A stretch of 64,000 nucleotides of DNA from Taiwanofungus camphoratus (lineage: Eukaryota > Basidiomycota > Agaricomycetes > Polyporales > Taiwanofungaceae). The translations under genes were made by a program, and so were the position numbers. Under the pieces are notes generated by a model. The model worked only from the letters and a program-made list of their open reading frames with translations. It searched no databases and was not told where the DNA came from. Shown here piece by piece: positions 1 to 64,000 of this stretch. The stretch covers positions 1,116,001 through 1,180,000 of the forward strand of contig CP021226.1 in assembly GCA_003999685.1 (NCBI GenBank), in the 5' to 3' direction. The first letter of the stretch is position 1. Each line of letters begins with the position of its first letter.

Positions 1-1874
1 TCGCACGCGCAGCTCTCTGTGAAACTGCTGTCATTGACGATCCTAGCTTTGATACCGTCAATACACTGGTAAGTTCCAGTCTCCTATTATTATGTGTACG
101 CTGTTTGCCTCACGACTTAGACAGTTTTATATGGTATGGTATCTCCTGATGTTCTCGAATCATAGGAGAGCAGTTGAGCAGGCGTGGGGTATCATGGTAT
201 GGTTTTCGCAGTATTTTCCTTCACGAAGGAAATTCTTAATAGTTTCTCAGGGTATCCTGTCAAGACTAGCGCAAAGTGTGAGTACTGATTTGTTGACCTC
301 GATCGTATTGCTTATTCCATAATTATTTCCACAGCTAGGTCTCCGTGAGTCATAAATGTGTTGGTCGTCTGTTGTTATCCGTCTAATAGTTCCTCCTCCA
401 GATCGTGATGGGGTCCGGCTGAAAATGATACCTGAGGAGCTTGAGAAACGGAAGGCCTTACTGTGGAACATGATGAATGTCGATGTGCGTCTGGTAAGTG
501 ATTTGTTCTCCGTTCCTTGCTTGAGCATCGGCTAGCGGACCGCTGAATTGTTTGCAGGCGACCATGCTTCGACGGCCGCCGTCCATGTGCATTAGACATG
601 TGGACGCCAAACGCCCTGCCTACAATTCATTGGATGACTCGCCCTTCACAAGCGCTGGCTCAACGTGTACGTTGTGTGTCCGTCGCATGACTGGCGCGCG
701 TTGAGGATCGTTCTCTAATTGCAGACCACGAATGGAGGGATATATTCCTTTCGCAGTGCATGATCCCTGTGCTAGACGCGATCGTCTCCCCTGTTCCGCC
801 ATCCTATTCCGATGTCCTCGGCCTTGACGCAAAAATCAGAGACTTTGAGATCCCACCGATCTTACGTTTGGCCGAGAATGGCGGGCTGGCGCCCAGGCAT
901 CCCATTGGCCTGCAACAATCGTTGACGTTATCCACGCGAGAGATCGGTTGGTATACTGACACCCTTATTCGCGACCTGGTCTAATTCTGGATATAGCTAT
1001 CCTCAACTTGCATAGATGTCACTTCTCGCAGGCTCTCAGCGTCCCGGAGGAGTTCAACATGAAACACAAATATGCGCCTTCCGTCATGGCTGTGTATATT
1101 AGTGCACGCACTTTGATTTGGTCAGTCCTTACGACACATCGCTGGGAGCCAGACCTGGTCCTTCGCCTGTCTGTGGTCTGGTCCAATTGCGTATCCGCCG
1201 CGGTGAGCTCCTGGCTGTGCAAATGCACGAATTCCACATGTGATTCTTATTGAATGCACTAGGTTGCGCTTAGTCTGCTCGTGACGTGTGCCCCAAATTG
1301 CACGCTTTCGTCGCATGCACTGGGAGAACTGGACAAGGTGAAGAACCTGTTTTCAGAAGTGAGAGGTTGTTCTCCGACAGTCGCCAAAGCAGTTGTAAGA
1401 ATTTTCGATCACATCTCTTATAACTTATGAAAGATCCTCGCTTTATAGCCCGTCCTTGACATCTTGATCGCCAAAGCCCTGTCCGCATATGCAAACAGGC
1501 ACAAGGGACCACACTACAGTGGCGAAGAAGGCGAAGTCTGCAAGTTTGCGCGGCGGATTGGACTGCTCGTGCCTACAGATGGCGCACAGATGGAAGTAGA
1601 CACAGATCCATTTGAGCATGCCCACCCATCGCTCAGAAGGTATCTCGAACAGTACAACTCCGAAGTGGCTATGGTGCACGATCCTCTCCTATATAGCTCA
1701 CACCCATCGCCTTCTGGTATCGGTATGTCACGATCGTATAGCACATCAGCGGAACGCACGGGGCACAGAGGGGATCCATCGCATAGCAGCGACGCCTGGA
1801 CACCCCAGACCAACTATAACATAGGATGGTTGACCTCGGAGTTCTCTGACAGCACTTGGATGACATGGTTCTAG
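1..1874 (+). CDS. Fungal-specific (MHR-domain) transcription factor, C-terminal part
   Basis: The 5' end lies outside the window. Readable exons: 3-68, 125-196, 251-277, 335-344, 402-493, 558-666, 725-946, 997-1202, 1263-1394, 1449-1874; all phases close and give about 453 residues ending at TAG. The conserved middle homology region of fungal Zn2Cys6 regulators is clear: MVWYLLMFSNHRRAVEQAW, then LGLHRDG, then EELEKRKALLWNMMN, then LHRCHFSQAL, then a YAPSVMA helix. A Zn2Cys6 cluster would be upstream, outside the window. One exon is only 10 nt (335-344). By family it is a nuclear DNA-binding regulator; the target genes cannot be told. The tail after about 1690 is Ser/Pro rich. The family call is firm, the specific role unknown. 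Confidence 0.85.
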
Positions 1875-2084
1875 TGGTGGATGAAGCTATTGCTTGAATT
1901 ATTTGGACTTTGTACTGTAATAACCCGCTTTGTCTCCACTTATATTATGTACTCAGACAACATCTCGCTTGTATATCCTGTTGGTTGATGCAGTACTTCT
2001 TGCGTCATGAACAATAATACAGCAATGCAACAGGCCTGGATACTCAAAGGCACCAGAAAATGCGACTCGGGTATGCCTTCGCAC

Positions 2085-2948
2085 TCAAGGAGCCAGCCTG
2101 TCTATTTTCCACTGAGGCGCGTCGTCCGGCGATCCTTCAACTCGTAGATAACGCACTCGATCATGAAGGCGTGAAGGTTTACCGAGCCAAAATTCGATCT
2201 CACTGTAAGTCAAATCAGTAGATGAAAGTACTTGATCAAGACGGGGGGAGTGGGGAAGACGACCATACTCAGGTACCACTCTCCAGCCGCCCCAAAATTC
2301 GGGAAGAGGTACATCTTCCTCTCCGAAGCGTTTCTTTAAATTTTCCATCCTGGCCTGCACCTCACCTTCGCCAACTACGGTGCTCTGTCTGCTGGCCCAC
2401 GCACCCAGCTGGCTACCCACAGGTCGCGTGTGATAGTACGTATCGCTCTCCTCCCTGCTGACCTTTTCGATTCTGCCGACGACCCGCACCTGCTTGTGCA
2501 CTTCGCGCCAATAGAAGACAAGCGCCGCATGTGGGTTATCGAGCAGTTCCTTCGACTTCCGCGATGTGTAGTTGGTGTAGAAGACGAAGCCGCGTGGATC
2601 GAGCTGTTTAAAGAGAACCACACGGGCGGAGGGGATACCGGAGCCGGAGGCTGTGCAGAGAGACATCGCCTCTGGCTCATGTACAACTCCCTGCACTTTC
2701 GTGAACCATGTCCGGAACTGGTCGAGGGGAGACGAGGCGACTGCCGACGGAGAGAGTGACTCGGGCGCGTCGTACTGCTCATGTGCAGTAACCTGCAGCT
2801 TGTCCGGAGTTGGCTGAGAAACAGAGGAGTTCATTGATGCAGATATCGAGCGCGGCGGGATTCCACAGGTCCTGAGGCTGGCTCTGACTCTTGAACCCGA
2901 GTAAAGACAATTGCTACTATTCCTCGCGATTGCAGACCATCGAGGCAT
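2085..2948 (-). CDS. PDX3: Pyridoxamine 5'-phosphate oxidase
   Basis: FMN-dependent PNPOx, which oxidises pyridoxine/pyridoxamine 5'-phosphate to pyridoxal 5'-phosphate. Exons 2085-2202 and 2269-2948 (66 bp intron, GTATGG...TTACAG) give 265 residues. Diagnostic stretches: SARVVLFKQLDPRGFVFYTN (FMN and phosphate binding), KSKELLDNPHAALVFYW, RPVGSQLGAWASRQS, and the C-terminal EFWLGKPSRLHDRVRY split by the intron. The start at 2948 (MPRWSAIARNSS...) gives a basic, Ser-rich leader of about 38 residues that could be a mitochondrial presequence; a second Met (MNSSVSQ) would give the cytosolic form. The open frame runs upstream to 3272, but that extension looks non-coding and contains a hairpin repeat. 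Confidence 0.93.
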   Translation of the reverse strand: MPRWSAIARNSSNCLYSGSRVRASLRTCGIPPRSISASMNSSVSQPTPDKLQVTAHEQYDAPESLSPSAVASSPLDQFRTWFTKVQGVVHEPEAMSLCTASGSGIPSARVVLFKQLDPRGFVFYTNYTSRKSKELLDNPHAALVFYWREVHKQVRVVGRIEKVSREESDTYYHTRPVGSQLGAWASRQSTVVGEGEVQARMENLKKRFGEEDVPLPEFWGGWRVVPEYGRLPHSPRLDQVLSSTDLTYSEIEFWLGKPSRLHDRVRYLRVEGSPDDAPQWKIDRLAP

Positions 2949-5865
2949 CGTGATCAATCCGGAAATTGCCCTGTGCTCCTTTATTAAATAATTACTGCAT
3001 AAGTACGTATATGGTGCATCTCCAATCAATTCAAGTTTCCCATCTGCTTTGACTACAAACCTTCCACCTCTCTGTGCGAACCTGTGCAGTTCATTCTGTA
3101 TAAAATTTACTTCCGTGTTTATCCAACATCTCCGCATGTTTACACACAAGTAATCTTTTATACAGAATGAACAGCACCAGCATACAAACTCACGAATCAG
3201 AACCATGATGTTTCGACTATCACATAGTATTATAGACCCTTCATGCAATCCAGATGCACATTCCAATTCCAAGACAAGCTGCGATTATTAATACAGACAG
3301 GCACAAATACGGAAATCCTCGAAGATAAACAGTCGACCCGACTGTCGTTCGTTCGAGAATCAGGAATTCAGCTTTCGCTGGGCGTGTCAATACAGCGGCA
3401 ACGTCCAAGGCCAACAAACCACTAGACATCATGATCTGGAAAATAAACTCAACACGCCGTGCAATTTGCATACATAATTAAAAAATTTCAACGTGTCTGT
3501 GAGGTCGTGATGAACCAAGGCGAGCGGATAGTGTATAGACCATCCTGGAATTTCTCTCCATTTGTGGACAGAACAGGCTTTCCAAGCACCAAAGGTGATA
3601 TCAAGAGCAATCCCGTTCTGTGCAAAGGATACATCATTGGTTGCTTGAATGTTCACGACGGCGGTGTTTTGAGCTACTCAAGCCTGAGCTTGAAGCTTGA
3701 AGGCTCAGACTTCATTCCATAGCGACACAATCATGCAGGCGATCTCAACCGGCGTACGACGCTCGAGCACAAACGCTGTTACAGACCGGGGTGATCGAAC
3801 ATCTGAAAATTGCCACAGGATGTTGCCAGTCGCTTGTGTTTCAGAGTTTGCCCATCTCTACGAGACGCTCTTCGTACGACTCGAGGCTCGATATGCGTAC
3901 TCAACGCACTTTATCCTACTGCACGTCCGATATCTTGCCGAATCGTCGAACACTGGCTGCATTCCACTTATCGTTAGTATGGGAGTCCGACAGTGCTCAG
4001 TAGAGAGGTACTCATGGCAGGGCACTCCTAGCTATCCTTGCTTATAGACTGGCGCATAGGAGCAACTGTGTGCATGCGCGCAAGAGCCTTCTGATGGTCT
4101 CTTTTCGCATGTACATCCATGCGTCCGACATCTATGGCCGAATCCATATTCGTGGTATGTGTATGTACCATGCATGAAGGAACCGCCCATACAGCCAGTC
4201 ATAAGCCTATCATCTGCCCTCCAGGGTAATGAATTAAGGGGCTCTTACGTCGCAGTGAGTAACTCATTCTCCTTCATCTGAGCTCATCGCAAAACTCGAG
4301 GCGGCCGTGCCCCCTTTTCTCTTTTGTCTTCTCCCATTCCCGATTCATAATCATAGACAGGTCCTTGTAGTTTTATAACCTCGTGTAAAGAAGGTTTAAT
4401 TTCTAGTCCCCGTGCAAGATCAAATGATGCAATCGACGTTACCACGGCCATAGACATCAGGCACCGGTCAAGCTGCTTGGGTTAGAAACGGCGAATCCGA
4501 CGATGCGGTACACTGACAGCCAAAAGTTTCATGATATGTTTTCAGACTACGATGCATTCTGCATGCACGTCATTCTTTGGAGAACAATATTTTGGCTTTG
4601 CAAAGTCAACATCTCTTGCGCGCACACGGTCTCCAATTCGTAACAAACTACAGCTTGATCCCCTCCATATCCTAAGTGCATGGTTTATCCACACAATAAT
4701 CGAAGGCAGCAGTCCAAAATCGCGATGCCCAGATTCCAGGTGTGTCCGCAAGTGGAAAGATTGACCTCCGCAATCTGGAATCATGTTCATACTCGGATAA
4801 CTACCTGCTTGTGATGTTACCTTTTCTCAGAAACCCACGAGCAGGTGCGGGAACGACGATAAGGCAGACGCTCAAATGCCAAGGCACGACTTCTAGTCGC
4901 TTCCTCTCGCTGACACCCACCCCTAGTGCGTTGTACGCTTGTAGGGCGTCGTCAACACTCTACATATGTGTCTGGTATGAGCTTGTGGGGGTAATGATCA
5001 CGTACAAAAAGACCGCGGAGGGATGATGAGCGCGCCATAGAACTTGATGTGATGGATTATCGAATATTTAACTTCATCAGCGCCTGAGGTTGGTAAAATG
5101 AGGCGGAACTCTTTGAAAGCCTGTCTAGACAACGATAATCTATTCCATCAAGCGCCCCCTATGTACTCGATGATATCTAGACAGATCAGCAACTAATCAT
5201 CGAGCGTTACTGTCGCCAAAATGGTGTTTTGTGGAGGAAACGTCGAAACAGGTTTGCAGAAGGCTAAAAGCCGCAAAGAGTCTCGGGATTAGGGCGGCAC
5301 ATAAGTACACGCTGCCGCGCATCATGATGCGGAAGCTCTCCCACAGAGAATGTCAGTAGGTGTGCTCCTGAGAATTTGGTTTTTCCAGCGATGAGATGAC
5401 CTTGCACAAAAAAGTTCAAGCGCGTCATCTCGCAGAAGCAAAGAAGGCGAGATGGGAATCTGAACAGCGAGAGAGAAAGCATAAGCTGGGTCCTCAGCTG
5501 CCTCCCCTCCGTGAGGCTGCTGCTGGCGGTCGATGCACATATCGAGCGGTGAAAGATATGTAGAGATAAAGATACCAGATAGGAGACGGAGATCAGGAAC
5601 GGCAGCGCAGGAACATACGACGGGGACGACCGCTGTGATGGTACATATGCACCATGGCGGGCGTGGGTCGCGCTAGTTGCCGGTCGATTGGGTGTTTGAG
5701 ATATTTTCCGCAAACGGCAATCATTTCAACTCCGTCTAGAACTGCTCATATGGTTATTGCATGCTAGCTTTATTGCTCGCGTCCTTCTCATCTCCGTCTT
5801 GTCTGACCGCCTCCCTCTTTCAGTCCACCGTTTCCTGGTGCCCAACGCGCTGGTAGCGCGCCACC
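2949..5865. other. Intergenic, no gene recognised
   Basis: Upstream regions of two divergent genes. Only short unconvincing ORFs are present, including a 149-codon minus-strand frame (5264-5713) with no recognisable domain. It holds the inverted repeat at 3084-3177 and otherwise nothing I can name. The start of the next gene at 5866 has a strong context, CCACCATG. Confidence 0.5.
3084..3177. repeat. Short inverted repeat (hairpin)
   Basis: Arms GTGCAGTTCATTCTGTATAA... (3084-3105) and its near-perfect reverse complement (3156-3177), 22 nt each with one mismatch, around a spacer of about 50 nt. It lies in the 5' flank of PDX3. It could be a very short MITE remnant or an RNA hairpin if the leader is transcribed. 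I see no clear target-site duplication. Confidence 0.7.
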
Positions 5866-8800
5866 ATGTATCCCATTTCTGATCTCACCTCGTTCTGTCG
5901 CAAGACAACCGGAGATGTGCCTCCAAAGCTCGTCGTGAGTCAAGCTGATGCGGTCGTATGACCTGATGGGCCGTCCGCTAAACGCATTGTCGGTACAGGG
6001 TGCGTCGACGACCGTCGTGGGATCGAAGGTGTATCTCTATGTGCGTGTAGCATCCTGCCAGAGCGCGTAGCACTCTGCTGAGACCGCGTTCGATAGGGAG
6101 GACGCTTGGTTGCTGAGCGCCGGATGGTATCGGACATTTACATGTTCAATTTGGAGTCATTCAAATGGGAGAGGCTGGTCCAAACTGCTGAAGAGGACAT
6201 TCCGCAAGCGCGATATTTCCACAGCGCTGATACCTGTAAGCTTAATTCTGTAGTGTGGTGATCTCGTACAATCAACGCGTCGAGCAGGGAGGAACCACCT
6301 CATTATCTTTGGTGGAATGGCCATCAAACCACAATCCGACAATCCCGAAGATTTATGCGTTCTGAACGATGTCAGGCTTTTTGACCTCACGACTAAACGC
6401 TGGCTGTCCTCGTCCTCCACGTCAGGAGAGTCGTCGCCCGCCTCGTTCATCCCTAACGCGCGATATGCTCACCTGAGCTCGGTCACTGCTGATCGCCTCT
6501 TCATTATCGGAGGCCAGGATCTGAACAACGTGTGGCTGGATGACGTGTACATTTACGATTTACTGGCCAAGTCCTGGGTCCAGCGACGCGACTATTCTCG
6601 TCACTGTGGTACATACCGCAGTGTGGCAGTCACTGCCGAGATGCGTGTCCGCTTACCACAGGAGGAAGTCGGCACCAGCCAGTCGTCCTCAAAGCTCGGT
6701 CCCGCTGGCACACGGCTCAGGGCTAACGCGTCGTCGACATCAAATGGCACTCAACCAGAGTCGCTGATCCACCTCGCGTACGCGGCACCGCCTACCGAGG
6801 AATATCCCTGCGACATATTCTTGTTCAGTAACTACAATGTGCGTTTTCACGACTTGGTTTGTGTGCGCGCGGCCGAGTCTGACAGCGTGGCCACGTGCAG
6901 TTCACGGATGTCCAGCGAGAATTGGAAATATTTTCTCCGCTGTCGGACAATGATTTTACAGTGTCCGATCGTTCTGGTGCCATGACCGGAAGCGCCTTTC
7001 CTCCGGGCCTTCGTTTCCCGACTGGTGCTATCCTTGGAACGCATTTCATTGTCGCGGGAACCTACCTTTCGCAGACATATCAGTCCTTCTCTATCTGGGC
7101 GTTGGATCTCGTCCAGATGACATGGCAGAGAATAGATCCCGGCAGCCCTCTGGCCAACGGTTCGTGGTTCAGAAGCTGTCTCTGGCCCGCAGCCAACAAA
7201 TTCGTCGTCTTTGGAAATCGTCACGGGAACCTCGTCGAGGACTACAACCGCCGTCTCCTCAGCTGGGACCATGTCACCTGTATCGACCTCGAGGCATTCG
7301 GTATATATCAGCCCCCTCCGCTCGTGCTCGAGATTCCCGCTCAGGAGCAGGGGCTTGCTGCTTTGGAGGATGGCATCCTCGCTGACTTTGAGATCATATG
7401 CGATGACGGTCGCAAGGTCAAGTGCTCGCGCAAGCTTCTCGAGGCTCGTTGGCCGTGGTTCAAGGAACACCTCTCGCTGTTTATCCGCGCCGCCGCGAGA
7501 ACCATGGAGACGATGCCCGCCATCGCCCAGCACCTGCCACTTCCAGAGCTACCCGGTGTCTCAGAGAGGCAGGGACTGCGTCTTGATCCTCGATTTACTC
7601 CTCGTTCATTCCACCTTTCTGAGCCATACCCTGTTACTCTGGCTCTAGTACAATATTTCTACACTACAGCTTTGCTTACCCCGCTACAGCACGCACCCGC
7701 GGTGCTCAGCCAACTTCTCCTGCTTGCGACGACGTATCAGCTTACGCATCTGCAGTCGCTTGTCACGCACGCAATGCACAAGGCTCTGAGTTCTGCCACA
7801 TCTGTGGGTATCTACGGCGTATCCACTCTGTGCAGCTGCAGAAGTCTGCAGATCAGGTAACATCTTAGCTCCTCTTCCCCCGATCTTTAATTAACGGGAT
7901 TTTGATCGATTCAGGGCCCTTCGTGTAGTCATGGTAAGTAGCTGATTGGTAGCTTCCTGCTGAATGCAGTACTCAAGGAGTGTTCTAGGCCTACAGCCAG
8001 AAGCGTCCTTCCGGGACACGGACGAGGTCAGACAGGGATGGGCCTTCCGGAGCTCGGCATCATGACCCATCCAATGGTGGAGGCAATAATGGTCCGGAGG
8101 GTGGGGGTTCGGCAGACCCTTCCGCCGCCGCTCGGCCCCGCGGCATGTCAGATGCGTCTTACTTGCGGGGACCGTCTGAAGGCAGCGGCACCAGTTCCAA
8201 TGGGGTGTTCAGGACTGCTTCCGGTGAGTTGCGTCTGTCTCTTCTTTGTACCCATCGACTGATTCGATTCGGGAACCACAACAGTGAAACCACCCATTAA
8301 ACAATCAGATTCGGACGTGGTCACGAACCGCCCTACTGCGCGAGCTCGCGCGATGTCAGATGCGTTATTGCTAAGCGTTTCATCCGCCTCGTCAAGCGGT
8401 GGAAGTGATCCGGGTAAGTATCGGCAATTTGATCTATTCAGAGCCCAGCTAAGTCGCAATTGCTACAGCCGCATCAGGTTCACCCGCCCAGACACGTCCA
8501 GTAGTATCATCTGCCGCGAAGCCCAAACCCAACGTGATATGGCTTACGCGGCCGGTAACGACTTCTTCCTCGCAGACTAGGCAGCCGATGGCTTTACAAA
8601 TCCCCTCACAAGAGCGTCCTTTGTCTCCGTCGACACATGAGGACATCTGTGCGATTGCGGCGATGATGTCACCTATGTCTGAGCTCGCCGATCTTTCGGA
8701 TGAAGCGGAGAGACTTCACAGACAATCTCCCACGGATTTCAATGCTCACATTCACGTTGCCGATGGAGGGGATCCGAATCAGAAACTTACAGCCGAATTT

Positions 8801-9721
8801 CATTTGCCGTCTTCTTCACTTCCGGCTCCATCTTCAGTTTGTACAGACAGTTCAATCTACGCTGGGTCGGATAGTGACTACGTGTCTGACGAATTCTGTG
8901 ATTCCGCGACCTTATCATCGGGCCCCGCTGTGTTTCCGGCTTTCCATCTCCCACGGACACCTCAACGGACGTCCAACAGGGACAGCGACACTCCATCATT
9001 GTCGTCATCAACGTCGCACAGCTCGCTTTCTACGCCCAGCCTTAGCCGGACTTCCTCTACGCACCGTTCTGTCCCTGTCAGTCCATCATCATGGTCTCTG
9101 GCAACTTCTGTCGACGTATTCCCTCCTGGACCTCTTGGTCCAAACCATTTGGATGTCATCAGTGAAGGTCGAACCTCAGAGGACCAGGACCTTCCTCATC
9201 AATTCTTTGATGACGAGGTTACGCCACCGTTTACACCTGCAGAACCAATCGAATTCAACAAGGAGCCTTACCTGTTGTACGAGTCTACGACAGCAGAAGA
9301 CATAGATATCGGCGGCAAATTTGCCCGCGATCTAGACAGTTCGAGTACCAATCCAGTCTCACCACAGACTGCTGTGCCTGGTACGCCTTTGTCGCGAAGC
9401 GACTCTCCAAGTCTTGCTTCGCAGACCCGCTCGCCAAAATCTCCGCATGGCGGAGGGGCAGTACTGTCCCGATTGTTCTCAAAAGGCGAGAAGAAGGCAT
9501 CAAAAAGCGAACAGGATCTCCGCGTTCATGACCTTGATGCTTCTGTTTCGAAACTCAGTCTGGCCAAAGCTGAGGAAAAGAGGAAGAAAGTTGAAGCGGC
9601 AAAGCAATGGACCGCAAAATCGACCCCGGAAAAAAATCGCAAAGCGAGCAACCGCAGACATTGGGATGACAGTGGCATGATGTCCATGTTCGCTGGCGTG
9701 GCGGTGCGCGGAGGGTTGTAA
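5866..9721 (+). CDS. Kelch-repeat / BTB domain protein with long Ser-rich tail
   Basis: Nine exons: 5866-5934, 5999-6040, 6097-6235, 6288-6838, 6901-7856, 7915-7933, 7989-8223, 8285-8413, 8469-9721; all phases close, giving 1130 residues. N-terminal kelch blades (about residues 20-400) show repeated units such as NHLIIFGGMA, RLFIIGGQDLNNVW and NKFVVFGNRHG. A BTB-like domain follows from about residue 425 (LADFEIICDDGRKVKCSRKL). The second half is Ser/Thr/Pro rich with a basic, Lys-rich C-terminus. The kelch-then-BTB order recalls the fission yeast Ras-pathway protein Ral2 and animal LZTR1; that link is inference. By family it is probably a scaffold or Cullin-3 adaptor in the cytoplasm. One exon is 19 nt. 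Domain call firm, function uncertain. Confidence 0.88.
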
Positions 9722-10135
9722 GTTCTACTTTGTACGCTTCAAGTATCATTCCGATCTACCTTGTTGTTTGCTTATATATGTTATGTACGCTTTACGCTGT
9801 CACTCGTTTACTTTCACTCCGTTGTTCATCATTCATGTTGTACAACGACTACTGTCCCCAATAGATTCGGATTTTTTTACACACAGTTCGATAGGCATCA
9901 GTCGGCCCTAAATAGCATGCAGGCATCTGGCATGTCACATGGAGGCAGACCAAAGTGGTGTTAGACGTTAAACCTTGATCGATTCTATCATAATCTTCCG
10001 TATTCTGGTACTACTAGCATTCCTGAAATATAGAATAAAGGGAAGTACTGGGAAGTCATCCAAAAATCCCGTAAAGCAGCCGGCCAGCCTCAATACAAGT
10101 CCACTCGAGGACAATGGCCTGGTCGTATGGAAAGA
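9722..10135. other. Convergent 3' intergenic region
   Basis: Lies between the stops of two convergent genes and should hold both terminators and 3' UTRs. AT-rich, no ORF that I believe. Confidence 0.5.
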
Positions 10136-12110
10136 TCAAAGGAGTGCATCTACCTCATCACGGATTTCTTGTGATGACGGTGCGGAAATGTCACCTTCCG
10201 ACGAAGCGGCACCGAGAGCAGGTGTCAGAAGTGCTCGGTCGAATACGGCTTCATGCACAGATGCAGACGCTTGAGGAAGTGATAGCTGCATCTGATGCAA
10301 TGGTCCGGGTTGATCTCCGGCTTCTGGATGGGTTGGAAAACCGGGATCTGGAAAAACTATGATATGATTAACTGCCCAAACGAGGTCAGAAGACGTCCAG
10401 TCTGCGATGCGACTGGATGCTTACATTCTTTGGCGTGGGCTGCGAGCGCCGTGAAACATTAGCAAATATACACGCCGACCGGACCAGCCAACGTACCGTG
10501 GTCTTTCTGTCTAGAACAATCGCTACCCTCAGGACAGTCGGGTCGTTTCGTGACGTATTCTTCCAGGAAGCCCTTCCTCCTCTCTCTTACCCACCAGTCT
10601 CGCAGACCCCACAACAAGACCTCTGTGGCGCAAAGCCTGCAGATTCGGTTGCGGGGAGCACTCGGGTCTGGATCGACGCCACTTGCGACAGTATGCACAT
10701 CCATGAAAAGCTCGAGCTCAATCAATGGAGAAAATTGCCTTGGCTGGCTCTGGATGTGAGACACGATCTGTATGAATCCCCGGTTGTGTAAACTCTGAGT
10801 TGACAATCAAACATGAGATTTCAAATCTCATACCTCCCGGTAAATATGTCTGGGGGTCAATCTCTGAGCCGTTAGATAGTCGAGCATAATATCTACTTCA
10901 ACGGTATTGTTGTCAAAGCAATCATATACTTCACCACATTGGATGAGATCGCCGAGATCGGCCAGCCCGTGCGGGTGTTGTGATAGAAGAGGGGCTGCTG
11001 TACAGCGACCTGGGATACCGATGCCACAAAATGACACCTGGCATAAGTCGCATTTCGTCGTTGTAGGAGCTTGCAGAGCAAGGATGTTCTCGCTACCGAG
11101 AATGAGAAAATGTCGATCAAGCAAGGTGCAAGGATTTACCAGTTACCACAATATCCGTGGCCCGGGGGCGCACCATCATCAGCGTGCCACGCACCGTCCG
11201 GGTCTGAGTCAGGATCTACGATGGGTTGAGGACATCTCCAGCCCCAGGAGTTCCCGCCGAGACAGTGAGGGCATGGGTGTACGTAGTTGCCGTTCCTCGG
11301 AGCAATATTAGGCTCCGGAGATGCTTGCCTAGGAGCGGGGATCTTAATGACAATTGCATTCAGTCACCAGCTTTGCTCTAAATTAAACAAGGGTATACCC
11401 GAAGAGATACTCCTGCCTTGTATATCTCATCGGCTTGTATTCGCTCGTTCGTGGATCTAACTTTGAACGGTGCAGCACGAAGGAGGACATCTACCATGGT
11501 CTGAAGGGCACGAGAAGGTGCTACTATAGTCGATACACTTCTGCATGCAGGGCAATTTGTTCCGCCATTCTGCGCGTTGACGTCGTCAGCTCAGTACAGC
11601 GTATGTGCGCGTAAATAATGAGTTGGACGAAGAGACCACACGTTCGTTATGTATGAACGGTAGCCAACCTCGTAGGTCTCTGCGAACAAGAAATGCCAGA
11701 CTTACCCGTACCCATAATACGATGCAGCTTGTGATAGATTATACATGAGCGTTGTACAACGACATGAGAATTGTGTCCACAAGTTACCTTCCACAAAAGA
11801 AATGTTGACAAGGCACAACCACAACTGGTCGGTAAACTAGGGCAGAACAACATCCGCATTGCAGCTCTTGTTCTAGATCGTTCGCGAGACTTTCGCCGTC
11901 AACGGCTGCGACCACATCTGGTCCGAGCACTGCGCTTGAGTCTCCGCTATCTTCCTTGAGTCTCTTGCAACTAATGTCATCCTGCATGCCTTCGAACGAT
12001 GGTGAGGCCCTGCGCTTCAATGTGGTGAGCGTCGAATCCGCATGCGGCATGGCCAGATTGTCATGCGGATCTGCAGGACCAGGTAAGAGAGATGATCCTT
12101 CTGCCGGCAT
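10136..12110 (-). CDS. CHFR-like RING-finger E3 ubiquitin ligase without FHA domain
   Basis: Eight exons (ascending): 10136-10371, 10425-10439, 10497-10767, 10834-11092, 11140-11342, 11399-11569, 11706-11727, 11788-12110; phases close, giving 499 residues. The C3HC4 RING spans residues 85-124: C85-x2-C88, C101-x-H103, C106-x2-C109, C121-x2-C124 (NGGTNCPACR). The CHFR-type cysteine-rich region follows: CDLCQVSFCGIG, then FDNNTVEVDIMLDYLTAQR, and the C-terminal RPDCPEGSDCSRQKDHAHAKE-FNH element. CHFR and the yeast Dma proteins carry an N-terminal FHA domain; here the first 80 residues are low complexity with none. Predicted nuclear or cytoplasmic mitotic-stress ubiquitin ligase; substrate unknown. 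Two exons are only 22 and 15 nt. Confidence 0.88.
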
Positions 12111-12483
12111 GTGTCAGACCTCAGATGCTAGAAGTAACGATGGTGGATGTTCTGGGTCAAGAGTGGTATGTGGTAGCTAATCCGGAAATCATGGACCTGC
12201 CAGTGGCCAAGACTATTGAATTACGCGCCACACGGGAACAATACGTTTGTAGCATCCGCCGCGGACTTGCCGCGAGCCACGTTGCGAAAGTCCAATGTTA
12301 TGCAGGTCGCCCGTATGCAAGGCCACAATCTCACATGGCGAAGTAATATAACGTAGGTGTCTGCGTTCGGAAGTCCTCCCCGGTATACTACACAGATACA
12401 GATACAGATACAGATAAAAATATCACTGAGTCGTCTATGTCGGAGAGTCCGGTGGTGATGTGAGCAAACACGATGTAAATCAT
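12111..12483. other. Intergenic region with microsatellite
   Basis: Upstream region of the RING gene and 3' flank of the next minus-strand gene. An (ACAGAT)n microsatellite of about four units lies at 12392-12416. No other structure seen. Confidence 0.6.
12392..12416. repeat. (ACAGAT)n microsatellite
   Basis: About four perfect tandem copies of ACAGAT, 25 nt in all, between two genes. Confidence 0.9.
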
Positions 12484-15400
12484 TTAGATGCTTAGATTTG
12501 CATGGCATACATGGGTTAACTTCTTCTGAAGCTCTCCAAATCTTCGTCGTTGCTCTAGCACGGCACAAAAATAATATGAAAACAGTTACCCTGTAAAATA
12601 ACATCACTCACCTGTACATGGCCATAGTGCCATTAGATAGTCCACAGGTCGTAATGAAGCCTTGCAGGCGTCCCAAGCGACTGAAAGTGAATTATCGCTG
12701 CTCCATAGCGTCAGGATTCTTCATGGGCCGGAATGATAAGATACAATGACATCGAGAAGCAACAAAAGCAAACCTCGAGATTTGGCCCATGAACCAGAAG
12801 AGGTAGAAAGGTCGTAATGATAGGCTACTGGCCGGTTGTCCGGTGATGGTGTGAAGGCCCTGCATCGCGCGTCTTGCCATGGAAGCTTGGTGCGTGACTA
12901 CAACGCGCGTGAGGAACAATATAACGTGATTGAAGAGATTGTACTCACGCCATTCCTCGGCCTTGTGGCGATGAACTAGCTGAGCAGTCCTGCGTTTAAC
13001 TATCAGCATCTTGTGCTAGCTATGATGATGGGTGTGAAACATACAGCGTCACGTTCGCCTGAGGCATGTATCGCTGAATATCAGCAAAAAGAAACATGCG
13101 AGAGCTAATGAAGACTGAAGCTAAGTTATCTGTCCGGATTCTCATGGATTGGACTTACATAAATAGGTATTCGCGATTCACAAACATGAAAGTTCTCTCA
13201 ATATCACAAGTGTGCCTAGCTAGAGCCTCTTCGATCGTATCAACTTCCTTCCAGGCTGCTAGCGCATACTGCGCCTTGTCAGTGTAGGTCAGAGCATCGT
13301 CGCTCCGCAAGCGTATGCAATTGTTCCATACGAGAAGGGTACGCATGTACAACGCCCATACTGAATGCTTTGACCACCGAGGTGTGGCTCTGATCAGGGT
13401 TTCTCCGGGGAAGAGCAATGCATACTAGCGACGACAGGTAAACCATAGTCAGTCAATTGACGATCGTGGGGCAGGTTTGAAGGCAACATCTCACATTGGC
13501 AGGATTCAGGATGAACAGGTCTAGCGGTAATGTTCCGGCCATGGCGGTGGTATAGGAACTATATCCGGAGGCCAAGATTACACTGCTCCAGACTAACCGT
13601 CGGTACTCCTCTTTCTTGATTTCACCCTCAGACCAGTTACTGCTCCAGCCCGGAGCACCGCTCCACATTGGCGTCAGTTCCACTGCACCAGGACAACTCT
13701 GGCCTAGGGTGTAAATAGAGCATGGGCATTCATTCTGTGATGATTGCACGTCAAACAAGTTGCCGTCCGCCATGTGTGGTCCACTCGTATCTCGGCGCTG
13801 TGGGCCAATTGTTGAGGAATACGGCCCATATTGAAAAAGCATAGAAACACGTGAATCATCCGCGTCCATATTTGTCAGGGACAGATAGCGTATCAGTGCA
13901 TCGAGCATCGCGATCGACGATCGCACCCGCTCTGAAGAGTGCAGAGGATGTGCGCTTATCTCGAAAAAAGCCAGCAACTGCGGGGTAAATCAAGAATTTA
14001 TAAATTGTATATCAGTGACGGTGAGTGACCAACATGAATATAAGCCAATTACCCAGCTAGCTTGAACAAGATTCTCGTCGATCCATCTCGTGCTCAGGCT
14101 CACCTCGAACGCGCTCTGAGCTTCATCCCGCAGCTTCAATGCTCTATCCCTCCCCTGTGCTCCCTGTCCCTCCTCTGAGCTTTGATAAAAAGTGGATATT
14201 GCCAAAGCAGCCAGGACCAAACTAGGCTGCAGCGAAGTCCTGCTGTCAGGTCCCCGTAGGCAGTCGAAAATTCGGGTAGCATTCAGAAAGGCAAACCAAT
14301 AACACGAGTGGCGGAAAAATGACCTAAAATCAGCGATGATGTGCCGTATTGCGGCTTCGCGTAGGCCTGGAGACAAAGGCATGAGATGACCACGCGGATG
14401 GTCAAATGGTGTGGAATAGAGGCTCAAAAGAGCGTCCCACCAGGTCTCGCGGACGAACTTGATGGAAGGCTCGGCACCTATGGCGGGCCTGTCTGATAGA
14501 TTCTCCGTGTCATCATCAAGAGTGTACGAAACGGTATCCAGGTATTGCACGCTATTAGCAGCATGCATAATTGGCATTAAATATTGGGGAGAGGTTGCTG
14601 CATGAGCGAGGGCAGCCTGGATTATAGGAATAACATCAAGTCATTGCGACGCTTTGCAAGAGTCAACTATACCTGTGCATATCTGGTATCTTCATAGTAT
14701 CCTTGCGGATGTGAAGAATGAGACGGAAGATCGCCAGAGCCGCGGGTCCCGTGTAAGGGATGGGAATCGTTGGGAACGGATGTGCTACTCGTTGCAGAAG
14801 TGTCTCGAAGAGCGCTCATGTGAGTCCGTGGCGTGACAGAAGGTTCTGCAGCACCAGTCGACAAAGTACTGGGTTGCACCGACTGCTCATGTGCGTCGCC
14901 CTCAAAAGCCTGATATATGACTGCGCTGTCATCATCCTCAAAACGTGGCTCACTTTCCCGCTTTCTTGCTCGCCTGTGCGGTTGTCCACCATCGTTAATT
15001 GTCGATGCCGCGGATCGCTGGCGGGCACCAGGCATCTTGTCTGGACCTCGTCGCTTCGGTGCGGCATCATATGAACATGAGCTGCCATTTTCCGTACGAC
15101 GGACGCAGTTGTGGCACGTCGGCTTTGCTCCGTCACAACGGATCTTGCGACTCCGGCTGAAAGAGACGCGGTGAGGCCGACGTAAAACAAACACAGAAGT
15201 GATATCAGATATCGCAGACAAGCACACGGAATTTTTCGACTGACCATTGAACACAGGCAACATAGACTCGTGTTCGTGGTTTGCCTTGGGTTGTTAGGGG
15301 CTGATCAGGTGCTAATTCAATACGCGGTTTCTCTTTGCGGGATTTGCTGTTGCCGGATGAAGATGGAACAGATGGCTTCCTGTTCGCTGGAATCGTGGAC

Positions 15401-15846
15401 ATGCCTTCCGGCGAATGGGTTGGGGATGACGGCGATGGTGTAGATACTGATGGTATAGTTTGTGACATTCGACCCTCATAAGCTAAGGGAGACAAATCAT
15501 GAGCCTCGTGCTGGAACGAGCTGCTTGCTTCGGACGGCATGTCCTGGATGACGTGGGTTTGGACGTTGCCAATGTCTCCTGAGACGGAAATGCTGGCACT
15601 CCTATGTTGAACGGCACCATAATAGGGATGGTGAGCATTGTGCGCACCATGGTACGCGCGAGACCTCGAAGAATCCTCTTGAAAAACATCTTTCCGAGCA
15701 TAGAAATCGGAAGGTCGTGAACTATGGTAGTTGTTCAAGTATTCTGGGCCTATGACATGGATGTCTTGTTGGAAATGGTCCTCCAAAGCGTCCGCTCGTG
15801 CGTATGCGCGGTTATCAGATACAGAATAAGGAAAAGTAGCCGACAT
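12484..15846 (-). CDS. Zn(II)2Cys6 transcription factor with MHR domain
   Basis: Ten exons (ascending): 12484-12554, 12612-12718, 12774-12897, 12949-12989, 13045-13104, 13159-13424, 13495-13977, 14053-14616, 14673-15156, 15245-15846; phases close, giving 933 residues. The binuclear zinc cluster is at residues 198-228 (C198, C201, C208, C215, C218, C228: ACVQCRSRKIRCDGAKPTC), interrupted by intron 1 inside the second Cys codon. The N-terminal 195 residues are Ser/Pro rich. The MHR region covers the rest (CYWFAFLNATRIFDCL; PSLVLAALAISTFYQ; YMPQANVTLTAQLVHRHKAE). Start ATG at 15846; no in-frame ATG upstream. Predicted nuclear, binding CGG-type sites as known for the family; targets unknown. Confidence 0.92.
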
Positions 15847-18800
15847 AGATGTAAGGATCTAATAAGAATCCTGCTTGACGGGGTCTAGGCTAAGACAACA
15901 GCACCCGAGATGTGCTATAGTTTGAAACAGGCAGACAGATGGGTGCAATTTCAGATTCGTTGAAATTACAAACTGACGAACAGCAACTGGAGATGAAGTG
16001 AAAATTGAGGTTAATGCCTGGCTCCGGGATTTTTGAACGGCTACTGTCATCGAGGAGGGAGACATAGGGAGACGGGCGTCGCGAGTTCGCCAAGCCGCTG
16101 CCGACAATTATAAGAGGATGTAAAGAAGCATTTCCATATTTGGATGCGGAGTGCGAGAAGCATCGTTGCCGGCCAATCGGGATCGCCCAAGAGTGATCAG
16201 AGCAGACGGCGACACAACACTTCGGAGACTACTTGTGTCTTCACCACTCCCTCGGCTCAACTTAAATACTCGTTGCCCTCTCGCTCGATCCCTCTTTTAT
16301 TCTTTTGGGTCCTCTCCATCCAGCAATATCTCCTATCTTTTTGTTTGGCCGGCCAGAATCATATTCAATCATCGTGAAATCCCCCGCCTCCTGGTGGAGT
16401 AGGTTCAATTCTATCGCGGCGTACAGATGCTCCTGATTATCAATATTGGCAAATCCTTGAGGCGGCCACCTACACTGCCTCTCCATGTCTCGAAAACTGC
16501 TCTTCTGACGTACATGGCGCCTTGGACAAATCCTGAACTTTGACCCTCATGATCTTCTCCTGACTCGGCAGGAGGCTTGCTAAGACCGGTAGATGTCGAA
16601 GTTATGAAGGGTGGAAATCACGTATGTGCGGTGACACCCGCCGCGGGCATCACCGCAACATGTCACGCAAATTTCGAGTTTGAAGTCTAATCTGACTCCA
16701 TATTGCTGCTGGCTATGAAATTTCATTGCACCATCGGAAAGGGCGTTGGAATCGTTGATCTCTTCCTTTTGGCCATGGGAAACGAACGGCGAAACCTCGC
16801 ACATGTAGAAGTAGACCGCACCGATGCGATAGGACATGATACGGCTGTCTCTCGCGACAGGTGATGTCTTCTCCTGCGCTTCGTGGTGTACCTCATTGCT
16901 TAGTGTGTTCGACCGCGCTTTATAAGGTTTCATGCATGCGGCTCCTGCACGGTGCAGCTTCCTGTGTGCGCGATAGTTGCTGGACGCCTAATGTAGTGAC
17001 GCTCTGGCATCTTACATTTTGCGATGCCGAGACCCCGTCAAACATTCCACGGCTTGTTCTCAAGCTGTCATAACGTAACCCCGGCATCACCCCTCGTAGA
17101 GGAATTTTTTCTTCCGTTACTGGGAGTGACAATGAGGTTTGTCCCCTTCTGATCTTCGCGGGGCTCTTCTCTTACAATCAGATGCATCCCATATGACTCT
17201 CCAACTGTACTATGGCCAAATTTTCAGGCCGGAGAGCCTTTATGGATTCGTGATTCAACCCAATGCATCTGACCAGGGTCTTGTGCTCGATCAATGGATC
17301 ACGGTCAGAAAGTACCGTACGAAGTGCAGAGCTAAAGAGGTGTATAGTATACTGGAACAGGGAATCTTTTGGCAGACAATGCGTGTTATAGCACCCCAGC
17401 ATCAAAGTCTTAGCTGAACAACGTTAGTGACTGTCGGATACAGAATATACCACAGATACACAGCAAGACCGTGAAGTCGGAATTTTTTAGAATAGTAAAC
17501 CCGCCAAAGCTAACACTATCGCCACCCAGTTCTCACTTTTGTGCTCCTTGCACTTAGGTGTAGATCGGTCAGTGCATTGTCCGTCCCTCGAGATTACTGC
17601 GATTATTCTTATAGGCCATGTCGCTTCTCAAAATGACAATGATTCGGACATTTATTCAGTCGTGCTACTTGCAAAATTGTTGTTTGAAGTTTGACAGCTG
17701 ATCGTTTTACAGCTCATGCGATGAAGCATATGTAGAAACGTCCACAAGTGTCGATATCCAGCGAGTTGAGAATCAGCAGGAAGGCCTCAGTCCCCATCTC
17801 GAATTTTCCAGCGAAAACTACAATGGAGCGTATTTTCCGAGATCATCAAATCCTCAGGAAACAGAAGCGTGAGCCAGCTGAAGGGCATAGTGATCACCCT
17901 TGTGAAGGTATGTTTACCTTGCAGACTCGTTATCGCCGCTCAGCACAGACAGCTACACGAAGAAATCGACCACGCTTGCGAGTATTGGCCATGTCACGGC
18001 AGCACTTTTGTTCTCTCTTAGCCCTATCTTCTAGAAAGGGCATTGATATCCGGTCTGGCGAATACGATATGGTATCACGAAGAAGTGTTCGGTCCGCCTA
18101 GCATCGGTCTTCGCAGCCTCTTCACATGTAAGCATCTGCTTCCTTCCCCATCACATTTGTCTTAGTTCCGAGGGTATCAATTTCCAAGGACATCATAGAA
18201 GTGACTTCGTATACATTGATACCATGCTAACTAGACACAGTGTACCTTCTAAGGAGGACATTCACATATATAAGGTGACCGATGCCGTGCTCTGATGTCT
18301 TCGTCTGCTTCTGAGATCGCCGTCACTAAGACCGACTTAGCCGTGTTTTGGACGTCTTTTTTGCAGCGGAGACTGTGGAGAGGTAGGAGACCTAGAGCTT
18401 CGGTGTGTGATATGTAGTCTCTTTTCATAATCGACGCAGCTGAGGGATGCCGTTACTTTCTTTTTTGGATCATGCTAATGCCCCCCTCCGCAACCGCATT
18501 CGGTATTTTCAGCCGACCCTAGCCCTACTCATTCCGGCTTCGTTGGGTACTGCAAGTATCCGATACTCCGGCTCTAAGCCCAGGCGTGCGAGAGAGTCTA
18601 ACGTTCGGACGCTTGAACGCCTCGCAGTATCAAATCCTCTGCCAAGTCGTCCATAGCTGCGTTCAGTCCGTTGTTGTCGAATGCAATCCTGGGCTAGACG
18701 TGACTTCTACTTTTTTTTTCTCAGAGGTAGTAGATCCCTTTGGCTGTGAGCTCAGAGAGATGCAATGCCATCTCTGTATTTGGACTAACACTGATGGGAA

Positions 18801-20217
18801 ATTGGATGAATGCCCCTCGGTCACCCATGTGAGTCGCAGTCCATGTCATGCGCGAATTGCTCCAGAAAACTGCCCAATCTGTCGGACTCGCGTCGTTCAA
18901 CTTACGAAGGGAAATTTTTTCTTGGTAGTCTTCGTATCCGTCAGACAATCCGAACCTTCAACTACTTAGCTTACCAGATCTCACATCCATCCATCCAGCC
19001 ATAAAGACCCCCGGTTGCAGTTCTTCCTGGCATTCCTACAGTTGTCTTCGTTCATGATGCATTTGCTAACGAGCATGCGCTGGTAGTTAAGCCTGTGCTG
19101 GTAGAGACGCCCGAGTATTATACGTGAAGGGCACCCATCAGTGTATACTTAGGATGCTTCGGTACATGTGCCTACAATAACGACATACTAAACCTCTTTA
19201 TTATTCAGCGTGATATAGGTTGTCGCTTCTTGAAGAACCGCTTTGATTGAGCTTGACTCGCCCTACAGACACCGAACCACAACGGGCGCTGCTTTGCGGC
19301 TTGCGCGACTCTGCTTAATTAATGGTGTGTAATGCGATTTCTTGACTACTGTGGCTGGATTTTCTCGCTTCTCTTGAAGCAAATTTGATCCATTTATTGA
19401 ATGTTATGTGCGATCACCCGATCATATGAATATTTAGTGATCAATATAGAAAATTCTTGCTGAATCCGTCTCATTGTAGCAAGACGTCCTAGGTGATGGC
19501 TAGCTTATTTTGTAACTCAGGTTTAGAGAACACTCACTCCGGCAAGTCGTGCAGATCAATTGAACAGTATGTTTACAAGCTTGTTCTACGGTGTAGTGAC
19601 TGACCGATGCGAAGGCGTGAGAGTAGTTCCGCGGACAACGTGATGATGTTCTCAAACAGCCATATATAGAGGACGCCAAAGGAAAGTTACCCATGCAGAC
19701 TCCGCAGCTCGCGAATGGCGTAGTATCTTGCACGTTACAAGAGGGCCCCGGAAGCTCATACGATATTGCCTCAATCAATCCACGCTGTCAGTGACGTACC
19801 ATACTTCGTGGAATCATGACGGTATGTTCGCAGACTTCTAGAGACATTGAAGGTCATAAGAGGCCCATGCAGTACAAAGCCACCAGAGTAAATGACTGAA
19901 AGATCTTTACTTAGAACTTCTGTGCGCAACGCGTAGTCTCTTCTCGGATTCAATAGCTTGACACAGGTAGCCCTATTTCTCTATTTGACCATACCCATCC
20001 AAAACGGCTCCTCATTGTGCCGTCATTTTCATTCGATGCATAGTGCACCATGTGGTTGCAAGTCATGTTCCCATTGAGCCTTCCAAATAACACACCCGAG
20101 TTGAAATACAGAACATGCTTGCATCTTGATGTAAATATCCAAGATATCAGTTCCCGGCTAATGTTACGAATGGCCCAACCTGACCGCATAAGGTGACCAC
20201 TCCCTAGGCGCCAATCC
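15847..20217. other. Long gene-poor stretch
   Basis: No gene recognised over 4.4 kb. 16240-16400 is pyrimidine-rich like a promoter leader, but no coding region follows it. A fragmentary reading around 17740-18130 (for example IWYHEEVFGPPSIGLRSLF in one frame) looks like a relic exon of a decayed gene that I cannot name. Other ORFs here are under 130 codons and show no domain. Confidence 0.45.
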
Positions 20218-21453
20218 ATGTATGCCTTGCTCTCCGTCTCTTTCCTGCTTCTCATGAGAGCTGCTGGGGTGATCGCGATTGCAGCTCCCAGTTCACCGGG
20301 GCAAGAGGGTTCTGTGCTCGAACGTCGCGCAGTCACGACATCGACGGCATCACAGGTCGCGGGTTTTGATCCCTTCACTGAATTTGCGATAGCTGCATAT
20401 TGTCCGTCGATCTTGCCCCAGAACTGGACATGCGGTGGTGGGCTCGTATTTCTTGCCTAGACGTAAGATGATCTGATGTGGCATCTAAGAATATGCGATG
20501 CCGTCCCCGGTTTTGAGCCAACACTGACTGGAGGTGATGCCGATGCAGTAGAACTATGTAAGTCTTGGGATATATGCACGCATGGAGGATACTTGACCAA
20601 TGCAGGGTACAAAGGTTATGTCGGATATTGGCCGGAAGCCAATGCCGTTGTCGTAGCTCATGAGGGAACGGATCCCTTCGAACTGTAAGCCATCTTACTC
20701 GTGATACCGTCAGCTGAACCGTACCTCTAAAATGGCTTAGCTTGTCGGATTTGACGGACCTAGACATTGTCATGCAGAACCTCAACAGCACACTATTTCT
20801 AGGAATTCCTTCAGACGTCTCTGTTCATAGCGGATTCGCGGACGAATAAGAGCTGACGGCAGAACTTATACTGGCGGAGATGCAGAAGATTATTCGCCAA
20901 AGGGGGGCCACGAATGTTTACCTTGTATGCTTTGTTAAATGGTGCCATGCTTGCGTTGCGAAGACACTGATTTCGTGTGGAACATAGATTGGGCATTCAC
21001 TTGGGGCTGCGTTGGCAGAACTTGACTCGCTCTACATGGCACTAAACCTCCCGTCAAATATTCATGTGAAAGGAGTCACCTATGGAACTCCCCGAGTTGG
21101 CAATGCAGCGTACGCAACTCTGTTTGACTCAATGGTACGTCATGCGATCCGGTCTCCCTTGTATGGAGGTCATCTGTGCGCATTGACTCCTCCATTTCAC
21201 TAGGTACCAGACTCCACTCGCATGAACAACGAAAAGGATCCCATACCTATAGTCCCTTGGCGCTTCCTGGGCTACTTTACATCCACACGGGGAGATTCAC
21301 GTTGTATCCTCTAGTTATGTAGTAGCCTGCCCCGGTGACGACGACGACGTAGATCCACAATGTACGGAATTGAGCGTGCCGAGCATCGCGGATAGCAATT
21401 TGGTGAATCATATAGGGCCATATCCAGGGAATATTTACATGGGTTGCATCTGA
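20218..21453 (+). pseudogene. Broken class-3 lipase (tandem copy 1)
   Basis: Closely related to the intact lipase at 23643-24891, with the same exon order: signal peptide (MYALLSVSFLLLMRAAGV), ASQVAGFDPFTEFAIAAYC, PGFEPTLTGGDADAVEL, GYWPEANAVVVAHEGTDP, nucleophile motif IGHSLGAALAELDSL, GVTYGTPRVGN, TRMNNEKDPIPIVP. Broken by an in-frame TAA at 20847-20849 (after GFADE, where the partner has a sense codon), by a one-base frameshift near 21275 just before the catalytic His segment, and by a first intron whose donor (GTGGGC) and acceptor no longer give a matching phase. Without these it would be a secreted alpha/beta-hydrolase lipase. The high residual similarity suggests recent inactivation after tandem duplication. 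Confidence 0.85.
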
Positions 21454-23642
21454 AAAGTTCAAAGTTAGTATGGTGACCGTATGTCATCACATCTGTGCGC
21501 TTCGAATGAAAAATTGGCCGTGTAGTTAACACCTGTGACTCTGGATAGGAAATAAGTTGTAATATTTGTGATCACCCAAGGCCAACACCAAAAAGTGCCT
21601 TCCCAGTTGCCCCAGCGAAATGTGGCTACTGTGACTAAACGGGACATTATTTCCATTGCGCTTTATGAAGCCTATCATTCGAGCACAAAGCAATCAGGTA
21701 CTGCAGGCTGCAGCACGGAATCCGATCTTGACCGGCAACGATGTACCTCGATGTATTGTGACTATCGACACACCACTGCATAAAAGACTGAAAGTCGGAC
21801 ACTCTTCAGCACCGCGCATCGTCTTGGTTATGGAGATTGAAACTCTTGCAGAGAAGTAGTGTTTGTTCAAAGTCAGAGTTGGCCGCGTCGACTACAGCTC
21901 TGTATTTCAGCAATGAAGCAAGGCTGGTGCGATGGGTTGATTGATGTACTATGCATTCACCAGCTTTGTACAATTTTCTGTAAATCGTGAATAACTCCGC
22001 AACAACATTATCTTATAACCTCGGAATTTCAGCAATGGATAGAAAAAGGTCTTAGCTACAGGACTGTCTACTAGCATTTGTACAAACCAACGAGGAGAAC
22101 GTGCCGGAACAGTACCGAGACAACAGTGCACTTTGGAAGTGTATTGCAAAATTTTGTCACAATACGTCACAGTATGGCCAATACTCGGCTTCTTCGGCAG
22201 GTCAACAGCCGTTAAGCGTGAGCGCATCGGAATCATCTAGCGTGATTCCCTTTCTGAGCAGTGTGGCTGCTGTTCGTCACACTCGCTCAATGTTTTGTTT
22301 TGAACACAAGAAATGGCCAGTTGATTGTTTCATCAAGTAGCAGGTTTGAATGAAAAGCATGAAGCCCTGGTTTACTGAAATTTTCAGGAGGAACAGTGAG
22401 CAGGATGGGACTAGATCTGCTCATCTCAGTCAATTACTGGCCATACCGGGACTCATTTTGATGCATTTTCACTTGCAAGACAGCTACAACAAAATTTCTA
22501 CTACTTGAAGTTGATATTCCATTAGAGTACTACCAGACCCATATGTACAACAAGTTTCTTGAGGTTATCTGAAGTTTGCAGTGCTCGAGAGGCCATTGTA
22601 CAAAGCTGGTGAATGCATAGTACTAGTAGACGGTATGTGGCATAGTTTGGTGTCAGACCGCGTGCACGGGTTCCCTGATCGGGCCGCGATCACTTTCTCG
22701 ACGGTACTTCCGACAGGGAGTACTTGGTAGGTCGTCCTTCGAGCCCATGACGCCGAACATATCGAGCGTATTATATAGACCCTCAGGTCTCACTACTCAG
22801 TGGTCCAGTCCGTAGGTCAGCTTTTGGGACTAGTCGATGTCACTCCGGGGTGCGACGGAGATTTCCGGGATTTCCGGGATAGAGACGCTCGTCTCGGCGG
22901 ATGCAAATTCAATATAGTGAGCGCGTAACATCCAAAATCCGTTTTCGAATTGAAGTAATGGTACAAGAGACCGGCTCTCACCCTTCATAAATGTATGAGT
23001 TTCAAGCGAGTGAGTTGGAATGCAACTTGGCAAGGCCGGCGACCCTTGAGTCAAAATATTCACGAGAAGCATGCACTCATAACACGCAATCGCCGGACAC
23101 TGGGTTGTTTCCGTCAACTTTTTTATTGTCACCCGTCTTGACCATGCAGCCTCTGATCATGCGACTTCGCAACCACGCGATACCAGTTCACTACCATCAC
23201 TCTATGAAGGACCCGAACAGTGTGCCTGTGGGGACCTTCACAAGCAACAGCTTCACACGTCCCATTTGCGGGGTACATACAGTATATTTTTGGTCGTGAC
23301 ACTTATACGCCGCCGACATGACCAACGCAGGTGGCCCCTGACAGTCCTCCCTTGGTATGTAGACCTGAACGCTCTTTCAGGACTCAAACAGCTGATTCGA
23401 CGGCACCCAATTGTCGTAGTTGCTTAGCAGATCACTGCAGTTACGCTGCTTGTACCCGGCAAATGGTGTACCACACGGCTCCATGTGATCATGCTCTGTT
23501 GGTACGTTCGAGAAAATGCAGAAGGAAGGTGTCTGTCCTGATGTATATAGTCCGAATGTTTCTTATCAGGTGTCGTCGCGGCCATCCACTCCCCGGTTCA
23601 TGTCCAAACCATTCCCCTCGTTCGCTCTCTGACGGTCGATAA
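21454..23642. other. Intergenic between tandem lipases
   Basis: Contains the TIR element copy A (21949-22620). 22621-23642 is the presumed promoter of the intact lipase, with TATATA-like stretches near 22772 and 23540; no gene seen. Confidence 0.5.
21949..22620. mobile_element. Non-autonomous TIR DNA element, copy A
   Basis: 672 bp flanked by TA at 21947-21948 and 22621-22622. Terminal inverted repeats of about 26 bp: left CTATGCATTCACCAGCTTTG... and right its reverse complement ending ...GCATAG. Similar sequence recurs at 30325-31285 (copy B) and, more diverged, at about 61314-62200 (copy C). No transposase is readable; one 79-codon ORF inside is shared with copy B, but I would not call it a gene. 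The TA target site fits a Tc1/mariner-type MITE; family assignment is inference. Confidence 0.85.
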
Positions 23643-24891
23643 ATGTTTGCATTGCTTGCCGTCGTGGTCCCGGCTCTCTGGAGTGCCGCTAGGGCGATAG
23701 CACTCCCTGCGTCCATCCCAGTCCCAGTGACCGACACAGTACTTGGACGTCGCGGTGGAGTCACAAACCTGTCAGTTGCGCAGGTTGCGGGTTTCGAGCC
23801 GTATACCGAGTTTGCGCGAGCCGCATATTGCTCGTCTAGCGGGATCACCGGCTGGCAATGTGGTGGTAAGCTCGTATTCAACGCCCAATTTGAAGTCACT
23901 ATCCTCATGGAGGTGTTCAGATGCATGCAGTGCCATCCCTGGATTCGAGCCTACCCTCACTGGCGGTGATGGCAACGACGTTCAGCTATGTATGTTTCCA
24001 CAGTTGCGAAGTGTATCGTATGGCTGAGAATTTTATGGTGTATAGTTTTCGTTGGATATTGGCCCGACCAAAATGCTGTTGTGGTAGCTCATCAGGGGAC
24101 GAATCCTACCCAGCTGTCCGTTCTTCATTCACTTATGACTATCGTCGAAGCTAATATATGTATATTTCCCAGCTTATCAGACTTGACTGATGTCGACATC
24201 ATCACAGAGAATCTCAATAGCACACTCTTTCCAGGCGTTTCGACAGATATTTATGTCCACAGCGGGTTTGCCAACGAGCAGGCACAGACAGCTACAGCTA
24301 TACTGGCAGAGACAAAGAAAATCATACAGGAAAATGGAGCAACTAGCGTTATTCTTGTATGTTTCACCGTTCCTACACCGTTCCTACCTTGAATTGTGAT
24401 ATATATATTGATCGCTATGTAATGCGATAGATTGGACATTCATTGGGCGGTGCTCTGGCTGAGCTCGACGCGCTCTTCATGACATTAAATCTTCCCTCCG
24501 ATATTCACATCAAGTCTGTCACATTTGGAACACCTCGAGTTGGAAATCCAGCCTATGCGACTTATTTTGACTCAATGGTATGTGATTACTGTCGGTACCC
24601 TGGTGTGACGTCGCCCTGACCTTGATCTGACGTCAGGTACCAGACTTCACCCGCATGAATAACGAGAAGGATCCTATTCCAATTGTACCAGGCCGCTTTA
24701 TGGGCTTCCAGCACCCTCATGGAGAAGTCCACATCGTCTCTCCAGGCGATGTAGTATCCTGCCCTGGCGATGATGATGCCGTGGATCCGCAGTGCACAAT
24801 CATGACGGTTCCGAACATCGTAGAAAGCGATCTCTTGAACCATTTGGGACCATACCAGGGCATTTACATAGGTACCGTATTCTGTACTTAA
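23643..24891 (+). CDS. Secreted class-3 lipase (intact tandem copy 2)
   Basis: Six exons: 23643-23865, 23921-23989, 24046-24115, 24173-24356, 24431-24577, 24637-24891; phases close, giving 315 residues. Signal peptide MFALLAVVVPALWSAARA. Catalytic triad: Ser186 in IGHSLGGALAEL, Asp243 in NNEKDPIP, His263 in HPHGEVHIV, in the normal order for fungal lipase class 3 (mono/diacylglycerol and triacylglycerol lipases of the Rhizomucor type). Predicted to hydrolyse ester bonds of acylglycerols outside the cell. The third intron uses a weak GTCCGT donor where the broken neighbour copy has GTAAGC. It sits about 2.2 kb downstream of that copy with a TIR element between them. Confidence 0.93.
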
Positions 24892-25305
24892 AGCCTTTCT
24901 TTCCTCAATTCGTAATATTGGGTTGCATGGTTATTCTTCTGCTGACATTTCTGTGTTTCTGATCCTTCACCTCCGCGGTTAACCTTGTGCATGCATTGCT
25001 AGTGCCTTTTATATACCCGAATTCTGCTCAGTATCTGTGTAGGCGCCTGAGCAACCTGTTACACTGACTCATATGCAGCAGTACAGACAATCGCATCCGG
25101 ATGTTCATTTTTCGATGTAATAGCATCGATGCTGTGGAGTACAATTGTCTGATAGTTAGGGGATTGTATAGTTATTGATGAAAACGATATTGCTCAGTAT
25201 AACGCATCCTGATATTTCCATCCAGAGGCCGACCTGCAAGTGATCGAGCAGCAAAAGTTATGACGATGCAGATCATCGTCCAAAAATAGTTGTTGACACA
25301 AAATA
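24892..25305. other. Intergenic region
   Basis: 3' flank of the lipase and 3' flank of the tRNA. AT-rich; nothing else seen. Confidence 0.5.
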
Positions 25306-25392
25306 TTCAGATACGGGGAATCGAACCCCGAGCTACCGCGTTCAACGGTACATCTTGAGAGGCGGTAATGTTAGCCATTACACCATATCCGA
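25306..25392 (-). tRNA. tRNA-Glu(CTC), intron-containing
   Basis: Full cloverleaf on the minus strand: acceptor TCGGATA paired with TATCTGA (one G-T), D arm GTGTAATGGCTAAC, anticodon stem ACCGC/GCGGT around CTCTCA...C, T arm CGGGGTTCGATTCCCCG, discriminator A. A 15-nt intron lies after position 37, the usual nuclear tRNA intron site. Anticodon CTC reads GAG. The third acceptor pair is a wobble, unlike the second tRNA-Glu at 31484. Confidence 0.93.
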
Positions 25393-25509
25393 TGGATTAG
25401 ATGCTTTGTTTTGTATTATTATAGATAATAATATAGGTTCAATCGTTCCTAAACGAGTCCACCTTTGGTTATGAGGTCCTTCGTACGAGGCTAAGTACTT
25501 ATTGGCAAA

Positions 25510-26594
25510 ATGACAAGACGATCAGACTCACCGACAAGCCCCCATGGCTCTAACAGTCGATACAGGGACGCAAGAAGCTATCCGAGAGACAACCGGTTCG
25601 ATGACGGTTACCGAACGGGTGGAGGCAGATCGCGCTATGTGGGCGAAGTTGACCAGAGGCGCAGGTCGGGGCCCGACGGGCGAAGGAACCGAGAGGACGA
25701 CCGCCGTGGGCCTGCAGACTTTGGGGAGCGAGAGCGAGATAACGGTCGAAGGAGGGATCGTGAGAGGGACAGAGACTCACGCGCTGGCCCGTCGCGTCGT
25801 TCAGCATCACCTCGACGCGCATCCAGAGGGCGTTCGCGGTCATCGTCGAAGCACGAAGATTCAGCAGAAGACAAGGCCAAACCCAACTTCGCTCCTTCCG
25901 GGCTCCTGGCGGCTGCCACCAAGACAGTCAAGCACGCTGATGGGACGAGTACCGTGCTCAAATATCATGAGCCGCCAGAGGCTCGCAAACCTGTGGTAGG
26001 TTGGAGGCTTTATGTTTTCAAAGGAAAGGAGCAAGTGGGTAAGAGTCTGCAACGTTACATTGAGAGGATAGCAAAGCTCAAGCGATGCCCGTGAACAGAC
26101 CTGCTTCACATACATCGACAGAGCGCGTACCTCATAGGTCGAGATCGTACCGTCGCAGATCTTTCTGTCGACCATCCCTCTTGTTCAAAGCAGCATGCTG
26201 TCATTCAATGTGTGTTATCCTCTTTTCTTGTTTGTTGCCCAATCCTCATATTTCTCGACAGTCCGGCAGGTACGGGACAGAAATGAGTTTGGTGATGTCA
26301 AAGGTGCCGTTAAGTCAGTCGGTCTCTTCGTTCGGTACATGCGAGCAAAACACCTGTAGCTCAAGCGCCTTCTTGGATGCAGGCCATTCATTATTGACCT
26401 AGAGTCCACGAACGGCACACACGTGAATGATGAGGCCATACCGGTCTCTCGATACTACGAGCTTAAGCCTGGCGATGGTACGTCTCTATCGACAACATTC
26501 CTACTGGAATCAACAAATTCTAACTGATCCCATAGTAATCAAGTTCGGAGAGTCCACTAGAGAGTATGTACTTTTGCATGACGAAGTAGCATGA
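25510..26594 (+). CDS. FHA-domain splicing factor of the Pml1/SNIP1 type
   Basis: Five exons: 25510-26038, 26099-26209, 26262-26313, 26383-26477, 26536-26594; phases close, giving 281 residues. The N-terminal 115 residues are very rich in Arg, Asp, Ser and Gly (RS/RD type). After KPNFAPSGLLAAATKT comes a C-terminal FHA domain: SAYLIGRDRTVADLSVDHPS, CSKQHAVIQ, GAVKPFIIDLESTNGTHVN, and the terminal FGESTREYVLLHDEVA typical of this family. Known members belong to the RES (retention and splicing) complex with Bud13 and Snu17 and bind phosphothreonine. Nuclear. Length and ending match the family. Confidence 0.92.
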
Positions 26595-27440
26595 CCACCC
26601 AGGCTTCGAGAAACGAGTGTATATGCGCCTTCAAAGCAAGGACAGGCTCGGATGCAGAATGTGAGTTTTATTTTGCTGCTTCCAGTGGGTGGTTTTGTGC
26701 TGGGGGACTCTTGGAATAAGGTCCGTGTCGCACGTAGTTTGGCGAGTCGGCCTCACTATAGACAATTGCAACGGTTGCGACTGTCTATTTTCAATATGTA
26801 TTCATATCAAACTTTCGGAACAGCTGCTTCTAAATGCTTGATGGTCTAATGACGGGCAAATTTGCATCGTCGCACGACGTGGGCGGCGCAAGTCGGTCCT
26901 TCAAAGATCAAAATGATAGTAAGGTCTTCCCAACAAGGCTGACGTAAAGCCCATGATTGGCACCACATAACGCAACGCCAGATGATCACCAGTCAATCAA
27001 TTCAAATGGATTGCATACTCTGAACGAAATTAGCCTAATACAATATGACCCTGTCGTCCCTACGCAAAGATGATAAAGAGTCGATAGATATCATTCCTGC
27101 TGCTCTCCTGAGCACTTTCAAAGTGACTCTCCGACGAAACCAGAAAAGAGACCAATCCTGCAGCTCTCGGGCACTATCAAAGTGGCTGTCCGAAGTAATC
27201 AGAAAAGGAATAAAAGTAGAAAATAAGGGAGAAATGTGGAAGAGGCAAGACGTTACACGAACACCAGAGTATAGAGAGAGATTGATACAAGATAGCATAA
27301 TTAGATGTAATTCGACAATTGCTTCGGATACACACGTTTCCGTTCTACAATGCAACTCGTGAGCACAGAAGCATTAGGAGGCGACAGATGGACGCACCGT
27401 AAGTTCGTGGCTTGGGGAGCATAACATCATCAAGGGTCGT
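26595..27440. other. Intergenic with a two-unit tandem repeat
   Basis: Between the stops of convergent genes. Holds the duplication at 27093-27207. A 105-codon ORF spans that repeat but shows no domain and is not called. Confidence 0.5.
27093..27207. repeat. Imperfect tandem duplication, period about 61 bp
   Basis: Unit 1 from 27093 and unit 2 from 27154 share CCTGC, GCTCTC, GCACT, TCAAAGTG, CTCCGA/GTCCGA and CAGAAAAG in the same order and spacing. Only two units are seen. Confidence 0.75.
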
Positions 27441-28638
27441 TCACTGGTTGCCACGGAGGTAGGGGGCGTTGACGTCCCCGATGCAGCTGATGTTGTCGTT
27501 GTCCAAGTGCCTCTTCAGCGCGTCGCGCCTGCTGAAGGTCTTCTGGCATCCGCCCACCATGAGCTGCCCCTCGTACACATACGGGTTGCTGATATCCGTC
27601 ACCCCGTACTCGGCAGCGCGCTCAACGGGCACGCCGCAGCAGGTCCACTTTCCGGGATCGGCAGAGGAGAAGTGCGTCGCGATGTGACGCGTCAGATCGG
27701 GGCGGCGCCGGTTGAGCTGGACGTAGGGGCACTGCGGGCACGCGAACGAGTCCTTCGCGGCAGCAGTGGCCACTTCAAAGAGAAGCGGGGCCTGGATGTT
27801 GCGCGGACGCGGGCCCGCACGCGGAGAGCGGGGAGATGCGCCGGAAGATGGGGAGCGCGACGAGGCAGGGGACAGAGGGGGAGTGCTCGCCGGAGAGGCG
27901 TGCGCGTAGGGGGACGGACGCTGCTTGCGCGCGGTGGCGCGACGCACGTGACGTCGACGCGCTGGAGAGACGCGCGGGGAGGGAACGTACTCAGAGTCCT
28001 CGGTCGCGTCGCCCTCGCTTTCACCCTCTGCGTCCGCGTCGGAATCGTCATTGATGGCGTTGGAGAGCGGTATTTCGGCCTTGGAAGGATCGCAACACGT
28101 TTGATTGACATCCTGCAACAACAAAGGGGAGTCGACCACTGACGACGGAGGATCTATAAGGCCCGTGTGGATATTGACCGGGCCATCCAAGAAGTGAGGA
28201 TCGCTTGGAAATTGAATATCAAAAGATGGATTTGTGATCAGGAACTCTCTGTCCCCAGGAAGCTGAGGCAGGTATAGGTCGTCACAAATAGAGCTGGAGC
28301 TAGAGGGCAGGAAAAGAGATTGAGTGCGAGTGTGGGACGAAGTGGATGGAAGATACATACGTGGGTTTGAAAGCGATATCATTAAAAGTGGATGAAGGGG
28401 GAGGGATGTTCGAAGCTGGTTTCGGACGGGGCCAACTGGAATCCGGTAGGAAAGTGGGTTTCAAGGCCGTCAGGGTTCTGGTGTCCAAGAGGCAAGCGGA
28501 AGGCAAGGTGGATGAGTCTGTCGGTGACAAGTGTTGGTCGCCTTCGGAAAGGCGGTGGTCAGAGGAGGGCGTGAAGTCGTATTGGCTGTAGTCATGGTCG
28601 CCTAGGTGAGTCCAGGCATGAAGGGGGGAATAAGACAT
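27441..28638 (-). CDS. C2H2 zinc-finger protein
   Basis: Two exons 27441-28299 and 28361-28638 (61 bp intron) give 378 residues. The N-terminal part is Ser/Pro/His rich, then an acidic patch (DDSDADAEGESEGDATED), then a basic Arg/Ser/Pro region. Two zinc-finger units lie near the C-terminus: CPQCPYVQLNRRRPDLTRH-x3-H (C2H2) and a partner built from WTCCG...GGCQKTFSRRDALKRHL. The layout matches small basidiomycete C2H2 regulators that bind DNA in the nucleus. A 211-codon ORF antisense to this gene (27507-28142) is a GC-bias shadow. Confidence 0.85.
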
Positions 28639-30324
28639 TGTAGGAGGGAGGGAATGGATAATAGGGTGGTAAGGGCGACATTTGCAGTGGCGGCTTATGT
28701 ACAGATGGCGCGCCCTCTTTCAGCAGCATTGCTCGTCTTGACGGCCCTTGTGTGCAGAGCGCCATCTCCGATTTTGACCAAAAGCGTGATCGAAGGCGGG
28801 CACGACGTTCTCATAGCTGGGGGTTACCCTCCCACGATTTTTGGCGCCCATTCCAGAGTATCACATCGGTCAGGTGACAGCAACCTGTCCGCAACCTTGG
28901 GACCACCCCGTCATTTTTGGCCGTGCATCGCGATCCCGGTCACAACAGGTCACAGGTCCCGTTATTTCTCATCTTTCAAAGAAAAGTGGCCCTGGTTTCT
29001 TCACAGCAGCCTGGTCGATGCCACCGGTCTCCATCTACGCGCTTTCTGCCTGGAAAACGACGCCCTGGACGGCGTTGGAGGCTGCTTTGCTCCTTGGGTC
29101 GGTCCAGAGAGTGACCATCCGGGGAATTAGACTTGGACCTGAGCCCATCGCCCGGTTTCTGGAACGCGCATTATCTCTCATCGGGGCTGCCCGCAGCACC
29201 GCTTGCCCGAGAACCGGGCGCGCTTTGACTATGGCATGTGCACACCACGATGTGATACTGGCAGCACACCGTCCCCTGGCCTGATATGACGACATGCGCC
29301 GACGGTGCGCGAGTCCTCTCATCGATTCGACCCGACGCCGATGCTACACGTCCGTCTAATGCGAATGTACTCTACCATCGAGGGCCAGAACTCGACAGTA
29401 ATTCACGCTTTTGAAATCAGACCTTCCGCCTACGCCTTGATAACATCTAATCTCGCCGTAAAGTCTGGGCTCCAGCCGTACCTTCAGACGAAGATCGTTG
29501 GATCGAGGCAGATCGCCCCTCCCCTTCTCCTCAAAAATTCGTTAACCTCAAACACCTCTACAGTACGTTGAAACACACCACTCGCTGCTCGGACAAGTCG
29601 TCTCGATGTTCTGTGATCAAGTGTTTTCGACATGAGACTGACGATGAGCCAAAAAAGGCAGGCACGTCAATCGGACCATCACTCTAGATTTTTCTCCGAG
29701 GCGTCCCTTTCAACGCCGTTAGAAGAGGAAACTCAAGCAAGCTGTAGCCAACGTCGTGAGTTGTACATCTGCCAATTCCGACGTGAAAAGGCGGAACTGC
29801 TACAAAGTTATTCACAATTTGGCATTTGGAACAAAGGGCAGTTTATCAGTCGCCAATCCCTAAATGGGGGTTGCTGTATCGCCTACTGGATCTGACTTGA
29901 GGTCAAATGCTCGGGAGATCGCAAGTGGCATTGTCCGAGCACATGGATGCCTCCCACGCGTATCACGCCCGACTGCCTCAAGATCGTCCTCAAAGCACCA
30001 GGAATTGTCCCTGATTACGGTCACTCATACCACAGAGTGCACCACTGGCGCTTAAATTTAAAACCAAGTCTTAACCTAAGGTAGACCCAACTCGAAACTT
30101 GTCACGCTTACACCTCTTTGGCAGAGAGTCCAGACCAAATGGCTAAAAACTGAGACTCAAGCACACGGCATCGGAAGTATAAAACCTGAGAACTCAAGTT
30201 TATAGATTTATAAAATTTTCCTAGGGCCCAAAGTTTTTATATTCGCTCTGGATTTTTATGTTTTAGAATTTCTGCATTGCGATCAGGGTTGCTTAGTAAG
30301 AGCTATCTGGCAGTTTCTCTAATA
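28639..30324. other. Intergenic, no gene recognised
   Basis: Begins with the upstream region of the C2H2 gene. ORFs of 174 and 147 codons at 28606-29284 overlap each other in different frames and show no domain. Nothing else identifiable up to the TIR element at 30325. Confidence 0.45.
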
Positions 30325-31285
30325 CTATACAGCTTTGCACAATTTTCTATAAATCGTGAATAACTCCGCAACAACATTATCTTATGATCTTGGAATTTCA
30401 GCAATACATAGACAAATGTCTTAGCCACAGGATTGTCTACTAGCATTTGTAGAAAACGACGAAGAAAATGTGTCGGAACAGTACCGAGACAGCAGCTGGA
30501 AGTGTATTGCCAAATTTCACAATACGTCACAGTATGTCGATGCATGGCCAATATTTGGCTTCCTCGGCAACAGCCGTTAAGCGTGAGCGCATCGGAATCA
30601 TCTAGCGTGATTCCCTTTCTGAGCAATGTGGCTGCGCTCACTCAATGATTTGTTTTGAACACAATAGATGGGCAGTCGATTGTTTCATTAAGTAGCAGGT
30701 CTGAATGAAAAGCATGAAGCCCTGGTTTACTGAAATTTTCAGGAGGAACACCGAGCAGTATGGGACTAGATCTGCTCATCTCAGTTACTGGCCATACTGT
30801 GACTCATTTTGATGTGTTTTCACCTTGCAAGACAGCTACAACAAAATTCTTACTATTTGAAATTGATATTCCATTAGAGGTACTGTGCCATTTCGACCAA
30901 CTGTTCAGATTTGTCACTGGTCACTTCGACCTCTGAACTGGCTGCGCGGTCAAATGTCACACTAACAAAAATCATATTTATCAGACTCCCGATGAATTCT
31001 GGTGTCAAAATGAGAGCAGCACTAAAATGGAAGGATATTTTAAAAAAATAGACCAGCAAACACGCCGGATTTTGACATCATGAACTGAACTCGGAGTTTT
31101 TGTCCACCATCATACCGGCCTTTGAACTGGTGAACTGACCAGAATATGGTGTGACAGTCACAACCCGTGAACAGTTGGTCGAAATGGCACAGTACTACCA
31201 GATCCATATGTACAACAAATTTCTTGAGGTTATGTGAAGTTTGCAGTGCTCGAGAGGCCATTGTACAAAGCTGGTGAATGCATAG
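30325..31285. mobile_element. Non-autonomous TIR DNA element, copy B
   Basis: Same family as 21949-22620, flanked by TA (30323-30324 and 31286-31287). Right TIR intact (...GCTGGTGAATGCATAG); the left TIR has lost about 9 nt (CTATAC-AGCTTTGCACAAT). 961 bp, of which 312 are a younger nested MITE with its TA duplication; without that it matches copy A in length (about 650 bp). Confidence 0.85.
30883..31192. mobile_element. MITE nested in copy B, TA target site
   Basis: 310 bp with inverted ends CTGTGCCATTTCGACCAACT... and the reverse complement, flanked by TA on both sides (30881-30882, 31193-31194). Copy A carries the unfilled site (ccattagagTActaccag), which shows the exact insertion point. 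TA duplication and CTG...CAG ends suggest a Tc1/mariner-derived MITE. Internal region AT-rich, no ORF. Confidence 0.92.
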
Positions 31286-31483
31286 TACTCGCTAACCACG
31301 TATCGCCCCCCCCCAAGTTGGCAATCGCTTCTGGTTGGTCAAAAGCCCTTCTTGTTTGATGGATTTCACAAATACCGAAACTTTTATTGGTCGAGACCTT
31401 GATGGCCGACTGGGGGGTGCCGACAGATTTGCACATTTCCGGATTCAAGCTCCTATTATATTATTATACAAAATTTATATTGA

Positions 31484-31576
31484 TCCGATATGGTGTAACG
31501 GCTAACATTACCGCCTTTCACAGGAAGTAGGGTGTGTAGTGCGCGGTAGCTCGGGGTTCGATTCCCCGTATCGGAG
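31484..31576 (+). tRNA. tRNA-Glu(TTC), intron-containing
   Basis: Acceptor TCCGATA pairs perfectly with TATCGGA, D arm GTGTAACGGCTAAC, anticodon stem ACCGC/GCGGT with loop CTTTCA...C, T arm CGGGGTTCGATTCCCCG, discriminator G. A 21-nt intron sits after position 37. Anticodon TTC reads GAA. Apart from intron, anticodon and a few bases it equals the minus-strand tRNA at 25306-25392. Confidence 0.94.
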
Positions 31577-33219
31577 TTGTTTTGCTTTTTGCACCCTCAT
31601 CTTGACGGCAGAATCAGAATTCTATTTCTATTATTTTCTCGTCGCGGCGATAAAAGTGGGATGTATAGTAGCGTAGTTAACGAGAATAGCGAAAGATGTG
31701 CTTATGCTACCGGCGATGCATTGTCCGCGTCTGCGCCTATCTATCTATGTCTCCGAGATCGTATACGCTTGCCATTTTGCACCGCCGGACCGCGCCTACG
31801 TCCCAAATTGATTCAGTCAGGCTAAAGGAGCCCACGACATACAAGCCAAGTATACATACCCACGGATTTTCTTCTTCGGTGATGGAGGATGCGCAAAGCT
31901 GGCAGGATCCTCACCCCGACGATACTTTTCCATACTCCACAGAATATACCTGAGATTGAAGAATAATTAGATCCCTGACACACATGCACAAGGACGTTCG
32001 TCGCAAAGATACCGTGCATACCTGCGATCGCGCACGGCCAGCCCCGCCTTTTTCATAGCATGCCCGTCAACCTTCCACAGCTCATCCCATGACTCTGCTG
32101 TTAGCTTGGTGTCGGAAGACCTCCCTATAGCCTTGAGAAAATCATTGGGCGTCGCAATCGAGTCTGCTTGTAGGGTACTGCGAGGTCAGTCGTGAACTCA
32201 GGACTCTGCAGGAACCTCTTCACCTCGAGGTGGTGGTACCGGTCGTTGAGAGGCCCTGTTCTGGAGAGCGCGACAGAGACGCGGTGCAAATGCGAAGACC
32301 GACGAGCACAAGCGTTGTGACATCAGATTGACCGAGGAACCTGAAGCAACCTCAGCAGTCGAGAATATCGGTCTGAAAGTGCACGTGATCGCCTCGTAAT
32401 TGGGTGATCGTTTTACGGTGGCACAATTCCATCCTGCAGTTCACACTCAAAGACTTGGATTTCACCGCCAAAGTGCCACTATATCGTGAATTCTTTAGTC
32501 GTTAACCAAGGCCGCTCACTATTTCCCCCAGCTGTACATGTGAGGGAGGGCACGACTAGGCTCGCAGCTGCGCAGCATTCGCGGGTCGAGAGCTGTCGTT
32601 TCGCCACTCCGAATATCTTATCTCTAGTGACTTTATTGCCGTCTACAGTAATATTACCTGTATCGTCCTGGGCGATGCGGTATCTGATACATACTCGGAG
32701 ACCCAGGCGCTCGACCTTGGCTGAGAAAGCACAATTGTGCTGAAAAAGAAGCCCTGCCTTTCCTGGGGAACAGTGCAGACGTTTACTTGTAGTGATGGAT
32801 CTGTTCATTAATCTCCTGATCTTCATCCCTCATCTTCCGCGTCCAACGATCACCATGTGAACCTGGGACGCCGCGGGGTCGGCGCTCAGTGGCGTATATA
32901 GAGCCCACGCACATACCCCTTTGAAAAGCTCTCGCTATCTCCGATGACCACCATATTTTTTTGATCAAGGAACACTTGGGCCTGAGGTTCCTTACTGCTC
33001 GACTCTTGCACACTAGACACGCGGGAAGGTAAAGTCTTGCAAAACATAATAAACAAATAAAGCAAAGCCCACAGAATACGACGTCTGTGACCGCAGTCCA
33101 TTGTTTTGTGCGTGTATGGTCCCGTATCGACGGTCGAGGACTCTAGATGGAGGTCAAATCGTCGATCTGTTCTAGAGCCCAACAATAACGAACACTTCCC
33201 CAAAAGCTCTTCTCGAAGC
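31577..33219. other. Intergenic, possible gene relics
   Basis: No intact gene. Short conceptual fragments on the minus strand around 32100-32830 look protein-like but are broken and I cannot name the family. The best open frame, 32479-32826 (115 codons, minus), has no recognisable domain. Confidence 0.4.
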
Positions 33220-34037
33220 CGAGCAAATTGAGCAGACGCGGCAGAGGATCACCATGCAGGGTGGCGAACCTGCCATCCTCCTCCCCCCCAGTCCCCCCAA
33301 GCCTGTGATATGTTAACCAAGTAACCTTGTGAGGCATGTCCACCGTCGATCGCTTGCTGTGAGAATGACAATGCGATAACGCGATCTGCATACAGGCTGC
33401 TCCACCAGGCCTGTTCTTCCGGAGAGCTGCAGCATCATGCATTGGCAGTCGCTGTGGTATTGGTTCGGTCGAATCCAGCCTGCATCGCCCAGGAGACCAG
33501 CTGCCTCCCGGCGTTGGGTTCCCCGCCCTTCGAGTGCGACACGCGCAAACACAGACCATGCCAGTCCTTCAAACCCTCCACCTCCGGGAACCACACCATG
33601 ACAGGGAAGTCCGACTGGCACGTAGCGACAATCCCGCCGGGCTTCGTGACGCGGCGCATCCCGCTCAGCGCCTTGACGGGGTCGGGCACATGCGGAATGA
33701 CCTGGCGGGCATTGGGCGTGCACCACGTCGAAGGTGCCGTCCGGGTACGCCAGCGATTCCACGTCACCGACGACGAACTCGACGTTAGTGACGCCGCGCG
33801 CCGCGGCGGTTGCGCGTCCCTGCTCCAGGACGGTGTCTGTTTCAGGCCGATGACATGGCCCTGCGGCACCAGCGCAGCCAAGTCGACGGTAATGGCGCCG
33901 GGGCCGCAGCCAACGTCCAGGATGCACATGTCTGGTTTAAGCGAGGGAAGAACTGAGTTGGCGGCAGTGCGCTAGCTGTGCGAGCATAACACGGACTCAT
34001 GATGACCATGCGTGTAAGTAGTGGAGCCTTGAGACAT
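33220..34037 (-). pseudogene. SAM-dependent methyltransferase (Methyltransf_11/UbiE-like), decayed
   Basis: Starts at 34037 with MSQGSTTYTHGHHESVL. The SAM-binding motif I is intact (MCILDVGCGPGAITVDLA), as are VEFVVGDVESLAYPDG (motif II region), VTKPGGIVATCQSDFP and the C-terminal EQAWWSSLYADRVIALSF and EDGRFATLHGD blocks, but they lie in different frames. I count one in-frame TAG in the leader (HS*RTAAN, where the family has Trp) and at least three small frameshifts: after HVIGL, after VVHAQC, and in the G-run near 33285. No introns explain these changes. A recently inactivated small-molecule methyltransferase; sequencing error could account for one shift but hardly for all. Confidence 0.8.
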
Positions 34038-34559
34038 GGCCGTCTGACTTAGAAGGCAAAGTGTGTGCTATGAGAGGGTCAGCGGAAAAGAGATAATGGC
34101 TGAAGTATGCCTACGAGGGCCATGAATGAATGGCTTCGAGGCAGTAACGGAGAATGTCTACTCTCAGAAAAGGAGAGGTGATGGGCAAGTTGTGATAATG
34201 GTAATGATCAAGATATTCGATCATCGATGCTTCGGTCGACTTACCCACCTGTGATCAGCACGTGAGGTAGGCGCCGTCGGGAACCAAAGCGTGGAGGAAC
34301 TTAGAGCTGACAGACTGAGCAGCGTCCTACTTGCCAGGAATGGATCAGACCACACACCATCGTGATCAGTGGAAACTCCGGTTTGCCTGGGATGGCGACT
34401 CAAAAGACTGTTTAAAGGACCTTCTCTCAGTTGGTCTTCCATGCAATAACATGAAAAACGCTCCGGTATATACGAAGCGGTCTCATAATAGCTGGTTATA
34501 TAGCAGAGACGACAATCTACTCTGCAAAGCTACGTTTGGCAGTAAACGCGACAGGCCAA
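34038..34559. other. Intergenic region
   Basis: Between the start of the methyltransferase relic and the 3' end of MON1. No gene seen. Confidence 0.5.
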
Positions 34560-36975
34560 TCAGAAGACAGGTGCGTCTCTCAAAAATAAGCGCTTTTCCT
34601 CCTTTTGAATCCACCGCGCGATGGAATTGGCCGCGCCTATAGCGGCTGTCTTCGGCAGGCGAGGGGATAAGGCCAAGTACAGCTCAAACGGTTGAGTGAT
34701 CTGTATAGCATGTCTTTTATCAGCACTGAACGGATGAAGGCCAACAAAGGGACGAAGCCTTACCCAACCCATCACACACTCTCGTTCCGTGCGTATGTAT
34801 TGCAGTTTGAGGGTACTACCCTGACCAGACTTGGCGTGAATGGAATCATACAGAATCTGGTACAGCGTCATCAGCCTGAATGGAAATAACATGATATTAG
34901 TAAGGTGACCACTCTGGACTATCAATGGACGCACCGTCGCTTCTCGTTCGGCTGGTCATAGGGATCCTCGAAGAGCGGCATCGTTACCTGCACATGCGAC
35001 CTAGACTTGTACACGAAGTGTCGCAAGCCCGGTATACCAAGGTCGCCGACAGAGTATTCAGTTGCACCGCCCTCAATAGCGTCGGCAATGGCACGAAGGT
35101 GCCCGCCTTGCACCATGCGCTACAAGAAAGTTGAGTGGTGTAAAGGGATCAACGCCGCATACGACTCACTTGAGAGACGGTATTGCACCAATTTCGAACG
35201 GCTTCGAAGTCCGCACTGCCACTGACACATACCAGACTTACTTCCGAGATGGGCCTTCCTATCACATCGGCATCGTCAGCAAAGTCGTCAATGTCCGTGT
35301 GTCGGCTGGACGGTATTCGCGGGTTCTCATCTCCGTTGTCATCTTGTGCATTCTGGATGTCGTCTGTCCCGCCATCTTTGAGAAACATTACATAGGCGTT
35401 GACGAACCCAGTAGGGTTGAATTTTGGGAGGCATACAGGTAGCCAAGAGGCCGATGCCGACGAGTTGCGGATGGAAGGTGCATGGATTGTATTTACCAGA
35501 ACGTGCAGATCTGCAGCGCCACAAAGTCAGCAAGAGCGAAGGAAAATGCGCATATAAAGGTTTTACCTGAGGGATGTATGGAATGCTTCTTTGGCCGAAC
35601 AAGTGTAATAACGCGTTCTTTGGCAATCAAGATGACATAAAGGATGTCCTGACCATGACCTGGATCAGACACAGCATGGATAATTTATTGTTACCCGCAC
35701 CTTGATTTTCGATGTAGGGACCAATATGTCCGCAACAGTCTTCCGCAAAACGGGATCAAGCTTCAGGCAATGCAAGGAGGACGTGCTCATTGCAAGGTCC
35801 CATTCTAGTCTCGCCAACAGTGAATGCAGAAAGGGCTCAGCTCCTGAAGGGAGGTTTGGTATATTATGTGCGAAGGGAATTCTGCACTTACCACCAAGTA
35901 ATCGTCGTAGATCGAAGTTGGTCCGCCGTTCGAACATGCGTCTCAACTGTTCTGCAGAGACAACACTCAGGATTTGCAAGTGCAAGTATTCTAAATGGAA
36001 ACGCGTCTTGCTTTGCAACAATCAGTGTCTGCAACAGGCGCTCCCAGGACAAATGATAAGGACAAAGATATAGCTCACCACAGACTCAGGCTCTCCCCAT
36101 GAGGATACACAGACGTAGTAGAGCGGGGAACGGAGAAGGAATGTTATCCGTGTACTTCCTGCATTGATGCAGCGAATCTTATCTCCTTCATCGAGAAAGA
36201 CAGATACCAGCGCTTGCATGATCCCAATGTTAGATGTAACGCCTTCTGAATCTTCACCCTCTTGCTGACTGTTCAATGCGAATTCACCTGAAAGCCGACC
36301 AGTAAAGGAGATTTGAGACCCACCTAACAAATACTGGCTTTCCGGCATCCGTAAGCACGAAATATCGTCGAGGAGGATAGACGTCGACTATTGGCCCAAT
36401 AAATTACTCATTGGACACGTCTGCTCTGCAACAGGCTACACACCGGAATTATGGGGCAATTCATGCATGTCGACAGCCTTCCCTCTCCTTCGGCGACTTT
36501 GCAGAGCAATGTCTAGACAGCCAAATGCATAAATTATGAGCGATGTTTTCATGAATAGATACTAACCGCCGTAGGACTCCTTCTTATTCAGTGTCCTCCT
36601 GAGTTGCTCCCGGAGATTCTTCTTCGACTCCTCGTCTGCAGAGCGAGACTCGACACGTCCACTTACACTACCCTGGTCCCCATCCATCGCATCGACCTCT
36701 GCGTCAGGTTCTTGAACTAGCATATCTTCGGTAGCTTCCATGGCAGATGAGGCTGAGCTATCTCCACCCTCACGCCGTCCATGTACTAATCCGTCGTTCG
36801 GTGGAGAATCAGAAATAGGGGTTTGCGACATTGATGAGGTACCATGACTGTAAACCCGGTACGGTGACACCGCGGGCGATGGTCGTACGAGAGGCGGCGC
36901 CAGACGGGATGGCGAAGGGCTAGAGATGGGCGTACCGACACGAGATGGCGTCCGAGAACGTGGAGTGTTCGACAT
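34560..36975 (-). CDS. MON1: MON1 vacuolar fusion protein
   Basis: Eleven exons (ascending): 34560-34700, 34764-34875, 34935-35119, 35170-35510, 35567-35648, 35701-35843, 35892-36006, 36079-36268, 36324-36387, 36444-36512, 36567-36975; phases close, giving 616 residues. Family blocks: VYPPRRYFVLTDAGKPVFV, MQALVSVFLDEGDKIRCINA, RITFLLRSPLYYVCVSSWGE, HLEYLHLQILSVVSAEQL, FERRTNFDLRRLLGGAEPFL, GLRHFVYKSRSHVQVT, and the C-terminal ARWIQKEEKRLFLRDAPVF. Mon1 with Ccz1 forms the GEF for Rab7/Ypt7 on late endosomes and vacuoles. The first 135 residues are Ser/Pro rich and variable. It shares a 180 bp upstream region with the divergent BTB gene. Confidence 0.95.
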
Positions 36976-37155
36976 GAAGTTTAATGTGCTGGAGTGATAT
37001 CCCGGAGACCGTTCAGAGCATCATACGCTGCATTTCCAGCCACGATATTGCATGGTCTCACTGGCAGTAGATTCCCAGTGAGAGCGCTTGTCATAGGACT
37101 GCATCATGCGACCACCACCGGCGTTACTTTATCATTCTCGACGGACTTAAAAAGT
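36976..37155. promoter_or_regulatory. Divergent promoter, MON1 / BTB gene
   Basis: 180 bp separates the two start codons, so both promoters must share this space. I found no convincing TATA box. If the + gene used the upstream in-frame ATG at 36994 only 18 bp would remain, which is why 37156 is preferred as its start. Confidence 0.55.
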
Positions 37156-38227
37156 ATGAACGACACCGGGACGCTCGTATATGAGCGTGGAGAGCCATGG
37201 TTCGAGGATGGCAATATCGTCTTGCTCACAGGCCAACCCAGCGTCGCATTCAAGGTCCATCGCGGAGTCCTTGCCCGACACTCAGAGATCTTTCAGTCAA
37301 TGTTCCAACTGCCTCCGCCCTCGCAACCCGACGTCGAGAGCCTGGACGATTGCCAGGTAGTCAGAATGTACGACTTGCCTGCAGAATTGAGCAGCTTGAT
37401 CAGGGCGTTATATGACGGGGTGTAAGTCAAAGCGACCCGTTGCACTTCGAGCTGAACCTGCCTGATTTCACGATTGTCATAGATCGTTTCGGAATGCCAG
37501 TACGGAAGACTTCTTCCATGTCGCTGGCATCCTGCGTCTATCGACGAAATACTTTATTGCGCATTTGCGCGCCCAGGCTATCCGCTATCTCTCGCGAACT
37601 TGGGCCTACACACTTCGCGGTCACGACGAGATGCTTGAATACGCGATAGTATCGCCGTCGGTCAATGGAATGACATACCCGTATGTTCACCCTCTGCACG
37701 TTCTCAATCTCGCTCGAGAGACCGATGTCAGGATTCTCGTACCATCGGCTCTGTACTTCCTTTCCCTCTATCCCCTCCACGACATCCTACAAGGAGATCA
37801 TCCCAAACTGCAAATTGAGCATCCCTCACGGCCCTCTTCTCAACTATCGGTTCGTGACATTAAGGACTATACTCTAATGTTCCAGCATCGGATAGATGTC
37901 GTCTTGGACTTTGTCCGTCGCGTATGTGGCCTGCGTAGCGCGAGCACATCTTGTCAAAGCGATCGTGAGAGCTGCACGAAAGCTTTTACGCGATTGGCTT
38001 CTAGATTGTCCCGAGCATGGATGGTCAGGACAGGCCCCCTTCATTACATGGTCCAAGCTATGGACGAACTAGCCGAAGACCCAACGGTCTGCAGAGCGTG
38101 TCGGCGAGCTTTCCGTGAAGACGTGATTACAGCGCGCCAGAAAATCTGGAACGAGCTACCAAGTGTCATAGGCCTACCTAGCTGGGAAGACCTTGAAGCT
38201 GCCGAGTTGACAACGTCAGATAAATAG
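37156..38227 (+). CDS. BTB/POZ domain protein
   Basis: Two exons 37156-37421 and 37483-38227 (61 bp intron) give 336 residues. N-terminal BTB: NIVLLTGQPSVAFKVHRGVL, ARHSEIFQSMFQLP, then the intron-spanning ALYDGVSFRNASTEDFFHVA and GILRLSTKYFIAHLRAQAIR. The C-terminal half is helical with a Cys pair (TVCRACRRAF). Such BTB proteins are a large expanded family in Agaricomycetes; most are uncharacterised and may be Cullin-3 adaptors. Confidence 0.9.
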
Positions 38228-38465
38228 GCTGCATATATCAGTCTTTCGGTCTGATTTATCATTTTACTTTTGAACTGCATGGTTGTGAATTTGGGACAGA
38301 CGGTGACTTTCGGTGGACTAAGATGGATTCACTTTGCATTGTGTATGATCTCGTGTATTATCAGATGGAAACAAACCATCAGGTGCCTCACAATTTAAAT
38401 TGAATGAATGCACCCATCATTGGACACCACATAAGAAGAAAATATAGGTGCGACTGGTATTCTCG

Positions 38466-40105
38466 TTATACCACCATCTTTTTACCCTGTATCCACATCC
38501 CTTCCCTGTTCTGCGCATCTCCAAGACACCACCATTTTTCAATCATGTCGTTGGTCAGCTCCTTCGTCATCCCTCCTTCAGCGGTATCATCAAAAAAGTC
38601 AAGCGGACCAATACCCGTTCCTGACACTGCGTCGTATACTCGAACTATCCAATAGCAAAGTCACATCATAATGTCTTTCAAGTACGCAATGGGGCTCACT
38701 GCACTGTGCATCGAATGCTGCGCCCACCGTGAAAGTTCCGCTACCTTTGGCCAGGCCCAGCGCGATTGCTCCCCCACGAGTAGCAAGATACAACGCCTCT
38801 TTCCAACCTATGGCGAGACTCCCGTTTTTCTCGTCTTGGCCAAGCATACCGTCGGCAGGGCCTATGACCCTCGCTCCTTCGCGCATTCGAGACACCACCA
38901 CTGCCTGTCTCATGCAATTCATAATGTCAATACTGTACCCGCCTGCGATATCCGTGCCAAGCCCGACTTTTACCCCTAGATCCAGGGCTTCGCGGAGGCG
39001 GAAGGGTTCAGCAGAGAAATAGGCATTGGATAATGGACAATGAGCTATTGCTGTGTCGTAGTTCACCATTTGGGCTAGCGAGGGTGGGTCAAGAAACGTG
39101 CAATGCGCTTGGATAGTACGGGGAGTCAGAAGGTCGTTCTAAATTTTTGTAAGACTCTGAAACGGTGCGCTTGACGATCAGTATATTTACGCTAGCGAAC
39201 ACTTCTATGTCGGCGCTTCCACGCTCGCGTTTGACCCATTCCACCTGGTCGTGGGCCTCCGCCATGTGACTTTGTAAACGGAGATTCCGTTCCCGCGCCA
39301 ACTCACCGAGGCCTTTCAGGAGTGCGTCCGAGCAGGTGGGAATGAAGCGCGGCGTGATCACGGGCTCAACGAAGCGATTATGATGTGGTAAATGTGTGAC
39401 AAGATGAATGCATTGGTCGACGAAGGTACGTGCAGACGAAATTGCCATCGCCGCCGAGTCTTCAATATACGTCTGTCGTGATGAGATATCCATGGAAAGC
39501 TTTCCTACGAATGCTCTGATTCCAGCAGCTTGCATAACCTCCGCTAGTATCAAGCTAGAATGAACTGCATGCGTTGGCCGCCCGCACATACCGAAAAGGC
39601 GAGCGAGCGTACTTTGTCTCAGTTTTGATGGTTCCGAACAGGAGGACGGCGCCGGTACCATGCTCCACGAGCCGAGCCGCAAGTCGCCTGTAGACTCTTC
39701 TTGCTAATGACGGATCTACGTCTAAGTTTTCTTCAGCCTTGAATGCGTATTCATTCAGCCACTCCATGAGAGGCAGGTGCAGGCCTGTTCCTTGATATAA
39801 GAACTGGGGGGCATGTAGGTGCAGATCACAGAATGTTGGTAAGAGGAAACTGCCTTGAGGAATCAAGATTGGCAGCTCAGTTTTCCTCTGAATGATCTGC
39901 TGCGATTCTGGGAGTTGTGCGGGTGCGACGTAGTCCAAGAAACCGAACTGATCAACCACTGGAGGATCGAGAGCAGATCTGTTTCAGTCATCAGAAAGTG
40001 ATTAATGGTTGTGGTAATATCCTTGCCTAGTAAATAGTCATGCAAGATTTCGAGTTGACCAAGAGTAGGACAGTGGACAAGGTCGCCTCTCAGCAACATG
40101 GCCAT
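38466..40105 (-). CDS. GUD1: Guanine deaminase
   Basis: Five exons (ascending): 38466-38644, 38700-39138, 39191-39554, 39613-39958, 40027-40105; phases close, giving 468 residues. Amidohydrolase that converts guanine to xanthine (purine salvage/catabolism, cytosolic, zinc). Metal ligands visible: H73 and H75 in FCDLHLHAPQF, His in RLQSHMAEAHDQVEWV, His in IQAHCTFLDPPSLAQM, Asp in KVGLGTDIAGGYS. Also FVGKLSMDISSRQTYIE of the family. Intron 1 (39959-40026) has a GC donor (CTAG/GCAAGG) and CTCCAG acceptor; only this choice restores frame. Head to head with the EBP-like gene; convergent with the BTB gene 238 bp away. Confidence 0.95.
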
Positions 40106-40270
40106 GACCGTAACTTACAGACCCGAACTCGAATTGTAATCTGTGAGCACCTCCAGAGAATAATATATGATATCCCAGGATGAGATCTAATCTTATCAAG
40201 CGGGAGGGCTTCGAAATTCCCAGGTTAGGGGAGTAACGAATCGTCGACGGGCAGCGCGCGACTGAATATA
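40106..40270. promoter_or_regulatory. Divergent promoter, guanine deaminase / EBP-like gene
   Basis: 165 bp between opposite start codons. A TATATGATAT stretch lies near 40165. Both genes must draw their core promoters from here. Confidence 0.5.
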
Positions 40271-41215
<945 letters not shown>

Positions 41216-41478
41216 GTCTGGCATATTTGGAGTCAAATCAGTAACATTCCCAACCCTTTAATCATTTTTCGCCTCAGATGGTATTTTTTTTTTCATTTTG
41301 CTGTTGTACTTGCTGTCGTGCTTGTGATCCGTCTCGCTGAGGTTATTTACATGATTCATAAGACTACTAATAGTGCATGCAGTGCTCGTCGTGAGCCGAG
41401 GGACATCAACTCATAGTAACATGATTTGTGCCGTAATATGTGAAACGTCTTCCCATCCAATGCAGCAATGGCATTCAA

Positions 41479-43968
41479 TTATGTCTCACCTTGGGTGACC
41501 ACAAAGGTCTCGTTCCTCAGCCATGCTATCAGAAGGTCCCTCAAGGTCTCTTGCCGGTCCCATTCCACAACTGAGTACCCCGCCCGATACAGCGATATTT
41601 CGAATCATAACAATGATCGCAAGCAGACGAGCACAGAAAGAACTTGAACGGACTCACAGTGACCCGCATCCTCGATGCTCACGAACGTGTACACCCCTCC
41701 ACCCTTGCCTACTTGGCGTATCCATCCAACGCCAGGCCACGCAATCTGTGGTGCAGGACGGAATGCCTATTGATGGATGGTGTCCAAAAGGTTCATCTAA
41801 CAGAGCATTAGCATAACGCGGGCCATGATTATGTAAAAGAATGAAGATAATCGAGGCGTACCCAAGCAAGGTTGCTCCGCCATGAACAGACCATCCTTAT
41901 TTTCATTGTACACTGTGCGTGATCAAACGGATGGTCAGGTACTCAATCATTCAATGGCTTCTGATAAATGCATGGTGCTTATACCTAACAAGCGTAAAGC
42001 AGCATTTATGGCAGGCGCCAAAAGCCGATATGCTGGTTGGATCCTACAGAAACAGGGACATTGTCATCTATGCATACATACTCATCAAAGAGGCGAGGTA
42101 CGAACAGATCGCTGTTCTCAATGAAGGGCGTTGTAATGACCTCTCGCGCGAGATACAAAAATCTGACGAAGTCTGGCACGCCAATCTGCAATACAAATGT
42201 GTCTTGATAAAAGAGAATGGATACCATTATCCAAAGGCTCAGCAACCGGATGGGTGCATGGATCTTACCACATCTCGCAATCTGCTCTCGTTCATCACAC
42301 GATCCAGCCATTGGAACTGCGGAAAGCAATTTAATGTGTCACTTGAATCACAGTGCACTCATATGTCAGTATTCGACCTCCACCTGTGGTGACTGGTGGA
42401 GAAGCGAGAATACTTACAATTCTTCTGGAATCAGATTGGTTCCTGCCGGTGCCCATACTCAAGCTCCGCCTTGTTGCTTCGCGGCATAGCGTCATGGCGT
42501 GTATTTTGTTCTCCAATGACGGCTGCTCATATGCCAACTGCACGGCATCTTGGCATGCCGGAAACGTTGCCACGGCCTGATTACAACCAGACCTGTTCAC
42601 GATGAGATTATCGTGACAGTTCGCTTGTGCGAACCATCTATTCGGAGAGAGGATAAGAATACGAGATATAGTAGGCCTTCTGAGATAATGAACTTGACCT
42701 CCACATTGTAAGGGGGTCGCTCCAACCATTTCCCATCATGAGCTGCACGTCACAAGAAGGGGGGTTCATATTCGAGGATCTCCGTGTAGCGCTATGCTTA
42801 CAGACTCGGGCATCTTGAGAATGCGACCTTGCGCAGGCGTTCTGTCAGCCGCGAGATCAGGGGTGTAAATAGTGTTCACAATGTGTGGGATACTGTACAT
42901 CGAGTCCATACAGCCGTAGCCTCGTCAATACAATTCAACTCGTCGCATGGCGCATGATAGCGGAACTGACTAAGTGCCGCCATATGAGACAGATTGGATC
43001 ATAAATTGGTTCCTGAAAACGCTCGTCGGGGATCAGAATCCTGAAAGATGACATAAAAACCTGGTGAGGTGTGGATATTTTCTGTTTGCACGAAGCCAGA
43101 ACATGACAATTTGAATCAGCGGCCATTGAGTCGTCTCAAACGTACATACGTACGCCCCAAAAGCCTGGAGGAAGTCATCTACATCCCCAGCTGCAGTCTC
43201 ACTGTTATTCCTCAGTGAGCTTTGGTCACCGTAGGAGAATCCGACCCCTACTGGCTGTAATCACGCGCAGTGTATAGCGGCCTGCAACGTGAAGCATTGT
43301 CTACTCACATGATCGATAGCTAAAACATGAGCATCGCGTGTCCATGAAAACTCCGCGGCAACGGCGGCGCCATTTCCGTCATCCCCAGCTGCAAGGCGGC
43401 ATGGTCTGCTAGAGGTATAATGTGTGCTTCAAGAAATTGTGCATGGAAACCTACCCTGCGCCGCTAAACGGCATGGTCATTCTGGAACTACCTAGGCCTC
43501 CTCCAAACATGAGCACTACTGGCGCATCTAGAGGGTTCGAGCGCGCTTCAAATAGCCTGGCGATTTGATACGATAGCCCGCATGCCGTGGTTGTAAGGAG
43601 TTAGAGGCTCGCATCATGCACCACCAGAACATGTGCTTGTCCTCCAAGCCCACAGAATTCGTGAAATGCGCGTGGCCAGAGGTAGATCTGTCGCCATCCT
43701 GGCCGCAACAGAGATTTATACTTTTGTCAGAAGTGACCTCGATACGGGTAGCTAGGTTGGGCAGGCCTGCTGGATCCGATTCAAGCCTCAACAGAGAGAC
43801 ATCATAATCCGACAGAGATTGTTGGAAGGGGGCATCGAAGGAGAGAACTGCAGAAATCCCTAATAGGACGAATGCTGAGCGGAGCAATTCTCGAACCCAC
43901 AATTGCAATACCAAAAATGTGAGCACGAAGAGAATCAGTCGCCAAAGGTGTTGAAGGTTGATACTCAA
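41479..43968 (-). pseudogene. Serine carboxypeptidase (S10), decayed
   Basis: Blocks in order on the minus strand: hydrophobic leader LRSAFVLLGISAVL, DKHMFWW/LFEARSNPLDAPVVL, GGLGSSRMTMPFSGAGPC (normally NGGPGxSS), RDAHVLAIDH/PVGVGFSYGD, DVDDFLQAFGAY, IPHIVNTIYTPDLAADRTPA, LMMGNGWSDPLTMW, ACQDAVQLAYEQPS, GVYTFVSIEDAGH (catalytic His) and a tail ending at TAA 41479-41481. Signs of decay: no ATG opens the first exon (TTG at the expected places); the GESYGG nucleophile segment near 42940 is scrambled and frameshifted; the catalytic Asp region around 42030 is disrupted. Several true introns remain recognisable. Originally a secreted or vacuolar carboxypeptidase. Some breaks may be misread introns, so the pseudogene call is likely rather than certain. 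Confidence 0.7.
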
Positions 43969-45549
43969 AGACGGATACTACTGACTGGCAACGAAGTTTG
44001 AATGTGGAAATCGCGGCGGGTTAGACACTTATGTGAATTGTCGTAAGCTTGAAGATGGGCGCGGGATAAGTACGGTCGCGTGACAAATCGTGTCCCCGTC
44101 ACGCGATCGAGAGTTTCACTCCGACTCTGGTTTTTTTATATTTTTTTATATTTTTTAATTCACCGGGTTTATACTCCATACAGCGTAGGTACATGTAGAG
44201 TAATAATGATAGTAAGTGGGCATCCACGCCCTCATGAGCGGCACACCTACAGGTTTCGGTGGCCTCGTTATATGGTGTGGGCAGACAATCCAACAAGGCC
44301 TACAAAAGGAAAGGTACAGTCATCCAAAGGAAGCCATACCCAACCCCTGCCCAACCCGCTTTTCACGCTCTGTGTGTTTACCCGGCCCGGTGATCCCGTT
44401 CTGTCAGTAATTCACCCTATGGACTGAGTTTAGCCCTACAGGTTTCAGGCCTCAGTTATCGTTCGAGTAGACAGGGGGGTCAGTCCGACTCTGGTTGCCA
44501 ATGCGCAGGCTCATCCATCCTTAGTGTACTTTACAACTTTCTGATTTACGTTCCACTAATGTCTCATATTTTCAAACTTATACCATCAACACGACTTTGC
44601 AACAGAGACCACCTCACAGTCGGCCCATCAGCGGTGGGATGCAATTAGCAAGTGGACAACATCAGATACTCATGCATATTTGTGCACTTTTACCATTGGA
44701 GGACACGCAGATTTCTCTTGCACTCCTGGATGGCTGCGATTTCTAACCTTTTTTTCGCAAGACCCTGACTCCAGTTCTTTTACAGGTGGCTCTGCAATTT
44801 CTGCCTTGGCAGAACAATGTAAGATGTCTTTCCTTGCATACTCTTGTTCCAGACTGTAGTTTTTTTTTGATATGGAGCCCACGATTTATCCTAACCTCTG
44901 CAAATCGATGATCAGGAATGCCCCCTTTGACAACACAGAAGACATAGAACTGGGATATTATTACCAATAGAGTAAAGACTTCCAATTTCTTTCTTGTCTA
45001 CAAAGTTCTTCATCATGATCTCGATTTGGGGTCATCCACTTCCTTGCATTTTGGCGAAGTCACTGCAATATCATCTGACACAATGGTCACTTGTCTTGAT
45101 AGACTAAATTGCATGCCTTGATATCCTAATCAATACTTATCACTATATGTTGCTGGTGCTTTTACAGGGGATATAATTAACCCACTGTTTGCTCTGCATC
45201 TTGAATGTCATGTTGCACCCATCTGTCATAACTGTGTTTACTGTAAGTCCAAGAGTTGGAAAATTGTGACTTTGCTCATACTGGTTCAAATTATATCAAG
45301 TACGTAGGTGGGTAGGTATATTTCAGGCAATGTCCCCTGCTGGAACACTTATTTTCTGTGCTACACATGGCAGTATATCAGCCACCAATATGAGATCAGC
45401 GTCGGTTCAGCGAGCCCCTACTAAAAGGACCTGCGGCATCATTATACTCACGCACGAGAAGACGCAGACTACCCTGGACCCCGAGTCGCATTTCATTTAC
45501 GAGTCTGCGAGCGTGCAACGAGCCAATAATGAACCACCTTGAGTTGGCA
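43969..45549. other. AT-rich, gene-free stretch
   Basis: Starts with the 5' flank of the carboxypeptidase relic and includes a T/A-rich run at 44129-44160. No convincing ORF. It leads into the repeat-like block beginning near 45550. Confidence 0.45.
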
Positions 45550-47337
45550 AACGTGGTGCGCTGATGAGTCCCGTAGCCTCCTGGGCCTCGAATTGCGATT
45601 TTAGGAGCTTTCTAATCCCCCAACCGATCACTCTAAGACTCTTCTACAGCCTACGACAGGAGGGATAGGTCCCTATAATATTCCTAACGCCCCCTTTCCT
45701 TCCTAAACCCTCCTAACACCCTACGAAGTCTTGTGAAGTCACACGAGGTGCTACGAGGTTTCGAATGCTAGACGCAAAGTCCCTAACTCCTGCTAAGTCC
45801 ACTATCGGACACTGCCGGTCCTCCCATACTGTTCCATTGGATCTAGGTCCTATCTACTACGTCACTCATCCTGGGCTTAGCTAAGAAGTCTTAGCTAAGT
45901 CTCTCCTAGCTCTTGTGATTGCAGCTACCTCCAATAGGCTCCGAAACGGTCCAAAGTTCCGGAAGTTGGACTTAGGAAGCCTTGCGCACCCCATGGGTCT
46001 CGATCCTATGCCATAAGGTCATCCTAGGGCGTATCCATATGGCCCTCCACCCAGTTAGGACACCTCCTACCCCGATTAGGCCAAGTCCCGCTGCTAAGAA
46101 CTTCGTGCGCTCTTAGCCCACTAAGATAGGTGATCACGGTGCATGGCTGCTCTCGGATAGTCATTCCGCCCTCGTGAATGAAGTTGGTCACCTTTCTACC
46201 GTACGTAGTTTCCCTGTTTCAGTTCCTATTTAGTTCCTATCCTCCTCGTGTTCACTTCGGAGCCCATGCGCTTTAGTACACATTTCGGACTCGTAAGGAT
46301 CACTTCGCGCAAGAATAGTTCACCTCACGCTCCCCTATTTAGTCAGAGGTAGTTTACTATGTAAGAGAGAGACCCCTCAGTGCACGCTTCTCTCTTCGGA
46401 ATACAAAGTTCCCCTGTAGCTCCGATCTCAGGAAAGCGTCACGAGTACAACCTTAGGAATGGTCCTAAGGCCCCTAAGTCTCCACCCCAGCTCCGTTTCA
46501 GTACCTTTGAACTACGTCTACGCTCGCGATATATCTACGAACCACGTTTACGCTTCCCGAACTACGCACTATGATCTACGAAGTCGCCGTGACTTCGTGC
46601 CCTTCAGCACCTCTTATAGCACCTATCCGGTGGGCCTCCGTCTTAGTTATACCCTTAGGCTCACGTTGCGTCATCCCTACGTCCTACGAATAACCCTACG
46701 ACTCCCCCATAGCCTTCATTACAGGCTATAGTACATCTCTCTACGCCCTCGAACTCTCCGACCCACACCTCGAAGTCATCAGACACTTCAGAGCTTCCAG
46801 CAACCTCGTTCCCCCATTCCTATTCCAAGTATTAGCTCTCCAAACCATCCGACCTCTCCTACAAGTCTCCTACGCTAGCCAAATCTCGCCCACCTCGCTC
46901 TAACAAACCTCTAAGCCTTACGCCCTTTAGCTAACTCTAGCTAAAAGGACTTTGCAGCAGTCTCGTACCCTCTGCCGCTTAGTAGAAATTATAGTCCATT
47001 GGCTTATTGCTCCCTAACTCTATACAGCCTACGAAGTCAGCTCGCGCGATTTAGCTAAAACTTCGAAGGACTTCGCAGAATCTCGAAGGACTTCGCGTAC
47101 TTCGGAGGGCCTCGCAAGGCCTTAGGGATTGTATAGCACTTAGGAACAAGATCCTGTTGTGCAGGACCCTTGACCCCTTACTCCCCTACTTACAAAAGCA
47201 AGACATACAGGTTTCCCAGTATCATACAGGTTGTAGCTCCTACCCTCACATCCTCACAGTTATCACACTACCCCACAGCCCCGTTGCGGAGCACTCCCTA
47301 GGTACCAGGGTCCCCTAGGTCGTATCAGCGCCCACAA
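45550..47337 (-). mobile_element. Probable LTR-type fossil (large LTR or LTR remnant), family uncertain
   Basis: About 1.8 kb with its own word usage (many CTACGAAG, TAGCTAAG, CCTAGG words), no coding capacity and no similarity to the flanking genes. Read on the minus strand the right edge opens TGTGGGCGCTGATACGACC, which resembles an LTR start. No paired LTR or internal coding region is in the window, so it would be a solo or partial LTR, clearly old. The left edge is not resolved. Confidence 0.35.
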
Positions 47338-47730
47338 ATGTGATGGTCAGGATTTGAATGCGATCAAGTACTGGCGGTAGGCCACGGATCCCGCACCGGA
47401 CTGCCCTGCATTGTTCAAGAAAAGTGTTATATACTTATACAGTAGGTTTCAGACATCGTACAAAATGCCATTCCTCCTGACATATATAGCTGCGATAGCA
47501 TTAACACAAGCATGACTGTAGAAAATAGATAATAAGGTATGTACATTATATGATACACTAGATACAGTGTCCTCTGGACTGAAAGTGTTGCCTGATGTGC
47601 ATGAGGTCTAAACTATAGCTACAATGGGGTACCCTCAAATTGCCATAAAGAGCATATCACAGTCCAGCAGATCCAAATGTGGTGACACAAATGAATGACA
47701 ACCAAACAGTTGCTGTTATCCAAGGAAGTC
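47338..47730. other. Intergenic region
   Basis: 3' flank of the helical-domain/chromodomain gene; nothing else seen. Confidence 0.5.
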
Positions 47731-49198
47731 TTACCACTTGAATCTGGGCTTCATGTCTGCAATGAGACACAATTTCTTGCTTTTGTACTGGTGGCCCATT
47801 GCTTGTATTTCAGCCACCCTCAACCAAATCTTCTCCTTGGTGAGCTGCCATTCACGTAGGACTGCATTAGCACCTGCCACCAGATCAGCTTCGGATTGCC
47901 AAGTATCATCTTCGGGACTATATCCAGCCCAGCGGACAAGGTACCGTGTTGGTCCCTTCTCTGCTACAATGTGGGAGACTTCATATTGTGGTTCCGGATC
48001 AGCCGGATCAACTGGAGGAGGCCGCGTCAGTCTGATCGACGGGCGATGAGGCTTGAGCCAATGTTTCGGCAAGTCGGCAGTGAGCGTCTTCCTCCTTGGA
48101 ATGAAGGCGCGCTTCGCAACCTTTTTTCTTTTCCCCGTAATGTCCGGCCAGCGTGCCCTAGAGTACTTCTCGCACTCGCACAATGAATGCTCCAGGTCGA
48201 CCATCGTCACATGGCCCCGTCGGGTGTCGCACAGCCTGGGGACGCGGTCAGGGGCAATACCCAGGCGGGCGAAATGGACGTGCTGCGTTGAATGAAGATA
48301 CTTGAGCGCTTCAAACTCGTTCCCGCGGACGCCCGGACCGAAAATTTTGCGAATGCACTCTAAAGATCCTGGGCCGAGCGCCACCCATTCATCTTCATCG
48401 AAATCAAAATGCGGCAGCATGTTCAGATCAAGAAGAAGCCTGCAGAGAATTGGGTCCGATCAGATGGAAGCAAGAAATGCAATGATTAGAATCAAAAACA
48501 TACTGCAGAGACGTGAAATCTCCCATCGCGGGGAACAAGGAAAGCCACCCGTGTGCATCTTTCAAGTGACGAAACCTCTTCAGCTGTCCGGGAACATCTT
48601 CCTGCATCATTAAGTCAATGAGACGCAAGTGGTTAGAAGCATTTGCATATGCGCCAAGTTTCGGCGCAGGTATGATATATGCATGTCCGTACACGGCAGT
48701 GCCCGCCGATAGAAGTACGTTTTCGTATCTGTTCACGTCGAAGTCCTTCCACGTTATATTTTTGAATCGGGACTTGAGTAACTCCCACGTCTCGATTTTA
48801 TTGAATAGCCGGAACAATATGACACGGAAGCAGGATTCGTGGAGATCTTGACTTCCTTCCCATATGACATGTCGCAAAATATATTGGGTTGTGCGGTCGT
48901 ACACACGAAAGACGTTCGTGAACGGATAAGCTGCAAGGATAGGATCCTTTGTCCATGGCGTGGGATCCCCTGCAATGCGACGCTGATAGATATGGTGTCG
49001 TTCGGCCATGAAGTAGAACAGTGTGTCAAGTATTGGGGAGACACGTAGCCGCTGTCCACTGATTGTGACTGATTTGGGTGGCGGACCTTTTGACTTGAAT
49101 CGGAAAAGAGGTGTCAAATGGGAAGGACCGCGTTGTCCTCGCTGTGACTGCTTTCTTGTGGTTTTATAACCAAGTGGGTGGTGTCGGACACGGGTCAT
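47731..49198 (-). CDS. 5-hmdU-DNA-kinase-type helical domain protein with C-terminal chromodomain
   Basis: Two exons 47731-48439 and 48504-49198 (64 bp intron) give 467 residues, intact. Residues about 52-335 match from memory the helical domain named after phage 5-hydroxymethyl-deoxyuridine DNA kinases and common in basidiomycetes: FYFMAERHHIYQRR, WTKDPILAAYPFTNVFRVYD, FRVILFRLFNKIETWELL, AYIIPAPKLGAYANASNHL, FPAMGDFTSLQLLLDLNM, GPGSLECIRKIFGPGV, and HVTMVDLEHSLCECEKYSR. Residues about 384-430 form a chromodomain: YEVSHIVAEK, RYLVRWAGYSPEDDTWQSE, ANAVLREW. The domain has been linked computationally to thymine hypermodification; its enzymatic role in fungi is not known to me. The chromodomain suggests binding to methylated histone tails. 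Start 49198 chosen; an in-frame ATG at 49246 is possible. Confidence 0.82.
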
Positions 49199-50914
49199 GT
49201 TTGGCAGCACCTGTAAATATAAACCCACCACTTTTTTCACAGCCAAGGCAGCTTGTGCTGCTTTACCAGTCCTTCATGTGCCGTTATAATCACATGACAG
49301 TTATCCAGCACCATTTGATGATGTGGCTACTTGTGTCTTGTCATACTTATGGTTGTATTTATTGCTGGCCATCTACCAGCAGGGTTATTGGCCAGGCTCA
49401 CTGCTACAAGCATTTCCTTCTAGTGGAGGATCTGGCCAATTGCCTAGCTAGGTATAAGGCCAACTTGTCAATATGGTCTTGCTTCCAAAAATTTTCTGTC
49501 AGTGTGGATGGTTATCGCTGCTTGGTTCCAGTGCTCAGTCAACTTGAATTTACCTTCATTCAGAATCATATGGAGGCCAATTTTGACTCTATTCACGAGT
49601 AAAGAATGTCATGGACTGAATGCGCACAGGTTTCCTAGAGCAATACAGGTTCACCAGTAAGTCCCTGAAGTTGAGCTTTATCACTTATAGACAAGCCTCC
49701 ATCTTTTATTAGTGCTTTCTACATCAGCGTGATCCCAAGAAGACCGGTGAGTTCTCATGTCTTGTAGTGTGAATCACATGCTGATACCTTCGCCGGCGTA
49801 TACTGACTCCATACTTGCAGCTTGATGTTTCACGGTGGCAGGTCAAAGTAGCACGGTACTGGTGACTTTTTTTGGTGACTTGTCTATCATATTTATCAGT
49901 GTCCATTTGTTAGATGCGTGAGGAGATGAAAGCACTCAAAGGGTTGTGCTCATTCTCCCGTCCTCTCACGGCTGCTGCCGGTCCTCTTGTTCCTGATCTA
50001 GGTGAGTTGTTCCGAGTCACAGGTACCATTTATGTATTTAAGTATGTTGCGCACCTTTTCTAAGGTCATTTTCGGATCATGTTGCCATAGTAGGCGCCTT
50101 CTGCATGACCCTAATATCAACTGGTGGACAGCTTCGCGTGGTCCGTCGCCCATGGTTCGGTTTGACCGCACAGTCCCCGCAAATATGTCCTCGTAGGTCT
50201 CGCATTCGCTCACGTCTATTTGACATTCTGTGGTAGTATGGGATCAAGATACGAAACGGACCTTTCCCGAAAGAACCGCTAGCCGCTGCCGACATGGGAC
50301 ACTGAGCGTTTCGTTGTAGGTACGTGGGTGGCACGCTAATGACGACGCGCGAAGATTTATAGACCCACCGCATCTACACCTGCATACAAGTATCGTCGTC
50401 TTGCACTCTGTTAGTGCTAGTTTCTGACATCCCATATTCAGGTCTCCTGCTCAGGTTTAGCACGACTCCTAATTTGAGACATCTCCGAGAGGTGCCGGAC
50501 TTCCGAGCGCCAGTCCCAGTGCTTCGGCGTGCTTTCAATGCCTACCCTTGCATCTGTACAGGGCGAAAATAAGTACATGGTTTATCTAGCTCGTTCCATT
50601 CCTCCATCATCTTTGATCCAAATTGAACATTTCCCAATATAGCGAAACTTCCTGTTCCATACTCACATCTGCAGGACACGCAGCAACTCGCAGGTCGCTA
50701 AGTAAGGAAAACTCGGTAACCCTCACCAAATTTTTGATGCATATTTCATATTTCAATATGTTACTAGCCATGTTTTTGTTGATTACAAACATTCACAACA
50801 AAGGAGGCTAACAAAACATATTCCATTCATTGTCATTTTCAATAGATTGATGATACACATGGACAAGGAGACAGAAAAAATAGTCCTCGAGTAGAGATTG
50901 AATAGTTGCATTGA
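49199..50914. other. Gene-poor region
   Basis: No gene recognised. A 71-codon minus frame (49998-50213) reads like protein (GDGPREAVHQLILGSC) but has no start context or partner exon. A 163-codon plus ORF (49111-49602) is mostly antisense to the previous gene's first exon and upstream region. Confidence 0.4.
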
Positions 50915-52619
50915 TTAATCGTGCACATCGGAATTTAATGATATGGTAGGAAGGGGCACATCGGAACACTGAATGTCAAACATCATAATTATTTGCCGAC
51001 CGTTCAGCAGATTTACATGACACTTACTGGTTGCTCGACATCGGAACGACTTTTTCCACTAGGATATTCAACAGGTAGATTCCAAGGTGGAGGAACGGGT
51101 ATGACGAAGGAACAATCGACAAGGTTGTCGTGCCCTTGATTTGCTAATTTGACCATGGCATTGCGGAACGCCGAGCGGAGCCCTTCCTGGTTATCTGAAG
51201 AAATATAATTTTGTGCCATTTAGCACATGCCCTTGGTAGGCGCGTCAAGTCAGATGGTTCTACGATACATACCGATGAATGACTGCCATTCACATGCAGT
51301 ACTGGTGTGCCGAGCAATTGCGGCATCAGAAGCAAGTCGAAACTCGTGCTCGATTGGCGACTTCGATTGAGCTGGGCCCCGTCCCTTTCCCGGGTATCTG
51401 GTACCTCTTAACAGAGTCTTCAAATTAAGATGGTGAGCTTAACAGCGTGCCGGCACACGACAATCTCCATAATTACCTCTAAGTAAAATTGGGTGTCGAA
51501 TATTCTGGGGGTGCTGTCTAGAGGAGAATCTGGGATACTAGGGTCTATCGTTTTCTGCACAGCGATAGAGTGGGCGGCCAGCAGTGCCACAGTATCTCCC
51601 GCGTTGAACCCAGCGTCTGCCATTCGGGACAAAATCTTTTCGACAGGATCCGTAGGCAACGGAAGGAGGTTTGGAGGGGAGGGAGCGATAGCTTCGGGGC
51701 GCCCGGCGTAGAACCTTAAACGAGGGCTTCCGGGACAGTTCGAGAGGGCCACAGCTCCAGCAAACTGAATCCTATTAGAGGTCGACGCCGAAGTACTGGC
51801 TATAAAAAAACCATTTAATACGACTCATTGTGACGCACATATCGCCATAGCTGACTTCATGGCCGTCGGCAAAGTGTTTCAGCGTATAGACCATCTCCTC
51901 CAGACCTTCATTGGCGGCTATCAAGAGTGATCAGTCACAGTAACCGGAAGATAGAAGTGTGGAAGGACTTGCGGTATGCCAATTCGGTATGCGCGAATTG
52001 GATTATGCTACCGTCTGCAAAGCGTAAAGCCGACATTTCCAAATTCAATGTTCATATCTAGGGTTGAGAATTCATTACCTGCACCTCCCCCACTAATCAC
52101 AAGGATTTCAACATCTTGTGTGATTTAACTCTATGCTGGAGCTCACCCAAAGGTCCCAGAAGCTCGCAGTGCAGCAGAACGACCTACAGCATCATGAAAG
52201 GTGAGTCGAATGGCTTCACGCGCCTGGTCATTACATTGTCCTTCATGAAATCTTCTCGAATTGATTAGGTACAATGCACACAAAAAGCATTCGCAAAACC
52301 GGCCCACAGGTTAGCTTGCAGTTCATTCAGGACCTAATAAGACATTTTAGCGGCGCACACAGTTAGCATGAACAAAGACGGTCGCACGTTGGACCATCTA
52401 TCACATTGCTACATGATTCATGTCAGATAACCGTGCTGCTGATATTGTGGTAACACTCGCATAGGCATTGGTATGGTTACTCAGAGCAATAGCTACTTTC
52501 GACAGACTTTGCATGGGAGCTTGCGCTTTAGATGAATGAACAGCGTGTAGCGTACCTGACGTCACAAATACGCCACAATATACAACGAATGATACAAAAA
52601 TATGTGTTGACGACCGCAT
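50915..52619 (-). CDS. Class II heme peroxidase, generic (Coprinopsis CiP-like) type
   Basis: Nine exons are firm (ascending): 50915-50968, 51028-51194, 51273-51417, 51477-51795, 51839-51917, 51973-52014, 52079-52092, 52147-52240, 52300-52333, coding 315 residues. Distal heme side [13 protein letters not shown], calcium/heme region [37 protein letters not shown], proximal His in [11 protein letters not shown], then [16 protein letters not shown] and ACEWQSF. The third Mn(II)-ligand position holds Lys and the ligninase surface Trp position holds Ala, so neither Mn-peroxidase nor lignin peroxidase: a generic peroxidase oxidising phenolic or low-potential substrates. Intron 51918-51972 is GC-AG. 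The N-terminus is unresolved: a signal-peptide exon starting at 52619 ([19 protein letters not shown]) is likely, but the linking exon reads HANC with one Cys where two are expected and its intron would be only 25 nt. Confidence 0.85.
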
Positions 52620-52951
52620 TGGACCAGGCCAGGAACGCCCACAGAATCCAAAAAGAACGACAAGTTGAAACGAGTGACAGTGAGGCAGTCTAGCAACAGA
52701 ACTGTCCAGTGGGATTGAGCGAAATACTATAATACAGAGTCGCCTTCCTACGAGCAAGTGTAAAGTACCAACAAGTACGAGGACTAGAGCAGCGGAATAA
52801 TTGAACACAAGTATGGTCACGTGCACGCCCAGTTTAGGGCCGGCTTTTTCGCGTTCAATCGCAGCCATGACGCTGTGCTTGCCACCGTCTTGATCCTGGC
52901 TTCAATCACAATCAGCGCCACCTCCGTCTTGAACATATCCTGCCCTGTATA
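52620..52951. promoter_or_regulatory. Divergent upstream region, peroxidase / MYND gene
   Basis: 332 bp between the proposed peroxidase start and the MYND-gene start. No specific sites identified. Confidence 0.4.
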
Positions 52952-54218
52952 ATGCCAGGTCGACATTATTCCAAATTTATACCTCCAAGTTTGTCTATGA
53001 GCGAGCTCATCTGCCAGAAATTGGACAACGACGCTACAGACCTCCTCATCGATAAATGGCTCGAGCGACCACATCGTCCCGACGCATATTATGACTGGTT
53101 CCAGCGAGTACGAGAGCGCAGGCACGCTGCAACCGCCAATGTTCGAAGAGAACAGATTTTACTGTGGAATAAGGGTATATTTGTCCCTGAGAATATCTTC
53201 ACCCGCACTGTGGACACCGGGCGTCTCATTCCCCTCGATCGTACATGGGTGACCCATGTATATCACCACAAGTCTATGTCAAGACTCAATATGATGCCTG
53301 TAATTTTCAGCATGGTAAGCATCGTTAATGATCTTTTCAAGATGAACCTTTACTAACGATGATATGCCATAGCTTCCCGAGCTTATGCTCCTTCGGGGCA
53401 TGCACGATCGCGGTTGCGATGAAATATATGTCATTGTTACCGATTTGAAACGCCAGGAGATGGATGAAGTGACGGAATACTTCAAATATGTCTGCCAGAA
53501 TGCAGTTAATGGGTCGTGCAAAGCGAGTGTAGAGCAAAAAATTAATCATGACCGTCAGTCTTCTTTCGTAACTTCATAAAGTTTGCCATCCAACGAGGAT
53601 TTTCCGATTTTCAAAACAGACATGCACCTAACACATGCCCTCGATCGACAGCGTCGCACTCCGTGTTTTCCTCAGATCGATCTTACACTACGAGCGATCC
53701 TATATGAGAAGCGCCCTCCTTTCGTCGTCTTATTCTCCCACCAGGCCATGTCCTACTCTCAGATTCTTTTCGCCAACTCGCTTTCTGTACCTTCGAAAGA
53801 TGTCTATTACGATTTCCCCAGTGGCTGTCCCAATCCTGGCTGTACAGATAACTGCTGTGAGCTCATCCGTTTCCCGAAGAAGGGTCTCGAGACTGCGGCA
53901 GTACTTTGCTATAAGCGGAAGGTCCGCTACCGCTACGGACGCCGAGCGAAGGCTAAGGAGATGTGTAACTGGATTGACTGTCATACGTGCTTCTTGGACG
54001 AGTCTGCTCATGGTGTGCCGCCTAGCGAGGGATGTAGCGAAGGGAGTATAGCGGGGAGCAGTGAGGGGAGCGATGGGTCGCTGGAAGAGACGAATGCTTC
54101 GAAGTTCGCGGGCCTTGTCTGCAGCAGGTGCAAGTTGGTGAAATACTGTTCACCTGAGCATCAGAAGCTGGACTGGGAAGAACACAGGCGGGTTTGTGCC
54201 AAACCCCTAGCGGACTAA
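52952..54218 (+). CDS. MYND-type zinc-finger protein
   Basis: Three exons 52952-53314, 53373-53553, 53620-54218 give 380 residues. The C-terminal MYND module is split: the first Cys pair is in CNWIDCHTC, then about 38 Ser/Gly/Glu-rich residues, then VCSRCKLVKYCSPEHQKLDW and EEHRRVC. The ligand pattern is C-x2-C, C-x2-C-x4-C-x3-H, H-x3-C; the sixth ligand, usually Cys (KECQ), is His. The N-terminal 250 residues have no known domain but hold an unusual Cys cluster (CPNPGCTDNCC). MYND fingers mediate protein-protein contacts with proline-rich motifs; role here unknown. Confidence 0.85.
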
Positions 54219-54495
54219 GGGAAGTTTATGGCGCCATCTTGTTGGATTTTTGGAGGGTATAGGTAGTTTTCTCTTGCAATGGATGATATTATTATCATTA
54301 TTTGCGCCGTGATTTATTCATCCATGTTGGCTACAGCCTCGTTATTGTACCAACTATGTACCTGATTTACTTCTATTTCTGCCGCAACAACTTTAAAGTC
54401 GACATGCGATTATGATGTCACACTTGACCGTGTGTTATAACATTGAATAAACGTGGTGCGAGTAGTTCAACTTTTGAACTTGACTACTTACTACT
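54219..54495. other. Intergenic region
   Basis: 3' flank of the MYND gene and promoter of the epimerase. Nothing specific seen. Confidence 0.4.
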
Positions 54496-55600
54496 ATGTC
54501 GATCCGCTACTTGACGGCTAAGCTTGCACAGCAAGTGATTCTTTTGATTAAAGAACGGCCGTTTCGGACGCTCACGACAGTGCGACCACACTGGACAGAT
54601 CGATGAGGAGCTAATGAGCACAGCAGGGGCATTCAGTCTTGATCAGGTAGGCGCAGCGCTGCGTTGGATGTTATTTGACAAGTCTGAAGTAATTTGGACG
54701 TACACGAATAGTTGATGGAGTTAGCTGGTCTGGCTTGTGCGCAAACTCTCGCTACGGTGTATAACAAGGAGAAGTATCCTCGAGTCCTGGTCTGCTGTGG
54801 CCCAGGAAACCAAGGAGGCGACGGCTTAGTTGCCGCGAGACATCTTGGTGAATAGCACTCCGGCTTGTTCTATAACGCTGCGTGCCTGATCCGGCTGGTG
54901 TCGATAGGTATGTTCGGATATCAGCCGACGATCTGGATGCCCAAGGTGGGTAACTAGCTTTCCTCGTCTGGTTGCCGATCATAAACTTTCGACGATACCT
55001 AGCCAGGCTCCAAGGACATTTACCAGGTAACAATGCACTTTCTGTCCCTTCTAGAGATCTTAATCGAACGAGCGATGTGAACCATGCAGCGCCTCAAGGC
55101 ACAGTGCGACAACATGAAGATTCCTACATTGGCCCCTACGCAAGAGACAAACACTTTGCGGGATGCACTCGCCCGGTCGGACGTCGTTCTCGATGCCATC
55201 TTCGGTTTCTCCTTCAAGCCCCCCGTCCGAGCACCTTTTAACTCTGCTCTTCCGCTTATATCGGCTTCCGGTCTGCCCATCGTTTCTGTTGACATACCAT
55301 CCGGATGGGATGTCGAGAAGGGTAATGCGGAGGGCGTAGGCCTAATTACAGACGTACTGATCAGTCTGACGGCTCCGAAAGAGGGCGTCAGGCAGTTCAC
55401 GGGCAGACATTTCCTTGGCGGGAGATTTGTCACAACGTATGTTCTGTATAATCTATGCAAGTTCATTCGTGTTTACTGGCGAATGTGATTGTAGGGCCAT
55501 GGAGGAGAAATTCTCCCTCAACCTCCCGGAGTATCCAGGGTTCGCCCAAATAGTCGAGCTCCCCCGCGTAACAGCGACAGAAGGCTCACAGAAGCTATGA
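54496..55600 (+). CDS. NNR1: NAD(P)H-hydrate epimerase (YjeF N-terminal family)
   Basis: Seven exons: 54496-54534, 54599-54646, 54712-54847, 54908-54945, 55003-55026, 55090-55436, 55495-55600; phases close, giving 245 residues. Repairs damaged NAD(P)HX by epimerising the R form for the dehydratase. Motifs: [18 protein letters not shown] at the N-terminus, [20 protein letters not shown] (nucleotide-binding glycine loop), [27 protein letters not shown] (Asp), [27 protein letters not shown]. No C-terminal dehydratase domain, as usual in fungi. One exon is 24 nt. No evident targeting signal. Confidence 0.94.
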
Positions 55601-56156
55601 GGTCTATGGGAGTGCCAATCAATTAGTTACTCACAAAGTCTTTAACGGACAATGTACTTTAGGCAGATAACAGTCCAATCATTATACATGCATTACCGCC
55701 AAATTTGTTTGCTAGTTGAAGCCACCGGAGATAAAAATGCTATTCCGATAGATTCTGTACAAGACGTTTATAATAGCCATAGGTCGTCACATGTCATTAC
55801 AGGGGCAAACTACTTCAGAGCAATTTTATATAAGGAAATCAGGACGAATGAGCGCCAGCGGAGTACGCATACTTATGAGAAGAATCTTGAAGCAGTGATA
55901 ATGGAGGCGTGCGATGCCTTGTCGTCATGGAAGTGAACAACCCTTCAAACCCATATCCTCTAGGTACATCTTCGCCACCGTAATATATCTGCCGAGAGCA
56001 GGCTCCAGAAAAAGCAATGGCACGGATGGCTTGAGGCGACTCGATTTTTGTCAATCCTACCTTTGTCAGTATTATAGGAGAAGCCAGGGAGACAGAATGT
56101 CACGATATCATCCAGACTGTACTGCAGTGCTGCCCCCTTTTTCGAAATGACTAAGC
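55601..56156. other. Intergenic region
   Basis: Convergent 3' region. Contains a 94-codon ORF (55652-55936) without any domain, not called. Confidence 0.45.
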
Positions 56157-57600
56157 TCAAAAATGACAATGTACGGGACCATGAGCTCTAAGTAGCACGA
56201 CACCTACGAATAATATAATAGTGATTGTGGCACCAATCCACCATGCAACATTATGCGGCTCGCCCGGAGATGCTCTGGGTTCTCGACCATCAATATTAGT
56301 GGAGGCTGACCCATCGTGAGTGACAGAGGAAATACCAAATGCACACACGATGCTGCCATATAGAGGCGGATGTTCGGGGCAGAACTTCAACCTTTTGACC
56401 GTATCACCAGTTCTCACGTTGAGGATCCTGGGGGACCCTTGAGGGGCGTGGCAGTCCGCGCCATCAGTTGACAACCATGCGACAGTGTATTCCAAACCGG
56501 GAGCTACAACACCCTCTTTTTTGGTTTTCTTCAGTACACCAACGTCGCCATCGAACAATGCTCCATCGTGTCATTCTGCCGCCTCCATTATTGGAGTTCT
56601 GAGCACATAAAGGCATGGCCATTCCCCAATGAAGGCTGCGCAGATCAAGTTGACAAATGACATCACTGCGTGAGGGAACATAGAAAGTCCGTATGCGGCA
56701 CACCCAAGGTGTTTGATCTGATCTCCCCGTGTGCGATAGAGTCAGGCTGGCAGCTGTGAGCTGAATGGCGGAGATGACCATCTTGAGCCACCTTTGGGGT
56801 CGACAAAGCTTGATTTCGCTTGTGTCCTCTAAGTCGGTGGAAATGACGTGTTTTGTCATAGACTGTTGGCCAGTAACCAGCATATACCCTTCTGGAATCT
56901 TGAAATGCCCGTAGACATCCCATTTCTCCGGCCTCACTTCCGGTGCCTGCAAATCGCGAGTTTCGAAAGTAGCAAATGCATCGGTCATAGTATCCAATGT
57001 GAAATGCTCACGTGACGGTACGCTTGTCAGTTGGATTGACATAATTTGGATTGCACGCATCGTATCCTCGGGGCAGACGGACATGAACCAGGTCTTCGCG
57101 TCCAACTGGCGGCTCCCAGGGCAATGACGAACATCGCTTCCTGCGCCACCGCTGTGTGAACCTTATCCTTGCAGTCCCAATGTTGCTTGAGCAGCAAGAG
57201 CGAGATAACAAGTCCAACGGATGGCAGGAAGAAGGCAATGACTGGCGGCCACGGAATAAACCTCATCCCGGGAATGAAGCTTGGCACGAAGTGGAGAGCA
57301 CCGGGACCGTCGCTGCGTGGGCGATAAAGTTCGTGGCAAAAAATCCCAGCATATGCCAAAGTATTTCCCCATCACGATAGCACATGGCAGCATTGACGGG
57401 GGCAGATCGCGTCGGAAGCGCACGATGAAGTAGCAGAGCCATCCATGTCACGAACGCCTTCAATGTCTGGGGCGAACAGTGAATCCAGGGGATTAGTGCC
57501 ATGAGTAGTGTGTCGATGCCGTCCTGGAAGTTCGGTGAAGGAAGGAACAAGATATCGCCAAGGGTTCTTATAGTAAATCTGGAAGGGCTGCGTGATGCCG
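56157..57600 (-). pseudogene. Multi-pass membrane protein of unknown function, decayed
   Basis: Resembles a basidiomycete family of integral membrane proteins with an N-terminal TM cluster and a long soluble middle. Blocks in order: MALIPWIHCSPQTLKAFVTW, APVNAAMCYRDGEILWHML, GFFATNFIAHAATVPV, WPPVIAFFLPSVGLVISLLL, EDLVHVRLPRGYDACNPNYV, FATFETRDLQAPEVRPEKWD, GYMLVTGQQSMTKHVISTDL, RPQRWLKMVISAIQL and a C-terminal TM (WWIGATITIILFVGVVLL) before the stop at 56157. Neighbouring blocks lie in different frames with no usable introns: at least four frameshifts (near 57300, 57130, 57020 and 56720). No start codon is evident. Function of intact members is unknown to me. Confidence 0.7.
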
Positions 57601-59380
57601 GATATGCATATTCAACTCATGTGAGCTTGTATGTCTGCTTTAGGCGCCATCATATGTGAGCTGCACTGACCCTATTTGCAGCTGTGCATGATTAAGGACA
57701 CCGGGACACAGGACCGACCAATCATCGTGCATGTATGTATTGATCATGGTGTCAGCATCGATGCTATGTGCACAAAGGAATCATGCAGAATTACCATGCG
57801 GGAGACTCACCGCTCATATGAGGGAGAATTGTTTACAGTGCACCCAAACGTAGTATAGATAGATGGCAGGGTGCCTTTTCTCCTTGCTCACAAGGGTGTG
57901 CGCATTCGAAAAATGGCCAACTTTGTATCACACCAGGACAAGAGAGGGCCGGTCACTGCCAGTCTTACTTCCTGGTGCTATAGGGTAGCATCCTAAGATA
58001 GAATCAAGTACACTCTGATGATGCGCTCATCAGTTTAATACTGTGCTATAGTTCAAAATATTATACACGACAGCTGCGTGGCGAAAAGGAAAGATACTGA
58101 CATTCAACGATGCACTGCAGAGACGAACATGGCACGTGTTCAGCGCAAATTGAAGCTTTCTCAAACAGTCAGCGAGTAAGAATCCACGGTCCTAAAGTGT
58201 AAACTGTATAGCTGGTTTGGTGCATTGTTAGGTCTTTGAGCTTATGCATTCGTGAAGTTAGGCTGGTTTTGAATTGAACCAGCCCTCATGAACGATCCTG
58301 AAATGAAAGATGTAGTGTGAGTGGTCCATATGACTACGAAGTCTAGTAATCATATATATACGTACATAATGCGACCAATACGCGTCTTATATGACGATGC
58401 AGTGTATGCAAATTGACGATGAAGCTTCGAAATGTGCATAATCATCGCCCTTGGATTGAACAGACTTTGAGCAAGACAGGATTGTCTCGACCCGTTCTAA
58501 TTGCATACTCATATAAAAGGGGCTAGCGAGACAATTCTGTCGAGACGATTTCGATAAAGTAGAAGCCATTTACAAAAATCACTTTAGGAAATGGTCCCCG
58601 TCCATGCGCGATCACGGGTAGTGACCAGGCAGAAGTAGTACTGATGCATGCAGGGATGGGTCCCAAATCGGTGATGCAGGATGCTGGCAGCCGTAAATGG
58701 TGGAGATAAACCTTCGGACGCGACAAAGGCACTTTCAGAAATGATGAGTACTCGCGAAGCATGACACGGTCTATCGAAGGTAAATGCAGTCACCGATCAG
58801 GAGACAGGTGCGCTCGCGTGCTGTGCAAGTGTAGAGGCGCTCGGATTGACGTGTAGCCACGGTCACGTAGACATTTTGCATCATATCACAGAAGCCATAA
58901 GTATATTGCCCACATAGTGCCGCAATATGAATCTCGAATGACGGCCGCCGGCAGGGAGGGAGACATTTTAGTTCTCCACCCCGGAAACGTATCCAGTCGG
59001 ACACTATCTGCGTGTGATCAATTTATCCAACTTGAATAATAAGAAGTCTATAAGTAAATCCTTCCATCTTTAAGCGATTGCGAAACATTTGCGCACTCAC
59101 TGCAGGAAGCATGACGACCTTCGACGACCTGGACTTGAAATACAACTGAGCTCTGCCTATGTACCCAGAACAAAAATACACAACACAAGGGAGAGATCCA
59201 CTCGCAAGGCGCCAACGTGAAATTCACATATATGAGCTGGGTTGAATCCAAAAGATTCGGCAGACTTGCAGAACGCGGGCGACAGTCACGGACACGGTGT
59301 GACACAAGTGGTACGCGACGCGGTCACACTTCACCACCTCGACTGCTTAAGCCACTCTGAGTGTCTTTCTATCGACCAAC
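57601..59380. other. Gene-poor stretch upstream of ORC6
   Basis: No gene recognised in 1.8 kb. Three minus-strand frames of 77-85 codons (58523-59305) could be exons of an unknown gene but lack any motif. The segment just before 59381 is the ORC6 promoter. Confidence 0.4.
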
Positions 59381-60880
59381 ATGTCTCGCCCTCAAGACAT
59401 CCTTCTGCGACGCCTGTGCCCTAAACCGGAGACACTGACAAAGGCCCAAGTTATCCTCCATACTGCGGCCGCAAAGACTGGCCCAGGATCAGGCTACGAA
59501 CTAGGTCAAGGCGCGCCCGGTCTACCTGCCATCTGTGCATATATTGCAGCGCAAGAGTGAGTCTCCCAAGGACTTGTCTGTCTAACGAAGGGCAGCGAAA
59601 TGATGCCCTTTTCAGACTCGGAGATTCTGATGTATCGGAGCAGGTGGCACAGGGCGCGTCGTGTCTTGCTCCAAAGATTTTCAAGACCACGCTCAGTGTA
59701 GTTAGGTCTGCACTCACAGCTAGTGCCTCTCGAACTCGGAGATCTGCCAGTGCTTTGAAGTATGAAACATTGATCCAGAAAAACAAGATTGGAAGGAAGG
59801 CTTTCGTAGAATCATGCATGCGTGATGTGGAGAAAGCACTCGTTGCAAGCAGGGAGCTTCCTGATGAGCTTCGACCCCCATGTGATATTGTGACACTATG
59901 CGTATTTGGATGGGCATGTACCAAAGCTTTGGACGTAAGCCTCTAAACATCTGCCTTCATCTGGTCTGTGCTTCAGTTGACATACAGGTTTCCAGATAAC
60001 GAAAATTCGTCCGGAACTGCTCGTTAAAGAGTACGGAATATCTCGGCGCGACTACGAAGATGTGGAAGACATCCTTGAGTCAACGTGTCAGGACGTATTG
60101 CAAAATATTAAACAGAGAGTGTCCGAGCTAGCGAAGCAAGTCACTGCCAGAAGAGGTCGCTCGTCGGCGCCGACCCCGGTGAAGGGGACATCGCCAACTA
60201 AATCACCGTCCAAATCGGCTCTCAAGGGAACAGACGTGGAAGCGTCTCCTACCAAGACGCCCACTCGCAAACGGAAAGTGGTTTTTGCAGAATCGCTGGA
60301 GTCAGATGGCATGGATGTGCTGCAGACGCCTTCGAAGAGACCAAAGGTTTCTTCACCACTGAAGTCCAGCGCAGTTACGACCCCGCAGAGAACGGGCCTC
60401 GCGGGGCGTGCCTCGCCGGCCAAGCGTGCCTTCTTTCCGAAGATTGCAGCACCCCCAGAGTCTGCCCCACATCTTCTGCAGGATGGCGACGATGAAGAGT
60501 CCGAGCCCGAAACGCAGTTCGCAGCCGCCCACTTCGCGCCCTCTGACACACCGTCCACCCCAATCGCAGGCCCTTCCACCCCCCGTCGCAGCCTCTCACA
60601 CGCAACGTCGCAGGGAACAAATGAGCCGGACACGCCCACAAGTGCCACACAGAGCCGCAAGCAGATGTCTCGCGCGCCCTTGCTGCTCGAGGACGCGGAG
60701 CCTCTCCGCCGCCGGCGCTTCAGGCCTGTCTTCCTGGACCAGAGCCAGTGGCTGCAGCGCGACCCGCAGGCCGAGCGCGAGTGGAAGGCGGCGGAAGCCT
60801 TCAGGCGGAGTATGGCCGAGGAGCGCGCGTACGCTCTCGCGGATAGTGGCCAAACCCCGAACACGGAAGTGATCGGGTGA
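59381..60880 (+). CDS. ORC6: Origin recognition complex subunit 6
   Basis: Three exons 59381-59556, 59616-59934, 59996-60880 give 459 residues. N-terminal cyclin/TFIIB-like helical repeats: LPAICAYIAAQELGDSDVSE, VAQGASCLAPKIFKTTLSVV, then KNKIGRKAFVESCMRDVEKA, CVFGWACTKALD and LLVKEYGISRRDYEDVEDIL. The rest is a long basic Ser/Thr/Pro linker with several SPTK/TPTR-like CDK sites (TSPTKSPSKS, SPTKTPTRKRK) and a C-terminal segment with FRPVFLDQSQWLQRDP. ORC6 helps ORC load MCM2-7; CDK phosphorylation of ORC restrains re-replication in yeast, and the site cluster here fits that. Nuclear. A 269-codon antisense ORF is a shadow. Confidence 0.92.
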
Positions 60881-61313
60881 AGTATTTCACTATACATCTT
60901 GAACGCCTTATTGTAGGTCCTTGTCTATGTTAAAGGGAGATGTGGATGACGGAAACTTTGGCACGAATAAGGGCTACCACTGCCAGACAGCATCGTAGCA
61001 ATCTCAATATCGACAGACTGTTCTCAAAAACTCGTATGATGTGTGGTGGTGCATGGCAGCCCTGCAGAGGACCTGGAAGGGTTCAGGCAAATGGCACCTT
61101 CGAGGCCAAGCTGAGGAGATGAGCACCCAACCCTCGCCAAGGTTCACACCCGGGACCGAAGGCAATTGTTATTTGGGAGCATCACAGTCGATATTGAGAC
61201 TTCATAGCTCCTCGGTCCCCACCAAGCCGTCCGACATTTTCAAGTGTATCTTTTATGAAAACGATCTATTGATATTGAGACTGCTGTAACGAACTATTAG
61301 CTTTGCTCTGCTA
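60881..61313. other. Intergenic region
   Basis: 3' flank of ORC6 up to the TIR element; no gene seen. Confidence 0.5.
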
Positions 61314-62200
61314 CTATGGCTTAATGGGAAGTGCAAAATTTTGGGCAGATCGTGAATAGCTCTGCAACCACTCAACATTTTTATCTCGGAATTTCTCTAG
61401 GACCGGGGGAAAACTCTCAGCTAAGTGACTGGAGCGTTTGTGGTAACAACCCTGAGACAAAGAGTGCAGTTTGTAAGTGTAATGCAAAATTGTCACACTA
61501 CGTCCCAGCCTGCCGATGCACGGCTTTGGCGGAGTGCAGCGCACCGTCGCAAGTCAAGCTCTGTAAAAAAGGATAGTCAACCTAGTCACAAACCTAGTCC
61601 CCAAATTGCGCCAATGGACTAGCTAGTCATTTTTCTTGAATGCCGCCGCCCAAATTTGGAGAAAATAGTCATGCATCAGTCAAGGTGTAGTCGATTCAAG
61701 CGACTAATGCGTGACTATGCTCCCTGATTCAGTCACCATAATAGTCACCTTGCGCAATTTGGGGACTACGGTTGACTATCCCTTTTTACAGAGAGTCAAG
61801 ACTCGAGACCCACCCAAAGCCAAATCGGAGCCTGTAAGTGTGATTTCCTTTCTGAGCCTATGTGGCTGAAGTTGTCACGCTCGTTTCTTGAATTCTGTAA
61901 AACCACAACAATTGTTCTTGGAAAGAAATAAAGAGTCTGAACCAAAGGCGGTTGGCCCTGATTAACCGAAATTTTGAGGAGGAACAGCGTGCAGGATCGG
62001 AGTAGATCTGCTCATCATGGTCAGGAAATCTGAGTCTCGCGACGGCACATTTACATCTCGCAAATTGGCTACATTGTATATTTTCATACAAAAAGTTGAT
62101 GAACATTTAGAATACTATTCAATTTTGTGAGGTTTCGTGATGTTTGTGGTGCTCGGGACAGGATTCTGCACTTCCAGGTCGTTTTGCACTTCCCACAGCA
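61314..62200. mobile_element. Non-autonomous TIR DNA element, diverged copy C
   Basis: Collinear with copies A and B: TCGTGAATA-CTC-GCAACA near the left end, then GAGACAA-AGTGCA, GTGATT-CCTTTCTGAGC, and GGAGGAACAG-GTGCAGGAT near the right. Ends differ from A/B: left ATGGGAAGTGCAAAATTTT and right reverse-complement TTTTGCACTTCCCA around 62180-62194, so it is a sister subfamily. Right boundary approximate. A 235 bp MITE is nested inside. Confidence 0.7.
61559..61793. mobile_element. Nested MITE with 7-bp target duplication
   Basis: Ends CTCTGTAAAAAAGGATAGTC and the inverted GACTATCCCTTTTTACAGAG; inverted similarity goes on as CCCCAAATTGCGC. Flanked by AGTCAAG on both sides (61552-61558 and 61794-61800). 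The interior is rich in GACTA/TAGTC words, giving strong secondary structure. No ORF. Superfamily uncertain. Confidence 0.88.
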
Positions 62201-62543
62201 ACAAGGCGCCAGGTCGCACGCGGAAGCAGAGTGCTATAAATAGATGCTAAAAATATCAGATTCGAGTGAGATGGCCAACTCTGCACAGATCGCGTCCGAT
62301 GCACGCACACCCGTTGTCGCTCCCGCGCAGGACGCGAACCGTCTTCTGCGTGGCAAATCCCGCCTGCGTCGCCACCATCATCCTCCGTTGCAACCGGTGG
62401 GGCGGTCGTGTCTTCTTTTTATCGCCTCGCCATATTACAGAAGTACTGCACCCTCGCTTCTAACGCCTGCCCGCGATCGCCTCAAATACCCGCACCCGGC
62501 CAGCTCCAACTCGAACCTCGCGCGCCACCTCCGCAATCCACCC
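62201..62543. other. Upstream region of the esterase gene
   Basis: C-rich leader. The open frame extends upstream to 62244 but that extension is Arg/Pro/His rich and precedes a clean signal peptide, so it is taken as 5' UTR. Confidence 0.5.
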
Positions 62544-64000
62544 ATGCTCCTCCCACCGCACTCCTTGCCCCTTGCGGTGCTGGCCGCCGCCGCCATCTTC
62601 GTCGCTCCTGCCCGTGCCTCTCCCGGCTGCAATCTCTCCTCCTCTCCGTGGCAGTTCGACAGCACCGGCCACGCCAACCAGACCATCGGTGACCGCTGGT
62701 ACTACGTCCACCTCCCCCCCTCCTACCAGCAGAACGTCTCCCACCCCGTCGTCCTCAGCTACCATGGCTACGGCGAGTCCGCACCCATACAGGAGTACAT
62801 CTCCGGCCTCTCCGACGACTCTCTCCGCATCAACAACACCGTGCGTCCTCGTGCTCGCCACCCTCTGCTTTCTTTCTGACCCACACTGCTCCCCGTCGTG
62901 ACACAGGGAATCATCTCCGTCTATCCCCAGGGCGCGTACGGCCCAGGCAGACACGGCAATGAATCCGTCTCCGCGTGGCAAGGCGCCCCGTATGCCGCAG
63001 TGCGTCTATCCGCTCCTGTCTCCTCCAGCCTGTCCCTGAACCTCAGCGCATCGGAACAATAGCCAGGTGTCAATGATGTGCGTCGCTCTCCGTATACCTA
63101 TTGTCCACCACGCCTTGGCTGACGCTCCTGCCAAGATCGATTTCACGCTGGACGTCCTCCAGGACCTGCAGTCGAACCTCTGCGTGGACACCAACCGGAT
63201 ATACGCCTCCGGAAAGAGCGAGGTGAGCCGCCCCGTCCCCTCAGACACACCGTTCCTCACATGACATCTCACCCAGGGTGGCGGCTTCGTGAGCACTCTC
63301 CCCGTTCATCTCTTTCGCGCCCCCGCGCGCACTCACCGCTGACCCGCAGACGAACCTGCTCGCGTGCAAGAACACCACGTCGTCCGTCATCGCCGCGTTC
63401 GCGCCCATGTCAGCCGCGCTCTACGAGGGCACGCTCCCGTTCGACGGCTGCGACACGGGCGCGATGGCCGTGCCCATCATCAACTTCCACGGCCTCGCGG
63501 ACCAAATCGTACCGTACGGCGGGCGCTTCGCGGACAAGGAGGGCAACAGGAGTTGTGAGTCCGATCTCATCTCATCACACATCCCATCCCATCACACACG
63601 TCCTGCCTCCCGCGGGTTCATCGTCCGCCCGCACGGGATGGAACACCACCACCCCAACTCCGTTCTGACGCACTGACGCCCCCGCCCGCAGACGCGCTCC
63701 CAAACATCACGATCTGGCGCGAGACCTGGGGCACGCGCAACGGCTGCCCGTCGCAGGACGCGAGCCGCGTCTCCGACGTCGCGCGCCTCGACTACACCGC
63801 GTACGTGTGGGACTGCTCGCAGGCGGACGCGCGCGCGGTCATCCACGGCTACTCCGTCGCGGGCCTCGGGCACTCGTGGCCGAGCACGCTCGGGCTCGAC
63901 AAGCAGAAGACGCCGTTCAACGCGACGAACGAGTACATCGTGCCGTTCTTCGACCTCTACACGCTGGACGTCCGCCCGAACGCGTCTGGCCAGGCTGGCG
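62544..64000 (+). CDS. Secreted esterase, PHB depolymerase/feruloyl esterase-like (LpqC type), 3' partial
   Basis: Exons 62544-62840, 62907-62999, 63063-63077, 63136-63222, 63277-63288, 63350-63554, 63692-beyond 64000. Signal peptide MLLPPHSLPLAVLAAAAIFV. Alpha/beta-hydrolase blocks: WYYVHLPPSYQQNVSHPVVL, LSYHGYGESA (oxyanion side), GIISVYPQGAYGPG, nucleophile YASGKSEGGGF split by an intron, VPIINFHGLADQIVPYGG (catalytic Asp region) and GYSVAGLGHSWPSTLG (catalytic His). Family members cleave ferulate or acetyl esters from plant polysaccharides or polyester bonds; the substrate cannot be told. Exons of 15 and 12 nt occur. GC content is much higher than in neighbouring genes. The C-terminus is outside the window. 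Confidence 0.9.

Follow-up and report, generated by a model that had tools for sequence, protein, structure and literature searches.

Introduction

The locus described here raises the question of what a fungal protein might do in which HMUDK_hel, a helical domain that carries 'kinase' in its name, is joined to a chromodomain. The gene lies in a window of 64 000 nucleotides of Taiwanofungus camphoratus DNA (the whole stretch analysed), for which an earlier note, made from the sequence alone, had described an intact fusion of a phage-type helical domain with a chromodomain and had proposed that a base-modification or base-recognition activity would thereby be brought to methylated histones. The observation is confirmed by the present analysis; the interpretation is partly supported, in a weaker form and with the source and the chemistry of the helical domain corrected. 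No title or abstract on a fusion of these two domains was found among open-licence literature listings. Should the joint function be real, modified DNA bases and histone-marked silent chromatin would be connected in a fungus by this protein, which would then be a direct candidate for the step still missing downstream of TET/JBP oxidation and an instance of bacterial antiviral machinery turned against transposons. Whatever its activity, the closest kin found lie in bacterial cassettes beside defence-like genes, and the chromodomain looks as if it came from a retrotransposon; even for an inactive protein, HMUDK_hel is re-assigned, the word 'kinase' in the domain name being misleading for the fungal chain.

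Gene structure and domain organization

The gene occupies positions 47731-49198 on the minus strand and consists, as had been noted earlier, of two exons joined by a GT-AG intron, the spliced frame being intact and encoding 467 residues followed by a stop codon. Exon 1 (48504..49198, minus strand) contains the start codon, an N-terminal tail and the first part of HMUDK_hel, and accounts for residues 1-231 and two bases of codon 232. The intron (48440..48503, minus strand) is 64 bp long with 39% GC, and displays a GTATGT donor, a CTAATC branch-like site and a CAG acceptor. Exon 2 (47731..48439, minus strand) encodes the remainder of HMUDK_hel (to residue 333), a linker with the motif TRPPP at residues 370-374, the chromodomain (residues 387-430), a C-terminal tail and the stop codon, the linker and chromodomain being placed by Pfam and by comparison with the organism's own genome. 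The GC content at the three codon positions of the spliced gene (0.571/0.423/0.547) shows the pattern usual for coding sequence, which argues that the gene is coding, and the splice is supported by the continuation of the HMUDK_hel domain without loss across the intron.

The succession of a long helical domain and a chromodomain was borne out by an HMM search, in which HMUDK_hel (PF18723) matched residues 55-333 over profile positions 2-280 of 281 with 365 bits (E 3.4e-109, cut-off 25), and Chromo (PF00385) matched residues 387-430 with 35.4 bits (E 9.9e-9, cut-off 25.1). The sole further Pfam match at E<=1 was DUF3288 (E 0.023), which is below its cut-off. When the genome (33.19 Mb in 15 contigs) was searched frame by frame, ignoring introns, HMUDK_hel, described in the earlier note as expanded in basidiomycetes, was found once, as the two exons of this gene; a multi-copy transposon gene is ruled out by this single occurrence. 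Bacterial contamination is likewise ruled out, by the intron, by the chromodomain and by the place of the gene on contig C7, which has other matches up to position 2.39 Mb.

Origin of the chromodomain

The earlier description of the chromodomain as well formed also stands, since its reading frame is intact and so are all three residues of a putative aromatic cage, Tyr384 (in YEVS), Trp402 and Tyr405 (both in RWAGY). These we take, by analogy with HP1, to be the residues that would hold methyl-lysine. Among the solved chromodomains with a sequence match are those of CDYL, Clr4 and chromo domain-containing protein 1 (best E 8.3e-7), and the fungal loop is four residues shorter than that of CDYL.

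Comparison of residues 364-467 with the organism's own genome, excluding the gene itself, gave chromodomains as the best matches (33-46% identity) in 13 of the 14 loci compared, preceded by the linker TRPPP in ten of these 13 and by TKPPP or TEPPP in the other three. The 350 residues upstream of these chromodomains contained an integrase zinc-binding domain, an integrase core and a Tf2-1-like SH3 domain in all four cases scanned, and chromo-type matches in the genome number at least 150 (150 of 271 candidates were scored), often inside open frames longer than 1000 codons. Linker and chromodomain share their organization with Tf2/Ty3-type (chromovirus) integrases, in which an xPPP linker also precedes the chromodomain, whereas the fungal protein lacks integrase and polymerase and has its chromodomain joined to HMUDK_hel instead. 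Because the matching linker sits outside the chromodomain proper, common descent is the simplest reading, and both segments were probably derived from the tail of such an integrase. The low identity speaks against a recent capture from the copies now present.

Phage relatives of HMUDK_hel

At E<=1, a tblastn search matched 494 of 50,697 phage records, with identities below 60% throughout. The phage proteins, among them YuA gp14, Sonora 042, LysYB1 0051, the SP10 5-hmdU DNA kinase and a PhiW-14 protein, share the domain and its motifs with the fungal protein; they differ from it in their low identity to the fungal domain (22-31% among the 40 matches listed of the 494) and, in YuA, Sonora and LysYB1, in being encoded beside or near a kinase of family PF18748. 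The HMUDK_hel gene directly follows the kinase gene in YuA (L012) and Sonora (L011) and is separated from it by one small gene in LysYB1 (L015). YuA and Sonora also carry an amino acid:DNA transferase gene, and a thymidylate-synthase-type gene is annotated in YuA, Sonora, LysYB1 and LuckyBarnes (recognized by Pfam too in the last two), that of YuA as a putative deoxyuridylate hydroxymethyltransferase. In LuckyBarnes two TET-associated-glycosyltransferase genes adjoin HMUDK_hel, and no kinase was noticed. A base-modification neighbour (kinase, thymidylate-synthase-type or TET-associated glycosyltransferase) was thus present in four of the five phage records examined; in the fifth, a Nodularia phage (L014), kinase, thymidylate-synthase-type and glycosyltransferase neighbours were not found in the stretch seen, which argues against a fixed phage partnership. 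The portion of a jumbo-phage survey that was available contained nothing of the HMUDK_hel family.

Bacterial relatives and their defence-like cassettes

Among GTDB genomes, at least 451 of 587 candidate stretches encode HMUDK_hel relatives, of which the best 80 were retained (33-40% identity to the fungal domain). Identities of 41, 37 and 33% were obtained for three contigs from a viral collection that look like bacterial islands. On plasmids the family occurs in 22 of 72,556 records, seven of them conjugative, and two of three plasmid examples inspected display most of the cassette described below. The bacterial proteins, annotated as 'nucleotide kinase domain-containing protein' or 'putative DNA base hypermodification protein', are homologous to the fungal domain over its full length (33-41% identity in the loci kept), have its signature motifs and, in most chains, lack a fused kinase; they differ in that HTH, ImmA/IrrE, TS-like and MazG genes accompany them in cassettes, whereas the fungal gene stands alone.

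Neighbours were clustered from mechanically called frames within 5 kb to either side of the gene in the 85 loci, out of 89 submitted, that yielded a family frame, and each cluster received its Pfam label from one representative. MazG was found 53 times, ImmA/IrrE 48, XRE 28, ThsB-type TIR 19 and 8 (two clusters), TIR-SLOG 10, thymidylate synthase 15, Nmad2 14 and ACPS 11; a TS-like cluster (43), whose representative had no Pfam match, was named after the plasmid annotation 'thymidylate synthase' in the same gene order, and an ACP-like one (12) was also labelled from plasmid annotation. A MazG, TS-like or thymidylate synthase neighbour accompanies 72 of the 85 genes and a TIR gene 24, while 12 have no partner class. 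A thymidylate-kinase-like domain is fused to HMUDK_hel in seven loci and matches separately in 20 more, strongly in seven (E <1e-60) and weakly in 13 (E 1e-8 to 1e-20), the weak matches possibly being other kinases.

A widespread form of the cassette (loci L016, L017, L018, L172, L305 and L306) comprises HTH, ImmA/IrrE, TS-like, HMUDK_hel and MazG_C genes, to which ACP, ACPS, dCTP deaminase, Nmad2 or TIR may be added, and its HMUDK_hel is sometimes fused to a thymidylate-kinase-like domain. A second gene of the HMUDK_hel family is present in each of three other bacterial loci, at L115:3020-3994 (minus strand), L102:15030-16004 (plus strand) and L127:5473-6447 (minus strand). A nucleotide search with a Rhodoferax cassette found no match in E. 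coli. PADLOC recognized the TIR genes and returned no match to any HMUDK_hel domain. In the available part of a 2026 Science paper, 5-hydroxymethyluracil kinase and thymidylate synthase are among the domains first validated in anti-phage systems, and a figure legend names dNMP kinase, 5-hmdU DNA kinase and NMAD (PMC13092281); the validated '5hmdUk' may correspond to the HMUDK_hel cassette. The bacterial cassette looks like a nucleotide-centred immune system that would merit study in its own right.

Since most of the bacterial partners (MazG, dCTP deaminase and thymidylate kinase) act on free nucleotides, the substrate of the domain may not be DNA. The fungal protein might then act on free nucleotides or in fungal immunity, as the bacterial cassettes seem to do, with the chromodomain merely localizing it to the nucleus or chromatin. 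The frequency of MazG, TS-like or thymidylate synthase genes, of TIR genes and of fused thymidylate-kinase-like domains in the 85 loci is in favour of such a role, as is the newly validated 5-hydroxymethyluracil kinase domain of anti-phage systems (PMC13092281). We nevertheless regard it as unlikely, given that the HMUDK kinase is unmatched in the genome (see below), that the chromodomain points to chromatin and that no cassette partner accompanies the gene: 13 nearby frames, taken from the 57 stop-to-stop frames of at least 140 residues in the window apart from one shorter frame, were checked by Pfam, and none of them is a modification, nucleotide-metabolism or bacterial-cassette partner.

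Ancestry of the helical domain

A tree was built from 112 rows (47 GTDB loci, three islands, 56 viral contigs, five named phages and the fungal row). It places the fungal domain among the cellular bacterial rows, where it groups with 12 bacteria and one island (SH-aLRT 95), at the end of a long branch of 1.89 changes per column. An alternative topology, in which 52 cellular rows stay together and the fungal one lies outside them, is not rejected (p-AU 0.594) and has a slightly higher likelihood, so that descent from inside the actinobacterial set is insecure. The label 'phage-type' given to the domain in the earlier note was dropped as unproven: bacterial chromosomal proteins are nearer by identity (up to 41%, against 22-31% among the 40 phage matches listed), and the tree agrees, within the limit set by the unrejected alternative. 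A bacterial-type rather than a phage-type domain is suggested mainly by these identities.

Predicted fold

The fold was modelled on a bacterial homologue, L016, which is 41% identical to the fungal protein, using an alignment of 83 rows. The model is mostly helical (pLDDT 94.5, pTM 0.91), and its top match in the PDB, a weak one (E 0.19), is 8z2m, the 5-PmdU glycinyltransferase gp46/PUGT of a PaMx phage, which itself has a sequence match to the YuA transferase (E 1e-92). Second comes an 8-oxoG glycosylase (E 0.85), with AlkA in sixth place (E 1.6) and mouse OGG1 lower (E 3.0), all of them weak; the glycosylase-type matches 3knt, 2yg8 and mouse OGG1, which have the helix-hairpin-helix DNA glycosylase fold, span E 0.85-4.3. 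No PDB match reached E <0.1, and unrelated helical proteins are intermixed. Against viral models the best match was the SP10 '5-hmdU DNA kinase' (E 7.2e-15), ahead of three proteins named as amino acid:DNA transferases at E 5.3e-3 to 1.3e-2 (probability 1.00). Profile comparison with 19 such transferases gave E 6e-4 with a probability of only 28, pairing the hairpin and C-terminal Cys motifs, and a PDB profile search with 83 homologues returned three matches with E values of 10 or less, designed proteins in two cases. Amino acid:DNA transferases (PF18724; PaMx gp46/PUGT, 8z2m) weakly resemble the bacterial homologue in predicted fold and in the hairpin and C-terminal Cys motifs, but constitute a separate Pfam family, which the fungal protein does not match by sequence at E<=1. 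A model of the kinase-helical fusion L172 was also obtained (pLDDT 90.7); its pTM of 0.63 leaves the mutual placement of the two domains uncertain, and the model was set aside for that reason.

Conserved residues and catalytic potential

Kinase chemistry, implied by the domain name in the earlier description, did not survive the analysis. The fungal protein matches no P-loop kinase family of Pfam at E<=1, and the genome, searched frame by frame, contains no match to the 5-hmdU kinase family PF18748 at E<=1, a search that an exon-split gene could escape and whose control was positive, below the cut-off, in one of 14 genomes. Since both searches came out empty, the protein is not considered to be a kinase.

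The fungal protein keeps 25 of the 28 positions that are at least 85% conserved among 83 homologues, and 49 of 65 positions across 32 closer rows; the residues kept include Arg98, Asp101, Asp236, Cys319, Glu320 and Lys323. The three changes are Asn186, where 96% of the 83 homologues have lysine, Cys260, where all have glycine, and Lys335, where 89% have glycine. This pattern argues for a fold that has been kept and a chemistry that has been altered or lost, and catalysis by the fungal HMUDK_hel is doubtful because Asn186 replaces a lysine that 96% of the homologues share and Cys260 a glycine that is invariant among them.

An active enzyme would modify or remove a 5-substituted pyrimidine in silenced repeats, acting like a transferase or glycosylase on TET products and being steered by its chromodomain. 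Such an activity could draw on the weak resemblance of the modelled homologue to glycine:DNA transferase and glycosylases, on the retention of most conserved residues and on the Tet_JBP sequences present in the genome. It appears improbable, however, in view of the lost near-invariant lysine and invariant glycine, the lack of a match in the fungal protein to the Pfam amino acid:DNA transferase family at E<=1 and the empty search for the kinase family whose phosphorylation step would make a base ready for a transferase.

The same two substitutions, together with the long branch and the single copy in the genome, could instead mark a decayed or neutral fusion, in which a horizontally acquired domain was trapped beside a retrotransposon tail and the two have no selected joint function. 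A dispersed repeat that adjoins the gene is in keeping with this: the repeat-like block noticed earlier proved to be a real interspersed repeat of ~1.77 kb (45559..47330, no strand assigned), outside the gene and 400 bp from its 3' end, in which the longest listed frame has ~100 residues. It has at least 39 other near-full-length copies at 89-97% identity (37 of the 39 at 95-97%), a lower bound given that 40 of 517 candidates were scored, as well as fragments, and because at least 40 dispersed copies exist its vicinity says nothing specific about the gene. Neutrality seems quite unlikely for a gene with 467 open codons and a clean intron, whose helical domain is full-length with 25 of 28 conserved positions and whose cage residues are intact.

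A possible reader of modified bases on silent chromatin

Our tentative preference is for a chromatin-tethered base-recognition protein, a reading that we hold as possible and that keeps, in weaker form, the recognition half of the activity proposed earlier; the modification half is weakened by the changes at Asn186 and Cys260. HMUDK_hel would most likely grip DNA and accommodate a flipped 5-substituted pyrimidine, as may be supposed because the modelled fold resembles both the glycine:DNA transferase and the helix-hairpin-helix glycosylases. At silenced repeats, the cage of the chromodomain would anchor the protein by binding methylated histone H3 (H3K9me, probably), and there the helical domain would inspect the DNA and read, rather than make, a modified base, TET-oxidised cytosine and 5hmU being the candidates; reading is favoured over catalysis because conserved residues have changed. 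DNA binding, base flipping, histone-mark binding and the preference for reading over making are all inferred. Tet_JBP and Pre-SET matches in the genome form part of the evidence for base recognition, and so do the full-length family match, the 25 conserved positions kept and the base-modification neighbours in four of the five phage records.

That the host possesses TET/JBP base-oxidising enzymes, as had been said of basidiomycetes in the note, is supported by 11 Tet_JBP matches found frame by frame with introns ignored. The same search found 15 KDZ transposase matches, and eight of the 11 Tet_JBP matches, on contigs C5, C9, C11, C12 and C13, lie within 15 kb of one of them. This pairing agrees with the TET-bearing fungal transposons described in the available part of a published account (PMC12730594). 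A more far-reaching scenario, which we consider a long shot, is that a bacterial domain of the anti-phage kind was captured and fused to a retrotransposon chromodomain to yield a heterochromatin-guided factor able to recognize or process oxidised pyrimidines produced by transposon-borne TET/JBP enzymes, an immune module thus being re-aimed at transposons.

Genomic context

The genome contains one Pre-SET match and five DNA_methylase matches; searches for the chromo-shadow domain and for MazG_C gave no match, with controls that were equally silent, so that neither search is informative. Among the 13 frames scanned near the gene, those with matches were a peroxidase-family frame (51420-51824, minus strand; E 3.1e-13), ~2.2 kb upstream of the HMUDK_hel gene, a MYND finger frame (53580-54215) and three frames of an amidohydrolase gene (38602-39983, minus strand), all assigned by Pfam; the remaining frames had nothing over a curated Pfam cut-off. 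By eye, the amidohydrolase frames appear guanine deaminase-like.
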